A stretch of DNA of 64,000 nucleotides, from NCBI RefSeq assembly GCF_020832045.1, contig NZ_JAFIFK010000032.1, forward strand, positions 38,600-102,599, read 5' to 3'. Source of the DNA: Halomonas sp. Its GTDB lineage: Bacteria > Pseudomonadota > Gammaproteobacteria > Pseudomonadales > Halomonadaceae. The translations under genes were made by a program, and so were the position numbers. The notes under the pieces were generated by a model that saw only the letters and a list, made by a program, of their open reading frames with translations, did no database searches and was not told the origin of the DNA. Shown piece by piece: positions 1-64,000 of this stretch (position 1 is its first letter; each line of letters starts with the position of its first letter).

Positions 1-2033
1 AGGATTAATCGCGACAGGAGCCCACTCATGGCCAGCAGGCCCACGAGCAGAAGCGACAGCGCGATGGGTCTAGCGGTGAGATTGATCTCGTGGTCCAGCG
101 CCAATGTGGACACCAGCAGGATCGGGATCAGCGCCAAACCGAGCCAGCCAAGCAACCAACGCAGCCGTGCCACATAGCCGGCAGGCCAGTAGAAGTGCTT
201 GGTGGCCACGCCGTCTCGTACCAGCAGGCGGCGTGACCAAGCAATGAACCCCCAGGCCAGCGCCAGGTGCAGGAAGGCCAGACCAAGACCCGACGCGATT
301 CCCTGGCCGATAGTGGCCAGCGATATACCGGCCCCTGCCAGGGCCAGCGGGCCGGGGGCCGCCAGCAGCGCATTGAGGCCGACGGCTTGAGGAGTATGGA
401 GCTGGGAGTCGCTGCGCAAACGGCCTATCTGGTCATGCAGCATGCTCAGGCGACGCTGAATACGGCGGCGAAGCCCGAGCAACAGGACCGAGACGAAGAC
501 CAGCGGCGCTCCACGCAAGGCCTCGACACCAGGCGTTTGCCAATGTACCGGCAATACCTCGCGCCATTCCCCTTGCCGCAACTCCTCCGCCAGGCTGGCA
601 GGCAGTTGCCGAAACCATGCCAAGTCCAGCGGACGGGTATTGGCGATCCAGAACAGCTGCTCGTCGATGGTGGTGCGAAGTTCACGGGTGGTGTCATGCA
701 ACTGTTGTTGATTGAGCTGCAGTTCGATGGCTGCGCTCAGCAGGCTGCCGTAGGTCTGCTCGAGCTGATCGACGAGCTGGCGGCGCGAGTGGTACAGGCC
801 CTGCAGGGAATCGACCAGCGCTTGAGTGACCTCGACCCCGGCCTCCTCGAGGCGCAGATTGGCCAAGCGTTCGCCCTGGCGCAAAGTATCGCGTTGGCGA
901 ACCAGATCGAACTGACGTAGGCGCAGGTCGGCGATTTCATCCTGCAGCGTGCGCCCCAGATCGACCTGGGGCAGCGAGCGGCGCTGTTCGCTCAGAATAC
1001 GCGATAGCAGCAGGCTGCCACGAATGGCTTCTATCTGCTCGTTGAGGCTGCGTTGCAGTTGGCGTACGTGATCGAGCTGGCTACGTATTCCCAGGCTTTC
1101 GCGAACCAGACCGTTGTGGCGATCGTTGGCTCGCAACAATTCGAGACTGAGTTCACGGTTCACCTGCTGGGCGCGTTCGAGCACCGGATGACCGGCTTCA
1201 AGCAGCGGGTCGTCACGGGCGGCGTCGGCGATCGCTTGCTCGGAGGCCATGCGCCGCTGTCGATCGATAACTCCTTGCAACAGCGTCAGCTCGGTCTCCT
1301 TGCGTGCAATCTGCTGGGTAATCAGATCGCGGCGCTGCTGCGCCAATTCGCGCAGCCGGGTATTGCTGCCCAGCTCTCGCTGGCGCAAGCGTAGCGTACG
1401 CTCGGCCAGGCGACGCTCCACTTGCATTTGCCAAAGCCGGGGAGACGCCTCGCTGACGCCCTGGCCTTCCATGACATCCAAAGCGCGGCGTGTACGTTCG
1501 GCGATCTGCATCGCCTCGGCAATGGCCTGCTGAGCCCGCTCAGGCAATGTCTGTGCGGCGAGCAGCTGTGAATTGACATCGGCTAGCCGATCCTGCAATT
1601 GCTGCAGCTCGAACACAGCCTCCTGTTGGCGATACTCCAATTCATCCAGGGGGGTATCGTCGAGTTCGGCGATGGAACGATCGAGTTCCGCCTCCTCTTC
1701 CTGGTGAAGTTCTCGCTCCAGGCGCAGCAACTCGGCTGGAGCACTCTCCAGGCGTTGTTCCAAGGCCTCGAGCCGCTCCTCTACACCCTTGAGCTGCTCC
1801 AGGGCCTGCAGGGTCGATTCCAGCGCATCGATATCGCGCTGCTCGGCTTCGCTGACACTCTCGCCCTCTTCCGGGAGCAACTCGGCTAAACGCTCTTCCA
1901 CCGCCTGGCGGTCGGGCAACGGGTCGTCTGCCAGCACCGGCATCACCAGCGCAGTCCAGCAGCAGAGCATCAGGCAGAGCGCCTGCCAGGCGCGCCGGGA
2001 TGGGCCGGCGATAGTGTGAAACGTAACGTTCAC
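1..2033 (-). CDS. mscK: MscK/KefA-like mechanosensitive channel, N-terminal part (runs off the left edge; GTG start near 2033)
   Basis: Open minus frame (MNVTFHTIAGPSRRAWQALCLMLC...) with signal peptide, long coiled-coil periplasmic region and then TM segments, as in the MscK N-terminus. Confidence 0.75.
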   Translation of the reverse strand, partial: MNVTFHTIAGPSRRAWQALCLMLCCWTALVMPVLADDPLPDRQAVEERLAELLPEEGESVSEAEQRDIDALESTLQALEQLKGVEERLEALEQRLESAPAELLRLERELHQEEEAELDRSIAELDDTPLDELEYRQQEAVFELQQLQDRLADVNSQLLAAQTLPERAQQAIAEAMQIAERTRRALDVMEGQGVSEASPRLWQMQVERRLAERTLRLRQRELGSNTRLRELAQQRRDLITQQIARKETELTLLQGVIDRQRRMASEQAIADAARDDPLLEAGHPVLERAQQVNRELSLELLRANDRHNGLVRESLGIRSQLDHVRQLQRSLNEQIEAIRGSLLLSRILSEQRRSLPQVDLGRTLQDEIADLRLRQFDLVRQRDTLRQGERLANLRLEEAGVEVTQALVDSLQGLYHSRRQLVDQLEQTYGSLLSAAIELQLNQQQLHDTTRELRTTIDEQLFWIANTRPLDLAWFRQLPASLAEELRQGEWREVLPVHWQTPGVEALRGAPLVFVSVLLLGLRRRIQRRLSMLHDQIGRLRSDSQLHTPQAVGLNALLAAPGPLALAGAGISLATIGQGIASGLGLAFLHLALAWGFIAWSRRLLVRDGVATKHFYWPAGYVARLRWLLGWLGLALIPILLVSTLALDHEINLTARPIALSLLLVGLLAMSGLLSRLI

Positions 2034-2173
2034 GAAATTCCTCGTTTCTACTGGCCTGCGCCTGGGCGAGACACGGCCACGTACAATATGATGACAATCG
2101 GCATGCCAGCAGTTGACTTGCCTAGGCGACGTGGTAGAAACGGTAGCTCACACGCTCCGCTTCGAGTTCCTCC

Positions 2174-3190
2174 ATGACCATCCGTTCACTTCTGTTCACC
2201 AGTGCCGCCGTGTTCGGCCTGCTGCCTTTGTCAGCCTTTGGCCAGGCCGATACCCAGCGAGAAGCCATAGAAGCTCGTATCGAAGCATTGACCGGCGAGG
2301 TGGAAGCACTGCGCCTTCAGCTCGAGGCCATGCCGCAGGACGACGACTCCCTCCACGTCGAGGTCGATGACCCCGTCATCGAAGAGGTCATCCAGCGCCG
2401 CCAGCTCGAGCGCGAATCCACTCGCAACCCTCTGGCCATTACCACGCACCGGCGAAATTACCTGTTCCCAGTGAGCTATACCACTCATCCCAATGCCGTT
2501 GCCTTTCGTGACGTCTACGCCGATGTGGGCCCCAATGATCTGGAAGTGAAATTCCAGTTCAGCGCCAAGGTCAACCTGCTCGAGGATGTGTTCGGCACCA
2601 CGGGGGATCTCTACTTTGCCTACACCCAGCGCAGCTGGTGGCAGGCCTACAACACCGATGCCTCATCGCCATTCCGGGAGACCAATTACGAACCCGAGGT
2701 CTTTCTCGAGTTCGACAATACCACCCGACTATTGGGCTGGACCAACACGCGCAACCGTATCGCCTTCAACCATCTCTCCAATGGGCGCTCCATGCCGCTG
2801 TCCCGCAGCTGGAATCGCATCTACCTGGAAAGCATGTTCCAGCGAGGCGACTGGGCGGTTGCCGTGGCACCGCACTGGCGCATCCCCGAGTCCGACGGCG
2901 ATGACGACAATCCCAATATCGACCGCTACTGGGGCTATGGCGACGTGACCGTTGCGCGCCGTTTCAACGGCGACCAGGAGGCCAGCGTCATGGTGCGCGG
3001 CAATCCCAGCCCCGGGAACTACGGGACCCAGGTCGATTATTCCTGGCCCTTGTTCGGCAACATTCGCGGTCATGTCCAATACTTCTATGGCTATGGCGAA
3101 AGCATGATCGATTACGATCATCGCAACCATCGCATGAGTATTGGGTTCAGCGTCAACCCATTGATTTCCGGCTCAGGCGGGGTGCGCTGA
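2174..3190 (+). CDS. pldA: Outer membrane phospholipase A1 (OMPLA)
   Basis: Signal peptide and the NHLSNGRSMPLSRSWNR active-site region of OMPLA. Confidence 0.92.
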   Translation: MTIRSLLFTSAAVFGLLPLSAFGQADTQREAIEARIEALTGEVEALRLQLEAMPQDDDSLHVEVDDPVIEEVIQRRQLERESTRNPLAITTHRRNYLFPVSYTTHPNAVAFRDVYADVGPNDLEVKFQFSAKVNLLEDVFGTTGDLYFAYTQRSWWQAYNTDASSPFRETNYEPEVFLEFDNTTRLLGWTNTRNRIAFNHLSNGRSMPLSRSWNRIYLESMFQRGDWAVAVAPHWRIPESDGDDDNPNIDRYWGYGDVTVARRFNGDQEASVMVRGNPSPGNYGTQVDYSWPLFGNIRGHVQYFYGYGESMIDYDHRNHRMSIGFSVNPLISGSGGVR

Positions 3191-3264
3191 TCTGGGGTTT
3201 TGCGTTGAACTCACATCAGCGAGTGCTATGCTGAGGCTGTCATTCATCGTCAAAGGAAGACTAC

Positions 3265-3597
3265 ATGGCAACCCGTAAACCGAATACCGACGACACCTCT
3301 CGTCAGCTGAGGGAAGACCTGCATCAGCTCACTCGCACCATCGAAGAGCTTGTCAGCGCCACGGCCGACGACTCGCGCAGCAATATCAAGGAACTGCGCG
3401 AGCGCGCCGAGAAGCGGCTCAAGGATACCCGCGACCGGCTGGAAGCCCGCGGTGAGCGCCTCTACGATGAAGCCCGCGACACCATGCACGAACAGGCCGA
3501 CGCCGTTGACCGTTACGTACACGACAATACCTGGACAAGTATCGGCATTGGCGCCGCGGTAGGTGTCGTTATCGGCGTGCTTCTCGGGCGACGTTGA
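3265..3597 (+). CDS. DUF883 / ElaB-YqjD family inner-membrane protein
   Basis: Amphipathic helical N-terminus plus C-terminal GIGAAVGVVIGVLLGRR. Confidence 0.88.
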   Translation: MATRKPNTDDTSRQLREDLHQLTRTIEELVSATADDSRSNIKELRERAEKRLKDTRDRLEARGERLYDEARDTMHEQADAVDRYVHDNTWTSIGIGAAVGVVIGVLLGRR

Positions 3598-3998
3598 TGG
3601 CCGAGAACGACGGACCGACACAGCGTCTGTTCACGGTATGCAAGCGACTTTTGGCAAGTCTGGTGGCAACCGGCGAGACGCGTCTGCGTCTCGCCGTACT
3701 CGAGCTTGAGGAAGAACGGGCTCGCGTCGTGACGCTGTTGCTGCTGATGGGGCTGAGCCTGGTATTGATGCTGCTGGGCTTGACCATGCTGGCGCTGCTT
3801 GTGGTCGTGCTGTTCTGGGACACCCACCGCCTGGCCGGCATCGGCATCAGCGCCCTGGTGCTACTGGGCGGGGGTATCGGCACCGCACTGCTTGGCATCC
3901 GCTTGGCCCGGCGCCATACACTGCTCAAGGAAACGCTGGCCCAGTTGGCGCTGGACCGCCACCTGCTGGAGGAACGGCGTGACTCGCCACGACCCTAA
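3597..3998 (+). CDS. YqjE-like (phage holin family) membrane protein
   Basis: Two hydrophobic segments, directly downstream of the DUF883 gene as in yqjD-yqjE. Confidence 0.82.
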   Translation: MAENDGPTQRLFTVCKRLLASLVATGETRLRLAVLELEEERARVVTLLLLMGLSLVLMLLGLTMLALLVVVLFWDTHRLAGIGISALVLLGGGIGTALLGIRLARRHTLLKETLAQLALDRHLLEERRDSPRP

Positions 3999-4296
3999 CA
4001 ATACTCCACATCCTGCACCCACGCGCGACCAGCGCAAGGCCGAGCTGCTGGTTAAAATCGAACAGCAGCGTGTCGATATCCTGGTCGAAGCAGAACGCTG
4101 TAGGCACGGCTCCCTGACACTCGATACTGGCTTTGAGCATCTCGAGCGATATCGAGGCTTGGTTTATGTCGCCTGCGGCGTATTGCTGGTGGTAGGTATT
4201 CGACACCCTCATAAGCTGGCGACACTGGCAAGACGAGTCGCTGCCGGCACCTTACTGCTCAACCGGGCACGCCGCCTGTTCGGACAGGTGCGCTGA
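3979..4296 (+). CDS. YqjK-like protein
   Basis: GTG start overlapping yqjE; small basic protein in the yqjD-E-K context. Confidence 0.7.
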   Translation: MTRHDPNNTPHPAPTRDQRKAELLVKIEQQRVDILVEAERCRHGSLTLDTGFEHLERYRGLVYVACGVLLVVGIRHPHKLATLARRVAAGTLLLNRARRLFGQVR

Positions 4297-4340
4297 AGTC
4301 AGGTGCGCTGAACATCCCCTGCCTTCTCCTGGGAAAAGCG

Positions 4341-5105
4341 CTAAAGCTGCGCCTCGGCGACATGCCGCCGCCGCGATGAGGCACCCGGCACCCACTTCAT
4401 CCAACTCTCGCCCCGCTTGAGACGCTTATCGATGAAGCGGCGTGTCCGGCGTTGGCCTTCACTGGTATCGGCTGCCCAGACAGCCAGCGCCGCCAGGAAC
4501 AGACTGGTCAGCGCAATCTCCTCCACCTGTGCTCGGCGGGTACCATAGCGAGCTTCGAGACGTGCCGCTTCACGCAACCACTGAACGGTACGCGAAAGAT
4601 CGAATACCATCGGCACCCAGGTATGCGGATGGGGCAAATGCGCCTTGGTCTTGAGCATCTGTACGGTAACCCGATGATGGGCAGAAAAGGTATCGAACCA
4701 GGCTTGCAGGCAGTGCTCGATGCGCACCCGCTCGGGCCAGTCTTCGAAGGTGTCAGGCTTCTCCGCCAACATCCCGCGCCAGCCGCGCTCAAACCAGGCA
4801 TTGGCCACGTCATCCATGTCGCGAAAGCGTTCCAGCACCACGGACATCGGCAGCCCGAGGCTGCGCGCCACCTCGGAGAGGCGTACCGCCTGCCAGCCCT
4901 GCTCCTCGGCCTGGCGAACGGCCTCGTCAACGACTAAGTCGGCAAATGAGGAGGCCTCGGTTCGTGAGGAGTCCTGAATCGCTATCATGGTCATGATGGT
5001 CCCTCGATATTCCCGCATGGCTCTGTCATGCAGCATAGTCCGGTTTACGGCCGATGCCATCAGGGGGCCCGCTCCAGATAATGGATACAGAATAGCGAGT
5101 CGCAA
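4341..5105 (-). CDS. TetR/AcrR-family regulator (true start probably internal, MTMIAIQDSS...)
   Basis: TetR-like HTH (VRLSEVARSLGLPMSVVLERFRDMDDVANAWFER). Confidence 0.75.
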   Translation of the reverse strand: MRLAILYPLSGAGPLMASAVNRTMLHDRAMREYRGTIMTMIAIQDSSRTEASSFADLVVDEAVRQAEEQGWQAVRLSEVARSLGLPMSVVLERFRDMDDVANAWFERGWRGMLAEKPDTFEDWPERVRIEHCLQAWFDTFSAHHRVTVQMLKTKAHLPHPHTWVPMVFDLSRTVQWLREAARLEARYGTRRAQVEEIALTSLFLAALAVWAADTSEGQRRTRRFIDKRLKRGESWMKWVPGASSRRRHVAEAQL

Positions 5106-6022
5106 TCCGTCCAGTATGCACGGGGTTCGAATCCGGCGCGTTCGGCCAGATCTTGAAACCCAGACACGCTGTACTTGTACGAGCTTTCGGTATGCAGGCT
5201 CTCGCCTTCATCGAAGAAAATGCATTCGTTGGCTAGCCTAAGGCTTTGATCGCACTGGCTGACCAGGTGCATCTCGATGCGATGATCGACCTCATTGTAA
5301 AAAGCGCGGTGACGGAAGCGGGATGGCTCCACCTCGGCCTCGAAATCGTGGCGCAGCCGCTCCAGTAAGTTGAGATTGAACGCAGCGGTAATGCCGGCGG
5401 CATCGTTGTAGGCGGCATCGAGTATCGCGCGATCCTTGATCAGATCGACACCGATGAGTAGCCCGCCCCCGGGCGGCAGCAGCTGCGTCAACCCACCGAG
5501 GAAGTTCTCGGCCTCCTCGGGAGTGAAATTACCGATGCTCGAACCGGGAAAGAATGCTACTGGGCGCTCCCCCGTCAGCCCATCCGGCCAGGACATCGGG
5601 CGCGAGAAGTCGGCCCAGGCCGCGTGGACTTCCAGCCAGGGGTAATCCACTGCCAAACGATGGGTGCAGTCCAGAAGAAAATCCCGCGAGATATCTACCC
5701 CGAGATAACAGAGTGGGTGAAGCGCCTCGAGCAGCAGCCTCACCTTGCGGCTGGCCCCGCTGCCAAGTTCGATCAGAGTGGCATCGCGCCCTACCACTTC
5801 GGCTATCTCAGCGGCGGCAGCGCGCAGAATGCTCTCCTCGGTGCGGGTCGGATAGTACTCGGGCTGCTCGCAGATCGCGTCGAAAAGCTCCGAGCCGCGC
5901 CGATCGTAGAAGAACTTGGGCGAAGTGTATTTCGGAGTTGAGGTAAGTCCCTCCAGCAATTCAGCATGCAGTGAGCCTGCCGATACTGGATGCTGGTCAT
6001 GAAAGCGTACGAGCGGGCTCAT
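5060..6022 (-). CDS. egtD: L-histidine N(alpha)-methyltransferase EgtD
   Basis: Translation from MSPLVRFHD; YTSPKFFYDRRGSELFDAICEQPEYYPTRTE and FFPGSSIGNF motifs. Confidence 0.92.
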   Translation of the reverse strand: MSPLVRFHDQHPVSAGSLHAELLEGLTSTPKYTSPKFFYDRRGSELFDAICEQPEYYPTRTEESILRAAAAEIAEVVGRDATLIELGSGASRKVRLLLEALHPLCYLGVDISRDFLLDCTHRLAVDYPWLEVHAAWADFSRPMSWPDGLTGERPVAFFPGSSIGNFTPEEAENFLGGLTQLLPPGGGLLIGVDLIKDRAILDAAYNDAAGITAAFNLNLLERLRHDFEAEVEPSRFRHRAFYNEVDHRIEMHLVSQCDQSLRLANECIFFDEGESLHTESSYKYSVSGFQDLAERAGFEPRAYWTDCDSLFCIHYLERAP

Positions 6023-6023
6023 G

Positions 6024-7337
6024 TCATGCCTCCCTGGCCAGTCGGAAACCGGAAAAGGCCCAGCGGGCATGCGGCGGGAAGAAGTTACGGTAGCTGCGTC
6101 GTATATGCTCGGCAGGCGTTGCGCAGCAGCCGCCACGTAGCACCATTTGTCCCGACATGAACTTACCGTTGTACTCGCCCAGTGTGCCCGGCAAGGTGCG
6201 AAAGCCAGGGTAAGGACGGTAAGCGCTGCCGGTCCACTCCCACACATCGCCGAACATCTGGCTCGCAGCGCAAGACTGGGACGGCGACGCCACCGGCTGC
6301 AGGTGGTCGTCCTCGACGAAATTTCCTACCAGTGAAGCCTCGTGAGCGGCCACCTCCCACTCCGCTTCGCTTGGCAGCCTCGCATTGGCCCAGCGCGCAT
6401 AGGCATCGGCTTCGTAAAAGCTTACGTGAGCCACTGGTGCGTGGATATCGACCGGACGCATCCCCCCCAGGGTGAAGTGATGCCAGCCGTCGTCTCGTTT
6501 CACCCAGTACAAAGGCGCCTGCCAACCTGCCTGCCCGATCAGCTGCCAGCCTTCGGCAAGCCACAGCTCGGCACGCGTATAACCGCCATCCTCGATGAAA
6601 GCCAGGAACTCGCCGTTGGTAACGGGACGCTTGGCCAGCTGAAAGGTTTCGAGGAACTGGCGGTGCACCGGCCCTTCGTTGTCGTAGGCAAACCCGGTCT
6701 GGAAGTCATGGCCAACGGTGCGCACGCCTGCGTCGTGAACCAGCCAGCCAAGCTCACCTGGCGGTTCGCATCCGGGTACGGAGAGATCCTCGCGATAGGC
6801 GGGAAGCAAGGGGTTCTGAGCCAGGATGTGCTTGATATCCATGAGCAACAGCTCCTGATGCTGCTGCTCATGGTGAAGTCCCAGCTCGAGGCGGCGAAAT
6901 ATCTCCCCGAGGTATTCACGTGGGGGCGCTTCGAGAAGCTCCGCCATGGCGTCGTCTACATGGGCACGGAAGCGGTAGACATCGGCCACGGTAGGTCGTG
7001 ACAAGGTCCCGCGACTTGGCCGCGGAAAGGGCACGCCGTGCGTCTCGTAATAGGAGTTGAACAGAAAATCGTAAACGGGATCGAGCGGTCGGTAACGGGG
7101 CTGAAAGGGAACCAGGATGAAGGCTTCGAAGAACCACGTAACGTGGGCAAGGTGCCATTTCGGTGGGCTCACGTCATCCATGCTCTGGATCACGTAATCC
7201 TCAGTGCACAGCGGCTGGCACAGCCGCTCGGATGCCTGGCGAACGCGCTGATAACGTCTCAACCACTCCTTGAGATGCTGGGTGTCGGGCGTATGCAGCT
7301 GCCGGGTTCTGTCCAACTGGTAGGCGAGAGGGGGCAT
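6024..7337 (-). CDS. egtB: Ergothioneine biosynthesis protein EgtB
   Basis: DinB-like N-terminus (ELGLHHEQQHQELLLMDIKH) plus FGE-sulfatase domain (VLRGGCCATPAEHIRRSYRNFFPPHARWAFSGFRLAR). Confidence 0.93.
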   Translation of the reverse strand: MPPLAYQLDRTRQLHTPDTQHLKEWLRRYQRVRQASERLCQPLCTEDYVIQSMDDVSPPKWHLAHVTWFFEAFILVPFQPRYRPLDPVYDFLFNSYYETHGVPFPRPSRGTLSRPTVADVYRFRAHVDDAMAELLEAPPREYLGEIFRRLELGLHHEQQHQELLLMDIKHILAQNPLLPAYREDLSVPGCEPPGELGWLVHDAGVRTVGHDFQTGFAYDNEGPVHRQFLETFQLAKRPVTNGEFLAFIEDGGYTRAELWLAEGWQLIGQAGWQAPLYWVKRDDGWHHFTLGGMRPVDIHAPVAHVSFYEADAYARWANARLPSEAEWEVAAHEASLVGNFVEDDHLQPVASPSQSCAASQMFGDVWEWTGSAYRPYPGFRTLPGTLGEYNGKFMSGQMVLRGGCCATPAEHIRRSYRNFFPPHARWAFSGFRLAREA

Positions 7338-7502
7338 GGCGCACTCCTGTGACGAGCTACATCCGTGACGAACCGATCCCTCAAGCGTAGCAAGCCTCCC
7401 GAGAACCGGAGGTTACCGAACGTAACGCCGAGGTTGAGCAGCCTAAGCATATTTGATCAAACGAAACATAACGCGTAACGTAATGTGAGCATGAGATAGG
7501 GG

Positions 7503-8690
7503 GTGCACAGGGACAAACGCAATCAAGGAATGATTCGCAGCATGTCCAGAAACGTAACGATGGTCGTGGGTACGCGCCCGGAAGCCATCAAGATGGCACC
7601 GCTGGCACACCGACTCGCCAAGCGAAGCGATATCGATCTACAGCTCTGCATCACCGGCCAGCATCAGGAAATGCTCGAGCAGGTGATCGACATTTTCGAG
7701 CTACCCGTTACAGCACGGCTAAACGTGCCGCAAGGCGGCGCGCTCAATCGCCTCACCGGCGAGATGATGCGGGAACTCGACAGCTACCTGGCCGCTACCG
7801 ACCCCGCACTGGTGGTTGTCCATGGCGATACCTGCACCTGCTTTGCCGCCTCGCTCGCGGCCTTTCACTTGCAGTTGCCGGTCGCGCACATAGAGGCCGG
7901 CCTGAGGTCAGGCGACCGTCACTCCCCCTGGCCGGAAGAAAACTATCGGCGCATGGCCGATTCGTTGGCGGAACTGCATCTGGCACCCACCCTGGCGGCT
8001 CGGGACAACCTCATCGCCGAGGGCCTGCCGCAAGCTCGCATCAAGGTCACCGGCAATACCGTAGTCGATGCCCTGCTGTGGATGAAACAGCGTATCGACA
8101 GCCAGCAGTGGCAGCCTGATGGTGCCTCGCCGCTGTCTCGCCTTGATTCCGAACGCAAAATCGTGCTGATCACCAGTCACCGCCGTGAGAACCATGGCGA
8201 TGGCCTGGTGAACGTCTGCCGCGCCGTCGCCAGACTCGCGGCACGGCATGCGGATGTCGACTTCGTATTCCCGGTACATCTCAATCCGATCGTAAAGCAA
8301 GCGGTTCACGGCGAGCTGGGACAGTACGCCAACGTGCTGCTGACAGCACCGCTGGATTATCGCCATCTGGTCTGGCTGATGATGCATTCCAGCATGATCC
8401 TGACGGATTCAGGCGGTATCCAGGAAGAGGCGGTGACGCTCGGCAAGCCTCTGTTGATCATGCGCGATACCACCGAGCGCCCGGAGGCACTGGAAAACCA
8501 AGGAGCCATGCTGGTCGGCACCGATCCCGAGGCCATATACGCCAGCGCCCACGCCATACTCCAGTCGCCTCATGCGCTTGGGCCGGCTGCCCTTGGGCCC
8601 TCGCCCTACGGAGATGGCCAGGCCGCCAGGCGAATCGAAGAATTCATCGTCGAGTGGCTGGTTACCCGCGAAGGAAGTCCAGCGTCATGA
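7503..8690 (+). CDS. wecB: UDP-N-acetylglucosamine 2-epimerase (non-hydrolysing); start could be 7530 or 7542
   Basis: VVGTRPEAIKMAPL, VHGDTCTCFAASLAAF, HIEAGLRSG, TDSGGIQEEA motifs. Confidence 0.93.
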   Translation: MHRDKRNQGMIRSMSRNVTMVVGTRPEAIKMAPLAHRLAKRSDIDLQLCITGQHQEMLEQVIDIFELPVTARLNVPQGGALNRLTGEMMRELDSYLAATDPALVVVHGDTCTCFAASLAAFHLQLPVAHIEAGLRSGDRHSPWPEENYRRMADSLAELHLAPTLAARDNLIAEGLPQARIKVTGNTVVDALLWMKQRIDSQQWQPDGASPLSRLDSERKIVLITSHRRENHGDGLVNVCRAVARLAARHADVDFVFPVHLNPIVKQAVHGELGQYANVLLTAPLDYRHLVWLMMHSSMILTDSGGIQEEAVTLGKPLLIMRDTTERPEALENQGAMLVGTDPEAIYASAHAILQSPHALGPAALGPSPYGDGQAARRIEEFIVEWLVTREGSPAS

Positions 8691-10864
8691 CTTATTGGCT
8701 CGTCGATTCATTAGTCTATCTGCTGTATGGCCTCAAGTGGCTGGCCATCGTGTTGGCGGTGATCATGCTGGTGCTCGGCATCGATGATCTTTTCATCGAT
8801 CTCGTCTACTGGACGCGGCGTCTCAAGCGCCGCCTGGGTGTCTACCGGCACCAGCCACGGGCCGACGAAGCGCGACTTTATAAAGCCAAGGAACAGCCAC
8901 TCGCGGTGATGATCCCGGCATGGCAGGAAAAAGGGGTCATAGGTGAAATGGCACGCCTGGCGGCGCATCATCTCGACTACGAGAATTACCAGATATTCGT
9001 CGGCACCTACCCCAACGATCCCGATACCCAACAAGAAGTCGACGTCGTCTGCCAGCAGTTCAACAATGTGCACAAGGTAGTCTGTGCACGCCCCGGCCCC
9101 ACCAGCAAGGCAGACTGCCTCAACAACGTCATCGATGCCATTCTGCGCTTCGAGCAGGCGGCGGGCATCTCGTTTGCCGGCTTCGTGCTGCACGATGCCG
9201 AGGATGTCATCTCGCCGCTCGAACTCCGCTTGTTCAATTATCTGCTGCCCGCCAAGGATCTGGTTCAGGTACCGGTGTTCCCCTTCGTACCGCGCGCCCG
9301 CAACTTCAACGGTAGCCACTACATCGATGAGTTCGCCGAGTATCACGGTAAGGACGTGACGGTACGCGAGGCACTGGCCGGGCAGGTCCCAAGCGCCGGT
9401 GTCGGCACCTGCTTCAGCCGTAAAGCCATACTTACCCTGCTCGAAGAGGGCGACGGCATCGCCTTCGATACCTGGAGCCTGACTGAAGACTACGATATCG
9501 GTTTTCGCCTCAAGCAGAAGGGGCTGACGGGCATCCTCGCCCACTATTCGGTTAGCGATTCCACACTCTCGCCCTTTCGCGAGCAACGCTGGGGCGCCAG
9601 CGAGTTCACCAGCAACCTCATCTGCGTACGAGAGCATTTCCCAAAGCGCCTGAGTGCCATCATTCGGCAGAAATCGCGCTGGATCACCGGCATCGTCTTT
9701 CAGGGCACCAGGAGCCTCGGCTGGCGCGGAAATCTGGCCACGCTCTACTTTCTGTGGCGCGACCGCCGTGGACTGATCGCCTATCCGGTCGGGCTGCTGG
9801 TCAATCTGTTGTTCCTGCTCCTACTGGCGCTCTGGATCAGCAGCTGGCTGTTGCCCGATACCTGGCGCTTCCCGCCGATATTGGTAGGCGATCTGCTGTT
9901 CTGGCTACTGGTGATAAACGGTGTCCTGCTGCTCAATCGTCTGTTGCAACGCGGCTATTTCGTCACCGTCTACTACGGCTTCGTTCAGGGCCTGCTCTCG
10001 ATGCCACGCATGATGTGGAGCAACCTGATCAACTTCCTGGCCAACCTGCGCGCCTTTCGCATCTACTTCGCCTCCGGCAAAGAACGACGCCTGGCCTGGG
10101 ACAAGACCACGCATGAGTTTCCCGTTTTGAGTGAGGCTCGGCGCAACCCCGTCGGGGGCATTCTGATCGCGAAGGGCTTTATCGACCAAGCGACGCTGAA
10201 TGACGTACTGGCCAGCCCGCGCCAGCGGCGCCTGGGTCGCGAGTTGCTGCGGCGTGGTCATGTCACCAGCCGACAGCTGGCGGAAGCGCTCGCTGAGCAA
10301 TCGGGTCAGCGCTGGCAGGAGATAGATCCGTTCACGCTGAAGCGCGAAGTGGTCGAACTGCTGCCCGCCAAACTCGCACTGCGCTATGCGGTACTGCCTA
10401 TCGCGGAAGAGAACGGCGTGCTGATACTCGCCAGTGAGGACCCACTCAGTCCGGTGGTGGTAGGTGCGCTGCGTCGCCAGACCCAACGCGACATCGGCTT
10501 TCGCATCGTGCCCCAGGGTCGCGTGACGGTAGGGCTGCGCTACTGGTACCTGAAGGAAGAGATACCGCCGGCTTTGAGCTCACGGGCTACGAACCCGATC
10601 CCGCAGGACGAGGATGATGCCCTGATGGAGGCTTATTGCCGTCATCAGCTGCTGCTCGGTGAGTTGATCCAGGAGCGAGGCCATCTCCCCGTTCAAATGA
10701 TGAATCAGGCGCTGATCGACTTCGACCCCGAAGCCAGCTCGCTCGGCCAGCATCTGCTGCAGAGAGGACTCATCAGCGAAGCCACGCTGAAGCAGGCCAT
10801 CGAAGAGCAGGCTAAAGAACAGGCTGCCGCCATGAACGTGCTGCGCCAGCAAGGTGAAAAATGA
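8687..10864 (+). CDS. nfrB: NfrB-like glycosyltransferase with C-terminal MshEN-type repeats
   Basis: GT2-type region (AWQEKGVIGEM, FVLHDAEDVISPLELRLFNYL, TEDYDIGFRL) plus two RLG-L-G-L-Q type motifs. Confidence 0.88.
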   Translation: MTYWLVDSLVYLLYGLKWLAIVLAVIMLVLGIDDLFIDLVYWTRRLKRRLGVYRHQPRADEARLYKAKEQPLAVMIPAWQEKGVIGEMARLAAHHLDYENYQIFVGTYPNDPDTQQEVDVVCQQFNNVHKVVCARPGPTSKADCLNNVIDAILRFEQAAGISFAGFVLHDAEDVISPLELRLFNYLLPAKDLVQVPVFPFVPRARNFNGSHYIDEFAEYHGKDVTVREALAGQVPSAGVGTCFSRKAILTLLEEGDGIAFDTWSLTEDYDIGFRLKQKGLTGILAHYSVSDSTLSPFREQRWGASEFTSNLICVREHFPKRLSAIIRQKSRWITGIVFQGTRSLGWRGNLATLYFLWRDRRGLIAYPVGLLVNLLFLLLLALWISSWLLPDTWRFPPILVGDLLFWLLVINGVLLLNRLLQRGYFVTVYYGFVQGLLSMPRMMWSNLINFLANLRAFRIYFASGKERRLAWDKTTHEFPVLSEARRNPVGGILIAKGFIDQATLNDVLASPRQRRLGRELLRRGHVTSRQLAEALAEQSGQRWQEIDPFTLKREVVELLPAKLALRYAVLPIAEENGVLILASEDPLSPVVVGALRRQTQRDIGFRIVPQGRVTVGLRYWYLKEEIPPALSSRATNPIPQDEDDALMEAYCRHQLLLGELIQERGHLPVQMMNQALIDFDPEASSLGQHLLQRGLISEATLKQAIEEQAKEQAAAMNVLRQQGEK

Positions 10865-13800
10865 AATATCCGCTGATGTTAGGGCTGCTGGTGCTACCCA
10901 GCCTGTCCGCTGTAAACGCCGATGATCTCGGCGATTTCGACGCCTTTCGTAGCTACCCATATCTCGACCGTGGCTATCGCGAGGCCGAGCGCAACGACTG
11001 GCGCGAGGTGGAACGTACCATGCGCCACCTGCTGGAACGTGTGCCGCAGCACCAGGAGGCCCAGCGACTGCTGGTCCAGGCACTGGCGCAGCAGCACCGT
11101 TTTGAAGCCGCCGAACAGGCGGCGCTTAGGCTGGGCGAGGCCGAAGGAGCGACACTACTGGAGCTGCGCTTGGCCTGGATCGAGCAGGACCCGCCCAACC
11201 GCGAGCGCGTCCAGGCATGGTTGGAAGAAGCCCACGACGAAACACGCGAACGGTTGTGGCTGGCCTACGCTCAGTCGCTGGAACAGCGCGCAGGTACCTC
11301 TGAGGCGCTGACCTGGCTCGGTGGGCTCGAACCGAACGGGGACGAAACGCCATTGCGACGCTGGCGCGCCGGTTTGGCCGAACAGCTTCAGGACTGGCCC
11401 CGGGTGGAACGGGAACTGGCCTCCCTGGCCGACCGAAACCAACTGAGCGACGACGACTGGCAGCGCTTGATGATCGCCCATCTGCAGGCCAGCAACCTGG
11501 ACGCCGCCGACGCCCTGTTGGCTCAAGCACCGGACCCCGAGCGCGGCCGCAAGATGCTCATAGTTGCCAGCCAACGTGCCGTTGCCAGCCAGGACCATGA
11601 GCAGGCCAAGCAGTGGCTGCTGGAGCTCGCCACCATGCAGAGCCTGACACGAGAGCAGCAGATGAGCCTGATCGAGCTGGCCCGCGAGACCCGCGATCTC
11701 GAACTCTTTACCGCCTTGGGCCGCGACTCCGGGGTGAGCTGTCTCGACCGCACCCAGTGGCTAGCCGATCATGCCGAGTCTCGGGCTCGCCAGGAACTCG
11801 CCACCTGTCTCCCCGGCGAGGATCCAGGGCAGTGGCTGGTACTCGCGCAGCAGTTGGAAGCCTTCGATGTGCTCGAGCAGCATACGCTCGAAGGGTCTCA
11901 GGAAAGCCAACGTCAGGCACTGTTGCTAGAGCTTTGGCAAGGGAGTGGCGATACCCGTCGTGCACGCGATTGGCTGGCCGCGCAGCCTGAGTCGCCCTTC
12001 ACTCTCCGGCAGCGCGCCGAACTGTACCAACAGGCGGGCGAGACGGCGCAGGCCGCCAACATGTGGGAGCGTTTGCACCGCCTCGATGACGACCCGGCAG
12101 CGCTCGATCAAGCCAGTTATCTGTATCTCGAACTTGACCAGCCCGAACGCGCCCTGGCACTGCTTGAGCCGGCCTTCGACCGCTACGGTAGCAACCTGCC
12201 CCGGCGTATCCTGACGCGCCTAGCATCGCTCTATGCCAACCCCGATCACCCGATGCCGCCCCAACGCGCCGCGGCCCTGCTGCCGGTGCTCGCAGAAGAA
12301 CCGCGTCGTCTACTGCTAGTACGGCTGGCAAGCGAGGACATGTGTGATGTCGTTTCACGCAGCATCGGTGAAACACCTACCCAAGCCGGCGAGTGGCATG
12401 CCCTGGGCACCTGCGCTATGCCAGAAAGACCCGGAGAAGCGGTGGTGCACTACCGCCAGGCGCTCGCCATGGGCGATTCGCAGAGCCAACTGCCGCTTGC
12501 CTACGCCCTGCAGGCTGCCGGCGACGCCCCGGCGGCCTATTCGCTGTGGCAAACACTTGCACCCGAGACACTCGACTCCGCCGCCGCCATGGCCGCCGCA
12601 CGCAGTGCCGTGGCTGTAGGCGAAACAGCTCAGGCAGAGCACTTTTGGACACATGGCGAACCGCAGCATGGCGATGATTGGCAGACAGGCGCCGACATTG
12701 CGCTCGCCCTCGGCAACACCGAAGCTGCACGGCAACGTCAACGTCAAGCCCTGGAGCACGAGCCTCAAGCGGAACGCTACTACTCCGCTGCGGCCACCGC
12801 TCGCACCTTGGGCGACGAAGCGCAGGCCAATGCCTGGCTGGCAGAGGCAGCCGAGCTGGCGCCCGACAACCCGATCTATCGACTCGACCACGCATTGCGC
12901 CTGGCCACTAGCGATGACGAGGTACAGCGCCAAGACGCCCTTCCCTTGCTGGAGCGCAGCCTGGCGGCCTACCCCGAAAACCATCAGCTGCGCGAGACAC
13001 TGGCGGCGCGCCATATCGAAGCGGGAGACAATCCGGCTGCGCGACAGCGGCTGCGTGAAGGCATCGACCTGGTGCGCCGGCCCCTCCACGTGGGTGACGA
13101 GACGCCTGCCGAACTGATCCAGAGACACTACCAGATGCGGCGTCAACACGAGACCCTGTCAAGGCGCAACCGCGTGTCGCTGACAGCCACGTCGTCCCCT
13201 GCCGCGGTTACGGCAACCGAGCGAAACCAGCGTCGACAGAGCACCTCCACTCTCACCTGGGATCACGCCCTGGGCGATGAACCGATTCGCAACGGACGCC
13301 AGCTCGCCCTGTTCGGACGCGTGCAGCATAGCGGCTCGCTGGGAAGCAACGACCGTTTGGGCACCGGTGTCGGTCTGCGAGCCAAGCCGTTTGCTGCCCA
13401 GAACGTGAACTTCATTACTGAGCTCTACCACGAGCAAGATATTAACGGTGACGATACGGACGATACGGACGATACGCGTACCGAACCGCTGCTGCGCATG
13501 ATGGCCAGCTTTCTCGATCAGGGGGAATTCCGTAACGATTGGCGTACCGACGAGACCCACTGGCAGGAACGCTCCCTCTATACTGACTTGGCATGGTGGA
13601 CGCGCTCAGGCAACAAGAGCGCTCTAGCGCGCTATCGCTATGGCCAGGCTTACACGCTGCCAGTGGAAAGCCCACAGACGCTGATGCCTTACGTCATGGC
13701 CCAGGCCAGCGCCAGCGAGGAGGAGCGCTGGGAGCACGATACGCGGGTCGGTGTCGGGCTGCGTTGGCAGCGCTGGTTCGACGAGGATAGCTACAACGCC

Positions 13801-13905
13801 TACCGCGGTAACGTCGCCCTGCGCGTGGAGTACCAACATTCCCTGGGCGGCGAGTTGCACGATAACGAAGGCGGCTTCATGGCCGGCCTGGAGGTCAATT
13901 TTTGA
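10861..13905 (+). CDS. nfrA: NfrA-like outer-membrane protein (signal peptide, TPR domain, C-terminal barrel)
   Basis: Starts in the nfrB stop (ATGA); long alpha-helical repeats then beta-rich C-terminus ending in ...EGGFMAGLEVNF. Confidence 0.8.
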   Translation: MKYPLMLGLLVLPSLSAVNADDLGDFDAFRSYPYLDRGYREAERNDWREVERTMRHLLERVPQHQEAQRLLVQALAQQHRFEAAEQAALRLGEAEGATLLELRLAWIEQDPPNRERVQAWLEEAHDETRERLWLAYAQSLEQRAGTSEALTWLGGLEPNGDETPLRRWRAGLAEQLQDWPRVERELASLADRNQLSDDDWQRLMIAHLQASNLDAADALLAQAPDPERGRKMLIVASQRAVASQDHEQAKQWLLELATMQSLTREQQMSLIELARETRDLELFTALGRDSGVSCLDRTQWLADHAESRARQELATCLPGEDPGQWLVLAQQLEAFDVLEQHTLEGSQESQRQALLLELWQGSGDTRRARDWLAAQPESPFTLRQRAELYQQAGETAQAANMWERLHRLDDDPAALDQASYLYLELDQPERALALLEPAFDRYGSNLPRRILTRLASLYANPDHPMPPQRAAALLPVLAEEPRRLLLVRLASEDMCDVVSRSIGETPTQAGEWHALGTCAMPERPGEAVVHYRQALAMGDSQSQLPLAYALQAAGDAPAAYSLWQTLAPETLDSAAAMAAARSAVAVGETAQAEHFWTHGEPQHGDDWQTGADIALALGNTEAARQRQRQALEHEPQAERYYSAAATARTLGDEAQANAWLAEAAELAPDNPIYRLDHALRLATSDDEVQRQDALPLLERSLAAYPENHQLRETLAARHIEAGDNPAARQRLREGIDLVRRPLHVGDETPAELIQRHYQMRRQHETLSRRNRVSLTATSSPAAVTATERNQRRQSTSTLTWDHALGDEPIRNGRQLALFGRVQHSGSLGSNDRLGTGVGLRAKPFAAQNVNFITELYHEQDINGDDTDDTDDTRTEPLLRMMASFLDQGEFRNDWRTDETHWQERSLYTDLAWWTRSGNKSALARYRYGQAYTLPVESPQTLMPYVMAQASASEEERWEHDTRVGVGLRWQRWFDEDSYNAYRGNVALRVEYQHSLGGELHDNEGGFMAGLEVNF

Positions 13906-14789
13906 TGCGAATCTTGACGATGACGCTGGCATTCCTGTTGGCGCTGTCGGCACATGCCGACGAGCACCTGTTCTATCAGCCGCATAACAGTGATGCCGCT
14001 CTCAGTGACAGCGAGTGGCAAACTCTCTGGCGCAGTACGGTGGAGCACGGTGTGGAAACGCTGATCGTGCAGTGGACGCGCCATGGCGACGACGACTTCG
14101 GCGGTAGCGATGGGTGGCTAGCGGTTACCCTGCGTGCCGCCCAGCGGGAAGGTCTGGGCTTGATTCTCGGGCTGCGCCACGATCCGGAGTATTACAACAT
14201 ACTCCCTGACGACCAGCGCTTCGCCAGCTACTGGTATCAGCAGTCGAGCCACGGCCTGGCCCAGCATGAAGCGCTGGGGGAATGGGGTCTCGATGTCGAG
14301 GGTTGGTACATGCCGCTCGAACTCGACGACTACCTGTTCGAAAATCCGGCTACCCGAAGAGAGCTCGAAACCCAGTTGAGGTCGCTGGCCTCGCGTCTCG
14401 ATCGGCCGCTGCATATCAGCGCTTTCACGGGGGGAATTCTCTCTCCCGATGTGTATGCCCGCTGGCTGGGCGAGCTCGCGGATGCCGGCATACAGGTGTG
14501 GTGGCAGGACGGCCACGGCACCCAGGCACTGCCCCTCCCGGTCAGAGAGGCCTACGCCGAAGCGCTGGACTGCCGTATCGGCATCGTACGAGAGGCGTTC
14601 GTTCAGATCAGCGAGCCTGACGCCCCCTTCCAGGCCATTCCTGGCGAGCCGGCCCAGGTCCCCGCCTGCCATCCAAGCGCCGTGTTCTCGCTGCGCTATC
14701 GCCCTTGGGCCGATATGTTGCGGTCAAACTCGAGCGACAGCGCCCTTAGTGCCGCAGCCCCGGCCAGGCAGGCAGCGAAGCTAAAGTGA
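13905..14789 (+). CDS. DUF4434 (TIM-barrel-like) secreted protein, YbcH-like
   Basis: TGATG overlap with nfrA; signal peptide; LFYQPHNSDAALSDSEWQTLWRSTVEHGVETLIVQWTRHG. Confidence 0.75.
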   Translation: MRILTMTLAFLLALSAHADEHLFYQPHNSDAALSDSEWQTLWRSTVEHGVETLIVQWTRHGDDDFGGSDGWLAVTLRAAQREGLGLILGLRHDPEYYNILPDDQRFASYWYQQSSHGLAQHEALGEWGLDVEGWYMPLELDDYLFENPATRRELETQLRSLASRLDRPLHISAFTGGILSPDVYARWLGELADAGIQVWWQDGHGTQALPLPVREAYAEALDCRIGIVREAFVQISEPDAPFQAIPGEPAQVPACHPSAVFSLRYRPWADMLRSNSSDSALSAAAPARQAAKLK

Positions 14790-15986
14790 TTGGCCGCAGG
14801 CCACACCCGATGCCCAGGCCCACTGGAAGTTGTAGCCGCCGAGTTCACCGGTCACGTCGAGAACTTCACCGATGAAGCGCAGCTGAGGCAGGCCCTCGAC
14901 GCTGAAGTCCTTCGACGAGATCGCAGCGGTATCGACGCCACCCAGCGTCACCTCGGCGGTACGCCAGCCCTCGGTGCCGGCGGGCTTGAGCCGCCAGGCC
15001 CCCAAGCGGGCCTGCCAGGTTTCGATTCGCGTATTGGAAAGCTCGGCCAACGGCGGGTCCTCGTCGTGCCACTCGACCAGCGCCTGGGCCAAACGTCGGG
15101 GCAGCCGCTCACCAAGCCAGGTGGAAAGCTGACGGCGCGGCGTGGTAGCGCGAGCCTGCGCCAGGGCGCCGGCAATCTCGCACGCGGGCAATAGATCGAT
15201 CTCGAGTTCGTCGCCGGGCTGCCAGTAGCTGGATATCTGCAACATGCCCGGACCGGAAAGGCCGCGGTGGGTGAACAGCATCGGCTCGCGATAGCGACGC
15301 TCGCGCCCCGGGCCCAATCGCTGATCGTCACGCACGACGCCGACCGCCACCTCACAGCTCACTCCGGCTAGCTCGGCCGCCCGTGCTTTCCACTGCGAGG
15401 TCAAGGTGAACGGCACCAGCGCCGGGCGCGTCTGCGTGACTGCCAGACCGAACTGGCGAGCGACGTCATAGCCGAAACCGGTGGCTCCCATGGTAGGAAT
15501 GGAAAGCCCGCCGGTAGCAATCACCACTGCGCCGGTATCGAAACTCCCACCAGAAGTGGTGAGCCGCATGCCCTCGCCTCTCCGCTCGATCCGCTCCACC
15601 GAGGTATTGAGGCACAGCTCGACACCGGCCCACTCGCACTCGGTCAGCAGTACGTCGAGCATGTCCTTGGCGGAGTGAGCGCAGAAAAGCTGCCCTGGCG
15701 CCTTTTCCACATAATCCATGCCGTGGCGTTCCACCAGCTCGACGAAGTGCTCGGGGCGATAACGCTTCAAGGCTGAAATACAGAAGTGGGGATTGGCAGA
15801 GAAGAAGTTGGCCGGCCCGGTGGCCAGGTTGGTGAAGTTGCAGCGCCCGCCGCCGGACATCAGGATCTTGCGGCCCGGCTTTTTGGCGTGATCGAGCACC
15901 AGCACGCGCCGCCCCGCATAGCCGGCGGTGAGGGCGCACATCAGCCCGGCCGCACCCGCGCCTATCACTACCACATCCGGTTGCAT
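14781..15986 (-). CDS. YhiN/HI0933-type NAD(P)/FAD-dependent oxidoreductase
   Basis: VVIGAGAAGLMCALTAG, KILMSGGGRCNFTN, LGGYNFQWAWASG. Confidence 0.9.
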   Translation of the reverse strand: MQPDVVVIGAGAAGLMCALTAGYAGRRVLVLDHAKKPGRKILMSGGGRCNFTNLATGPANFFSANPHFCISALKRYRPEHFVELVERHGMDYVEKAPGQLFCAHSAKDMLDVLLTECEWAGVELCLNTSVERIERRGEGMRLTTSGGSFDTGAVVIATGGLSIPTMGATGFGYDVARQFGLAVTQTRPALVPFTLTSQWKARAAELAGVSCEVAVGVVRDDQRLGPGRERRYREPMLFTHRGLSGPGMLQISSYWQPGDELEIDLLPACEIAGALAQARATTPRRQLSTWLGERLPRRLAQALVEWHDEDPPLAELSNTRIETWQARLGAWRLKPAGTEGWRTAEVTLGGVDTAAISSKDFSVEGLPQLRFIGEVLDVTGELGGYNFQWAWASGVACGQSL

Positions 15987-16143
15987 GCTCCACCTACGCC
16001 GCTTGGGTTGCCACTCCTCAGGGCTGCGCATTCTAGCAGCAGAAATGAAACAAGCCCATGGCGGTCAAGCATCTCCTTACCATCACAGAGCCTAATCCTG
16101 CCTACCCGCTGAGAGCCCCGCCTCCGACATCATCCCGCTTGTG

Positions 16144-16156
16144 TACAATCATTGTA
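16144..16156. promoter_or_regulatory. Perfect inverted repeat TACAAT-C-ATTGTA overlapping a TATAAT box, upstream of the RND operon
   Basis: Direct reading; typical operator geometry for a local repressor. Confidence 0.45.
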
Positions 16157-16276
16157 TAATTATATACGCTAGGCGTTTTCGCATTGTTGTCACACTTGCA
16201 GCACCAAGAATAAGTAGCCTGATAAAGGATGCCAGGATGGCACCCTCTCATGCCGCCAAAATGACAAGAGCCACCC

Positions 16277-17377
16277 ATGACCATATCGCGCAATTCTTTT
16301 CCGGGGGCCTGGCGCTGGCTTGCGCCGCTCTGCGTTCTGCTGATCGTGTCGCTACCGCTAGCCGCCCAGGACCGCACCTCCGTCATCGGCGCCCGAGCCG
16401 AAGTCCAGCCTTGGTCCGACCCGCTTGAAGCACTGGGCACCCTGCGTGCCGACGAGAGCGTGACGCTATCGGCCACGGTAACGGAGATTGTCGCCGAGCT
16501 GAACTTTCGAGATGGCGAAGCGGTAGAAGCCGGCCAACTGCTGATCCGCTTGGAAGACGGTGAAGTACAGGCCCAGCTGCGCGCCGCCCAGGCCCTGCGC
16601 GATGAGCGCCGCAGCGCCGTCGACCGCCTGAGCCAACTGCAGAACCGTAACATGGCGCCTCGCGCCGACGTGGAAGACAGCCAAGCCCGGCTGCGCCAGG
16701 TTGAAGCGGACATACAGGGGCTGGAAGCGCGGCTAACCAATTACCGACTACGCGCTCCCTTCGAGGGCGTGGTCGGGTTTCGCAACATCAGTGTCGGCAG
16801 CCTGGTCACCCCTGGCACCGAACTGGTCACCCTCGACAAGCTTGACGTCATGAAGCTCGACTTCAGCGTGCCGGAGCTTCACCTGGCGATACTCGAGCCA
16901 GGCCTGGCGCTCTCGGCGCGCAGCGTGGCCTTCCCCGATGAGATATTCGAGGGCGAGGTGAGCAGCATCGGCTCGCGGGTCGACCCGGTCAGCCGCAGCG
17001 TGACGATTCGTGCCGAAATCGACAATCCTGAGCTGCGCCTTCGCCCAGGCATGCTGATGGAAGTGGTCCTGCAACGCAGCCCGCGGCAGGCCGTTGTCAT
17101 CCCCGAATCGGCATTGATCCCCAGTGGAGACCGACAATACGTGCTGGTGATCGACGAGGCCGACGAGAACCGCGTGGAGCGTCGCGAAGTGCGCGTCGGT
17201 GAGCGGCGCATCGGCCAGGCCGAGGTGCGCGAAGGGCTGGAGCCCGATGAACTGGTGGTCTCCCATGGCGTTCAGCGTGCCAGAGAAGGCGATCGCGTGA
17301 AGCTACTGGGTGTTGCCAGCGATGAAACGTCGATTCGCGAAATTCTCGAAGCGCATCGCGACGAGGGTGACACCTGA
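16277..17377 (+). CDS. RND efflux periplasmic adaptor (membrane fusion protein)
   Basis: LRADESVTLSATVTEIVAELNFRDGEAVEAGQLLIRLE; LRAPFEGVVGFRNISVGSLVTPGTELVTL. Confidence 0.92.
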   Translation: MTISRNSFPGAWRWLAPLCVLLIVSLPLAAQDRTSVIGARAEVQPWSDPLEALGTLRADESVTLSATVTEIVAELNFRDGEAVEAGQLLIRLEDGEVQAQLRAAQALRDERRSAVDRLSQLQNRNMAPRADVEDSQARLRQVEADIQGLEARLTNYRLRAPFEGVVGFRNISVGSLVTPGTELVTLDKLDVMKLDFSVPELHLAILEPGLALSARSVAFPDEIFEGEVSSIGSRVDPVSRSVTIRAEIDNPELRLRPGMLMEVVLQRSPRQAVVIPESALIPSGDRQYVLVIDEADENRVERREVRVGERRIGQAEVREGLEPDELVVSHGVQRAREGDRVKLLGVASDETSIREILEAHRDEGDT

Positions 17378-20300
17378 TGCGCCTGTCCGACATTGCCGTC
17401 CAGCGACCGGTACTGGCTACGGTACTCGCCTTGCTGATCGTCGCCTTCGGCCTGCTCTCGCTGGAACGGCTCTCACTACAGGAGTACCCCGCCATCGACC
17501 CGCCGGTGGTGAGTATCGATACCCGCTATCCCGGCGCGGCGGCCAACGTGGTCGAATCGCGCATCACCCAGGTATTGGAGGATCGCATCGCCGGTATCGA
17601 AGGTATCGAAGTCGTAACCTCCTCCAGCGAAGATGGTCGTTCGCGGATCAACATCGAATTCAATCTCGGCATGGACATCGACGCTGCCGCCAACGATGTG
17701 CGTGACCGCATCGGCGGTGCCCAGCGCAACCTGCCCGACGACGCCGACCCACCGGAAGTGCAGAAGGCCGACTCCAGCGAAGAAATCGTGGTGTGGCTGA
17801 GCCTCTCCGGCGAAGGCTACTCCATGCCGGAACTGACCGACTACGCCAACCGCTACCTCGTTGACCGTCTATCGGTACAGCCCGGCGTGGCTCGGGTACG
17901 CCTGGGCGGCGGGCGCGACTATGCGATGCGCGTGTGGCTCGACCGCAACGCCCTGGCCGCGCGCAACTTGACGGTGAGCGACGTGGAGAACGCCCTGCGC
18001 GCCGAGAACGTGGAGCTTCCCGCCGGCTCCATCGAATCCCGCGAGCGCCAATTCATCGTTCGTCTGCCGCGCAGTTTCGCCGTGGCGGAGGACTTCCAGC
18101 GGCTGGCCATCGACCAGGGAAGCGACGGTTATTTGATCCGACTGGGTGATGTCGCCCGAGTGGAAGTGGGTTCGGTGGACGACCGCTCCGTGTTCCGCGC
18201 CAACGGCGTACCGATGGTGGGACTGGGAATCATGATGCAGTCCACCGCCAACGTACTGGAGCTATCCCAAGGGGTTCAGGAGGAGATGGATCGGTTACAG
18301 GCCACCCTGCCCGAGGGCATGGAACTGAGCCTCAATTTTGACGCCTCGGTGTTCGTGGCCGGCGCCATCGAGCAGGTGGTGCTGACGCTGTTCATCGCCA
18401 TGGGGCTGGTGGTGGTGGTGATCTTCATGTTCCTTGGCAACGTGCGCACTACCCTGGTGCCGGCGGTGACGGTCCCCATTGCCATCATCGGCTCGTTCAT
18501 CGCGCTCGCCGCCATGGGGTTCTCGATCAATCTGCTCACCCTGCTGGCCTTGGTATTGGCCATCGGCCTGATCGTCGACGATGCCATCGTTGTGCTCGAG
18601 AACATCAACCGGCGCATGCACGACTACGGCGAAACGCCGCTAGTGGCGGCGTTTCGCGGAACTCGACAGATCGCCTTCGCCGTTATCGCCACCACTCTGG
18701 TGCTGATCGCGGTCTTCGTGCCGCTGAGCTTCCTGCAGGGTAACGTGGGCCGTCTGTTCTCCGAGTTCGCCTTGACCATGGCGGCGGCAGTGGCCATCTC
18801 CAGCCTGCTGGCACTCACTCTGACACCGATGATGGCCTCGAAGATTCTCAAGCCCAACATGGGAGACAGCTGGACGGCCCGCGGCGTGCAGTGGTTGCTC
18901 GAATTGTCGCAGCGTATCTATCGTATGCTGCTCGAGGTAGTGCTCAAGGCACGCCTGGCGGTGCTGGCCGTCTTTGCCGTGCTGATAGCGGCAACCCTCT
19001 GGATGGCGGAGCAGTTGCCCAATGAATACACCCCCCAGGAGGATCGGGGTAATTTCATCATCCTGGTCAACGGCCCCGAAGGCGCTACGTTCGACTACAT
19101 CATGGATTACATGGACGAGATCGAGCTGCGCCTGCAGCCGCTGCTGGACTCGGGCGAACTCGAGCGCGTGGTGATCCGCGCACCGCGGGGGTTCGGCAAT
19201 ATCGAGAACTACAACAGCGGCTTCGCCATCATCAACATGGCCGACTGGGGAAACCGCCGCAGCGCCTGGGAGATAATGGACGAGGTACGCGGAGTTCTGG
19301 CCGACCTTCCCGGGATACAGGCCAGCCCGGTAATGCGCCAGGGATTCGGCCAGCGCGTGCAGAAGCCGGTGCAGTTCGTGCTGGGCGGCGGAACCTACGA
19401 GCAGCTCGCCGAGTGGCGCGATCTGATGTTCGATCACATTCGTGAGCACAACCCGCGCCTGGCGGGCCTGGAGAGCGACTACCGCGAAACGCAGCCACAG
19501 CTGCGCGTCGACATCGACTACGAGCGGGCAGCGTCACTCGGAGTCACGGTGACCGAGATAGGCCGCACCCTGGAGGTGCTGCTGGGCGGGCGCAACGTGA
19601 CGCGCTACGTGGACGACGGTGAGGAGTACGACGTCATTCTCGAAGGCGACCGTGCCAGGCAGAACAGCCCCCGCGCCCTGGACAATATACAAGTACGCTC
19701 GGCGCGCTCGGGCGAGCTGATCCCCATGGCCAGCCTGGTGACACTGACCGACTTTGCCGGTGCCAGTACGCTGAACCGCTTCAACCGCATTCGCTCCATC
19801 ACCATCGAAGCCAATCTGGTGGATGGCTATCCGTTAGGTGAAGCACTGGAGTATCTGGAGCAGACGGCCAACGAAATTCTTCCGCCCGAGGCACAAACCA
19901 ACGTGGCCGGTCCTTCCCGCGACTATCGCGAGGCCAGCGGTGCCACCACCTTCCTGCTGGTGCTGGGTGCGCTGGTGGTATTCCTGGTGCTGGCAGCTCA
20001 GTTCGAGAGCTTCGTACACCCTTTCGTGATCATGCTCACCGTGCCCTTGGCCATGAGCGGCGCACTACTCGGCCTGTTGCTCACCGGCCAGTCGCTCAAC
20101 ATCTACAGCCAGGTGGGCCTCGTCATGCTGATCGGCCTGGCCGCCAAGAACGGTATTCTCATCGTGGAATTCGCCAATCAGCTGCGCGACCAGGGCCTGG
20201 ACTTCCGCGATGCTCTGCTCGAGGCCGCCGTGACGCGCCTGCGCCCGATCCTGATGACGGCGGTCACGACCATGGCCGGCGCCATTCCGCTGATTCTCTC

Positions 20301-20493
20301 CACCGGCGCCGGTGCCGAATCACGCATGGTGATCGGCACGGTAATCATGGCAGGCGTGGCCGCGGCCACCTTCTTCACACTCTTCGTGGTGCCGGTGGCC
20401 TACGATCTGCTGGCGCGCCATACCGGCTCCCCAGGCGACGTGAAGCGGCGCCTTGAAACCGAAATGGACGAGGGTCCCGTCGAGACTCGCTGA
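17377..20493 (+). CDS. RND multidrug efflux permease (AcrB/MexF-like)
   Basis: 1038 aa; AVQRPVLATVLALLIVAFGLLSLERL, GLIVDDAIVVLENI, C-terminal RLRPILMTAVTTMAGAIPLI. Confidence 0.95.
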   Translation: MRLSDIAVQRPVLATVLALLIVAFGLLSLERLSLQEYPAIDPPVVSIDTRYPGAAANVVESRITQVLEDRIAGIEGIEVVTSSSEDGRSRINIEFNLGMDIDAAANDVRDRIGGAQRNLPDDADPPEVQKADSSEEIVVWLSLSGEGYSMPELTDYANRYLVDRLSVQPGVARVRLGGGRDYAMRVWLDRNALAARNLTVSDVENALRAENVELPAGSIESRERQFIVRLPRSFAVAEDFQRLAIDQGSDGYLIRLGDVARVEVGSVDDRSVFRANGVPMVGLGIMMQSTANVLELSQGVQEEMDRLQATLPEGMELSLNFDASVFVAGAIEQVVLTLFIAMGLVVVVIFMFLGNVRTTLVPAVTVPIAIIGSFIALAAMGFSINLLTLLALVLAIGLIVDDAIVVLENINRRMHDYGETPLVAAFRGTRQIAFAVIATTLVLIAVFVPLSFLQGNVGRLFSEFALTMAAAVAISSLLALTLTPMMASKILKPNMGDSWTARGVQWLLELSQRIYRMLLEVVLKARLAVLAVFAVLIAATLWMAEQLPNEYTPQEDRGNFIILVNGPEGATFDYIMDYMDEIELRLQPLLDSGELERVVIRAPRGFGNIENYNSGFAIINMADWGNRRSAWEIMDEVRGVLADLPGIQASPVMRQGFGQRVQKPVQFVLGGGTYEQLAEWRDLMFDHIREHNPRLAGLESDYRETQPQLRVDIDYERAASLGVTVTEIGRTLEVLLGGRNVTRYVDDGEEYDVILEGDRARQNSPRALDNIQVRSARSGELIPMASLVTLTDFAGASTLNRFNRIRSITIEANLVDGYPLGEALEYLEQTANEILPPEAQTNVAGPSRDYREASGATTFLLVLGALVVFLVLAAQFESFVHPFVIMLTVPLAMSGALLGLLLTGQSLNIYSQVGLVMLIGLAAKNGILIVEFANQLRDQGLDFRDALLEAAVTRLRPILMTAVTTMAGAIPLILSTGAGAESRMVIGTVIMAGVAAATFFTLFVVPVAYDLLARHTGSPGDVKRRLETEMDEGPVETR

Positions 20494-20510
20494 GCTGCAC
20501 ATAAAAAGCA

Positions 20511-20536
20511 TGAGGGCCACCCTGGGGTGGCCCTCA
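20511..20536. terminator. Intrinsic terminator (TGAGGGCCACC..GGTGGCCCTCA)
   Basis: Perfect GC-rich hairpin between convergent genes. Confidence 0.75.
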
Positions 20537-20556
20537 TTATGTACAGGGAGACAGGC

Positions 20557-20982
20557 TCAGCAGTCGCCGAGTCGCTCACCCTCGATGGTAGTCTCCAGGC
20601 GCATCTGGCCCATCGGAGAATCGGTATCGATGTTCACGCTGCCTTCGACCCGCTCACCCAGAAAGTCCATGCGGCCGTCGATGTTGGCCTCGCCACCTTC
20701 GGCATGGCAGACCATGCGGTAGTCGACCCCGTCGGCAGAAACATTGTGCTCCAGCAGTTCACATCCTTCCTCGACTTCCAGGAACTGGAAATCGGCATCG
20801 TCGAGATCGCCCTGTACGATGCACTCCTGATGACTTTCCGTCTGGTCGGGAATCGGCACGTCGCCCTTGACGGAAGTGGTGCTGGTGAATTGCCACTGGC
20901 CCGGCACGATGTTGGGTGCATCCGACAGCGCTGTCAGCGGAAACATCAGCACGGCAGCGGCTAGCAAAGGGCGTAAGGACAT
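20557..20982 (-). CDS. DUF3617 family secreted protein
   Basis: Signal peptide, then PNIVPGQWQFTSTTSV...ECIVQGD. Confidence 0.75.
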   Translation of the reverse strand: MSLRPLLAAAVLMFPLTALSDAPNIVPGQWQFTSTTSVKGDVPIPDQTESHQECIVQGDLDDADFQFLEVEEGCELLEHNVSADGVDYRMVCHAEGGEANIDGRMDFLGERVEGSVNIDTDSPMGQMRLETTIEGERLGDC

Positions 20983-21100
20983 GAAACTCTCCGTTGTGGA
21001 ATGGCAAGGTTGAGGAAGCGAATCTTCCGGAAACATGTACGAGCCAGCTTAACCCAGCGGCGACAGGAAATGGAGGGAGCATAGTGACCAGGCTCCGTGA

Positions 21101-23017
21101 TCACATAGGGAGATAGCTGCGCCCTTCCAGCTTCAGGTCCTGCATCGCCTGAGGGCGGCCGAAGAGATACCCTTGGAACACCTTGCAGCCATGTTCGAGC
21201 AACCAGCGATGCTGGGCCTCGTTCTCGACACCCTCTGCGGTGATTTTCAGGCCGAGACTCTGCGCCAGGGTAATTGTCGTGTTCACGATTGCCGCATCGA
21301 CGGGATCCTCGAGCACTCCGTGGATAAACGACTTGTCTATCTTCAGCCCATGCAAGGGCAACCTCTTGAGATAATTGAGCGAAGAGAAGCCCGTACCGAA
21401 ATCGTCCAGGGCAAAACGAATACCGACCTTGCTGAGACGCAACATGATGTCACGCACTCGCTGCGGGTCTTCCATCAGCAGGCTTTCGGTGACTTCCAGA
21501 ATCAAACGCGCCGGGTTGGCGCCGGTCATCTCCAGAGTGTGCTGCACTCGTGCAATGAAATCCGTTTGATGAAACTGAACCGAGCTGACGTTGACCGCAA
21601 TGGATAGCCACTCCTTGTCACACTCCTCGGACCAAACCGCCAACTGTTGGCAAGCCGTTTCGAGTACCCAATAGCCGATGGGCAGGATCAAGCGGTTCTT
21701 CTCCGCCAAGGGTATGAAAAGTGCAGGCGGTACCAGGCCGCGCCCGGGATGGTTCCAACGGATCAAGGCCTCGACGCCGGTAACCCTTGAGTGATCGTCC
21801 ACTTGCACCTGATAGTGAAGGCACAGCTCGTTGCGCGCCAGCGCCTGGTGCAGATCGGATTCGAGAAAGACTCGTTCCATCACGTCGGCTTGCATCTCGG
21901 CATTGAAGAAGCGCAGCGTGTTTCCCCCAGCCGCCTTGGCCTGTTGCAGGGCAATGTCCGCCTGACGCATGGCGGTATCGACGTTGGCTGTGCCATCGGC
22001 GAAAAGCGCGATGCCGATGCTGGCCGTGACGGGTAGTGTCATCAGCCGATCGTCCTCGGCCTGTGCACTCATTATCTGTCCCAGCAGCTTCTCGCCCACT
22101 CGCTCGGTGGCATGGGCCGCCTGCTCCACATCCAATCCCAGGTCGTGTATGAGCAATACGAATTCATCGGCCCCCAGCCGCGCCAGGGTATCACTCTCTC
22201 GCACGACATCTTCGAGGCGCTGAGCCACCCTTTGCAGCAACCTGTCGCCGCTGTAGAGCCCCTGTGTCTCGTTGATGACCTTGAAGTCATCGAGGTCAAT
22301 GAACAGCAACGCAGCGTAGCGCTCGCTACGCCGAGTCCCCTTGACGACCATTTCGAGACGATCCAGCAACAAACGGCGGTTGGGCAGCCCGGTCAACGGA
22401 TCGTAGAACGTAAGGCGATACTTGCTTTCCTGGATATCACGATACTCGGTCACATCGGTGGCAATCCCGCACAGTGCACGCACCGAGCCATCGCCTGCAT
22501 ATAAAGGAAGCTTGATCGACAGATAGGTGTTGATGGCATCGCCTTCACCGAAAAGATGCCCCTCCTCCGCCACGACCTTTTCACCCTGCTCCAGTACGCG
22601 GCGATCATTGAAGCGAAGATCCGTTGCCATGTTGGAGTCAAAGAAGTCGCTATCGGTTTTGCCAAGAATCGAGTCGGTCGGCAAGCCGATGACCTCGGCC
22701 GCCTTGCGGTTGACATATTGGTAACGAAAATCGGTAGACTTGACGAAAATGCAGGCGTCGACGCTATCGAGAATGGTAGCCAGCTCTTCCCGACTGGCAC
22801 GCAAACGATGGGTTTCATTTGTCAGCCGGCGGCGGTAAGCCAAGCCGACCATCACCAGTACGAGAGCGAGTACTACAGCCAAGGCAACACCACCCCAGCC
22901 GGGAACCGGAGGCATCGTGCCGTTCGCGGCAGCAGCAAAAGTGGTCGAAGGCAAGGCAGTCGCCAAACCGGCAATAGCTGCAAGGCACACGATGGCTAGC
23001 CAGTTAGAGTTTGGCAT
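21101..23017 (-). CDS. PAS-GGDEF-EAL c-di-GMP turnover protein
   Basis: DPLTGLPNRRLLLDRLE; degenerate GGDEF signature LGADEF; EALIRWNHP; EVTESLLMED; DDFGTGFSSLNYLKRLP. Confidence 0.93.
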   Translation of the reverse strand: MPNSNWLAIVCLAAIAGLATALPSTTFAAAANGTMPPVPGWGGVALAVVLALVLVMVGLAYRRRLTNETHRLRASREELATILDSVDACIFVKSTDFRYQYVNRKAAEVIGLPTDSILGKTDSDFFDSNMATDLRFNDRRVLEQGEKVVAEEGHLFGEGDAINTYLSIKLPLYAGDGSVRALCGIATDVTEYRDIQESKYRLTFYDPLTGLPNRRLLLDRLEMVVKGTRRSERYAALLFIDLDDFKVINETQGLYSGDRLLQRVAQRLEDVVRESDTLARLGADEFVLLIHDLGLDVEQAAHATERVGEKLLGQIMSAQAEDDRLMTLPVTASIGIALFADGTANVDTAMRQADIALQQAKAAGGNTLRFFNAEMQADVMERVFLESDLHQALARNELCLHYQVQVDDHSRVTGVEALIRWNHPGRGLVPPALFIPLAEKNRLILPIGYWVLETACQQLAVWSEECDKEWLSIAVNVSSVQFHQTDFIARVQHTLEMTGANPARLILEVTESLLMEDPQRVRDIMLRLSKVGIRFALDDFGTGFSSLNYLKRLPLHGLKIDKSFIHGVLEDPVDAAIVNTTITLAQSLGLKITAEGVENEAQHRWLLEHGCKVFQGYLFGRPQAMQDLKLEGRSYLPM

Positions 23018-23109
23018 GCCGTCACCTATTGGAAGGATACGTCAAGTTATAGCAGATAAACCTAAAGTTTCCGAAAAATACATACTTAAACGTAAGCGCA
23101 GGCACAATG

Positions 23110-23240
23110 AAAGAGCCCGGCCTTGCGGCCGGGCTGATCTTTGCTTCCATGCAACTCTCACGACCATCCTGGTCGAGCTTCCTTGGATCTTGCATCATCC
23201 TGATGCGGCCATCCCTGACGAGAGCCTCCTGCTCATGGGA
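23110..23240 (-). ncRNA. CsrB/RsmZ-type sRNA, copy A
   Basis: Minus strand has ~6 GGA motifs (CAGGAGG, CAGGGATG, CAGGATG x2, AAGGAAG, TGGAAG), several in hairpin loops (CGACC-AGGAT-GGTCG, GCATC-AGGAT-GATGC), ending in the GCCCGGCC..GGCCGGGC hairpin. Confidence 0.72.
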
Positions 23241-23291
23241 TCAGCATGGCAGCTTTGTAAGAAAACGCAGTTAACCTGGGATATGCCCTGT

Positions 23292-23309
23292 TGTAGGAAA
23301 TTGCCGACA
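23292..23309 (-). promoter_or_regulatory. GacA/UvrY-type upstream activating sequence (TGTAGGAAATTGCCGACA on +)
   Basis: 18-bp imperfect palindrome resembling TGTAAG-N6-CTTACA, upstream of copy A and conserved with copy B. Confidence 0.6.
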
Positions 23310-23462
23310 AAGCTTGTAGTGTTTTCACTTACTGTAAACGGCTTACCATTTCCCCTTCTCTGCCTAACCCGCTGAAACAATTATTCTTACTCAGCCGCTT
23401 GAAGCATATGCCAACCTTGCTCGAGAAGATGACACGTTTCATCCACTCAGCAGCCAGATGAA

Positions 23463-23600
23463 AAAAAGAAAGCCCGGCCTTTCGGCCGGGCTGAATCTTC
23501 GCTTCCCTACATCCTCCTCGAGCGTCCGTTGCTCAAGCATCCCTGGATCTGAGTCATCCTGACTCGTTCTTCCCTGATGAGCCTCCCTGGCTCATGTGCA
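23463..23600 (-). ncRNA. CsrB/RsmZ-type sRNA, copy B
   Basis: Minus strand has ~8 GGA motifs (AGGGAGG, CAGGGAAG, CAGGATG, CAGGGATG, ACGGACG, GAGGAGGATG, TAGGGAAG); ATGAGCC-AGGGAGG-CTCAT and GAGT-CAGGATG-ACTC hairpins; terminator AGCCCGGCCGAAAGGCCGGGCTTTCTTTTTTT. Confidence 0.78.
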
Positions 23601-23650
23601 TAGTCTGGCAGCCATGGACCCTTGCATATCTAACCTGGGATATGAGTCGA

Positions 23651-23668
23651 TGTAAGAGATAACCGACA
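23651..23668 (-). promoter_or_regulatory. GacA/UvrY-type UAS (TGTAAGAGATAACCGACA on +)
   Basis: 18-bp element with perfect TGTAAG half-site upstream of copy B. Confidence 0.62.
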
Positions 23669-23813
23669 AGGCTGCTTGGATATAGGAGCGTTGTTGCCTG
23701 AATACAAAAAAGCCGGCTCATTGCCCGGGTTTCCTACGTGACTGCTCGCCAAGCCTCCGCAACTGGGACACTCCTGCCTAGTTGCTCTTGCTCACCAACT
23801 GGGATAGCTGTCG

Positions 23814-24242
23814 CTATCGAAGGGCATTTGCCAGCCGCATTAGCATGGTTACAACAATCTCAGGAGCAAGCGGCGCTGCGGCATCGACAAGGCGCTTTTC
23901 GACATCGGCGACGATTGCAGAGGCTGCCCCCAGGGCCCGATCGCCCGCGGGCGTCAATTCGGTCTTCTGAACGCGCCTGTGCTCCGGATGAGGAGTACGT
24001 TTGATGAAGCCCGCCTTCTCGAGCGTGACGAGAATCGCCTGCATTGTCTGCGGCGTGATGAAGGCTTGGCGCGCCAGTGCAGCGTTTGATGCTCCTGGTT
24101 CGACCTTCAAGTAAGCAAGCACCGCATATTGAGGCGTGGTCAGACCGATCTGACGCAATTCAGCATCCATGCGCGCCCGAAGCGCCTGTTGGGCCTGCTT
24201 CAACGCGAAACCGATCGTCGCATAGGGGTCGTCCATCAGCAA
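23814..24242 (-). CDS. MarR-family regulator
   Basis: LTTPQYAVLAYLKVEPGASNAALARQAFITPQTMQAILVTLEKAGFIKRTPHPEHRR. Confidence 0.9.
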   Translation of the reverse strand: MLMDDPYATIGFALKQAQQALRARMDAELRQIGLTTPQYAVLAYLKVEPGASNAALARQAFITPQTMQAILVTLEKAGFIKRTPHPEHRRVQKTELTPAGDRALGAASAIVADVEKRLVDAAAPLAPEIVVTMLMRLANALR

Positions 24243-24323
24243 ACTCGTGTTGACATATCAGGGCCCTTATATAATATAAGCGTCCTGATACTATCAAATC
24301 CGACAACACAAGGAAACCCCGTC

Positions 24324-24695
24324 ATGCCGCATCTGATCGGACCAGATTTCATTGGCATTCAAGTCAAGGACATTGAAGCAGCCCGCGTCTTTTACACTGA
24401 CGTCGTCGGGCTTCGCCCCGCGCCCATGAGCCCGCCGGGAGCCGTCGTGTTCGATACCAAGCCGGTGCCGTTTGCTGTCCGCACGCCTGTCATCGACCTG
24501 GAGGCGACCGATAAGCTGGGCTGGGGCATTGCCATCTGGTTCGGCTGTGATGACGCTGATGCACTGCACGACCATCTCATTGGTCAAGGCGTCGAAGTCG
24601 AGTTTGCTCCGAAGGGCGGGCCGTTCGGCCGCTATTTCGCGTTCCGCGATCCGTTCGGCTACTCCATCACGGCCCACACGGTCGTGAAGTCCTGA
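24324..24695 (+). CDS. VOC/glyoxalase-family protein
   Basis: FIGIQVKDIEAARVFYTDVVGLRP...YFAFRDPFGYSITAH; divergent from marR. Confidence 0.88.
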   Translation: MPHLIGPDFIGIQVKDIEAARVFYTDVVGLRPAPMSPPGAVVFDTKPVPFAVRTPVIDLEATDKLGWGIAIWFGCDDADALHDHLIGQGVEVEFAPKGGPFGRYFAFRDPFGYSITAHTVVKS

Positions 24696-24718
24696 TTCAG
24701 CGACCAAGGAAACGGTAC

Positions 24719-25180
24719 ATGGAGAACCACATGGCGTTGGTGCCCCCGGCGCTTCATCACGGGGCGGTGATCGGGAGTGCGGGCGAAGGACGGTTCTCGA
24801 CCGCCACCCGCGCTGACTTCGCCGAATCCGCAGCCGTAGTACTCTCGACTGAAAGTCACGCGGAACGCACCTACGAGTTGGCGGGCGACTAAAGCTACAG
24901 TTTGGCCGATCTTGCCGACGCAATCGCCGCGGCCGCCGGTAAGCCCATCGCGTATGAGGATATGCCCGGCGCTATCTTCAAGAATGCGCTTATCGGTATG
25001 GGTGTCCCCGAGAGCGTGGCCGAACTTATCGCGGATGCCGACGTTGCGGCTTCCAAGGGAGCATTAGAAGACAATAGCCGCCAACTCAGCGCACTGATCG
25101 GCCGCCCGACGGCTGACTATCGACAGGTGGTTGAACAGACGATCCGAGGCCTCACGCAGCTTCACACAACCGGCATTTGA
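24719..25180 (+). pseudogene. NmrA/QorB-like NAD(P)-binding protein remnant: N-terminus missing and in-frame TAA
   Basis: MENHMALVPPALHHGAVIGSAGEGRFSTATRADFAE...ELAGD*SYSLADLADAIAAAAGKPI; same frame continues past the TAA at about 24890. Confidence 0.7.
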
Positions 25181-25379
25181 GGGATTGGATCATGACGTTC
25201 TGGTCTTTAAACGGAATTCGAGGCTCGCCGAGGCTGACATCCCACATTGACGACTCTTCGCTGCTCCGAGTGGAACCGCGATAGCAAGCCCCGCGCGCCA
25301 GCCGGGGGGCTATTGGCCGCATTATAGTGGGATGACGGATAACGCAAAAAACCAGCCGTAAGCGACTGGTTTCTCGGAA

Positions 25380-25406
25380 TCTGTGGCGGAGAGGGAGGGA
25401 TTCGAA
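25380..25406. repeat. attL, 27-bp direct repeat tctgtggcggagagggagggattcgaa
   Basis: Identical to 62735-62761 (3' end of tRNA-Ser). Confidence 0.92.
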
Positions 25407-25579
25407 ACCACCATCTCGGGTCTTTTTCACAATAAGCTATTGATTTTATTGATTCGACAGGAAGCCATTAGGCCCTATTTTGTTCCCATTACGTTCCCAG
25501 CCGCAATAGAGGGGATGGCATAACGCGTGCGCATGCGTGACATACGCGAGGGGTACTCTAAAATCCCTGGGGGGCTGGG

Positions 25580-25866
25580 AAAAAGGTAACAAAGGTAACG
25601 GGAAGCCGAAAAGTGTCGCAAGCCAATGAATTATAAAGCGTTCAAACGGGTGTCCAAAAGGTAACAAAAAGGTGATGGAAAGGTAATGCGTTACCTTTTT
25701 GAAGAGTGATTTCTCTATTTTCTAGAATCCTTTATAAACAGCAACTTATGGCGGCATTACCTTTTGCAGTACCTTTTGTTACCTTTTAAAGGTAACGCCT
25801 GACTCATTTATAATCAGTTACTTACAAGAGAAAAAAGGCTGAATTACCTCCGTTACCTTTTTCCCA
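25580..25866. repeat. Cluster of ~11 AAAGGTAAC/GTTACCTTT motifs, some as back-to-back palindromes
   Basis: Direct reading, e.g. AAAAAGGTAACAAAGGTAACG, AAAGGTAATGCGTTACCTTTTT, TTACCTTTTAAAGGTAACG, CGTTACCTTTTTCC. Confidence 0.8.
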
Positions 25867-26114
25867 GCACCCCCACCTTCTGAGAACCGCTCTCGCCCGC
25901 CTACTGCCTCTCCCAGAACGTCGGTTCGCACAAAATCGCAAGGAAACACATACGCTTACGCCCCCTACAGCTCCCTTGCCTCTGGCCTCGACTGCCCTGA
26001 GCTGCACGCACGAAAAAACAGCCAGGAAGAAAGCGCGCAGGCGGGGGGGAGGCGGCGCGGCGCTGGTGCTGATGTGGTTAGGTCTGGTGGCCGGCTGGGT
26101 CGGTAGCGCAGGCA

Positions 26115-26141
26115 GAAAAAAGCCGCCCACGTTGGGCGGCT
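26115..26141 (-). terminator. Terminator downstream of the Dam-like gene
   Basis: AGCCGCCCAACGTGGGCGGCTTTTTT on the minus strand. Confidence 0.8.
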
Positions 26142-26163
26142 GGTGAATCCGGCGAGTGAACCT

Positions 26164-26925
26164 TCAGCAATTCGTGATAATAAGCTCACCTCGGTAACCG
26201 GTCGGTGCCAGGCCGACGGTATAGCGAATGCTGGTGGTGTGGATCGTCAGCCCTTCGAAGGCCTCACGCATCTCAGGTATGTCGTTCACGCTGATGACGA
26301 CCTGTCCCTTGGCTTTGCGAGCCAGGTCGGCCATCTCGTGATACTGCTCGAGGCCGAAGCCCGCGCCATATCCAGTTGTCCCCCAGTAGGGCGGATCCAG
26401 GTAGAAGAGCGTGCCCGGCCGGTCATAACGCCGCATGCACTCGGCCCAGTCCAGGTGCTCCACTACCGTGCGGGCCAGGCGCAGGTGCGCCGTGCTGAGA
26501 TCTTCCTCGATCCTCATCAGGTTCAAGCGCGGTGGGCTGGTGGCGGAAGTGCCGAAGGTCTGCCCTGCTACCTTGCCACCGAAAGCCAGCTTCTGCAGGT
26601 AGAAGAACCGGGCCGCGCGCTGGATGTCTGTCAGGTGTCGAGGGTCGATCTCGCGCTGGGTCAGGTACTCCTCCCGGCTTACCAGCCCCCAGCGAAACTG
26701 CCGGACAAGCTCGTCTGGGTGATGCTTGACCACGCGGTACAGGTTGACTAGTTCACCGTGAATGTCATTGATCACCTCGACCTGGCTTGGGGACTTCATG
26801 AAGAACACTGCAGCGCCACCGCAGAAGGGCTCGACGTAGGCGGTGTGCTCCTGGAACAGCGGAATGATCTGCTTGGCCAGGCGTCGCTTGCCTCCCATCC
26901 ATGGGAGAATCGGCTTATTCGTCAT
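26164..26925 (-). CDS. dam: D12-class DNA adenine methylase (Dam-like)
   Basis: PILPWMGGKRRLAKQIIPLF, YVEPFCGGAAVFF, LFYLDPPYWGT. Confidence 0.92.
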   Translation of the reverse strand: MTNKPILPWMGGKRRLAKQIIPLFQEHTAYVEPFCGGAAVFFMKSPSQVEVINDIHGELVNLYRVVKHHPDELVRQFRWGLVSREEYLTQREIDPRHLTDIQRAARFFYLQKLAFGGKVAGQTFGTSATSPPRLNLMRIEEDLSTAHLRLARTVVEHLDWAECMRRYDRPGTLFYLDPPYWGTTGYGAGFGLEQYHEMADLARKAKGQVVISVNDIPEMREAFEGLTIHTTSIRYTVGLAPTGYRGELIITNC

Positions 26926-27048
26926 CCTTGACTCCTGTTCATTTATACAGTTTTTGGTTACTATACTCCTGTCGCTTGGGGGCCGGGACGCTCCCTGATA
27001 TCAAGGAAGATACGAGTGACACACGCCCGGGCTACACCCGGGCGATTT

Positions 27049-28104
27049 CTATGCAGCTGCGTCGTTCGGCTCAGCATCCAATGTGTACGACCGGAACCTC
27101 ACGATCTCCTCGCCGACGATCTCATTGATCTCCTTCAGGCTCTCCTGGAGGGGCTCGAGCTCATTGGCTACGAAGACGCGGGCGGCCTTCTCCACATCAC
27201 CGAAGCCTGCCGAGTTGGTGGGCACGATTCCCATCAGCTGCGGTGGGATGCGGTGCCCAGCTAGCTGGTCATCCCGAGTCAGGTTCTTGATGTTCCAGAA
27301 ATCGTCCTTGGCGGCCACCTCACTGACCGGGATCACCTGTACCCCATCCTTCTTACCCTTGGGGGAGTAGAGGAATAGGTTGCGGAAATTGCCCGGGCCC
27401 TTCGAATCTTTCAGGGCCTGGCGCATGGCATCGATGTCTTTCTGGTCCTGGGCGGGGTCGTTCACGTACAGGATGAAGCCCGCGTGAGAGCCGTTCAGGT
27501 AGTAGCGCCTCCGGAACAGCGTGGCCGACTCATTGAGCCATGCACTTTGCAAGCTGCCGATGTAGTCAGGCACTCCATAGATCGACTGATCAATATCGGG
27601 CTCGAGCAAGTGCAGTACCCTGCCCCGTGGCAGCTCGGTGCGCTCGATGTAGTTGGGTACCCACCAGTAGCGATCGGCTGCGACTCCACCGCGACGCATG
27701 TACTTGGCACGCAGATGACGAAACGGCAGCCGGCGGCCCAGGCGTCCACGCACTTCCTCAAGGTAGCCATTGCCGAACACAAGGTAGTCGAGTGCCAGAC
27801 CGCTGAGCACTTGCCTGCTCAAGAGGGGGTGGGGTTCGAACGCTCTGAGCAGAATGTTGCGCTTCACCTGCATCGCCGAGCCGTGGTGCGCCGTGGCCCG
27901 GTAGCTCTTCGCCAGGATCGAGAGAGGGATCGGCGGCTCGTACCATTCGTCCGGCGTAAGCCAGACCCCCTCGTACCAGATGTCACGCATCGACGTGACC
28001 GGCTCCGGATCGCCGAAGCTGAAGGCCTCCATCCGGCTCGCGCCGCCCTCGCTGGTATAGGCCGGCACGCGAATGCGCGGCTTGCTTGCCTTGGTCTCGC
28101 TCAT
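27049..28104 (-). CDS. Q: P2 gpQ-like portal protein
   Basis: P2 portal-type sequence and order (Q downstream of P). Confidence 0.9.
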   Translation of the reverse strand: MSETKASKPRIRVPAYTSEGGASRMEAFSFGDPEPVTSMRDIWYEGVWLTPDEWYEPPIPLSILAKSYRATAHHGSAMQVKRNILLRAFEPHPLLSRQVLSGLALDYLVFGNGYLEEVRGRLGRRLPFRHLRAKYMRRGGVAADRYWWVPNYIERTELPRGRVLHLLEPDIDQSIYGVPDYIGSLQSAWLNESATLFRRRYYLNGSHAGFILYVNDPAQDQKDIDAMRQALKDSKGPGNFRNLFLYSPKGKKDGVQVIPVSEVAAKDDFWNIKNLTRDDQLAGHRIPPQLMGIVPTNSAGFGDVEKAARVFVANELEPLQESLKEINEIVGEEIVRFRSYTLDAEPNDAAA

Positions 28105-29876
28105 TCGTAGATCTCCATCATGGAGCCCGCGCCCTCTTCGGTCGGGCCGTCGATCGGTTCATTGTGCAGTGCGTGCATGGTGGCCCAGGCCAGGTCGGCA
28201 TGACCGGTCGCCTTGCTACGCCCGCTGTTGTAGGTGTATTGACGCCCGCTGGCGGTGAGTTCGCGCTTGATTGCCATGAACGACTGAGCGAGGTCCGACC
28301 AGCCTGCATCGAACTCGAGTCGTCCCTTGCGCATGATTTGCTGGGCCTGCATGACCAGCATGCCCTTTACCGCTGGGTCGTAGCGGAAGCGCACCAGTGT
28401 GGGGAACCATTTCTCCACGTGCTCGGCCACCGCCTCGCCCAGCCCGGTGACATCAATGCCGATATGCTCAATGCGGTACTTCTCCTGGAACGACTTGATG
28501 AATGCCGCCTGGGCCTCGTAGTCCTCGCCCTTCAAGCGGTGGCGCTCGAGCAGCCGGTGCTTCTCGTCCTTGGTGCGTGCCGGCAGCACCACGACAAGGC
28601 CGGCGCCGTCGCCATCCTCCCCGGTACCGGTGGGGTCGTAGCCGATCCACACGCCGCGGTCGCCCACCGGGCGGGGTGCAAATGGACGGTAGTCGTCCCA
28701 CTCTTCCCAGCTGTCGACCATGCAGGGGTGTACGAGCGCGAGCGGGAAAGCGCTCTGGCTGTCGTCGACAAACTGGCACATCAGCAGATTGTTGAACTCG
28801 TCGACGCTGTACTCGAGGCGCAGCTGCTCCAGGTCGAACAGGTCACAGCCGCCCGCAATCGCGTCCTCGACGGTGACGATTTGCCGCCACTGGCCGTCTG
28901 GGCAGAGCCGTCCAGCGGACAGCGCCGCATGGCTCACATCGAACTCGACACGTTCGGCTTTCGGCCTGCGGGCGTTAAACAGCTCGCCGGACCAGAACGG
29001 GTAGGCCTCGTGGCACAAGGAGCTCGGTGTGCTGAAATACGTCTGGCGCCATTTCTTGTGCATGGCCATGCCCGACGTGACCTTGCGGAATTCCTGGAAG
29101 CGGTGAATCCAGAAGAACTCGTCCAAGTACACATCGCCGTGGTAGCCCTGGGCTGTCTTCGAATTGGTGCCCAGAAAGTGCAGCTCGGCGCCGTTGTCGA
29201 GGATGATCGGGTCGCCTTTCAGGTCGACGTCGCAGATCTCCTTGACGAACTGGACGATGTAGCTGCGGAAGATGTGGGCCTGCGCCTTACTCGCCGACAG
29301 GAATATCTTGTTGCGGCCGTGCTCGAAGGCATCGACGATCGCCTCACGCGCGAAGAAGAACGTCGCGCCGATCTGTCGGCTCTTGAGAATGTTGCGGATG
29401 CGGTGCTTCTGCCCCGCCTCGTACCAACCCAATTGATACTGGAAGCTGGTCTCAAGGAATGCGGCCTTGAGCAGCTCGACTTGCTCCTCGTCCAGGGCGT
29501 TGCGTCGCTGCTTGCGCCTCGGCGCTTCGTTCCGCGCGTGGATGTTCGGGTTCAGATCCGACTCGCGTCCCGTCTCCTGGTACCGGTGCACCCGGGCCAG
29601 CCGTTCGATCTGCCGTCCTAGTAAGTCAATCTCCTTGAAATCCCGCCCTTCCTTCTCCGGTTTGGCGATCAGCTGGACCAGGCGCGCCTCCAACGCACCC
29701 TCCACCCGTTCGAGCGGCGTGGCCTCCTCCCACTTGTCGCGACGCTTCCAGCTGTGGAGCGTATCTGCCTTTTCTCCCAGGAACTCGGCAATACGCGCAA
29801 CGCGCCACCCCTGCCAGTAGAGATGGCGGGCAGTGATGCGCGGCGAATCGAGAGTATCGGGGGGCAGTGTCGTCAT
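28101..29876 (-). CDS. P: P2 gpP-like terminase large (ATPase) subunit
   Basis: HTH N-terminus, terminase ATPase/nuclease features (ILKSRQIGATFFFAREA, DVYLDEFFWI). Confidence 0.92.
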   Translation of the reverse strand: MTTLPPDTLDSPRITARHLYWQGWRVARIAEFLGEKADTLHSWKRRDKWEEATPLERVEGALEARLVQLIAKPEKEGRDFKEIDLLGRQIERLARVHRYQETGRESDLNPNIHARNEAPRRKQRRNALDEEQVELLKAAFLETSFQYQLGWYEAGQKHRIRNILKSRQIGATFFFAREAIVDAFEHGRNKIFLSASKAQAHIFRSYIVQFVKEICDVDLKGDPIILDNGAELHFLGTNSKTAQGYHGDVYLDEFFWIHRFQEFRKVTSGMAMHKKWRQTYFSTPSSLCHEAYPFWSGELFNARRPKAERVEFDVSHAALSAGRLCPDGQWRQIVTVEDAIAGGCDLFDLEQLRLEYSVDEFNNLLMCQFVDDSQSAFPLALVHPCMVDSWEEWDDYRPFAPRPVGDRGVWIGYDPTGTGEDGDGAGLVVVLPARTKDEKHRLLERHRLKGEDYEAQAAFIKSFQEKYRIEHIGIDVTGLGEAVAEHVEKWFPTLVRFRYDPAVKGMLVMQAQQIMRKGRLEFDAGWSDLAQSFMAIKRELTASGRQYTYNSGRSKATGHADLAWATMHALHNEPIDGPTEEGAGSMMEIYE

Positions 29877-29922
29877 GCGGCCAGCGTACCCGCGCGCGTG
29901 AGCGCCTTATCGGCATGGACCA

Positions 29923-29942
29923 TGTACCGGGGGAGCCGTACA
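29923..29942. promoter_or_regulatory. Putative Ogr/Delta activator site 1: TGTACCGGGGGAGCCGTACA
   Basis: Between divergent P-Q and O-N-M-L operons; same motif before V and FI. Confidence 0.72.
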
Positions 29943-30037
29943 CGCCCGGCGGATTGAGCCCAACGCAGCGCACGCGGAACCTGACCGCACATGACCGTAA
30001 AACACTACTGCCGACCGAAAACAGCCGAGGGCACCCC

Positions 30038-30853
30038 ATGAAATGGTTCCGCGTTGCGACCCAGGGCGCTACGACAGATGGCCGCGAGATCTCACGCGAG
30101 TGGATCCAGCAGATGGCCGCCAACTACGACCCGAAAAAGTACGGCGCACGCGTGTGGATGGAACACATCCGCGGTATCCGTGCCGATAGCGATTTCGGCG
30201 CCTTGGGCGACGTCGTCGCCGCCAAGGCCGAGGAAGTCGAGGACGGCAAGCTTGCGTTGTTCGTGCAGCTCGACCCGACCTCTCGCCTCAAGGAAATCAA
30301 CGGCCAGCGGCAGAAGGTTTACACCTCCATTGAGGTCAACCCCAAGTTCGCCGACACCGGCGAGGCCTACCTCGAAGGCTTGGCAGTTACCGACTCCCCC
30401 GCCTCGCTCGGTACCGAGATGCTCAAGTTCTCTGCGCAGCAGGGCGACAAGAGCCCGCTCGCCGCTCGCAAGCGCAACCCCGGAAACCTGTTCTCCGAGG
30501 CCGTCGAGGTTGATCTCGATTTCTCTGACGAGAACCCCGCCAACGATGGCCCAAGCCTGGCCGAGCGGGTGAAAGCGCTATTCAAACGTCATGACGCCAA
30601 GACCAAGGAGGGCTTCGCCGCTTTCCGCACCGAACTGGAAGAGACACTCGGCGTCTTCGTGCAGCGCTACACCGCTCTTTCAGACGATCTCGCCGGCCGA
30701 CCGACGGCCGTGGCTTTCAGCGAGCTGCAGGTTGCGCACGACGAGCTGAAGCGACGCTTCGACGAGCTCTACAACCAGCTCGACCGCACACCCGACACCC
30801 CGCCCCGCACGCCGGCCACCGGTGGCGACAGCGCACAACTGACTGACTGCTGA
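30038..30853 (+). CDS. O: P2 gpO-like capsid scaffolding protease
   Basis: MKWFRVATQGATTDGREISREWIQQMAANYDPKKYGARVWMEHIRG. Confidence 0.92.
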   Translation: MKWFRVATQGATTDGREISREWIQQMAANYDPKKYGARVWMEHIRGIRADSDFGALGDVVAAKAEEVEDGKLALFVQLDPTSRLKEINGQRQKVYTSIEVNPKFADTGEAYLEGLAVTDSPASLGTEMLKFSAQQGDKSPLAARKRNPGNLFSEAVEVDLDFSDENPANDGPSLAERVKALFKRHDAKTKEGFAAFRTELEETLGVFVQRYTALSDDLAGRPTAVAFSELQVAHDELKRRFDELYNQLDRTPDTPPRTPATGGDSAQLTDC

Positions 30854-30862
30854 GGAACCCCG

Positions 30863-31888
30863 ATGCGCAACGATACCCGTAAGGCCTTCAACCAACTGCG
30901 AGACCGCATCGCTCAGCTCTCAGGTGTCGAGAGCGCGGTTGAGCAGTTCAACGTCTCGCCGAGCGTGCAGCAGACCCTGGAATCGAAGATTCAAGAATCC
31001 AGCGAGTTCCTGGGCCGGATCAACATCGTCGGCGTCGACGAGCTCAAGGGCCAGAAGATCGGCCTTGGCGTCACCGGCCCCATCGCCGGTCGCACCGACG
31101 TGACTCAGAAGGACCGCACGCCGCGCGACGTAACCGACCTCACCGACACCACCTACGAGTGCGTGTCGACCGAGTTCGACACCTACATCACCTGGGCGCA
31201 GCTCGACGCCTGGAGCCGCTTTTCGGATTTCCAGCAGCGCGTGCGCAACGCTATCGTTCGCCAGCAGGCGCTCGATCGCATCATGGTGGGCTTCAATGGC
31301 ACCTCGGCCGCCACCGAGACCAACCGTGTCGCTAACCCGATGCTCCAGGACGTCAACAAGGGCTGGCTGCAGCACTATCGTGACAACGCCCCCGCGCGGG
31401 TGCTCAGTGAGGGTGCCAACACCGGAGAGGTACGGGTCGGCCCTGGTGGCGATTACGAAAACCTCGACGCCCTGGTCTACGACGCCGTCAACGAAATGAT
31501 CGACCCCTGGCACCGCGAGTCCACCGAGCTGGCGTCGATCCTTGGCAGGAAGCTGCTGGCGGATAAGTACTTCCCGCTGATCAACCAGAACCATGCGCCC
31601 ACCGAACAGCGCGCGCTGGACATGATCGTCAGCCAAAAGCGGGTTGGCGGACAGCAGGCGGTCCGCGTGCCCTTCGTACCCGATGGCAGCCTGTTCATCA
31701 CCAGCCCGCAGAACCTGTCGCTTTACTGGCAGCTTGGCTCTCGTCGCCGTCACATCCTAGACAACCCCAAGCGCAACCGGGTCGAGAACTACGAGAGTTC
31801 GAACGACGCCTACGTTGTCGAGGATTACGGCTTCGGCTGCCTGGTCGAGAACATCGTCTTCGGTGACTGGACCGGCGGCGGCGAATAA
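30863..31888 (+). CDS. N: P2 gpN-like major capsid protein
   Basis: MRNDTRKAFNQLRDRIAQLSGV...; position after O. Confidence 0.93.
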   Translation: MRNDTRKAFNQLRDRIAQLSGVESAVEQFNVSPSVQQTLESKIQESSEFLGRINIVGVDELKGQKIGLGVTGPIAGRTDVTQKDRTPRDVTDLTDTTYECVSTEFDTYITWAQLDAWSRFSDFQQRVRNAIVRQQALDRIMVGFNGTSAATETNRVANPMLQDVNKGWLQHYRDNAPARVLSEGANTGEVRVGPGGDYENLDALVYDAVNEMIDPWHRESTELASILGRKLLADKYFPLINQNHAPTEQRALDMIVSQKRVGGQQAVRVPFVPDGSLFITSPQNLSLYWQLGSRRRHILDNPKRNRVENYESSNDAYVVEDYGFGCLVENIVFGDWTGGGE

Positions 31889-31899
31889 GGAGGGAGACC

Positions 31900-32586
31900 A
31901 TGACCAGCCCCGCCCGCAAGCACTTCCAGCGAGTCTCCGCCGCGAAAGCGGCGGGTACCGCCGAACCCGCCCGCCCCCAGACCGGCGACCAGTACGAGCT
32001 GCACGCCGCCGCGCTGTGGGAAGCCCGCCGCACGCTCAAGGACATCAAGTCCGTCCAGGCCAAGATCGCGAAGAAGCGCGAGCTGCTGCCCGAGTTCGAC
32101 GACTACGTCGCCGGCGTACTCGAAAGCGGCAACGGCGCCCAGGACGACGTGCTGATGACCGTTCTGGTGTGGTGCATCGACATCGGCGACCTCAATGGCG
32201 CCTTGGACATTGCCGAGTACGCCATGCGCCACAACCTGAAGACGCCCGATCGCTACGAGCGCGACACCCCCAGCTTGATCGCCGAGGAGATCGCCGAGCA
32301 GGCCCTGCGCATGCTCACCGAGGAGAACGCCGACACGCATGCAATTGCGAGCATCCTCGGGCGCACAGCAGAGATCGTCGCCGACCACGACATGCACGAT
32401 GAGATCCGCGCCAAGCTGCACAAGGCGCTGGGTTATGCCCTCCGCCAGGATGGCAGCCCGGATATGGCTCTCGAACATCTCCAGCACGCCCTCTCACTCA
32501 ATGACCGCGTGGGCGTGAAGAAGGACATCGAAAAGCTTGAACGCGAGCTGAAGAACGCGGCCCCGGGCGACACCGCCCAGGGCTGA
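31900..32586 (+). CDS. M: P2 gpM-like terminase small/endonuclease subunit
   Basis: MTSPARKHFQRVSAAKAAGTA...; position after N. Confidence 0.9.
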   Translation: MTSPARKHFQRVSAAKAAGTAEPARPQTGDQYELHAAALWEARRTLKDIKSVQAKIAKKRELLPEFDDYVAGVLESGNGAQDDVLMTVLVWCIDIGDLNGALDIAEYAMRHNLKTPDRYERDTPSLIAEEIAEQALRMLTEENADTHAIASILGRTAEIVADHDMHDEIRAKLHKALGYALRQDGSPDMALEHLQHALSLNDRVGVKKDIEKLERELKNAAPGDTAQG

Positions 32587-32687
32587 CCCCGAGTCGCCCG
32601 CCGACGCCAAGGGGGCGCCGGAGGAGAGCGGGCTGCGGCCCCATCTCGTTGATTCCGGCCCACCCCCTTCTTACATGAGTCGCCGCC

Positions 32688-33158
32688 ATGTCGCTGATCG
32701 CCGCCGGTACCGGCAACACTGAAACGCCCCTCGAGGAGCTGGCCAACAACGGCTTCTGGCCAGCGGTATCGCCGTCCGATTTCCGCGACGTGCAGCGCCT
32801 CGATGGCACCGTGACAGCCCCGCGGCTGACCCACGCCCTGCGCACCGCCATGGCCGACGTCAACCGCCTGCTCGCCGACTACCAGGCCGAGCAGCAGGCC
32901 GCCGGCATCGCCAGCGCCGAGGAGATTCCTCTCGAGCCCTGGCAGATCGAAGGCCACCACGTCCAGCTCTACCGCCGCGCCGTCTACAGCCAGGCCCACG
33001 CCGAGCTGCTCGAGCGCTACCGCGACCACTCCGCCACCGGGGACGGCGACGAGCGCGGAGAGGCCAAGGCGACTGCCGCCGACGATGTGCGTGCCGACGC
33101 CCGCTGGGCCATCGCCGAACTCACCGGCCGCACACACAGCACGGTGGAGCTGATCTGA
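32688..33158 (+). CDS. L: P2 gpL-like head completion protein
   Basis: Sequence type and order. Confidence 0.88.
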   Translation: MSLIAAGTGNTETPLEELANNGFWPAVSPSDFRDVQRLDGTVTAPRLTHALRTAMADVNRLLADYQAEQQAAGIASAEEIPLEPWQIEGHHVQLYRRAVYSQAHAELLERYRDHSATGDGDERGEAKATAADDVRADARWAIAELTGRTHSTVELI

Positions 33159-33367
33159 TGCAGACGGTTCGCGCCCACCAGGGCGAGACACTGGACGCCC
33201 TCTGCCACCGCGTGCTGGGCGCCACGGCCGCCGTCACCGAACAAGTACTGCAGCTCAACCCAGGCCTTGCCGAACTCGGCCCGGTCCTGCCCGAGGGCAC
33301 CCCGGTCAAGCTGCCCGAGGCCCCGCCACAGCCAGAGCGGCGCGACGTCATCCAGCTCTGGACATAA
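33158..33367 (+). CDS. X: P2 gpX-like tail protein (LysM-like)
   Basis: VRAHQGETLDALCHRVLG...GLAELGPVLPEGTPVKLPE. Confidence 0.9.
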   Translation: MQTVRAHQGETLDALCHRVLGATAAVTEQVLQLNPGLAELGPVLPEGTPVKLPEAPPQPERRDVIQLWT

Positions 33368-33395
33368 CGACACGACGCAATACGCAGAGGACCTC

Positions 33396-33740
33396 ATGGC
33401 CGAACCCAGCACTACCACCGCCGCCGGTACCGCCACGCTCACCGCCGTGGTGATCGGCATGCTGCCGGGCATAGACGCCAATGCCGTCATTGGCGCGTTC
33501 TGCGGCGCGAGCCTGTTCGTGATCAGCGCAAAGGATCTCGGGCTGTTCGAGCGTCTCGCCTACCTCGCCATCTCGTTCTGGATCGGCTACCTGGGCGGCC
33601 CGACGATGCTCGGCAGCCTCATCGACCACAGCGCCGTGGCGGCATTCGTCGCTGCCGCGGTGACCATCACCGCCGGGCTGAGAGTCATCGAGGGCGTCAA
33701 GACCCTCGACCTCAAAGCGTGGCTAGGAGGCAAGAAGTGA
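33396..33740 (+). CDS. Putative holin
   Basis: Small multi-TM protein in the lysis cassette. Confidence 0.7.
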   Translation: MAEPSTTTAAGTATLTAVVIGMLPGIDANAVIGAFCGASLFVISAKDLGLFERLAYLAISFWIGYLGGPTMLGSLIDHSAVAAFVAAAVTITAGLRVIEGVKTLDLKAWLGGKK

Positions 33741-34009
33741 GCATCGCCGAGCTGGTGACCGTGATAGCTGCCCTGGTGATCATCGCCCGCATCCTCACCT
33801 TCCGGCGCAACGGCAGCCGTTACCGACCAGGCGTTTCCCTGATCGCCTGGCTCGCCGTGGCCGCCTGCACCTGGATTGCCGTCAGGATCATCGCCGCCGG
33901 CGAACCGGAGGCCTGGTGGCTCGCCCTGCTGCTGGCCGGCACCGCCGCCCTGGTGCTACGCGCCGGAGGCAACCTCGCCCATCTGTTCAGCACCCGCCGG
34001 AGGCAATGA
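33737..34009 (+). CDS. Second holin-family 3-TM protein (GTG start)
   Basis: Three hydrophobic segments; overlaps the previous stop. Confidence 0.65.
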   Translation: MSIAELVTVIAALVIIARILTFRRNGSRYRPGVSLIAWLAVAACTWIAVRIIAAGEPEAWWLALLLAGTAALVLRAGGNLAHLFSTRRRQ

Positions 34010-34011
34010 TC

Positions 34012-34593
34012 ATGACCCACCCGCTCAAACCCGCAGCCACCCAGGTCAAGTCGCTGTTCATCTCCGCCGGCCACAGCGACAGCGACCCTGGAGCCGTCGG
34101 TCACGGCCACACCGAGGCCGACATCGTGCTCGAGTTCCGCGACCTGCTCGCCGCCTACCTGCGCGGCAACGTGCTGTTCGACAAAGATGGTCAGCCCGGG
34201 CAGAACCTGCCGCTGCGCGAAGCGATCGGCGCTGCCAAGTCTCACGACGTCGCCGTCGAGTTCCATTGCAACGCTTTTTCCAACCCGACGGCTACCGGTG
34301 TCGAAACCCTCAGCGCCCGCGAGCACTACCCTCTCGGCAACGCCATCTGTCAGGCCGTGAGCGATACCCTCGGCATCGCCAACCGCGGCGCCAAGGGCGA
34401 GGCAAGCGGGCAGCACAGCCGCCTTGGTTTCATTGCCACCGGCGGCGGCATCATCGTCGAGCTGTTCTTCATCACAAACAAGAGTGACCTGGCCAAGTAC
34501 ATCGCCAACCGCCGCCGCCTGGTCGAAGCCATCGGCAACGTGCTGATCGAAGCCGTCTGCATCGACAGTTACGACACAGGCCAAGCCGCATGA
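34012..34593 (+). CDS. N-acetylmuramoyl-L-alanine amidase endolysin
   Basis: LFISAGHSDSDPGAVG...VEFHCNA...FFITNKSD amidase_3 pattern. Confidence 0.85.
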   Translation: MTHPLKPAATQVKSLFISAGHSDSDPGAVGHGHTEADIVLEFRDLLAAYLRGNVLFDKDGQPGQNLPLREAIGAAKSHDVAVEFHCNAFSNPTATGVETLSAREHYPLGNAICQAVSDTLGIANRGAKGEASGQHSRLGFIATGGGIIVELFFITNKSDLAKYIANRRRLVEAIGNVLIEAVCIDSYDTGQAA

Positions 34594-34961
34594 CCAAGGC
34601 CCGCTTGGTCGCCCTCGCCCTGCTGCTGGTGGCTACCGCCGCCGGCAGTTGGCAGGCCCGGGGCTGGCTAGAAGACAGCCATCGGCTCACTGCCGAGCGC
34701 GCTACCCAGCAGGCCATCAACGTGGCCATGACTCGGGAGTCCACCATTGCCGCCAGCGTCGAGGCCCGCCTCGCCGAGCTCGAGGCCAGCGAGCGCATCA
34801 TCGACAGAGGAATCATTCGTGAGATCGAGCGCCCGATATATCGCCGCGTCTGCCTTGAGCCTGACGCTGTCCGCCTGCTCAACGACTCCGCCGCTGGCCG
34901 CGCCCCCGATCCAGCAGAGCCTGCTGCAGCGCTGCCCGGCCGAGCTGCCACCGCTGACTGA
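34590..34961 (+). CDS. Rz-like i-spanin
   Basis: N-terminal TM helix plus coiled-coil periplasmic domain in lysis cassette. Confidence 0.7.
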   Translation: MTKARLVALALLLVATAAGSWQARGWLEDSHRLTAERATQQAINVAMTRESTIAASVEARLAELEASERIIDRGIIREIERPIYRRVCLEPDAVRLLNDSAAGRAPDPAEPAAALPGRAATAD

Positions 34962-35082
34962 CGGTACCGGCGGCGATGTCGCCCTCACCATGAGCAGCTG
35001 GGCCAGCCAGTACCACCGCTGCGCCACCCGCCACTACGGCCTGGTCGAAGCCCTTGAAACCCGCCGGGAGTTACACGAATGA
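34819..35082 (+). CDS. Rz1-like o-spanin lipoprotein overlapping Rz in another frame
   Basis: GTG start, VRSSARYIAASALSLTLSAC lipobox followed by Pro-rich stretch. Confidence 0.75.
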   Translation: MRSSARYIAASALSLTLSACSTTPPLAAPPIQQSLLQRCPAELPPLTDGTGGDVALTMSSWASQYHRCATRHYGLVEALETRRELHE

Positions 35083-35570
35083 TCAAGCTACAAGCCCTGC
35101 GTCAGCACCTGATCGACGCCGTGCCCGATCTCAAGCGCGGCCCCGAGAAGCTACTCACCTTCGTGCAGGACGGCGGTATCGCCTTCGCTCGTGGGCAGCA
35201 TCTCACCCATGAATACCGCGTCGATGCCCAGATCATCATCACCGACTACTCGGGCTCACTCGACACCCTGATGATCCCGCTGCTTCAGTGGCTGTCCCGC
35301 TACCAGCCCGATCTCGACCCCGACGAGGCCATCCGCCTCGAGGCGGAGATCCTCAGTAACAACGCCTGGGATCTCGCCCTTACCGTGCGCCTCACCGAGA
35401 GAGTCATCGCCCTGGTCGACTGCGAGGCCGGCAAAATCAACGCCGAGCACCGTATGCCCGCCTACCCCATCGAGGCCTGCCCGGCGCTTTCTTGGGAGCT
35501 CCACACCAAGGCACCAGGGGAAGAGGGCTACCACCTGGCCAGCAGTTGGGAAAGCCCAAGCGATGAGTGA
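35079..35570 (+). CDS. R: P2 gpR-like tail completion protein
   Basis: Order and sequence type. Confidence 0.88.
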   Translation: MIKLQALRQHLIDAVPDLKRGPEKLLTFVQDGGIAFARGQHLTHEYRVDAQIIITDYSGSLDTLMIPLLQWLSRYQPDLDPDEAIRLEAEILSNNAWDLALTVRLTERVIALVDCEAGKINAEHRMPAYPIEACPALSWELHTKAPGEEGYHLASSWESPSDE

Positions 35571-36012
35571 TCGCGACCTCGAATCGCTCGAAGGCTGGCT
35601 CGCCCCGCTGATCGAGAAGCTCAGCCCCGGCGAACGTCGCCAGCTGGCCCGCCAGATCGCCCGCGAAACCCGCATCAGCCAACGCGAGCGCATCAAGGCC
35701 CAGCAGAACCCCGACGGCAGCCGCTACGAGCCCCGCAGCGCCCTGCGCGGCCAGGCCGGCGGCATTCGTCGCCAGGCCATGTTCACCAAGCTGCGCACCG
35801 CCCGCTTTCTCAAGATGAAAGCCGGCCCCAACGCCGCCGTGGTCAACTTCATCGGCCGTGTGGCCCGCATCGCCCGCGTCCACCAGCTCGGCCTGCGCGA
35901 CCGTGTCGCCCCAGGAGGCCCCACACACAACTACCCTCGCCGCGAGCTGCTTGGCTTCACTCGCGCCGACCGTGAGCGCATCCGCGACCGCCTCATCGAC
36001 CACCTCACCTGA
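35563..36012 (+). CDS. S: P2 gpS-like tail completion/virion morphogenesis protein
   Basis: Order; LIEKLSPGERRQLARQIARETRISQRERI...QQNPDGSRYEPR. Confidence 0.9.
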   Translation: MSDRDLESLEGWLAPLIEKLSPGERRQLARQIARETRISQRERIKAQQNPDGSRYEPRSALRGQAGGIRRQAMFTKLRTARFLKMKAGPNAAVVNFIGRVARIARVHQLGLRDRVAPGGPTHNYPRRELLGFTRADRERIRDRLIDHLT

Positions 36013-36019
36013 GCGGGCG

Positions 36020-36039
36020 TGTACCGCTCGCCCGGTACA
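36020..36039. promoter_or_regulatory. Putative Ogr/Delta activator site 2: TGTACCGCTCGCCCGGTACA
   Basis: 47 bp upstream of gpV ATG; matches sites 1 and 3. Confidence 0.72.
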
Positions 36040-36085
36040 TTCCCTACCGCTACCGCCCCCTACCCGCGCGCGACAGCATGGCCCC

Positions 36086-36604
36086 ATGAACAACGTCGCC
36101 GAACTCCTACGCCTCATCAACAACCTGGTCCGCCTCGGCACCATCGCCGAGGTGGATCACGCATCCGCGCGCGTACGCGTCAAGATCGGCGAGTTGCTCA
36201 CCGCATGGCTGCCCTGGCTCGCCGCCCGCGCTGGCACCACCCGCGATTGGTCGCCGCCCACCGTGGGCGAACAGGTCGTCGTGCTCTCTCCCGGCGGGGA
36301 TCTCGCCGCCGCCGTGGTGCTCACCGGCCTTTACCAGCAGGCCCACCCCGCGCCCAGCAGCAGTGCAGCCGTCATCGGCCGCTGGCTGCCCGATGGCACC
36401 CGCATCGAGTACGACCACGAAGCCAACACCCTGACGCTCGACTGCGTCGGGGCCGTCCACGTCAAGGCCGCCGGCGTCGTCACCATCGATGCCGAGAGCA
36501 TCCACCACAACCAGGGCAACCCCGTCGTTACCACCGCCCACATCTGTCACTTCACCGGCAACCCGCACGGCGACGGGTCCAGCACGGTAACCGCGGGGGA
36601 ATAG
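36086..36604 (+). CDS. V: P2 gpV-like baseplate spike/assembly protein
   Basis: LVRLGTIAEVDHASARVRVKIGELLTAWLPWLAARAGTTRDWSPPTVGEQVVVLSPGGDL. Confidence 0.92.
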   Translation: MNNVAELLRLINNLVRLGTIAEVDHASARVRVKIGELLTAWLPWLAARAGTTRDWSPPTVGEQVVVLSPGGDLAAAVVLTGLYQQAHPAPSSSAAVIGRWLPDGTRIEYDHEANTLTLDCVGAVHVKAAGVVTIDAESIHHNQGNPVVTTAHICHFTGNPHGDGSSTVTAGE

Positions 36605-36606
36605 CT

Positions 36607-36804
36607 ATGGCACTCAGCAAGGGGCAGCTCAAGACCCGCATCGTCACCGAGATGGCCGCCCAGGGCGCCACAGCCACCGGCGAACACTCCTGGGTCAATC
36701 GCATGGCCGAAGCCATCGCCAACGCCGTGGTTGACGAGATCCAGCAGAACGCCGAAGTGCCCGTATCAGGCGGCAGCTCCGCCGGCACCTACGGAGTCGA
36801 ATGA
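36607..36804 (+). CDS. Small hypothetical protein between V and W
   Basis: Tight spacing, ATG 36607. Confidence 0.65.
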   Translation: MALSKGQLKTRIVTEMAAQGATATGEHSWVNRMAEAIANAVVDEIQQNAEVPVSGGSSAGTYGVE

Positions 36805-37142
36805 TGACCGGTATGAATGCCAGCACAGGACGCGCCCTCACCGACCTGGCCCACATCCGCCAAAGCGTGCGCGACATCCTCACCACGCCCATCGGCAGCC
36901 GCGTCATGCGCCGCGACTACGGCAGCCTGCTGCCCGAGCTGATCGACGCTCCCCTGAATGACGCCACCCTGCTGCAAGCCTATGCCGCCAGCATCATGGC
37001 CATTATCCGTTGGGAACCGCGCATCCGCGTGACCGCCATCCGCCGCAGCGTCAGCACCACCCAGCCCGGCGCCGCCGTGCTCGAGATCGACGCCCAGACA
37101 CGCGAAGGCCAAGGCCTGCAGCTCGAGGTACCCATCGCATGA
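36801..37142 (+). CDS. W: P2 gpW-like baseplate protein
   Basis: GRALTDLAHIRQSVRDILTTPIGSRVMRRDYGSLLPELID. Confidence 0.92.
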   Translation: MMTGMNASTGRALTDLAHIRQSVRDILTTPIGSRVMRRDYGSLLPELIDAPLNDATLLQAYAASIMAIIRWEPRIRVTAIRRSVSTTQPGAAVLEIDAQTREGQGLQLEVPIA

Positions 37143-38077
37143 GCGGTCCTATCGACCTGTCCCAGCTTCCACCGCCCACCGTCGTTGAAGAACTCGACTA
37201 CGAAGCGATCTATGCCGAACGCAAGGCGGCGCTGCTGGAACTGGTGCCGGCCGAGCGCCGCGAAGAGGTCGAGGCCACCCTCGAGCTGGAAAGCGAGCCG
37301 CTCACAAAGCTGCTGCAGGAGAACGCCTACCGCGAACTGCACTGGCGGCAGCACGTCAACGAAGCCGCCCGCGCCGTCATGCTGGCGTTTTCCAACGACG
37401 AGGATCTCGACAACCTGGTCGCCAACTTCAACGTCCAGCGGCTCATGGTCGACCCCGGCGACCCCACCGCAACGCCACCGGTAGCGCCCACCTACGAAGG
37501 CAACACCGAGCTGCGACTGCGCGGACAGGAAGCATGGGAAGGACTGAGCGTCGCCGGCCCCCGAGCCGCCTACGAGTTTCACGCCCGCAGCGCCGACGGC
37601 CGCGTTGCCGACGCCCGGGCCATCTCGCCCGAGCCCTGTGATGCCCTGATTATCGTCCTCTCCCGCGATGGCGATGGAACCGCTGGCCAAGACCTACTCA
37701 ACATCGTCTACGCCGCGGTCACCCCCGAGCACATCCGCCCGGTGGCCGACCGTGTAACCGTGCAATCGGCCGAGATCATCGACTATGAGATCGACGCCGA
37801 GCTGCAACTCTATGAAGATGCCGGAGCCGCCCAAGAGCTGATTCTCGATGCCGCCAACGCCAGGCTGCAACGCTTCATCGAAGCCCAGCACCGCCAGCGG
37901 CGGCGCATCGGCGTCAGCGTGTACCTCGACGCCATAAAGGCCGCCCTGCACGTCGAAGGCGTCGAGCATGTAAAGCTGAACAGCCCAGTCGAACACATCA
38001 TCATCGACCGCACCCAGGCCGCCCGCTGCACCGCCAAAGCCGTGGCCATCGCGGGCGAAGGGGGCGGCGATGACTGA
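37139..38077 (+). CDS. J: P2 gpJ-like baseplate protein
   Basis: MSGPIDLSQLPPPTVVEELDYEAIYAERKAAL. Confidence 0.92.
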   Translation: MSGPIDLSQLPPPTVVEELDYEAIYAERKAALLELVPAERREEVEATLELESEPLTKLLQENAYRELHWRQHVNEAARAVMLAFSNDEDLDNLVANFNVQRLMVDPGDPTATPPVAPTYEGNTELRLRGQEAWEGLSVAGPRAAYEFHARSADGRVADARAISPEPCDALIIVLSRDGDGTAGQDLLNIVYAAVTPEHIRPVADRVTVQSAEIIDYEIDAELQLYEDAGAAQELILDAANARLQRFIEAQHRQRRRIGVSVYLDAIKAALHVEGVEHVKLNSPVEHIIIDRTQAARCTAKAVAIAGEGGGDD

Positions 38078-38696
38078 ACACCGCCACCTACTACCCCCCA
38101 ACGCCACCCCCCTCGAGCGAGCTGCCGCCACTGCCCTGGCCGAGATCCAGCGTGTACCGGTACCGCTTCGGCAACTTTGGAACCCCGATACCTGCCCCAC
38201 CCACCTGCTGCCCTACCTGGCGTGGGCATTTTCGGTTGATCGCTGGGACCCAAAATGGTCCACCGCTGCCAAGCGCGGCGTTATCCGTTCGTCTTGGGAG
38301 GTGCACAAGCGTAAGGGCACTATTTCGGCCCTTCGCCGCGTCGTCGAGCCGCTGGGGTATTTGCTCGAAGTCATCGAGTGGTGGCAGCAGGAGCCACCCG
38401 GCCCCCGCGGTACCTTCACGCTCAGAATCGGTGTGCTCGATACCGGCATCACCGAGCCAATGTTTGCCGAGTTGGAACGGCTGATCGACGACGCCAAGCC
38501 GCTCACCCGCCACATCACCGGGCTCGACATCACACTGAGCACCCACTTGATCACCCACACAGGAGTTGCCGTATACGACGGCGACGAGCTCGACGTGCTG
38601 CCCTGGGAAACCCCAGACATCAACGTCGCATGCCACATCAGTTACGCACTCGCTGTTACCACCACCGACACACTGGACGTTCACCTCTATGATTGA
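38070..38696 (+). CDS. I: P2 gpI-like tail protein
   Basis: LLPPNATPLERAAATALAEIQRVPVPLRQLWNPDTCPTHLLPYLAWAFSVDRWD. Confidence 0.92.
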   Translation: MTEHRHLLPPNATPLERAAATALAEIQRVPVPLRQLWNPDTCPTHLLPYLAWAFSVDRWDPKWSTAAKRGVIRSSWEVHKRKGTISALRRVVEPLGYLLEVIEWWQQEPPGPRGTFTLRIGVLDTGITEPMFAELERLIDDAKPLTRHITGLDITLSTHLITHTGVAVYDGDELDVLPWETPDINVACHISYALAVTTTDTLDVHLYD

Positions 38697-39858
38697 CGAA
38701 AACTCCACCTTCGGCGGGTTCCTCACCCAGATCGGCGAGGCCAAACAGAGCAACGCCAACGCGCTCGAGCAGCCTTGGCGGATCACTCACATGCTCCTGG
38801 GCGATGCCAACGGCACCGACCCGGTCCCACAGCACGACCAGACCCAACTAATCAACCAGCGGCACCGCGCCGCGATCAATCAACTCTCCGTCGATCCTAA
38901 CAACACGGCAATCCTAATCGCCGAACTAGTTTTACCTCCTAACGTTGGGGGCTGGTGGATCCGCGAGCTCGGCCTCGAAGACGAAGACGGCGACTTTGTC
39001 GCGGTGGCCAACTGCGCTCCCAGCTATAAGCCACTACTCGCCCAAGGCAGTGGCCGTAACCAGGTGGTGCGAATGCACCTCATCCTCAGCAACACGGCCA
39101 ACGTGCAGCTGAAGATCGATCCTTCGGTTGTGCTCGCGACGCGCAAGTATGTCGACGAGGGTGATCGTGCGGTAAGAGCGGAGACGCAATTTTCCACTTA
39201 CGATGCTGATCGCACCTATACCACTGGCGAAATCGTGCGCGGTAGTGATGGGATGTTCTACGAGTTCTACGATCGCGATCAAGCTGGACAGGTGAAGGGA
39301 GTCAGCCCAACCACTGCCGCCAACCGCCCCCACATCTGGATGCAGTGGGATGGCGTTAAGCCTGGCACTACTATTGAATGGCGCAGCGAGACACTGCCCG
39401 AGGGTTACGTCGAAAACGACGGAAGCACGATCAGCCGCATCGACTACCGCCGCATTTTTGCGGCATTAGGTACCACCTACGGGGCGGGTAACGGCTCAAC
39501 CACTTTTCGTATGCCTGACGATCGAGGCGAGTTCAAGCGGGGGCTGGACCATGGGCGGGGCGTTGACCCAGGGCGGTCAATCAGCACGAGTCAGTTAGAT
39601 CAAATGCAGATGATTCAAGGTACGGTGGTTGCTGATACGGGTTCTAGTACGCATAGATTTTTTGATCAATCGAGCGGAGCACTAACTATTAGTGGCCCCG
39701 GGCATACCCTTTCATCGACGGTGGCAACTAGTAGCGCAGAAAGAAACCGGATTCTAAATTTCAATTCTTCAAATTCACCAAACGCTCGAACATCAGCAAC
39801 AACCAGTGGTGAAACTCGCTCACGCAACAACGCCGTTATCTACCTGACTAAGGCCTGA
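38689..39858 (+). CDS. H: P2 gpH-like tail fibre with phage tail collar-type C-terminus
   Basis: LLGDANGTDPVPQHDQTQLINQRHRAAINQLSVDPNN...MPDDRGEFKRGLDHGRGVDPGRSI. Confidence 0.9.
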   Translation: MIDENSTFGGFLTQIGEAKQSNANALEQPWRITHMLLGDANGTDPVPQHDQTQLINQRHRAAINQLSVDPNNTAILIAELVLPPNVGGWWIRELGLEDEDGDFVAVANCAPSYKPLLAQGSGRNQVVRMHLILSNTANVQLKIDPSVVLATRKYVDEGDRAVRAETQFSTYDADRTYTTGEIVRGSDGMFYEFYDRDQAGQVKGVSPTTAANRPHIWMQWDGVKPGTTIEWRSETLPEGYVENDGSTISRIDYRRIFAALGTTYGAGNGSTTFRMPDDRGEFKRGLDHGRGVDPGRSISTSQLDQMQMIQGTVVADTGSSTHRFFDQSSGALTISGPGHTLSSTVATSSAERNRILNFNSSNSPNARTSATTSGETRSRNNAVIYLTKA

Positions 39859-39869
39859 AGGAGAAGACA

Positions 39870-40535
39870 ATGCGCATCTGGGATATTCACCCCACCGACG
39901 GCACAGTTATTGCCCCTGCTGGCCGCGAAGCGCCCCTCGAGCCAATGCGGCGTGAACCGCGCATTCCGGCCGGAGCGATTAACATAGAGCCGCCCTCAGT
40001 CGGCGACCACCAGGCCGCCCTCTGGAATGGCGAGGACTGGAAAGTCGTGCCAGACTACCGCGGCCATGTCTTCTGGACCGAGGATGGTAAGCGGCACGAG
40101 ATCACCGAGCTGGGCGTCGAGTTGCCCGAGGACGCTCTGGACGAAGCACCACCCGAACCTCTCGCCGACCTAGCCGGCCGCATGCGCGCCGCCATCGATA
40201 CCGCTCGCGACCAGGCCTTCGCCGCTGGCTTCAAGTACCACATTGCTGGCGAAGAAGACGTCGTTCAGACCCGTGGCCAGGATCAAACCAACCTGCTCGG
40301 CATCGCCATCGAAGCGCGGGAATTGCACGCCGCCGGCGTCAACGATGCAGTCATCGAATTCCGTGGCCTGAGCAACATCAACCGTGCGCTAACGCCTAAG
40401 CAGGCCATCGATCTCACCAACGCCGCCTCAGAGTATATTAAGGAAATTTATCAGCGCAGCTGGAACCGCAAGGATGCTATCGACGCGGCACTTGCTAACG
40501 AGGATCGAGCAGAGATTGAGGCTGTAACCTGGTGA
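39870..40535 (+). CDS. DUF4376 tail-fibre-associated protein
   Basis: C-terminal DUF4376-type sequence; downstream of H. Confidence 0.75.
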   Translation: MRIWDIHPTDGTVIAPAGREAPLEPMRREPRIPAGAINIEPPSVGDHQAALWNGEDWKVVPDYRGHVFWTEDGKRHEITELGVELPEDALDEAPPEPLADLAGRMRAAIDTARDQAFAAGFKYHIAGEEDVVQTRGQDQTNLLGIAIEARELHAAGVNDAVIEFRGLSNINRALTPKQAIDLTNAASEYIKEIYQRSWNRKDAIDAALANEDRAEIEAVTW

Positions 40536-40565
40536 GTTTATTACGTAAAACACTATTAACAAAAA

Positions 40566-40597
40566 GAAGCCAATCAAGAAATTCTTGACTGGCTTCT
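40566..40597. terminator. Bidirectional terminator
   Basis: GAAGCCAATCAAGAA/TTCTTGACTGGCTTC followed by TTTT, between convergent genes. Confidence 0.85.
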
Positions 40598-40612
40598 TTT
40601 ATAACAAAATTA

Positions 40613-42559
40613 TTACTCTTGTGCTTTTCTTAGAAATGTAAACACATTGGAAATGGAGCCTTCCTTGACAGCTTTTTCACCCAAAGCCTCGGAGCCGAGC
40701 AAGCTCAAATGGCCCGAATTATAGTAAACAGGGACGCTATTCAAGTATGCATAGCAGGAAACACCATCACATATTTTATCGCGAATTGTGAAAGTGGCGA
40801 CATTACTATATTCGCTTACGATTTCTTCAATCAGATCGTTGACACGATGATCACCTTCATCATCTATTCTGCTTCTTTCGAAACAGTTCATTAAGGGTAT
40901 AGTGATCGCTTTTTGAGCACATTGTCTATCGTATTCATGGAAAATGGGAATCTTTTTGGCCACTAGAACGTTACCAACCCCCTTGCTCAAGTAGTCAATA
41001 GTATTTCGGAACTCATTCTCGAATTCATCACTGCGAGAAAAATAAGCGGTCCAACTCGCACCGACAATAACCGTATCGTATTTCCCCAGCTCACTCTTGA
41101 TTACTTGGTTAAACTTATCGCAAGACTCATGATCTCTTGTCACAAAGTCCGAAGAATTGTCAAAAAACGGGACACACGCGGGATGACTCAAGTTTCTCAT
41201 TGAAACCCTAGAGTGCTCAGCCACTGCCTTTAAATATCCGACATAATGAGCCGCGTTCGAGTCACCCCAAATTAAAACAGAGGGCGCTTGATCACTAGGC
41301 CCAATAATGCAACGATCATGATTTAAGAGACTTTCGAGCCTTTCATGATTACTTGACTGACAAACGTAGCGAAAGCTATAAGCAGCCTTGGTCAACTCCT
41401 CCATCGAGCTCACCCTTTCGGCATACCCTTTATTCACATAGCCATTACTACTGTAAACAAGACCTGAAAAAGAAATCACAACCGCAACTAACACAGCTGC
41501 ACCTACGGAAAATTTGACACGTCTAACCGAAGGCTTTCTAAAAGGAGTCTCTATATAGCGATAAGAAAAAACTGTGAAACCGACTATTAAAAAAAGGCAA
41601 AGCATCCCACCAATAAAAGTCGGTTCACCATATGCATACCGGTAAAATGCCAAGATGGGCCAATGCCAAAGGTAAAGCGAGAACGACAGCAGGCCAATTA
41701 TTACGAAAGGCCTAAACGAAAGCAACCTACCTACTGAACTATTACCCACGCTCCCGGAAGCAATCAGCAATGCCCCACCAATTGATGGAATCAGCGAAAT
41801 GAAGCCAGGGAAAGACGCTTTATCTATGCTAAAAAAAGACCAAACTATCAGACCGAGGCCTACTACTGAGAAAATTTCGCTCACAGCTTTATTAGAGAAT
41901 GTGGCGTACTTGTAGGTAAGCATAAATGTCATACAACCTATTAGCAGCCCTCCAGCTCTAGTAGGAAGCATATAATATGCAAAAGCCGGATCCTTACTTA
42001 CATAAAACTCACTTAACAAGAATGACGATGCTGCCAAAGCCACACTTACCCAGAAAAGTAACCTCATGCCCCCTAACTTGTAAGATAGCAGTAATATAAC
42101 TGGCCAAATTAGGTAAAACTGCTCTTCTACGCCAAGAGACCACATGTGCAGCAGCGGTACAGTATCAGTAGAAGCCGCAAAGTATCCAGCATCAAGAAAT
42201 AGCCAGAAATAGACATTTGCCAATGAAAAAACTGAGGCGATGGCTGATTCCGAAAGAGCCTTTGAGTCGGCAGGCAACATAAAAACCATTCCGACCAACA
42301 ATGTCACCAGCGTTACAAACATTGCTGCAGGCACAATCCTTCTCACACGCCTAACAAAAAACTCTTTAAAAGAGAAACCACCCTGCTCCACTTGTCGATA
42401 CACAATACCTGTTATCAGAAAGCCCGAGATAACAAAGAATATATCCACCCCGATAAAACCGCCAGGCAGCCATTCATTGTTAAAATGAAAGACAACAACT
42501 GAAATAACAGCAAGAGTTCTCAGGCCATCAATGTCTGGCCTGTATTGACTATTATGCAT
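40613..42559 (-). CDS. OafA/YrhL-type acyltransferase with C-terminal SGNH domain (cargo)
   Basis: YRPDIDGLRTLAVISVVVFHF, FFVISGFLITGI, SLGVEEQFYLIWP, SGNH-type IWGDSNAAHY; clearly AT-richer than flanks. Confidence 0.92.
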   Translation of the reverse strand: MHNSQYRPDIDGLRTLAVISVVVFHFNNEWLPGGFIGVDIFFVISGFLITGIVYRQVEQGGFSFKEFFVRRVRRIVPAAMFVTLVTLLVGMVFMLPADSKALSESAIASVFSLANVYFWLFLDAGYFAASTDTVPLLHMWSLGVEEQFYLIWPVILLLSYKLGGMRLLFWVSVALAASSFLLSEFYVSKDPAFAYYMLPTRAGGLLIGCMTFMLTYKYATFSNKAVSEIFSVVGLGLIVWSFFSIDKASFPGFISLIPSIGGALLIASGSVGNSSVGRLLSFRPFVIIGLLSFSLYLWHWPILAFYRYAYGEPTFIGGMLCLFLIVGFTVFSYRYIETPFRKPSVRRVKFSVGAAVLVAVVISFSGLVYSSNGYVNKGYAERVSSMEELTKAAYSFRYVCQSSNHERLESLLNHDRCIIGPSDQAPSVLIWGDSNAAHYVGYLKAVAEHSRVSMRNLSHPACVPFFDNSSDFVTRDHESCDKFNQVIKSELGKYDTVIVGASWTAYFSRSDEFENEFRNTIDYLSKGVGNVLVAKKIPIFHEYDRQCAQKAITIPLMNCFERSRIDDEGDHRVNDLIEEIVSEYSNVATFTIRDKICDGVSCYAYLNSVPVYYNSGHLSLLGSEALGEKAVKEGSISNVFTFLRKAQE

Positions 42560-42700
42560 CCCTCGTTCCCCATGCGTTTTGGCGCCAGCATTCTGCCATG
42601 CTTAAGAAGAAATTGCTCATGGAGAACAGATGCGAAAGCACTCCAATTCAAACGTTAGCTCGACGCCTACACAACGCTCGAAGGCTCACTTAGCCTCCCA

Positions 42701-42720
42701 TGTACCACCCCAACCGTACA
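42701..42720. promoter_or_regulatory. Putative Ogr/Delta activator site 3: TGTACCACCCCAACCGTACA
   Basis: Upstream of gpFI; same 20-bp motif as sites 1 and 2. Confidence 0.72.
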
Positions 42721-42810
42721 CGCCCCCATGATGGCCCCCTGCGCACGCGCGCGGCACGGTGACGGCATCACGCCCGTTCTGTCGCCACCCGCCACCGCGC
42801 AGGAGCTCCC

Positions 42811-43986
42811 ATGCCCGATCAATACCACCACGGCGTACGCGTCCACGAAAGAAACGAGGGCACACGCCCGATCCGAACCATCGCCACGGCCGTGGTTGGC
42901 CTGGTGGTCACCGGTCCCGAGGCCGACGCCGAGGCCTTCCCGCTGGATACCCCGGTGCTGCTCACCGATCTCTACGCCGCCATCGGCAAGGCCGGTACCG
43001 GCGGCACCCTGGCCCGTTCGCTGCGCGCCATCGTCACCGAGGCCCGCACCCTAGTGGTCGTGGTGCGCGTCGAGGAAGGCGCCGACGAGGGCGAAACCAC
43101 CGCCAACCTCATCGGCGGCGTGACCGAATCGGGCCAGAAGACCGGCATGCAGGCCCTGCTGGCCGCTGAGCAGCGCTTCGGCGTCAAGCCTCGCATTCTC
43201 GGCGTGCCTGAGCTGGACGACGAAAGCGTCGCCGCCGAGCTCATCAGCCTCGCCAAACAGCTACGCGCCTTTGCCTATATCAGTGCCCACGGCTGCGAGA
43301 CGAAGGAAGAGGCCGCCATGTACCGCGAGGCATTCGGCGCCCGTGAGGCCATGGTGATCTGGCCCAATTGGCAGGCCTTCGACGTCGATGCCGAGGAAAC
43401 CCGCCCGCTCTCCGCCGTGGCCAAGGCCCTCGGCCACCGCGCCCGCCTCGACCAGCAGGTGGGCTGGCACAAGACCCTCTCCAACGTGCCGGTCAATAGC
43501 GTCACCGGCATCACCAAGGACGTGTTCTGGGATCTCCAGGACCCGAATACCGATGCCGGCTATCTCAATGCCGCAGAGGTCACCACCCTGATTAACCGCA
43601 ATGGATTCCGCTATTGGGGCTCGCGCACCACGTCGGATGACCCGCTGTTCGCGTTCGAGAACTACACCCGCACCGCCCAGGTGATCGCCGACACCCTCGC
43701 CGAGGCCCACCTTTGGGCCGTGGACAAGCCGATGCACCCTTCGCTCGTGCGCGACATCGTCGAGGGCATCAACGCCAAGTTCCGCGAGTGGGTGCGACTG
43801 GGCTACCTCATGGGCGGCGAGGCCTGGTTCGACGAGACGGCCAACCCGCCCGAGTCGCTCAAGGACGGCAAGCTGTTTATCGATTACGACTACACCCCGG
43901 TGCCTCCGCTCGAGAACCTCAACCTGATGCAGCGTATTACCGATCGCTATTTGGTCGATTTTGCCGACCGCGTCGCCGCCGCCTGA
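42811..43986 (+). CDS. FI: P2 gpFI-like tail sheath protein
   Basis: [49 protein letters not shown]. Confidence 0.95.
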
Positions 43987-44027
43987 GCCGCTTCGGCCTC
44001 AGTAACCAGAATTAGGAGAAGCTGAGC

Positions 44028-44537
44028 ATGGCACTTCCCAAAATCCTCAAGGACTTCAACCTGTTCGGGGACGGCAACAACTGGCAGGGCATGATCCCCG
44101 AGCTAACCCTGCCCGAGATGGCGCGCCGCATGGTCGAGTACGAAGGCGGCGGCATGGACGGCCCCATCGAAGTCGACCAGGGCGCCGAGCTGCAGGTGTT
44201 CGAGTGGACAGCCGGCGGCATGATCGTCGACATCTTCGACACCTGGGGCTCACCGATCCACGACGCCGCCCTGCTGCGCCTCACTGGCTCGTATGAATCC
44301 GACGAGACCGGCGAAACCGTGCCAGTCGAGATTGTCATGCGCGGCCGTCACAAGACCATCGCCCTGGGCGACGCCAGCAAGGGCGACAACAACCAGATCA
44401 GCGTCACCACCACCCTCTCGTATTTCAAGCTGAGCGTGGACGGCGAAGTCATCATCGAGCGCGACGTGCCCGGCATGGTGTTCCGCGTACGCGGGGAAGA
44501 CCGCTACGCCCAGCGCCGCCGCAACCTCGGCATCTAA
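44028..44537 (+). CDS. FII: P2 gpFII-like major tail tube protein
   Basis: ALPKILKDFNLFGDGNNWQGMIPELTLPEMARRMVEYEGGGMDGPI. Confidence 0.95.
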   Translation: MALPKILKDFNLFGDGNNWQGMIPELTLPEMARRMVEYEGGGMDGPIEVDQGAELQVFEWTAGGMIVDIFDTWGSPIHDAALLRLTGSYESDETGETVPVEIVMRGRHKTIALGDASKGDNNQISVTTTLSYFKLSVDGEVIIERDVPGMVFRVRGEDRYAQRRRNLGI

Positions 44538-44589
44538 CGCAATCACTCCCGGCCGCCCCCCGGCGGCCTGATCCGCTCCAGGAGAGACC

Positions 44590-44919
44590 ATGGACGAGCA
44601 AGCCAAAGACACCGCCCCCGCCACCGCGCCGGGCATCCCCACCGAAACCGTCACGCTGGACACACCCATCGAGCGCGGCGGCAAGACCGTCACCGAGATC
44701 ACCGTGCGCAAGCCGCTTTCCGGCGCCCTGCGCGGCGTGGCTCTGGTCGACCTGCTGAACATGGACACCCACAGCCTGACCCGCGTGCTGCCGCGCATCA
44801 CCGAGCCCGCCCTCACCGAGGCCGAGCTGCGCAAGATGGATCCGGCCGACATGGTGCAGCTGGGCAGCAAGGTGAGCCGTTTTTTGCTGGGCAAGCGGGC
44901 GGAGGGCGAGGAGCAGTAA
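44590..44919 (+). CDS. E: P2 gpE-like tail assembly chaperone
   Basis: Order and sequence; contains slippery T_TTT_TTG near its end. Confidence 0.9.
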   Translation: MDEQAKDTAPATAPGIPTETVTLDTPIERGGKTVTEITVRKPLSGALRGVALVDLLNMDTHSLTRVLPRITEPALTEAELRKMDPADMVQLGSKVSRFLLGKRAEGEEQ

Positions 44920-45074
44920 CCCTGCCCGCCTGCGTCGACGACGCCATGGCCGACATCGCCATGGTGTTCCACTGGGGGCCGGCCGAGATGGCCCCCATGC
45001 CCCTCGAGGAACTGATGGATTGGCGGGAGCGCGCCCGCCAGCGCTTTGAAGCCAAGCCACCGCCCAAACGATAG
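44590..45074 (+). CDS. gpE+E' -1 frameshift fusion (slip site 44880-44886)
   Basis: -1 frame after TTTTTTG encodes ...DDAMADIAMVFHWGPAEMAPMPLEELMDWRERARQRFE, the GpE'-type sequence. Confidence 0.88.
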
Positions 45075-45082
45075 GAGCCCGC

Positions 45083-47551
45083 ATGGCCCGCGATCTCAAC
45101 CTGAGCGTGACGCTCAGTGCCATCAACAGGGCCACCGGGCCATTGCGTCAGATCATGCAGGGCAGCCAGGGGGCTGGCCGAGCCATCCGCGATACCCGCG
45201 ACCAGCTGCGCAATCTGCAGGACCAGCAGAAACAGCTCACCGCCTTCCGCGATATGAGCCGTCAGAGCCACGCCACCCGGCGGGCGCTGATGGACAAACG
45301 CGAAGAGCTGCGCCAGATCTCCCAGCAGCTGCAGAGTACCGAAGGCCCCACCCGGCGCATGACCCAGCAGCAGGAGCGCGCCCAGCGCGAAGTCGACAAG
45401 CTCACCCGTGAGTACCGCGGCCAGCGCGACCAGGTGCGTGAGCTCGCCCGGCAGCTGCCGCCGGGCATCGAGGGTACCCGCGGGCTGGCCCAGCAGAACG
45501 AAGCCCTCGCCCGCCAGATCGAAGAGACCAACCGCCGCCTCGAACGTCAGCAGAACGCTCTGAAGCGACTGGGCGATGCCGATGTTAGCGGCCGTTTCCG
45601 CAGCATGACCGGCGAGGCACGACGCTTCACGCGCAACCTCACCATCGGCGCCACCCTCGCCGCCGGCTCTATCTTCGGCCTGGCCAACAGCACCGCCACG
45701 CTGGGCGACGACGTCGCTAAGACCGCCGACGCCATCGGTATCGGCATCACCGAGCTGCAGGAGCTGCGCTACGCCGCTGAGCGCTCTGGTGTGGCCACCG
45801 GTACCCTCGACGGCAGCATGCAGCGCTTTGTTCGCCGTATCGGGCTTGCCGCCCAGGGATCCGGTGCAGCCAAGAAAGCCTACGAAGAGCTCGGCCTCTC
45901 CGCCCAGGAGCTCGCCCGCATGTCGCCCGACAGGGCGCTCGGCATCGTCGCCGACCGGCTCAACGAGCTGGAAGACCACACCACGCGCGCCGCCTTTGCC
46001 AGCCAGCTGCTGGGTAACTCCGGCGCGGACCTTCTCAATATGCTCAAGGACGGCAGCGACGGCCTTACGGACTACGCCCGCCAGGCTCGCCTGACCGGCA
46101 GCGTGCTATCGGAAGAGGCCGCCCGAGGCGCCGAAGACTTCAAAGACGCCATGCTCGACGCCCAGCTCGGCATGAACGGCATGCGTCACACCATCGGCGC
46201 CGAGCTGATGCCCGCCGTCACCCAGCTCATGCGTGAGCTCTCCGGCTGGATGCAGGAAAACAGTGACAAGGTTCGCGCCTTCGCTCGGGAGTTCGGTGAG
46301 CGCCTCAAGGCCGCGGTGCCCATCATTATCGAGCTGGCCAGCGGTGCCGCCCGCCTGGCCGGCACCCTGGCTGATGTCGTTACCCGCGCAGCCGACCTGG
46401 TCGGCGGCTTCGACAACCTCGCCATGGTGGTCGGCGGCTTGTTTGCCAGCAAACTGATCCTCAGCGTCATCATGTTCGGCATCAGCCTGGTCAAGGCCGG
46501 TGCCGCGCTGGGCAGCCTGGCCGCCACTCTGCCGGGGCTGGTTGGCGGCATCAAGGCGCTGGGCCTGGCCTTCGCCGCTACGCCGATCGGCTGGGTCATC
46601 GCCGGCATTACCGCCATCGCCGCCGGGGCCATCTATCTGTGGCGCAACTGGGAGACGATCGGACCCAAGTTCAGCGCTCTCTGGGACACACTCCGCGAGC
46701 TGCCCGGCCGCGGCTGGGCAGGCATCCGTCAAGCCTTCGAGGACGGCATCGGCGGCGTGACGCGCCTGCTGCTGGACTGGTCGCCGTTCGGCCTCCTGTG
46801 GCGTGGGATCCGCACCGGCCTGGCCGCCCTGGGCATGGAGCTGCCCGCCTCGCTCAGCGAGCTGGGCGGCATGATCATTGACGGCCTGCTCGGCGGCCTG
46901 AGGGCAAAAGCCGGCGAGGTACGCGACGCAGTCACCGGCATCGGTGGCAACATCGTCGGCTGGTTCAAGGACCGCCTGGGTATCAACTCGCCCTCGAGGG
47001 TGTTCGCCGGCTTCGGCGGCGACCTGCTGGACGGCCTGATCAACGGCATCGACGACAAATGGAGCGTGTTGCGCGACACCATCGGCAACACCGCCGGCGC
47101 CGTGGTCGGCTGGTTCAAGGATCGGCTGGGTATCCGCTCGCCCTCGCGGGTATTCGCTCAGTTGGGTGACGACACCCTCGCTGGCTACCGCCAGGGCCTC
47201 GAGCGCTCAGAAGACGGCGCGCTGCGCGAGATCAAGCACTTCGGCGACCGCGTGCGCCGTGCCGGTGCCGGCCTCGCCCTCGGCACCATCGCCACGGCGG
47301 CAGTCGCCGGCGGCAGCGTGGAGAGCGGTGGCCATGGCGGCGGCATCGCCTTCGACAACCGCCCGCCCCTCTCGGCCTCGGCCAGTGGCGGGCTGCAGGT
47401 GAGCATCGGCGATATTAACGTGCACGCCGCCCCTGGGATGGACGAACAAGCCCTCGCCCGGCTGGTAGCCGCCGAGGTACAGCGAGCCCTGCAGCAGGCC
47501 GAGCAGCGCCTGCGCGCCCGCCAGCGCTCGGCCCTGTACGACACCGATTAA
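45083..47551 (+). CDS. T: P2 gpT-like tape measure protein
   Basis: 822 aa; coiled-coil N-terminus, central TM helices, SPSRVF modules. Confidence 0.93.
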   Translation: MARDLNLSVTLSAINRATGPLRQIMQGSQGAGRAIRDTRDQLRNLQDQQKQLTAFRDMSRQSHATRRALMDKREELRQISQQLQSTEGPTRRMTQQQERAQREVDKLTREYRGQRDQVRELARQLPPGIEGTRGLAQQNEALARQIEETNRRLERQQNALKRLGDADVSGRFRSMTGEARRFTRNLTIGATLAAGSIFGLANSTATLGDDVAKTADAIGIGITELQELRYAAERSGVATGTLDGSMQRFVRRIGLAAQGSGAAKKAYEELGLSAQELARMSPDRALGIVADRLNELEDHTTRAAFASQLLGNSGADLLNMLKDGSDGLTDYARQARLTGSVLSEEAARGAEDFKDAMLDAQLGMNGMRHTIGAELMPAVTQLMRELSGWMQENSDKVRAFAREFGERLKAAVPIIIELASGAARLAGTLADVVTRAADLVGGFDNLAMVVGGLFASKLILSVIMFGISLVKAGAALGSLAATLPGLVGGIKALGLAFAATPIGWVIAGITAIAAGAIYLWRNWETIGPKFSALWDTLRELPGRGWAGIRQAFEDGIGGVTRLLLDWSPFGLLWRGIRTGLAALGMELPASLSELGGMIIDGLLGGLRAKAGEVRDAVTGIGGNIVGWFKDRLGINSPSRVFAGFGGDLLDGLINGIDDKWSVLRDTIGNTAGAVVGWFKDRLGIRSPSRVFAQLGDDTLAGYRQGLERSEDGALREIKHFGDRVRRAGAGLALGTIATAAVAGGSVESGGHGGGIAFDNRPPLSASASGGLQVSIGDINVHAAPGMDEQALARLVAAEVQRALQQAEQRLRARQRSALYDTD

Positions 47552-47557
47552 CTAGTC

Positions 47558-47947
47558 CTATGTCGACGAGTCCGGGTTATCACTCGGAATCCGCTTCCTT
47601 AGAGCTCGCAATAGGAATACGACGGTTCCAAGCATGGCAGAGAAGAACAACGCCGTTAGCAAGAAGCCAAATATGGCTGAGCCCGGGTTAGTGATATCCA
47701 GACCACCTACCAGAAGGCCTAGAACAGCCATGCCGATTGCACAGATCAACGCACTAATAGAGTCCTCGTCAATGCTGGCTCGCATGGTGAACCCCAGCAC
47801 TAGGCCGAGGAGGATAAATAAGGGCTCATGCCTACCGCTTTGCACCATGCGCACGGCATATAGCCAGTCACCCATCACCGCGCTGATGAACGTCACCAAC
47901 AACACGAACCCCAGCACTAGCAGGTTGTACTTCATTTCATTGCTCAT
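47558..47947 (-). CDS. Small membrane protein of unknown function, antisense within the tail operon (moron)
   Basis: Four or so hydrophobic segments (LLVLGFVLLVTFISAVMG, LFILLGLVLGFTMRA...). Confidence 0.7.
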   Translation of the reverse strand: MSNEMKYNLLVLGFVLLVTFISAVMGDWLYAVRMVQSGRHEPLFILLGLVLGFTMRASIDEDSISALICAIGMAVLGLLVGGLDITNPGSAIFGFLLTALFFSAMLGTVVFLLRALRKRIPSDNPDSST

Positions 47948-47950
47948 AAG

Positions 47951-48406
47951 GTGCTCACACTCATGATGATGGCTTACGGATTGTTCGTGTTCAGCTTATC
48001 TACCACAGCCTACCAGGAGCTGCAGCGGCAGACCGATTGGCGCCACCCCAGCCAGAGCCGCGTAGGCGCTCGCCCGGCCCGCCAATTTCTCGGCCAGGGC
48101 GACGACACCATCACGCTCACCGGTACCCTGCTGCCCGAGTTTACCGGTGGCCAACGTCACCTGGACGAGTTGCGCCGCATGGCCAACGAAGGCAAGGCCT
48201 GGCCGCTGATCGAAGGCACTGGCAGGAACTACGGGCTGTTCGTGATCGAGCGCCTAAGCGAGCGCAAGGCCAAGTTCTTCCGCGATGGCGCCGCCGCCCA
48301 GATCGATTTCGACCTGACCCTTCAACGCGTCGATGACGACGATCGCGAGCGTCTGGCCGTGCTCGATGCCGCCACCCTGCGCCTGGTACGGGGAATGTTC
48401 CCATGA
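47951..48406 (+). CDS. U: P2 gpU-like tail protein
   Basis: MMAYGLFVFSLSTTAYQELQRQTDWRHPSQSRVGARPARQFLGQGDDTITLTGTL. Confidence 0.93.
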   Translation: MLTLMMMAYGLFVFSLSTTAYQELQRQTDWRHPSQSRVGARPARQFLGQGDDTITLTGTLLPEFTGGQRHLDELRRMANEGKAWPLIEGTGRNYGLFVIERLSERKAKFFRDGAAAQIDFDLTLQRVDDDDRERLAVLDAATLRLVRGMFP

Positions 48407-49407
48407 GCCGCCGGCCTGACTCCCGCATCCGGCTTCAGGGCCAAACCTTGAGCCCTGAGCTGCGCGCCCGCCTGATCAGCCTACGCCTGACTGATCGGCG
48501 CGGCATGGAGGCCGACCAGCTCGACCTTACCCTCTCCGACCACGACGGCCGCCTCGCCCTGCCGCCCCGCGGGGCCGAGCTGCAGCTGGCCATCGGCTGG
48601 CATGGCGAAGGACTGATCGAGAAAGGAACCTTCATTGTCGACGAAGTAGAGCACAGCGGCAGCCCAGACCAGGTGAGCATTCGCGCCCGCAGTGCCGACA
48701 TGCGCGGCGACCTACCCGGCAAACGCAGCCGCAGTTGGGACGAGCTCACCCTCGAACAGATCATCGAAACCATCGCCGGCCAGCACGAGTTAGAGCCCAT
48801 CATCGGCCAGAGTTATCGCGGCGCGCTGATCGAGCATATCGACCAGACCGAGGAGTCGGATCTCCATTTCCTGACCCGCCTCGCCGAGCGGTTCGACGCC
48901 GTGGCCACCGTGAAGGCTAAGCGGCTTTTGTTCGTGGCTGCCGGCCAGGCACTCACCGCCAGCGGCCTTGAGATCCCCACGCTCACCCTCACCCGCCGCG
49001 ACGGCGACCAGCACCGTTATGTCACCTCCGACCGCGACAGCTACAGCGGCGTGATAGCCAAATGGCACGACCCGAGCGACGCCTCGATTCACGACGTCAT
49101 CGCCGGTACCGAGGAGAACCCCAAGCGCCTTAGACCCGCCTACGCCAGCCAGGCCGACGCCCTGGCCGCCGCCACCAGCGAGTGGCAGCGCATCCAGCGT
49201 GGCCATGCCGAATTCACCTTGGTGCTGGCCGAAAGCGACCCACGCCTGATGCCGGAAACCCCGGTACGCTTACGGGGCTGGAAGAAAGAAATCGATAGCA
49301 CACCCTGGATAGTGACCGTAGTGACACACGAATTAAGCAATAGCGGATTCACTAGCAGCATCGAGCTTGAAACAAAGGCACCCTATATTTCAAGCAGTGG
49401 GAAATAA
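48403..49407 (+). CDS. D: P2 gpD-like late control/baseplate hub protein
   Basis: ISLRLTDRRGMEADQLDLTLSDHDGRLALPPRGAELQLAIGWHG. Confidence 0.94.
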   Translation: MSRRPDSRIRLQGQTLSPELRARLISLRLTDRRGMEADQLDLTLSDHDGRLALPPRGAELQLAIGWHGEGLIEKGTFIVDEVEHSGSPDQVSIRARSADMRGDLPGKRSRSWDELTLEQIIETIAGQHELEPIIGQSYRGALIEHIDQTEESDLHFLTRLAERFDAVATVKAKRLLFVAAGQALTASGLEIPTLTLTRRDGDQHRYVTSDRDSYSGVIAKWHDPSDASIHDVIAGTEENPKRLRPAYASQADALAAATSEWQRIQRGHAEFTLVLAESDPRLMPETPVRLRGWKKEIDSTPWIVTVVTHELSNSGFTSSIELETKAPYISSSGK

Positions 49408-50073
49408 TAGTTCCTGATACCAAATATCATAAGGTCTGCAAACGATCACCTTCTCTCCTATCCCTGCCAACAGGTCTTGATAGCGCTGGCATTCAGGTAG
49501 GGAGAAAAACGGCCCTACCCGCCTTTCGCTTGTATCTTCTAGAAGAGAAAAATGGTAAAGCTCATCTGCGCGAGAAATATATCCATTAACCAATTGGCTC
49601 GCATTGATGTTTGCTTGATTTTCTATCTTATCGAAAACGTTGCATAAATTCTCATAACGAGCCATGACAACATCATAGGCGAAAGATGTTGAATCCCGCT
49701 CAGACATCGAATCTTTAACGAGACAGCTAACTTGTTTTTTATTAGCAATACGGGAATATTCCCTGTATATAAAACCATAGCTTTCTCTTAGAGCCCTAAT
49801 TTCCTCAGAAACCCATTCCGCTTCAGAAATACTAGGCGAGTTATCGCCACTCTTGTCTAATCTGACTTCTCTAGGCATTAACTCCCAGATAAGGAGAGCG
49901 GCGAAAGCAGCAATGCCTATTTCAAAGCTCTTATCATCCACAAATTGCTTTATTCTCTGCCAAAGCTTGCTGGCCACCATCTGTCCTCGACTCCAAGGAA
50001 AAAGCGCGGCCGCAGTATACTTCGGGACCTCTTCTCGCCACACTTGATTTTTCATGTGGAAAAGCAGCTTCAT
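49390..50073 (-). CDS. Hypothetical membrane-anchored protein, convergent with D (moron)
   Basis: AT-richer ORF, one TM-like segment (FEIGIAAFAALLIWELM). Confidence 0.6.
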   Translation of the reverse strand: MKLLFHMKNQVWREEVPKYTAAALFPWSRGQMVASKLWQRIKQFVDDKSFEIGIAAFAALLIWELMPREVRLDKSGDNSPSISEAEWVSEEIRALRESYGFIYREYSRIANKKQVSCLVKDSMSERDSTSFAYDVVMARYENLCNVFDKIENQANINASQLVNGYISRADELYHFSLLEDTSERRVGPFFSLPECQRYQDLLAGIGEKVIVCRPYDIWYQELLFPTA

Positions 50074-50115
50074 AGCCCCTCATCGCCAAAACGCTCCTAC
50101 CGTCTGCTCATGAAA

Positions 50116-50146
50116 AAAGCCCCTGCTCTTCCTGAGCGGGGGCTTT
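50116..50146. terminator. Intrinsic terminator hairpin AAAGCCCCTGCTC..GAGCGGGGGCTTTT
   Basis: Strong stem with T-run. Confidence 0.75.
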
Positions 50147-50279
50147 TGGTTTGGCGCCTCTTGTCTTCCCTGGCGGCCGGGGCGAACCGGCCACTTAGCG
50201 AAGCGTCACTGAAAGCTTATCGACCGCTCAGCCATGCCGGAATGAGAGATAGCTGGCTTTCGTGTAGGAAATCTGCCAT

Positions 50280-50630
50280 TCACATCGCATACCGTCGCGC
50301 CTGGCTCACCACCACCCCGCGTAGATCGCTCACCCGAGCGATGACCGAATGCCGCGGCCCAGCCGTTGGCAACAGGCGGTAGGCGCCGCCAATCCGGTGC
50401 GTTTGGAACAGCCGCTGCTCACCGCCGATCTCGGCCACGACCAGGTCGGCGTGGCCGACTGACTTGGCTTCGTCGACCACCAGCACGTCGCCCTCCATGA
50501 TCGGCCCGTTCACGCCCGCCTCCTCGCTGACTTCCACCAGGTAGCAGCTGGGCGGAAACTGCCCCAGGTTGTACCCCTCCAACGCTCGATGCATTCCCGC
50601 ACACAGCGGGCCTAAGTAATTCACTCGCAT
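50280..50630 (-). CDS. S24/LexA-fold-like protein apparently lacking catalytic Ser/Lys, divergent from umuD
   Basis: GPIMEGDVLVVDEAKSVGHADLVVAEIGGEQRLFQTHRI resembles the UmuD core but has no GDSM or VKR. Confidence 0.6.
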   Translation of the reverse strand: MRVNYLGPLCAGMHRALEGYNLGQFPPSCYLVEVSEEAGVNGPIMEGDVLVVDEAKSVGHADLVVAEIGGEQRLFQTHRIGGAYRLLPTAGPRHSVIARVSDLRGVVVSQARRYAM

Positions 50631-50725
50631 TCCCCTGCCCCGTCTCGCATTTTTTCTCGTGAGCCGCCCACCGCTAACTTTCATTAGCGTTTGCCTGTTG
50701 CCTGCGACCGGCTCTGTCGAGAATA

Positions 50726-50741
50726 CTGTATAAAACGACAG
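50726..50741. promoter_or_regulatory. LexA/SOS box CTGTATAAAACGACAG
   Basis: Exact CTG-N10-CAG, in the divergent region between the S24-like gene and umuD. Confidence 0.82.
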
Positions 50742-50760
50742 CCGTACAAAGGGACTCACT

Positions 50761-51201
50761 ATGACACTGGCAAACCTCATCCCGGCTCACCCCGAGCCGC
50801 CTTCCCTTGCGCTTCCCTATCCCCTGGCATTGGGCCGCGCCGGGCTTTCCGGCTTTCCCAGCCCGGCCCAGGACTACGAAGGCCGCACGCTCGATCTCAA
50901 CCAGCATCTAGTCAAACGACCCTCGGCCACATTCTTCATGCGCGTCACCGGCGATAGCATGGTGCTGTTAGGCATCCGGGATGGCGATCTGTTGTTGGTC
51001 GATCGCTCCCTCGAGCCACGCCCAGGTCACATCATCGTCGCCATGGTCGATGGCGAAATAACCGTGAAGCGCTATGAGCTGAGGGGCAACGTGCCCTGCC
51101 TCTGCTCGGGCAACCCGCGCTACGCCCCCATCCCGCTCGTCGATATCGAGTGCCAAGTCTGGGGCGTGGTGCGTTCGGTCATCCACGAGTACACGGTATG
51201 A
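50761..51201 (+). CDS. umuD: UmuD-like translesion polymerase accessory protease
   Basis: GFPSPAQDYEGRTLDLNQHLVKRPSATFFMRVTGDSM...GEITVKR. Confidence 0.95.
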   Translation: MTLANLIPAHPEPPSLALPYPLALGRAGLSGFPSPAQDYEGRTLDLNQHLVKRPSATFFMRVTGDSMVLLGIRDGDLLLVDRSLEPRPGHIIVAMVDGEITVKRYELRGNVPCLCSGNPRYAPIPLVDIECQVWGVVRSVIHEYTV

Positions 51202-52484
51202 CCATGATTGGCCTTGTTGACTGCAACAGCTTCTACGTCAGCTGCGAGCGAGTGTTTCAGCCTCGGCTTCGGGGCCTCCCGGTAGGCGTGATGTCGAACA
51301 ACGACGGCTGCGTGATCGCCCTATCCAACGAGCTGAAAGCGCTCGGCATCACCATGGGCACCCCGGCATTCGAGCTTCAGCATCTGGTACGTCAGAAGCG
51401 AATTCACCTTCTCTCGAGCAACTACGAGCTCTACGGTGACATGAGCCAGCGGGTGCAGTCAGTGCTCGAGGAGTTCGCCCCGGCCGTCGAGCCCTACTCC
51501 ATCGATGAAATGTTCGTGAGGTTCGACGGCTTCACCCATGAGCAACTGCTCGAGCATGCCAGGCAGCTGCACCACAACGTACGTCAGTTCACCGGCATAC
51601 CGGTCTGCGTCGGCGTCGCTCCCACGCGCACCCTAGCGAAGCTGGCGAACCGTGCGGCAAAGAAGATCCCGGCTTATGAGGGTGTCTGCGTGCTCCAGCC
51701 AGACAGCCGGGAAACCCAAGTCCTGCTTCAGAAGATCGAGCTGGGAGATGTCTGGGGTGTCGGCCGGCGACTCGTCGAGCGGCTGGCCACCATGGGCATC
51801 AAGAGCGCCTGGGACCTCGCGAAGGCCAACCCAAAAGAGATCCGGCGGCGCTTCTCGGTCACCCTGGAGCGCACCGCCCTTGAGCTGCGCGGTGTGCCCT
51901 GTATCGAGATGAATGATTTTGACGAAGCCCGCAAGCGCATCATGACCAGCCGCAGCTTCGGCAAACTCACCGACGATATCGGCGAGATCCGCGAGGCGAT
52001 CCGACAGCATGGGCAGCGCGGCGCGGAGAAGTTGCGCAGCCAGAATGGCCTCGCAAAAGCTGTAATGGTGTTCCTGAAAACGAACCCGTTCAGGCAGGAT
52101 CTGCACCAATACTCACCGAGCCTGGTGGTTGAGCTACCGCGCCCAACGTCAGACAGCCGCGAGATACTCAACGCCGCCGGCCACGCCTTAGAACGAATCT
52201 ATCGTAAGGGCTACCTGTACCAAAAAGGCGGCGTGATGCTGCTGGACCTGATAGACGCCGATCGGCAACAGCTCTCGCTGCTTGATACCCCTCAAAGCGA
52301 CGCCGACAGGCAGCGCAGCAAGAAGCTGATGGCAGCCATGGATGAGCTCAACAAGAAGATGGGGCGCGATACGGTCAAGCTCGGCAAACCCAGCGCTGGA
52401 GCTGCGTGGCACTTACGCTGTGCGCATCGCTCGGCACGTTGCACGACGCGATGGGACGAGCTGCCGCCGGTGAAGGCGCTATAA
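51198..52484 (+). CDS. umuC: UmuC-like Y-family DNA polymerase V subunit
   Basis: GLVDCNSFYVSCERVFQP, VMSNNDGCVIALSNE, PYSIDEMFVRF. Confidence 0.96.
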   Translation: MTMIGLVDCNSFYVSCERVFQPRLRGLPVGVMSNNDGCVIALSNELKALGITMGTPAFELQHLVRQKRIHLLSSNYELYGDMSQRVQSVLEEFAPAVEPYSIDEMFVRFDGFTHEQLLEHARQLHHNVRQFTGIPVCVGVAPTRTLAKLANRAAKKIPAYEGVCVLQPDSRETQVLLQKIELGDVWGVGRRLVERLATMGIKSAWDLAKANPKEIRRRFSVTLERTALELRGVPCIEMNDFDEARKRIMTSRSFGKLTDDIGEIREAIRQHGQRGAEKLRSQNGLAKAVMVFLKTNPFRQDLHQYSPSLVVELPRPTSDSREILNAAGHALERIYRKGYLYQKGGVMLLDLIDADRQQLSLLDTPQSDADRQRSKKLMAAMDELNKKMGRDTVKLGKPSAGAAWHLRCAHRSARCTTRWDELPPVKAL

Positions 52485-52487
52485 CGC

Positions 52488-52617
52488 GAAAGCCCGACCG
52501 TGAGGCCGGGCTGAATCTTCGCTTCCTTACTACCATCTCAAGCATCCTGCTCGAGCATCCTTGGTACTGAACGATCCTTCGTTCGGTCTTCCCTGAAGGG
52601 CTCTCCGTTGCCCGTTA
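52488..52617 (-). ncRNA. CsrB/RsmZ-type sRNA, copy C (prophage-borne)
   Basis: Minus strand has ~6 GGA motifs (ACGGAGA, CAGGGAAG, AAGGATC, AAGGATG, CAGGATG, AAGGAAG), hairpin loops, and shares GGAAGCGAAGATTCAGCCCGGCC plus terminator with copy B. Confidence 0.7.
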
Positions 52618-52692
52618 CATATCAAGGTAGTCGCTTAGGGTGAAAACCGTGCTAACACAGGTTATGAAACTGTGTAAGAAGCCGCTTCGTTT

Positions 52693-52709
52693 TGTAGGCG
52701 GCTATTACA
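52693..52709 (-). promoter_or_regulatory. Imperfect GacA-like inverted repeat TGTAGGCGGCTATTACA
   Basis: Upstream of copy C; 17 bp (one short of the 18-bp form); a TGTAAG half-site also at 52673. Confidence 0.35.
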
Positions 52710-52715
52710 AAGCCG

Positions 52716-53372
52716 CTAGGCGGGATTGATCAGCCCTGCATCCTCATCGTTGCCGGGCCGGTTAACATCCCGGCTCACCGGCCAGTGCTCGATCAATCCC
52801 GCTTCCAAGTGGCGAACGACGCTGCGCATCGTCTCCCGATCCGTTAGGTCAGGATCGAGCCAGGGCTCAAGGCTTGCATCGTCCAGGATCAACGGCATCC
52901 GGTCGTGCACCTCGGCGGCGCGGCCTCTCGCCGGCTCGGTCAGGATCGCGCAGCCCAGGCTGCCATCTTCTCGCTCAGCGTAGATGCCGGCGAACGCCAG
53001 CGGCTCCCGGTCTAGTCGGGTGAGATAGTGAGGTTGCTTGCCGGTCTCGGTGGCCAGCCACTCATACCAGCCATCAGCAGGCACGATGCAGCGCTGTCGC
53101 GCGAAGGCATGCTTGAAGTAGCCGCTTGTAGCCACCGTCTCGACGCGGGCATTGATCGGCTGCGCCGACCGGCCCTTTGCCCACTTCGGGCGATAGCCCC
53201 ACCACAGCTCGAGCTGTTCAGGTGCTGAGTCATGGGCAACTTGCCGAATCCCGCTGATCCAGGTGCCCGGCGGGATGTTATAGCGCGGCGGCGGCGCATC
53301 GGGTTCCATCGCGACGCGGAGTCGCTTGGCGAGCCGAGGGTAGGCGCTGAATAGAGAGAATCGTCCACACAT
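52716..53372 (-). CDS. SRAP/HMCES-YedK family abasic-site protein
   Basis: MCGRFSLFSAYPRLAKRL...RYNIPPGTWI...INARVETVATSGYFKHAFARQRCIVPADGWYEW. Confidence 0.95.
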   Translation of the reverse strand: MCGRFSLFSAYPRLAKRLRVAMEPDAPPPRYNIPPGTWISGIRQVAHDSAPEQLELWWGYRPKWAKGRSAQPINARVETVATSGYFKHAFARQRCIVPADGWYEWLATETGKQPHYLTRLDREPLAFAGIYAEREDGSLGCAILTEPARGRAAEVHDRMPLILDDASLEPWLDPDLTDRETMRSVVRHLEAGLIEHWPVSRDVNRPGNDEDAGLINPA

Positions 53373-53514
53373 GCGTCGAGTTTAGCAGGAGTCGACGGCC
53401 ACGGAATTGTGCAGCGATAGCGGTATTTTCTGACAATGCGCCCGGCTGATCTCTTACACGCCTTCATCCGAAGGTCTGCATAATGTGCAACCTGTACGAA
53501 TCACGGCAAAGCAT

Positions 53515-53730
53515 ATGCCCACACGCTGCATCACCTACCGATACTCAACGCTCGGCTCGCATACGCTTTTCTGCAGCTGCGGCAATGCTGAGCTGTGTCG
53601 CGATCAGAAGTGGAAGATGTTTCAGGTACCGGAAAGTGGGAATATTCGGGGTGTGGCGTGCCTTAAGTGCGGCTGGACCGATACAGTATCCTTTGACCAG
53701 AGGATACGGCGAGAGATGTCGATCGTTTAG
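53515..53730 (+). CDS. Small putative zinc-ribbon protein
   Basis: FCSCGNAELCRDQKWKMFQVPESGNIRGVACLKCGWTDTVSF (CxC...CxxC). Confidence 0.45.
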   Translation: MPTRCITYRYSTLGSHTLFCSCGNAELCRDQKWKMFQVPESGNIRGVACLKCGWTDTVSFDQRIRREMSIV

Positions 53731-53937
53731 TAGAGGATCGATATCTCGCCATAGATAAAACTGCCGAGGTTGGGCATCTTGCGCGGTCTTCGGAAACTGG
53801 CAACAACGTGCTCGCTGACATGTTATAGCAAGGCTGCGATCCTTCCTCATGAATAAACTTAGCTGCGGGGCTAGCATTAGGTAAGCGCTGCAAGAACTGC
53901 ACCACTCCAAACCACGCCGCCCCACCAAATCAACTTA

Positions 53938-55188
53938 TCAAATTTTAAACCCCTTCTTAATAACTTTTTCCGAGCTCGGGTCTTTATACAAAGCTAAGCG
54001 TATGCACATAAGATATCTAGGATCGCGAATTGAATACGAATTACTTGAAGCGTGGCGCTTTAACAATGGCGACACGCCTGAAGAAAGTTCACTTAATATA
54101 GAACCGATGCCCATATTAGTGGCTGGCACGGTAGAAGGGAAAATAGAGCGCACCATATAATCAATGTGATTTGAATCAAAATTATGCTTGCTTATACTCC
54201 CAATGCAAAAAATAACCTGATTCCTTCTGGCAACAGCAGTTGCTCTGCTATTTAAATGCCCTTCTATAACTTGGTAGCTTTTACGCAGACCGGTTTTTAA
54301 CCATGCTACATCAGCCTGTTCCAAGAGCGAATCGTCATAGTGCCAATCATTATCCTCAATCTCATAGGCAAGATATTCACAGTACTCATGAACTCTTTGA
54401 GCTATGCCCAGGGTGACCTTCATGACATAATCTGCCAGCCCTAAAACTTGAGAATCACTTAAACTCACCTGGAGAAGAGAAAATCCTTTTCTTACAATTT
54501 GTTCCACTTGAAAAGAATCAAGATTATTCACCTTATCAACTTCTTGGATTCTATTTGCGACAGACTCCGAGTTCTTGGTTTTAGAAAAATATTCCAGCAC
54601 ATTAGCTGGTGTCCCAACAATAAGAAAATTAACTTCACATTCTGCATACCTATTATCATCTAGAAGAATTATAATATCCGCCAACTCGTTCATAAGTGAC
54701 GGGTTATCAAATATAGTCTCTAGATTATCCAGAACGACAATCTTTCTCCCAGGCCTTGCTTCATTAAAAAGTTTAAATGCTTTTAAAAGCGGCTCATCTT
54801 GAGCAATGCTGTAATCTGAAGTATGGCTCAACCCACCTTTGGCAACATAGGCACTAATCTCAGCCGCCTTTTCCTCGCTAAACCCCAACTTACTAACGGT
54901 ACCTGGCTCGATCAAACAGTAGCAAATCTCTTGCGTAATTGACTGAAGTCTGGAAGCGTTACCACAATTTGCAATAACGTACGGAATAGAGCGATCGCTT
55001 AAAACTTTCTTATACAACCAAGACTTGCCATTACCACTATCCCCAAAGAGCAAAGAGTGAGAATTCCTCTTTAAGGACCTCGCTAATTTCTTTTCTAAAC
55101 CAGGACGTCCCACATACATTTCAGAGTTGACATCACTCTGCCGTGGCGTAAAGATTTTTGTTATTTCTGGTCTTTTTCTAATAAACAT
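53938..55188 (-). CDS. P-loop (AAA/ORC-like) ATPase of unknown function (cargo)
   Basis: Walker A FGDSGNGKSWL, Walker B RKIVVLDNLE, sensor-like FLIVGTPANV; AT-rich. Confidence 0.85.
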   Translation of the reverse strand: MFIRKRPEITKIFTPRQSDVNSEMYVGRPGLEKKLARSLKRNSHSLLFGDSGNGKSWLYKKVLSDRSIPYVIANCGNASRLQSITQEICYCLIEPGTVSKLGFSEEKAAEISAYVAKGGLSHTSDYSIAQDEPLLKAFKLFNEARPGRKIVVLDNLETIFDNPSLMNELADIIILLDDNRYAECEVNFLIVGTPANVLEYFSKTKNSESVANRIQEVDKVNNLDSFQVEQIVRKGFSLLQVSLSDSQVLGLADYVMKVTLGIAQRVHEYCEYLAYEIEDNDWHYDDSLLEQADVAWLKTGLRKSYQVIEGHLNSRATAVARRNQVIFCIGSISKHNFDSNHIDYMVRSIFPSTVPATNMGIGSILSELSSGVSPLLKRHASSNSYSIRDPRYLMCIRLALYKDPSSEKVIKKGFKI

Positions 55189-55238
55189 TCGCAGACCTTT
55201 TAAATAAATAGTAGTTAAGAAAACTTCGAGAATATAGT

Positions 55239-55937
55239 TTAAGAAATCCGTCCTATCCTGACCTCACACCGCCCCAGGATCTCCACCTCGCGCATCTGCT
55301 CGGGCTTGATCATCTCGGGCTGGTAGTGCTCGTTATCGCTGATCAGGTAGAGCGCCCCACCAGCCAGGCGCTGCACGCGCTTGATGCGCCGCTCACCGCT
55401 CACCGTCAGCAAAAACACCCCCTCCTGTCGGATATCCCGGCTGGCCAGGTTGACTAGCACCCAATCCCCATCGGCAAGGGTGGTTTCCATGGAATCTCCG
55501 CGCACCTTGATACCGGCAACCTGGGTCGGTTCGATGCCCATGGCCGCCAGCTGCGCCTCGGGGAAATAGATATGCCCCTCGATTCGCTCGCCCTCGAGGT
55601 CCCGGCCTGCACCGGCGGCTCCCTCTACGTCATAGAGCCTCACTTCGGCGAGGCCAGGGGCAGGGACAGCGGTTGGGGTCAACGAAGGCACACCATGACG
55701 TTCATGAGCAGCAGACTTACTGTTTGCCATGGTTGCCGAATGTGAACCTGTAATGAGGTATTGGGTGTCGATCCCCGCCGCAGCAATAGCGGCTAGATAG
55801 CCTGAATCTGGCTTTCGAACGTCTTTTTCATAGTTGATCTGGGAGGTTTTCCCCACTCCACCAATAGTGGCCAGGGCGGTCTGACTCATCGCCAGACGTT
55901 CACGTTCTTGTTTCAGCCGCTCACCAAAGGTAGTCAA
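55239..55937 (-). CDS. S24/LexA-type phage repressor (HTH + peptidase), probable TTG start
   Basis: TTFGERLKQERERLAMSQTALATIGGVGKTSQINYEKDVRKPD; KVRGDSMETTLADGDWVLVN; ERRIKRVQR. Confidence 0.9.
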   Translation of the reverse strand: MTTFGERLKQERERLAMSQTALATIGGVGKTSQINYEKDVRKPDSGYLAAIAAAGIDTQYLITGSHSATMANSKSAAHERHGVPSLTPTAVPAPGLAEVRLYDVEGAAGAGRDLEGERIEGHIYFPEAQLAAMGIEPTQVAGIKVRGDSMETTLADGDWVLVNLASRDIRQEGVFLLTVSGERRIKRVQRLAGGALYLISDNEHYQPEMIKPEQMREVEILGRCEVRIGRIS

Positions 55938-55959
55938 AGTTGAACCTTCCCATTGACAA

Positions 55960-55977
55960 GGTCCACGTACGTGGACC
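55960..55977. promoter_or_regulatory. Perfect 18-bp palindrome GGTCCACGTACGTGGACC just after a TTGACA -35-like hexamer
   Basis: Direct reading, in the divergent repressor/early-gene intergenic region. Confidence 0.75.
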
Positions 55978-56018
55978 ATCATTCACTTATCCCACACGAA
56001 CCCACACAGGTTAACACA

Positions 56019-56255
56019 ATGCCCCTAACCCGTGAGCAGGCCCGCGAGGCGCTCGATAAACGCGGCATCACCATCGCCGAGTTCTGCCGCGCACATGACC
56101 TCAACGCCAATCTCGTCAGTGATCTGCTGGCCGGACGCAAGAAGGGCCGTCGCGGCGAGGCGCACCGTGCCGCCGTACTGCTCGGCATCAAGGATGGTGT
56201 GATCGACGACGTCGAAGACTTCCCCCCCAAACCCAAGCCCGAAGGGCAAGGCTGA
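56019..56255 (+). CDS. Early DNA-binding protein (Cox-like position)
   Basis: HTH-like REQAREALDKRGITIAEFCRAHDLNANLVSDLLAGRKKG. Confidence 0.7.
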   Translation: MPLTREQAREALDKRGITIAEFCRAHDLNANLVSDLLAGRKKGRRGEAHRAAVLLGIKDGVIDDVEDFPPKPKPEGQG

Positions 56256-56286
56256 GTTTCCTGACCGCTGCAGAAGGACATTTGCC

Positions 56287-56490
56287 ATGTACCAGGACCC
56301 CAAACGCGTTCGAACCAAGAAAACCGTCTACCTCGACGAGTACGAGGACGGGGTGATCGTCGCCCTCTCCAACTACCTGGGCGTGCCCAAGGCCGAGGTC
56401 ATGCGCGAAATGATGATGAAGGAAGCGCGTGAAGTGCTCGGCGTCGATCTCGCTGGCCTCACGCACAGCATCACCGATCGAGCCGGCTGA
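56287..56490 (+). CDS. Small RHH-like protein
   Basis: RTKKTVYLDEYEDGVIVALSNYLGVPKAEVMREMMMKEA. Confidence 0.55.
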   Translation: MYQDPKRVRTKKTVYLDEYEDGVIVALSNYLGVPKAEVMREMMMKEAREVLGVDLAGLTHSITDRAG

Positions 56491-56527
56491 ACGGAGCCCC
56501 TACATCCACCGTGCATTCGAGGTGCTC

Positions 56528-56716
56528 ATGCCGGAACAACCCATGGAGCTCGATCAGGAGATGAAAGCGGTGCTCGATGCCGTTTGCCAACAGCAGGGGC
56601 TGGAAACCCGCGAACAGGCTGCCGAGTGGCTGCTGCGCCGGCGTATTCGTCGCGGCGCCCAGGGCCTGACCGGGCGTGGCAGAGCCCTCTACGAAGTGAA
56701 ACGAGGAAACCAGTGA
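56528..56716 (+). CDS. Small hypothetical early protein
   Basis: Tight gene spacing. Confidence 0.5.
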   Translation: MPEQPMELDQEMKAVLDAVCQQQGLETREQAAEWLLRRRIRRGAQGLTGRGRALYEVKRGNQ

Positions 56717-56961
56717 CGCATTCACGACGCCTCTCTTGCCCCCACTGCGGTAGCTCGCTGCGCATCCGTAACTCGGTGGGCATTACGCCGGTGTACCGCG
56801 AGGCCTGGGTGCATTGCAGTAACGAGGTGGAGTGCGGCTTTCGCGCCAAGATGGGCATGGAGCTGATCCACACCACCTGCCCCAGTGCCCAGCCGAATCC
56901 GGAAGTACAGCTGCCGCCCGCCCCTTCCCTGCTGGCCCAGCTGATGAACGAAGCGAACTGA
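56713..56961 (+). CDS. ogr: Ogr/Delta-like zinc-finger activator of late transcription (GTG start)
   Basis: CPHCGSSLRIRNSVGITPVYREAWVHCSNEVECG. Confidence 0.85.
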   Translation: MTHSRRLSCPHCGSSLRIRNSVGITPVYREAWVHCSNEVECGFRAKMGMELIHTTCPSAQPNPEVQLPPAPSLLAQLMNEAN

Positions 56962-56992
56962 TAACACGAAACAGGTACGCAGGAGCAGAGCC

Positions 56993-57403
56993 ATGACCAA
57001 GATCACCCCCATTACCGCCGCCACGAAGCCGCGCGCTCGGGTTCCCCAGTTGGATACCCAGAATATCGCGATCACCTGGATGTTTCGCTACGGCTACCAG
57101 CTCGATCGTGTGACGGCCCTCGAGGAGCTCACCCATTACCTCATGAGCGAACTGGACCTTTCCGAGCGTGCCGCCGAGATCCAAGCCATCCAGGCCTACG
57201 CCGAAACCAGCGGCGCCGGCCAACTGGCCCACATCGATGTGGATGCCACCACGGCCCACGTGGTGGTGATGCGCACCATGGGGGGCCGCGCCGTGGTCTT
57301 CACCACTGAAGACCTGCTGCATGTGCTAGGCCGCGCCCGCGACGAGGGTAAGGCACGTGTGGTGAACAGCTCCACCCGCACGCCAATCGTCATTCAGCAG
57401 TAA
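56993..57403 (+). CDS. Hypothetical early phage protein
   Basis: Conserved-looking ORF in early operon. Confidence 0.6.
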   Translation: MTKITPITAATKPRARVPQLDTQNIAITWMFRYGYQLDRVTALEELTHYLMSELDLSERAAEIQAIQAYAETSGAGQLAHIDVDATTAHVVVMRTMGGRAVVFTTEDLLHVLGRARDEGKARVVNSSTRTPIVIQQ

Positions 57404-57438
57404 CCCCTCTCTCCACCTCATGGCATAGGAGGCTCAGC

Positions 57439-60108
57439 GTGAATTCATCGCTGCGCCAGGACATCCTCGCGCGTTTGGTGCGCGACTTCGAAGCCCAGGA
57501 ACGTGGCCCGTACCTGCAAAAGGTGCGTTGCCCCAGCTGTGGCAAGCGCGAGGCGTACATCGCCTCCGAGTCGCCGTGGATGCTCAAGTGCGGCCGTGAG
57601 AACCACTGCGGCGAGCAGCTCCACGTGAAGAGTCTGTTCCCAGAGCTGTTCGAATCGTGGAGCGAGCGGTATTCACCGAAGCCACACGAGAAGCCGGCCA
57701 GTGCCACGCCGGTGGCAGACGGTTACCTGCGCGACGGCCGCGGCTTCGAGCTCGAGCGCATCCAGGGCTGGTACACCCAGGAGAGCTACTGGCGGCAGGA
57801 CGTGGGCGGTACAGCTACTGTGCGCTTCGCCCTGCCCGGCGGCGCCTACTGGGAGCGCCTGCTCGACAAGCCCGAACGTTTCGGCAAGCAGAAGGCGAAC
57901 TTCGTCGGCCGCTACAAGGGGCAGTGGTGGTGCCCGCCGGCACTCTCCCTTGATGACCTGGTCGATGCCGGCGAGGTGTGGATCGTCGAGGGCATCTTCG
58001 ACGCCATCGCGCTCTATCACCACGGCATCGCTGCCGTCTCGGCCATGAGTTGCGGTAACTATCCCGAAAATGCTCTCGAGCAGCTGAGCGACGCCGCACA
58101 CAAGGGCGGTACCTGCCGCCCCACCCTGGTATGGGCGCTGGACGGCAACCGCGCCGGGCAGAACGCCACCGAGAAGCACGTGAAGCGCGCCCGGGCTTCC
58201 GGCTGGGAGTGCAAGGCAGCGCAGATCCCCGGCGGCGGCAAGCACGACTGGAACGACTGCCACCAGCGCGGCGAGCTCACCGAGAAGCACCTCGAGACCT
58301 ACCGCTATCACGGCGACCTACTGATGGCTCCTTCGGCCATGGCCAAGGCGCTGATCGTCTACCGGCGCACCGAGCGCCGCGAGTGCTGGTTCGAGTTCAA
58401 GCGGCAGCTGTGGTGGTGGAAGCTGGACGTCGATGCGTACGACCGCGCCGTGCGGGCCGAGGGCGCCGACGGTGGCGACCAGATGCAGATAGACCCGGCC
58501 ATCCGCGATGCCGCCCTCGAGCAGGCCGGCAGCGTGAAGCGCATCTGCACCTGTTACCCCACAGCGCTCTACTACCAGGCGAACAGCGTCACCGATGAGA
58601 GCTGGTACTACTACCGCGTCGAGTTCCCCGACGGTCGCCCACCGGTAAAGAACACCTTTTCGGGCGGCCAGCTGGCCAGTGCCAGCGAATACAAGAAGCG
58701 CCTGCTGGGCGTGGCCCCCGGCGCGGTGTGGACCGGGACCAGCCAGCAGTTGGATACCCTGCTGCAGGATCAAATCGGCAACATCAAGACAGTCGAGACC
58801 ATCGATTTCATCGGCTACAGCAAGGAGCACGGCGCCTACGTGTTCGGCGACCTGGCCGTGGCCGGCGGCAAGCTTCACAAGATTAACAGCGAGGACTTTT
58901 TCGAGCTGGGGCCGCGCAAACAGCTCAAGACCCTGAGCCAGTCCGTGACCCTGCATATCAACGCCGATCGCAAGCAATACCGCACCGACTGGACCGGCCA
59001 GCTATACGGCGCTTTCGGCCTGCGCGGCGTGGTGGCCACCGCCTATTGGCTGGGCAGCCTGCTCGCCGAGCAGATCCGTAGCGAGATGGGCAGCTTCCCG
59101 TTCCTGGAGATCGTCGGCGAAGCCGGCGCGGGCAAGTCGACGCTGATCGAGTTCCTCTGGAAGCTGGTGGGCCGGCGCGACTACGAGGGTTTCGACCCTT
59201 CCAAGGCCACCATGCCGGCGCGCTCGCGCAACTTCGCCCAGGTCTCCAACCTGCCGGTGGTGCTGATCGAATCCGACCGCGAGCAGGAAGGCGGCACCAA
59301 GCAAAAGCAGTTCGACTGGGACGAACTCAAGACCGCTTTCAACGGCCGCTCGATCCGCGCCCGGGGCGTGAAGAACAGCGGTAACGACACCTACGAGCCA
59401 CCCTTCCGCGGCTCCATCGTCATCAGCCAGAACGCCCCGGTGCAGGCCGGCGAGGCGATCCAGACCCGGATCTGCCACCTGATGTTCACCCGCGAGGGCC
59501 AGAACCGCCAGACCAAGGAACTGGCCGAGGCCTTGGAAAAGACCGAGCTCGAGCACGTCAGCCAGTTCGCCCTGGACGTGGCTCAGCGGGAAGCCGCCCT
59601 GCTCGAACTGATCACCAGGAACGCCCGCGCCTACGCCAACCGCCTGGCCGAAGACCCCGATATCAAGGTGCTGCGTATTGCCAAGTGCCACGGCCAGCTG
59701 ATGGCGCTGCTCGACTGCCTCGGCCCCGAGGGGCTCGGCCTGTACGACGCCCAGGTGATCGAGATGGCCGCCGGCTACGTGCACCAGATGGCCCGCGAAC
59801 GCCAGCAGGCGATCAACGCCGACCCCCCGCTCGTGCAGGACTTCTGGGAAGCCTACGACTACCTCGAAGGCCTCTCCGAAGAGCCGCTGCTCAACCACTA
59901 CGGCAAGGGTGCCGCCCAGGTAGCCATCAACCTCAAGGACTTCGAGCGCCGCTGCGCCGACTACAAGCTGCGCGTGCCCGAGATGCGCGAGCTGAAGCGC
60001 TACCTGCGGTCCAGCAAGACCCGCAAGTTCATCGACGCCAACCGCACCGTTCGCAGCCAGATCCGCCTGGGCAACGCCAGCGTGAAGTGCTGGGTTTTTC
60101 AAGCCTAA
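57439..60108 (+). CDS. Primase-helicase replication protein (Zn-finger, TOPRIM, SF3-like P-loop)
   Basis: CPSCGKREAYIASESPWMLKCGRENHCG; VWIVEGIFDAIALYHHGIAAVSAMSCGNYPE...VWALDGNRAG; GEAGAGKSTLIEFLW. Confidence 0.88.
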   Translation: MNSSLRQDILARLVRDFEAQERGPYLQKVRCPSCGKREAYIASESPWMLKCGRENHCGEQLHVKSLFPELFESWSERYSPKPHEKPASATPVADGYLRDGRGFELERIQGWYTQESYWRQDVGGTATVRFALPGGAYWERLLDKPERFGKQKANFVGRYKGQWWCPPALSLDDLVDAGEVWIVEGIFDAIALYHHGIAAVSAMSCGNYPENALEQLSDAAHKGGTCRPTLVWALDGNRAGQNATEKHVKRARASGWECKAAQIPGGGKHDWNDCHQRGELTEKHLETYRYHGDLLMAPSAMAKALIVYRRTERRECWFEFKRQLWWWKLDVDAYDRAVRAEGADGGDQMQIDPAIRDAALEQAGSVKRICTCYPTALYYQANSVTDESWYYYRVEFPDGRPPVKNTFSGGQLASASEYKKRLLGVAPGAVWTGTSQQLDTLLQDQIGNIKTVETIDFIGYSKEHGAYVFGDLAVAGGKLHKINSEDFFELGPRKQLKTLSQSVTLHINADRKQYRTDWTGQLYGAFGLRGVVATAYWLGSLLAEQIRSEMGSFPFLEIVGEAGAGKSTLIEFLWKLVGRRDYEGFDPSKATMPARSRNFAQVSNLPVVLIESDREQEGGTKQKQFDWDELKTAFNGRSIRARGVKNSGNDTYEPPFRGSIVISQNAPVQAGEAIQTRICHLMFTREGQNRQTKELAEALEKTELEHVSQFALDVAQREAALLELITRNARAYANRLAEDPDIKVLRIAKCHGQLMALLDCLGPEGLGLYDAQVIEMAAGYVHQMARERQQAINADPPLVQDFWEAYDYLEGLSEEPLLNHYGKGAAQVAINLKDFERRCADYKLRVPEMRELKRYLRSSKTRKFIDANRTVRSQIRLGNASVKCWVFQA

Positions 60109-60135
60109 GACCAGGGCCTGACGGGAGACGACGCC

Positions 60136-60459
60136 ATGAGCCACCGCACCTACACCCTCGACCAAGCCGCCGGCCTGCTCAACCTCGGCCGCAACACCCT
60201 GGCCCGCCGCCTGCGCGAGGTCGGCGTGCTCGGCGCCGACAACCTGCCGGCCGGCCCCTACCGAGGCCGAGTTCATCTGGTGATCGTCGCCACCGGCACC
60301 TACAGGCATCCCATTGCCGGCTGGACCCATTACGGCCGCACCGAATTCACCGACGCCGGGCTCGACCACATCGCCCAAAAGCTCGGCATCGAACTCGCCC
60401 GCCTGCCGCACCCAAGCAGCCGGCAGGCAGCACCACAACCGCAGCACGCAAGGAGCTGA
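60136..60459 (+). CDS. KilAC-domain antirepressor-like protein
   Basis: YTLDQAAGLLNLGRNTLARRLREVGVL...THYGRTEFTDAGLDHIAQKLG. Confidence 0.75.
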   Translation: MSHRTYTLDQAAGLLNLGRNTLARRLREVGVLGADNLPAGPYRGRVHLVIVATGTYRHPIAGWTHYGRTEFTDAGLDHIAQKLGIELARLPHPSSRQAAPQPQHARS

Positions 60460-60461
60460 CA

Positions 60462-60668
60462 ATGTCACGCAAACACCAACCCACGCCCCGGGGGATTCTG
60501 CAGGACGCCGGCGAGCTGGCCGTCGCCAGCGATCGCACCGGCAGTACCCGGCACCGCTACGCCATGGTCGTGTCGTTCACCACTGAGGCCGAGCTACGCC
60601 AAGCCCTCAAGTCGCGCCGATGCGTTTACCGCGACAGCCAAGCCATTCAGGAGGCCCGACATGGCTGA
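60462..60668 (+). CDS. Small hypothetical phage protein
   Basis: Overlaps the following gene (ATG 60661). Confidence 0.55.
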   Translation: MSRKHQPTPRGILQDAGELAVASDRTGSTRHRYAMVVSFTTEAELRQALKSRRCVYRDSQAIQEARHG

Positions 60669-60879
60669 TAACGCTGACATCGCAACCGAGCTGATGGAAA
60701 ACCGCCTGGCGGCAGCGCTGGCCAGCCGCCAGTCAACTTACCACCAGGTGGTAATCGATTCGGAGTGCGAGGACTGCGGCTTCGAGATTCCTGCGGCACG
60801 TCGCCAGGCCGCGCCCTGGGCGACGACGTGCATCGACTGTCAGAGCATTCGCGAACAGCGTGCCGCTCAACGGCGCTGA
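60661..60879 (+). CDS. TraR/DksA-type zinc-finger protein
   Basis: CEDCGFEIPAARRQAAPWATTCIDCQSIREQ. Confidence 0.9.
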   Translation: MADNADIATELMENRLAAALASRQSTYHQVVIDSECEDCGFEIPAARRQAAPWATTCIDCQSIREQRAAQRR

Positions 60880-60892
60880 CCAGGGCAGGAAC

Positions 60893-61051
60893 ATGAACAA
60901 GAACAAGACCTATGACGAACTCTGTGACGAGATCCTGCAGCTGCGAGAGCAGCTGCAAGCGGCGCAGAAGAACGCGACAACCCTTACGGCTCGCGTCCAG
61001 TACCTGGAGGCTCGACTGACGAAAGCGGGCATGGATGAGGAGAAAAAGTGA
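60893..61051 (+). CDS. Small coiled-coil protein
   Basis: ATGA-coupled to next gene. Confidence 0.5.
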   Translation: MNKNKTYDELCDEILQLREQLQAAQKNATTLTARVQYLEARLTKAGMDEEKK

Positions 61052-61287
61052 TTCAACAGCAACCGAAAGGCGGGCGCCTCGCCCGCCAGGCGGCAATGCT
61101 CTGTCAGGATCCGGTATTCCGGCTTTACCTCGACCGTCGCCGCCGGCACAAGCATGCCCTCACCGAGAGCCAACTGCCCGACGGTACCCACAACCAGAAC
61201 GACGCCAGGGAGTGGCTATGCCAGGCCTGCGGCATCGAGAGCCGGGCCGAGCTGGGACCACAACTCCCAAGCTGCCGCTATCTTTGA
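61048..61287 (+). CDS. Hypothetical early phage protein
   Basis: Overlap with preceding stop. Confidence 0.5.
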   Translation: MIQQQPKGGRLARQAAMLCQDPVFRLYLDRRRRHKHALTESQLPDGTHNQNDAREWLCQACGIESRAELGPQLPSCRYL

Positions 61288-61479
61288 GGGCATTCGTCAA
61301 CGCTTCATCAGCTGGCGATTACGAACCCAACCTACCACTCTAACCCACTGATTTTACAGCCGCCCACCTCGGGGCGGCTCGCTGAAATGGATGATAACGG
61401 TATAAGATTCACTCAACGTGGCGCTTCGTGTTTCTCCGTGTAAACTGTATGCCTTTACAGCTTCCAGGGGAGGCCTACC

Positions 61480-62646
61480 ATGGCAGAGGGCGTCGAGGTG
61501 CGCGGCAATACCGTGCGCGTATATTTCCGCTGGGAGGGCGAGCTATGCCGCGAAAAACTGCCAGGCAAGGCGACGGAACGGAATATCGAGCATGCCAAGC
61601 GCATGGCGACGATCATCAACTATGAGATCGATACCGGCACCTTCGATTATGCCCGGCACTTCCCCCAATCCGCACGCCTGCAAGAAAGTCGATTCGGCTA
61701 CTACCTGGACCTTTGGTTGGCGATCAAGAAGAACGAGCTGGCTTTCTCGAGCTACCGTGGCATTGCCTCGAAAGCCGAAACCCACGTGCGGCCGCGCTGG
61801 GGCAATGCACTCGCCGATAAAATCGATCACATCGAGCTGCAGGACTGGATTCAGAAGGATCTGGCAAGCCAACTGGCTAATAAGACGATCAAGGAGATCG
61901 TCAGCATCATGCGGCAAACCTTCAGGCTCTACTCGACCCGAAACAAGCACATCTTCGATCCGACGCTTGGGATCAACATTCGCCTACCCGACGACGATGA
62001 CCCTGATCCGTTCTCCAGGGAAGAGATCAGCCAGATCCTCAGCACACCAACCAAACGTGTGCAGGAGCTCAATCTGATCAGGTTTTCCCTCTACGATGGC
62101 CCGAGGATCTCCGAGACTCAGGCATTGGCCTGGGAGGATGTGCTCGACGTGGAGCGTGGCATCATTCGCTATCGGCGAGCAGTGGTGCGTGGTCGCTTCA
62201 AGGTAACGAAGACCAAGCGATCGAACCGAGTGCATCACCTTCTCAAGCCGGCGAGAGAGGCGCTCCAGGAACAGTACGCCATGACCGGTAAGCTGCCTGC
62301 GCATGAATACGAGATCGTCGATCGGGACAACCGAACAGTACGGAAGGAAAAGCTGCGCCTGGTGTTTTTGAATTCGCTGTCAGGCAAGCCGTTCTATGAG
62401 AATGCGATACGCGAACGCTTCTGGAGAACGCACTTGGAAAAGGCAGGCGTACGATACCGCGGCCCCAACCAGTGCCGTCACACGTTCATCAGCCAAATGC
62501 TTTCCCTGGGCGTGGTGCCGCTGCACTGGATATCGAACCACGTCGGCCACTCCAGTATCACCATGATTCAGCGGCGCTACGGCAAATGGATTCATGCCGA
62601 TGGCCAGGACGTTCCCGCCATGATCGAGAAGCTTCTCGATCTATAA
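61480..62646 (+). CDS. int: Tyrosine recombinase/integrase
   Basis: LIRFSLYDGPRISETQALAWEDVLD ... CRHTFISQMLSLGVVPLHWISNHVGHSSITMIQRRYGKW. Confidence 0.95.
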   Translation: MAEGVEVRGNTVRVYFRWEGELCREKLPGKATERNIEHAKRMATIINYEIDTGTFDYARHFPQSARLQESRFGYYLDLWLAIKKNELAFSSYRGIASKAETHVRPRWGNALADKIDHIELQDWIQKDLASQLANKTIKEIVSIMRQTFRLYSTRNKHIFDPTLGINIRLPDDDDPDPFSREEISQILSTPTKRVQELNLIRFSLYDGPRISETQALAWEDVLDVERGIIRYRRAVVRGRFKVTKTKRSNRVHHLLKPAREALQEQYAMTGKLPAHEYEIVDRDNRTVRKEKLRLVFLNSLSGKPFYENAIRERFWRTHLEKAGVRYRGPNQCRHTFISQMLSLGVVPLHWISNHVGHSSITMIQRRYGKWIHADGQDVPAMIEKLLDL

Positions 62647-62698
62647 GCATTCCCAGATTTATTCCCAAAATCGTTCCCAAGGCCCTAAAACGACAAAG

Positions 62699-62729
62699 GC
62701 GAATCAACATAAATTGTTGATTCGCCTCT
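62699..62729. terminator. Phage-supplied bidirectional terminator (AGGCGAATCAACA..TGTTGATTCGCCT type)
   Basis: Long perfect hairpin between int and the tRNA 3' end. Confidence 0.75.
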
Positions 62730-62734
62730 GAAAT

Positions 62735-62761
62735 TCTGTGGCGGAGAGGGAGGGATTCGAA
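62735..62761. repeat. attR, 27-bp direct repeat
   Basis: Identical to 25380-25406; covers tRNA-Ser 3' end. Confidence 0.92.
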
Positions 62762-62826
62762 CCCTCGAAGCCTTTCGACTTACACACTTTCCAGGCGTGC
62801 TCCTTCGACCACTCGGACACCTCTCC
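62739..62826 (-). tRNA. tRNA-Ser(GGA), CCA encoded
   Basis: GGAGAGGTGTCCGAGTGGTCGAAGGAGCACGCCTGGAAAGTG...GGTTCGAATCCCTCCCTCTCCGCCA. Confidence 0.96.
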
Positions 62827-62929
62827 ACATTGCGGTTCTTTCACCGGGGCAGCGCCCTTGTGCGTCAGAACGGCGCAAAGTCTAACGGCTTAAGTGCGCG
62901 TTTGCAAGCCGGTTTTCGGCGTCACCACT

Positions 62930-63433
62930 TCATGCAGCAGGCAGCACGGCGTAGTCGCCGCGGGCTTCCAGGCACAGGGTGTCGCCACACCAGAGCCGCT
63001 GCGTCAGGCCAATCCGGCCCCGCCCGCGGTTCGCCAGGCGCTCTGTAAGAAGCCCGGGGGCCTGCTCGCTCTCGGGTGCACAGACGACGCGGTAGTCACC
63101 GGTAACCGGCGCCAGAAAACGCTGGCTGGCCTCGGCCACGACGACGTCGCGGGCATGGCCGCGCCGGCGCACCCAAAGGGTTATCCAGCACCAGCCCAGC
63201 AAAGTTGTCTGGGCGGTGAGTGCGCCGCCAAAGCCGGTGCCCTTGTCGTTGAGATTGGGAACGAGCGCGAGCTCCCACACTAGGCTCTCCCCTTCCCAGC
63301 GCATCTCGCGTATGCCCAGGTGATCGACCATCGGGATTGCCTCACGCAGCCAGGCGAGAAACGCCTGCGGCTCGTCGTACTGACCGAGTTTCGGCAAAGG
63401 GAGGCGTGGATGAGGTAGGCCGATTTCTCGCAT
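62930..63433 (-). CDS. YiiD C-terminal-type thioesterase domain protein
   Basis: GTGFGGALTAQTTLLGWCWITLW hotdog-fold motif. Confidence 0.8.
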   Translation of the reverse strand: MREIGLPHPRLPLPKLGQYDEPQAFLAWLREAIPMVDHLGIREMRWEGESLVWELALVPNLNDKGTGFGGALTAQTTLLGWCWITLWVRRRGHARDVVVAEASQRFLAPVTGDYRVVCAPESEQAPGLLTERLANRGRGRIGLTQRLWCGDTLCLEARGDYAVLPAA

Positions 63434-63437
63434 CGTC

Positions 63438-63998
63438 TCAGTCCCAGCGTTCGACGAAGTCGCTGATTCGATGTTCGGCAACAGGCTTGTGCCGGCCGGC
63501 TAGCTGACCTACATAGATGAAGGCGATCAATTCATCGTCTTCATCGAGGCCAAGCCCTTTGCGTACGGTGGGGTCGAAAGCGTACTTGCCGCTGCGCCAC
63601 ATGGCGCCGAGACCCAGGGCGTGAGCGGCGAGCAGTATGCCATGGGCAGCACAGCCGGCGGAGATCACCTGCTCGATCCTGGGTACCTTGGGCACGTCGG
63701 GGGTTACCTTGGCAATTACGGCAATGATCATAGGAGCGCGCTGCGGCTTCTTGCGTACGGCGTCGAGCGCCGCGTCCGCAATGTCTGGATCCTCGCGATA
63801 CTCGGCCTCGGCGAAGAGCTCGCCCAGCCGCTCGAGGCCTTCACCTGAGAACTCGATGAAGCGCCAGGGTCGAAGTTCCTTGTGGTCCGGCGCCCTGAGC
63901 GCGGCACGATAGATCGCTTCCATCTGCTCGGGACCGGGTGCCGGGCCCATCAACTTGCCCATCGAACTGCGCTGGTGCAGAAGGTGTATTGCGTCCAT
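63438..63998 (-). CDS. YdjA-like nitroreductase
   Basis: APDHKELRPWRFIEFSGEGLERLGELF; GLGAMWRSGKYAFDPTVRKGLGL. Confidence 0.92.
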   Translation of the reverse strand: MDAIHLLHQRSSMGKLMGPAPGPEQMEAIYRAALRAPDHKELRPWRFIEFSGEGLERLGELFAEAEYREDPDIADAALDAVRKKPQRAPMIIAVIAKVTPDVPKVPRIEQVISAGCAAHGILLAAHALGLGAMWRSGKYAFDPTVRKGLGLDEDDELIAFIYVGQLAGRHKPVAEHRISDFVERWD

Positions 63999-64000
63999 AC

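Follow-up and report, generated by a model that had tools for sequence, protein, structure and literature searches.

A probable Csr/Rsm-type decoy RNA gene as host-derived cargo of a P2-like prophage in Halomonas

What is encoded in the short interval that separates umuC from the SRAP gene in a Halomonas sp. prophage? A preliminary description of the window (the whole stretch of 64,000 nt that was analysed) had read positions 52488-52709 as a minus-strand RNA of about 130 nt that titrates CsrA. According to our analysis, the feature is quite probably a Csr/Rsm-type decoy RNA gene, linked to umuC and kept as lysogenic cargo of host origin. Its family, structure, location, recurrence and host origin were demonstrated computationally, and its transcription, its binding to CsrA and any benefit to the phage are inferred.

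The placement between umuC and SRAP in an att-bounded prophage was correct. A 27-bp exact repeat of the 3' end of a tRNA-Ser gene forms attL (25380-25406) and attR (62735-62761), and a tyrosine integrase (61480-62646, plus strand; PF00589) belongs to the element. Pfam and PHROG assignments (portal, terminase, capsid, sheath, tape measure, GPD, CI-like S24 repressor, integrase) identify a P2-like prophage. To count as its cargo, the sRNA should lie between the att sites on an element with phage structural genes, and it does. The same prophage carries an O-antigen acetylase-like gene (40613-42559; phrog_6705), a typical surface-modifying cargo. Next to the sRNA lie umuD (50761-51201, plus strand; Peptidase S24 in Pfam) and umuC (51150-52484, plus strand; Pfam IMS, IMS_C and DUF4113), the latter convergent with it, while the SRAP gene (52716-53372, minus strand; PF02586, E=2e-57) is located upstream on the same strand as the sRNA. 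A LexA-box-like motif, CTGTATAAAACGACAG (50726-50741, plus strand), precedes umuD, so SOS transcription of umuDC converges on the sRNA.

Only part of the interval first proposed corresponds to the RNA. Covariance model R1, covariation and GGA exposure place the sRNA body, of about 132 nt, at 52486-52617 on the minus strand, whereas 52618-52709 lies outside it and is its promoter region. The body scores 143.5 bits with R1, whose training set included this copy. It contains six GGA motifs in 132 nt, as had been described. This number does not exceed chance (dinucleotide-shuffle mean 4.9, P=0.34) and was discarded as evidence. The exposure of the motifs in loops, also claimed before, is above chance: in the prophage copy their mean unpaired probability is 0.87, versus 0.45 in shuffled sequences, and the hairpins covary. 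Folding of the whole interval gave z=-2.8. From the 5' end of the RNA, the fold consists of hairpin 1, GGGC-AACGGAGA-GCCC, with GGA in the loop (52598-52613; 4/4 helix pairs covary in the family); hairpin 2, GAACGA-AGGA-TCGTTC (52569-52584; 5/5), whose sequence in this copy, GAACGAAGGATCGTTC, is different in the other aligned copies; hairpin 3, CTCGAGCAGGATGCTTGAG, with AGGA at the loop (52537-52555; 7/7); and a terminator-like stem-loop, AGCCCGGCCTCACGGTCGGGCT (52491-52512), supported by the fold and by covariation in the family.

The proposed terminator hairpin was right as to the stem, GCCCGGCC-TCAC-GGTCGGGC, which is strong and conserved in the family. The U-tail that follows is short and weak (TTTCGCG), and a strict terminator scan of 52400-53500 gave no match. 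The stem-loop may also terminate umuC from the opposite strand, and such a shared stem may separate SOS transcription of umuDC from the sRNA. As the umuC stop (52484) lies beside this stem, the structure could be mainly a bidirectional terminator for umuC, its GGA likeness being incidental. However, covariation extends to three further hairpins, all of which present GGA, the motif is strongly asymmetric between strands (on average 7.4 GGA per family copy in sense and 0.68 in antisense), activator boxes lie upstream, and copies exist away from umuC. We consider this explanation highly improbable and retain a Csr/Rsm-type RNA.

The RNA has relatives in the host genome. As described previously, its 3' end recurs in a host copy at 23.5 kb: the 23-mer GGAAGCGAAGATTCAGCCCGGCC occurs exactly twice in the window, at 52504-52526 and 23484-23506, and was absent from shuffles. 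The copies near 23 kb are outside the att-bounded element and are therefore host copies, namely paralogue B (23466-23597, minus strand; 131.4 bits; intact box TGTCGGTTATCTCTTACA) and paralogue A (23109-23239, minus strand; 109.3 bits; intact box TGTCGGCAATTTCCTACA). The prophage RNA had been labelled copy C, which implied three copies and fell short: the source genome contains about ten (7 by blast, 11 with model R1, including a weak one of 25.8 bits, and 10 with R2).

The family can be defined as an RNA of about 130 nt with four hairpins, three of which present GGA and the last of which is the terminator-like stem. Among 131 copies from the sampled genomes, two-sided (compensatory) changes were found at 24 of the 25 base pairs, 95.7% of the cells of the four-helix structure are paired, and covariation scores 0.484, where shuffled alignments give 0.197 and slid partners no more than 0.080. 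Since this alignment was fitted to the covariance model, it leans toward the modelled structure. An independent MAFFT alignment of 18 sequences still gave 0.330, with 0.185 after shuffling and no more than 0.098 after sliding. Searches with patterns and models found the family in 19 of 61 genomes drawn from the genus, and in 103 of 201 drawn from the Halomonadaceae; the latter represent 11 of 24 genera, and each has between 1 and 16 matches. Among the named relatives are Billgrantia ethanolica, B. desiderata, B. aerodenitrificans and B. kenyensis. Order- and class-wide searches outside Halomonadaceae returned only few, weak and scattered matches. One of them (L396) lies where RsmZ also gives a match below threshold, which is suggestive only.

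Host copies are often found in small arrays or adjoining a GGDEF-EAL gene. Tandem arrays, and up to 16 matches per genome, were seen in G175 and other Halomonadaceae, and in the source genome itself at C96:43513-47222. GGDEF-EAL genes lie beside the sRNA in the window (21101-23017) and in L064, L072, L073, L081, L084, L099, L112, L122 and L125, a possible link of Csr decoys to c-di-GMP control. Other recurrent neighbours of sRNA copies are proteins of some 200 aa that match no Pfam family and share 25-33% identity with the product of the prophage gene at 49390-50073 (L022, L059, L075, L089, L098, L114 and L119, in host and phage contexts).

Does this family belong to the Csr/Rsm class? The check suggested in the preliminary description, against the Rfam models for CsrB, PrrB_RsmZ and related RNAs, matched no family at gathering threshold for the copies examined, and a permissive search gave sub-threshold scores only. 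With RsmY (RF00195; threshold 57), the prophage copy reaches 11.2 bits and the best family member (L037) 28.9 bits; with RsmZ (RF00166; threshold 44), the best score is 23.8 bits, for the 23.1-kb copy; CsrB (RF00018; threshold 71) gives no more than a partial match of 9.4 bits, with the host copy at 23 kb. Membership in RF00166 PrrB_RsmZ, RF00195 RsmY or RF00018 CsrB by gathering threshold is accordingly not met. Of the functional traits that mark the class, several GGA motifs, some of them in hairpin loops, and a CsrA in the same cell are present. The genome encodes one CsrA (PF02599, E=1.6e-26), together with a GacA/UvrY orthologue of 55% identity (found with E. coli UvrY as the protein query). 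For Halomonas anticariensis, regulation by GacS/GacA has been described (PMC4187203). The CsrB/RsmY/RsmZ-type architecture first proposed is therefore strongly supported by covarying hairpins, loop GGA, GacA-type boxes and resident CsrA and GacA/UvrY, without binding data. Because of these features, the prophage RNA is very probably a CsrA-sequestering sRNA of Csr/Rsm type, its binding to CsrA and its transcription being inferred.

Further information was obtained from the activator boxes. A perfect TGTMRG-N6-CYKACA box (12/12) is found upstream of 57 of the 131 copies, and at least 11/12 positions match in 78 of them; the corresponding values for shuffled upstream sequences are 0 and 0.8%. 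In nearly all cases the box is placed at -70 to -73 or -92 to -98 relative to the RNA start. The Serratia PigQ (UvrY) box, TGTAAGATATCTCTTACA, has the same form (PMC8450108). The prophage copy has neither box intact, and the better of the two matches at 9/12. The proximal one, ACGAAGCGGCTTCTTACA (52673-52690, minus strand), has lost bases according to motif matching and homologue comparison and is that 9-of-12 match; the distal one, TGTAATAGCCGCCTACA (52693-52709, minus strand), is one base short in its spacing when compared with relatives, the corresponding sequence being TGTAAGATATTTCCTACA in L020, L021, L062 and L071. A weak candidate -10 hexamer, TACCTT (52624-52629, minus strand), was inferred from its position relative to homologous promoters, and no sigma-70 consensus was matched in 52400-53500. 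Since both GacA/UvrY boxes are damaged, expression of the prophage copy is likely altered.

This damage is compatible with two other explanations. The preliminary description itself had considered that the RNA might derive from the 3'UTR of SRAP. In this view transcription of SRAP would read through and its message would be processed to release the RNA, which would act as a sponge under SRAP control. SRAP and the RNA do share a strand, the SRAP stop lies about 100 nt upstream of the RNA with no terminator in between, and the RNA's own boxes are impaired. However, most homologues occur without SRAP, each behind a GacA-boxed promoter of its own, so that we regard this origin as unlikely. It is also conceivable, although we give it clearly less weight than a functional decoy, that the gene is a genuine Csr/Rsm sRNA by descent that came with the abutting umuC, with which it probably shares the terminator, and that it is now a decaying and largely silent passenger. 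Both boxes carry indels while those of the closest relatives are intact, and umuC and sRNA are together of host-locus type. Against this, the RNA body is intact with its GGA exposed, and it is more conserved than the silent sites of umuC (80-89% identity to host umuC-linked copies, versus 51-61% at umuC four-fold sites), which indicates constraint on the RNA, as judged from these identities, and not specifically on the phage branch. Moreover, other proviruses keep intact boxes and gained their copies independently. For these reasons we prefer a decoy RNA gene kept as cargo.

These other proviruses show how often the arrangement recurs. The SRAP-sRNA-umuD(C) slot is filled in at least three other divergent P2-like proviruses. 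The order SRAP-sRNA-umuC-umuD is found in L113/L134, with two sRNAs and a GPD 61% identical to that of the window prophage, and in L096/L137 (GPD 63% identical), while L136/L216 (73%) has the slot with umuD and no detected umuC. L115/L135 is a probable further case, its IMG/VR contig ending at SRAP. Boxes are perfect (12/12) in L136, TGTAAGATATAGCTTACA, and in L096/L137, TGTCGGCGATTTCCTACA in L137, and nearly so in L134, TGTAAACTATCTCCTACA (11/12). Beside the intact sRNA of L137 there is a second, degenerate copy (L137:6737-6824, equal to L227:13030-13117; 23.9 bits with R2). In L100, L109, L120, L128 and L129, SRAP-sRNA-umuC stands among genes not matched to this P2-like phage type. The RNA is not required in the slot, since proviruses L141, L143 and L151 have the slot without it. 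A blast search of the sRNA against phages and plasmids returned nothing, and neither did a search for the exact 23-mer in IMG/VR; relatives were reached only through SRAP, GPD and umuC neighbours and the covariance models.

Where did the prophage copies come from? The sRNA tree has long branches and rests on short sequences, which limits it; in this tree the slot copies are spread over at least four distinct clades. The window copy groups with L020 and host umuC-linked copies (support 99/98); L113a, L109, L120, L121 and L136 lie among host copies (90/96), with several weak inner forks; L096 goes with the G039/G059 copies (100/97), and L113b with L115 (100/100). As far as sequence comparison can tell, this four-way split argues for repeated acquisition of slot sRNAs by related prophages. 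Host sRNAs abutting umuC were found in L071, L021 and L062, and the umuC tree places the window umuC with L134 and with host loci of this kind (82/93). As the window umuC and sRNA are both of host-locus type, joint capture is the simplest history, and the prophage copy probably entered together with umuC, an inference from the two trees. The umuC gene of L062/L065 (B. desiderata), like that of L332/L389 (IMG/VR contigs 2617270887_000001/2), is interrupted at residue 163, and other DNA lies on either side. This suggests that umuC, beside the sRNA locus, serves as the integration site of an element.

We hypothesize that a phage lineage took the sRNA and its neighbour umuC together from a umuDC-sRNA locus of the host type, and kept the sRNA as lysogenic cargo in the SRAP/umuDC slot. 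The minus-strand transcript would start near 52617 and end near 52486, carry GGA in three hairpins plus linkers, and bind the single CsrA of the host at these exposed GGA, lowering free CsrA as RsmX/Y/Z and CsrB do. Related proviruses with intact boxes would provide extra CsrA-titrating capacity when BarA/UvrY (GacS/GacA) is active. In the present prophage, expression is likely lower, constitutive or dependent on SRAP read-through. A bolder proposal, which remains speculative and which we doubt as a whole, is that a CsrA-decoy RNA is a recurrent lysogenic-conversion module of Halomonadaceae P2-like phages, repeatedly captured from hosts, controlled by GacA/UvrY in most lineages and freed from it here, that would lower CsrA in the lysogen and alter lifestyle or defence to the benefit of the prophage. 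In Serratia, RsmA represses CRISPR-Cas and the decoy raises it (PMC8450108). The slot is a defined one, in which the presence, absence and activator-box state of the RNA can be compared between phages.

Compared with known systems, the family resembles RsmX/RsmY/RsmZ of Pseudomonas (RF00166, RF00195, clan CL00106) in its length of about 110-130 nt, AGGA-type loops, 3' terminator-like stem, upstream GacA box and tendency to multiple copies. P. syringae, with up to five RsmX (PMC7911923), has the highest copy number found in the literature searched. The Halomonadaceae family differs from these RNAs in that it lacks a threshold Rfam match, arranges its hairpins differently, reaches 16 matches per genome and has copies inside prophages beside umuDC/SRAP. 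It shares with CsrB/CsrC of Enterobacteria (RF00018) the logic of CsrA titration, the control by BarA/UvrY and the GGA repeats, but CsrB is much longer (356 positions in the Rfam model) and has many more GGA. Serratia RsmB, with PigW/PigQ, has a UvrY-family box nearly identical to those of the present family, for example that of L136, although RsmB is single copy (PMC8450108). In the open literature (subscription papers were outside the search) we found no paper that deals with Csr sRNAs of Halomonas or with Csr decoys borne by phages, nor, in the literature searched, so multi-copy a family or its repeated carriage by phages. The family is an unlisted, highly multi-copy Csr-type RNA of the Halomonadaceae, a clade of biotechnology use. 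Csr sponges are already known, and recurrence across phages is the new point; it suggests that phages tap the CsrA control circuit of their hosts. The csrA/rsmA protein genes of phages and plasmids are documented (PMC7366521, PMC8450108), and in phages it is RsmA proteins, not decoy RNAs, that have been reported (PMC8450108). In both cases a mobile element reaches into the Csr circuit. However, those elements supply the protein, while the Halomonas prophage carries an antagonist RNA that should act in the opposite direction. If this is true, phages could also push the Csr switch the other way, with about 130 nt and no protein.
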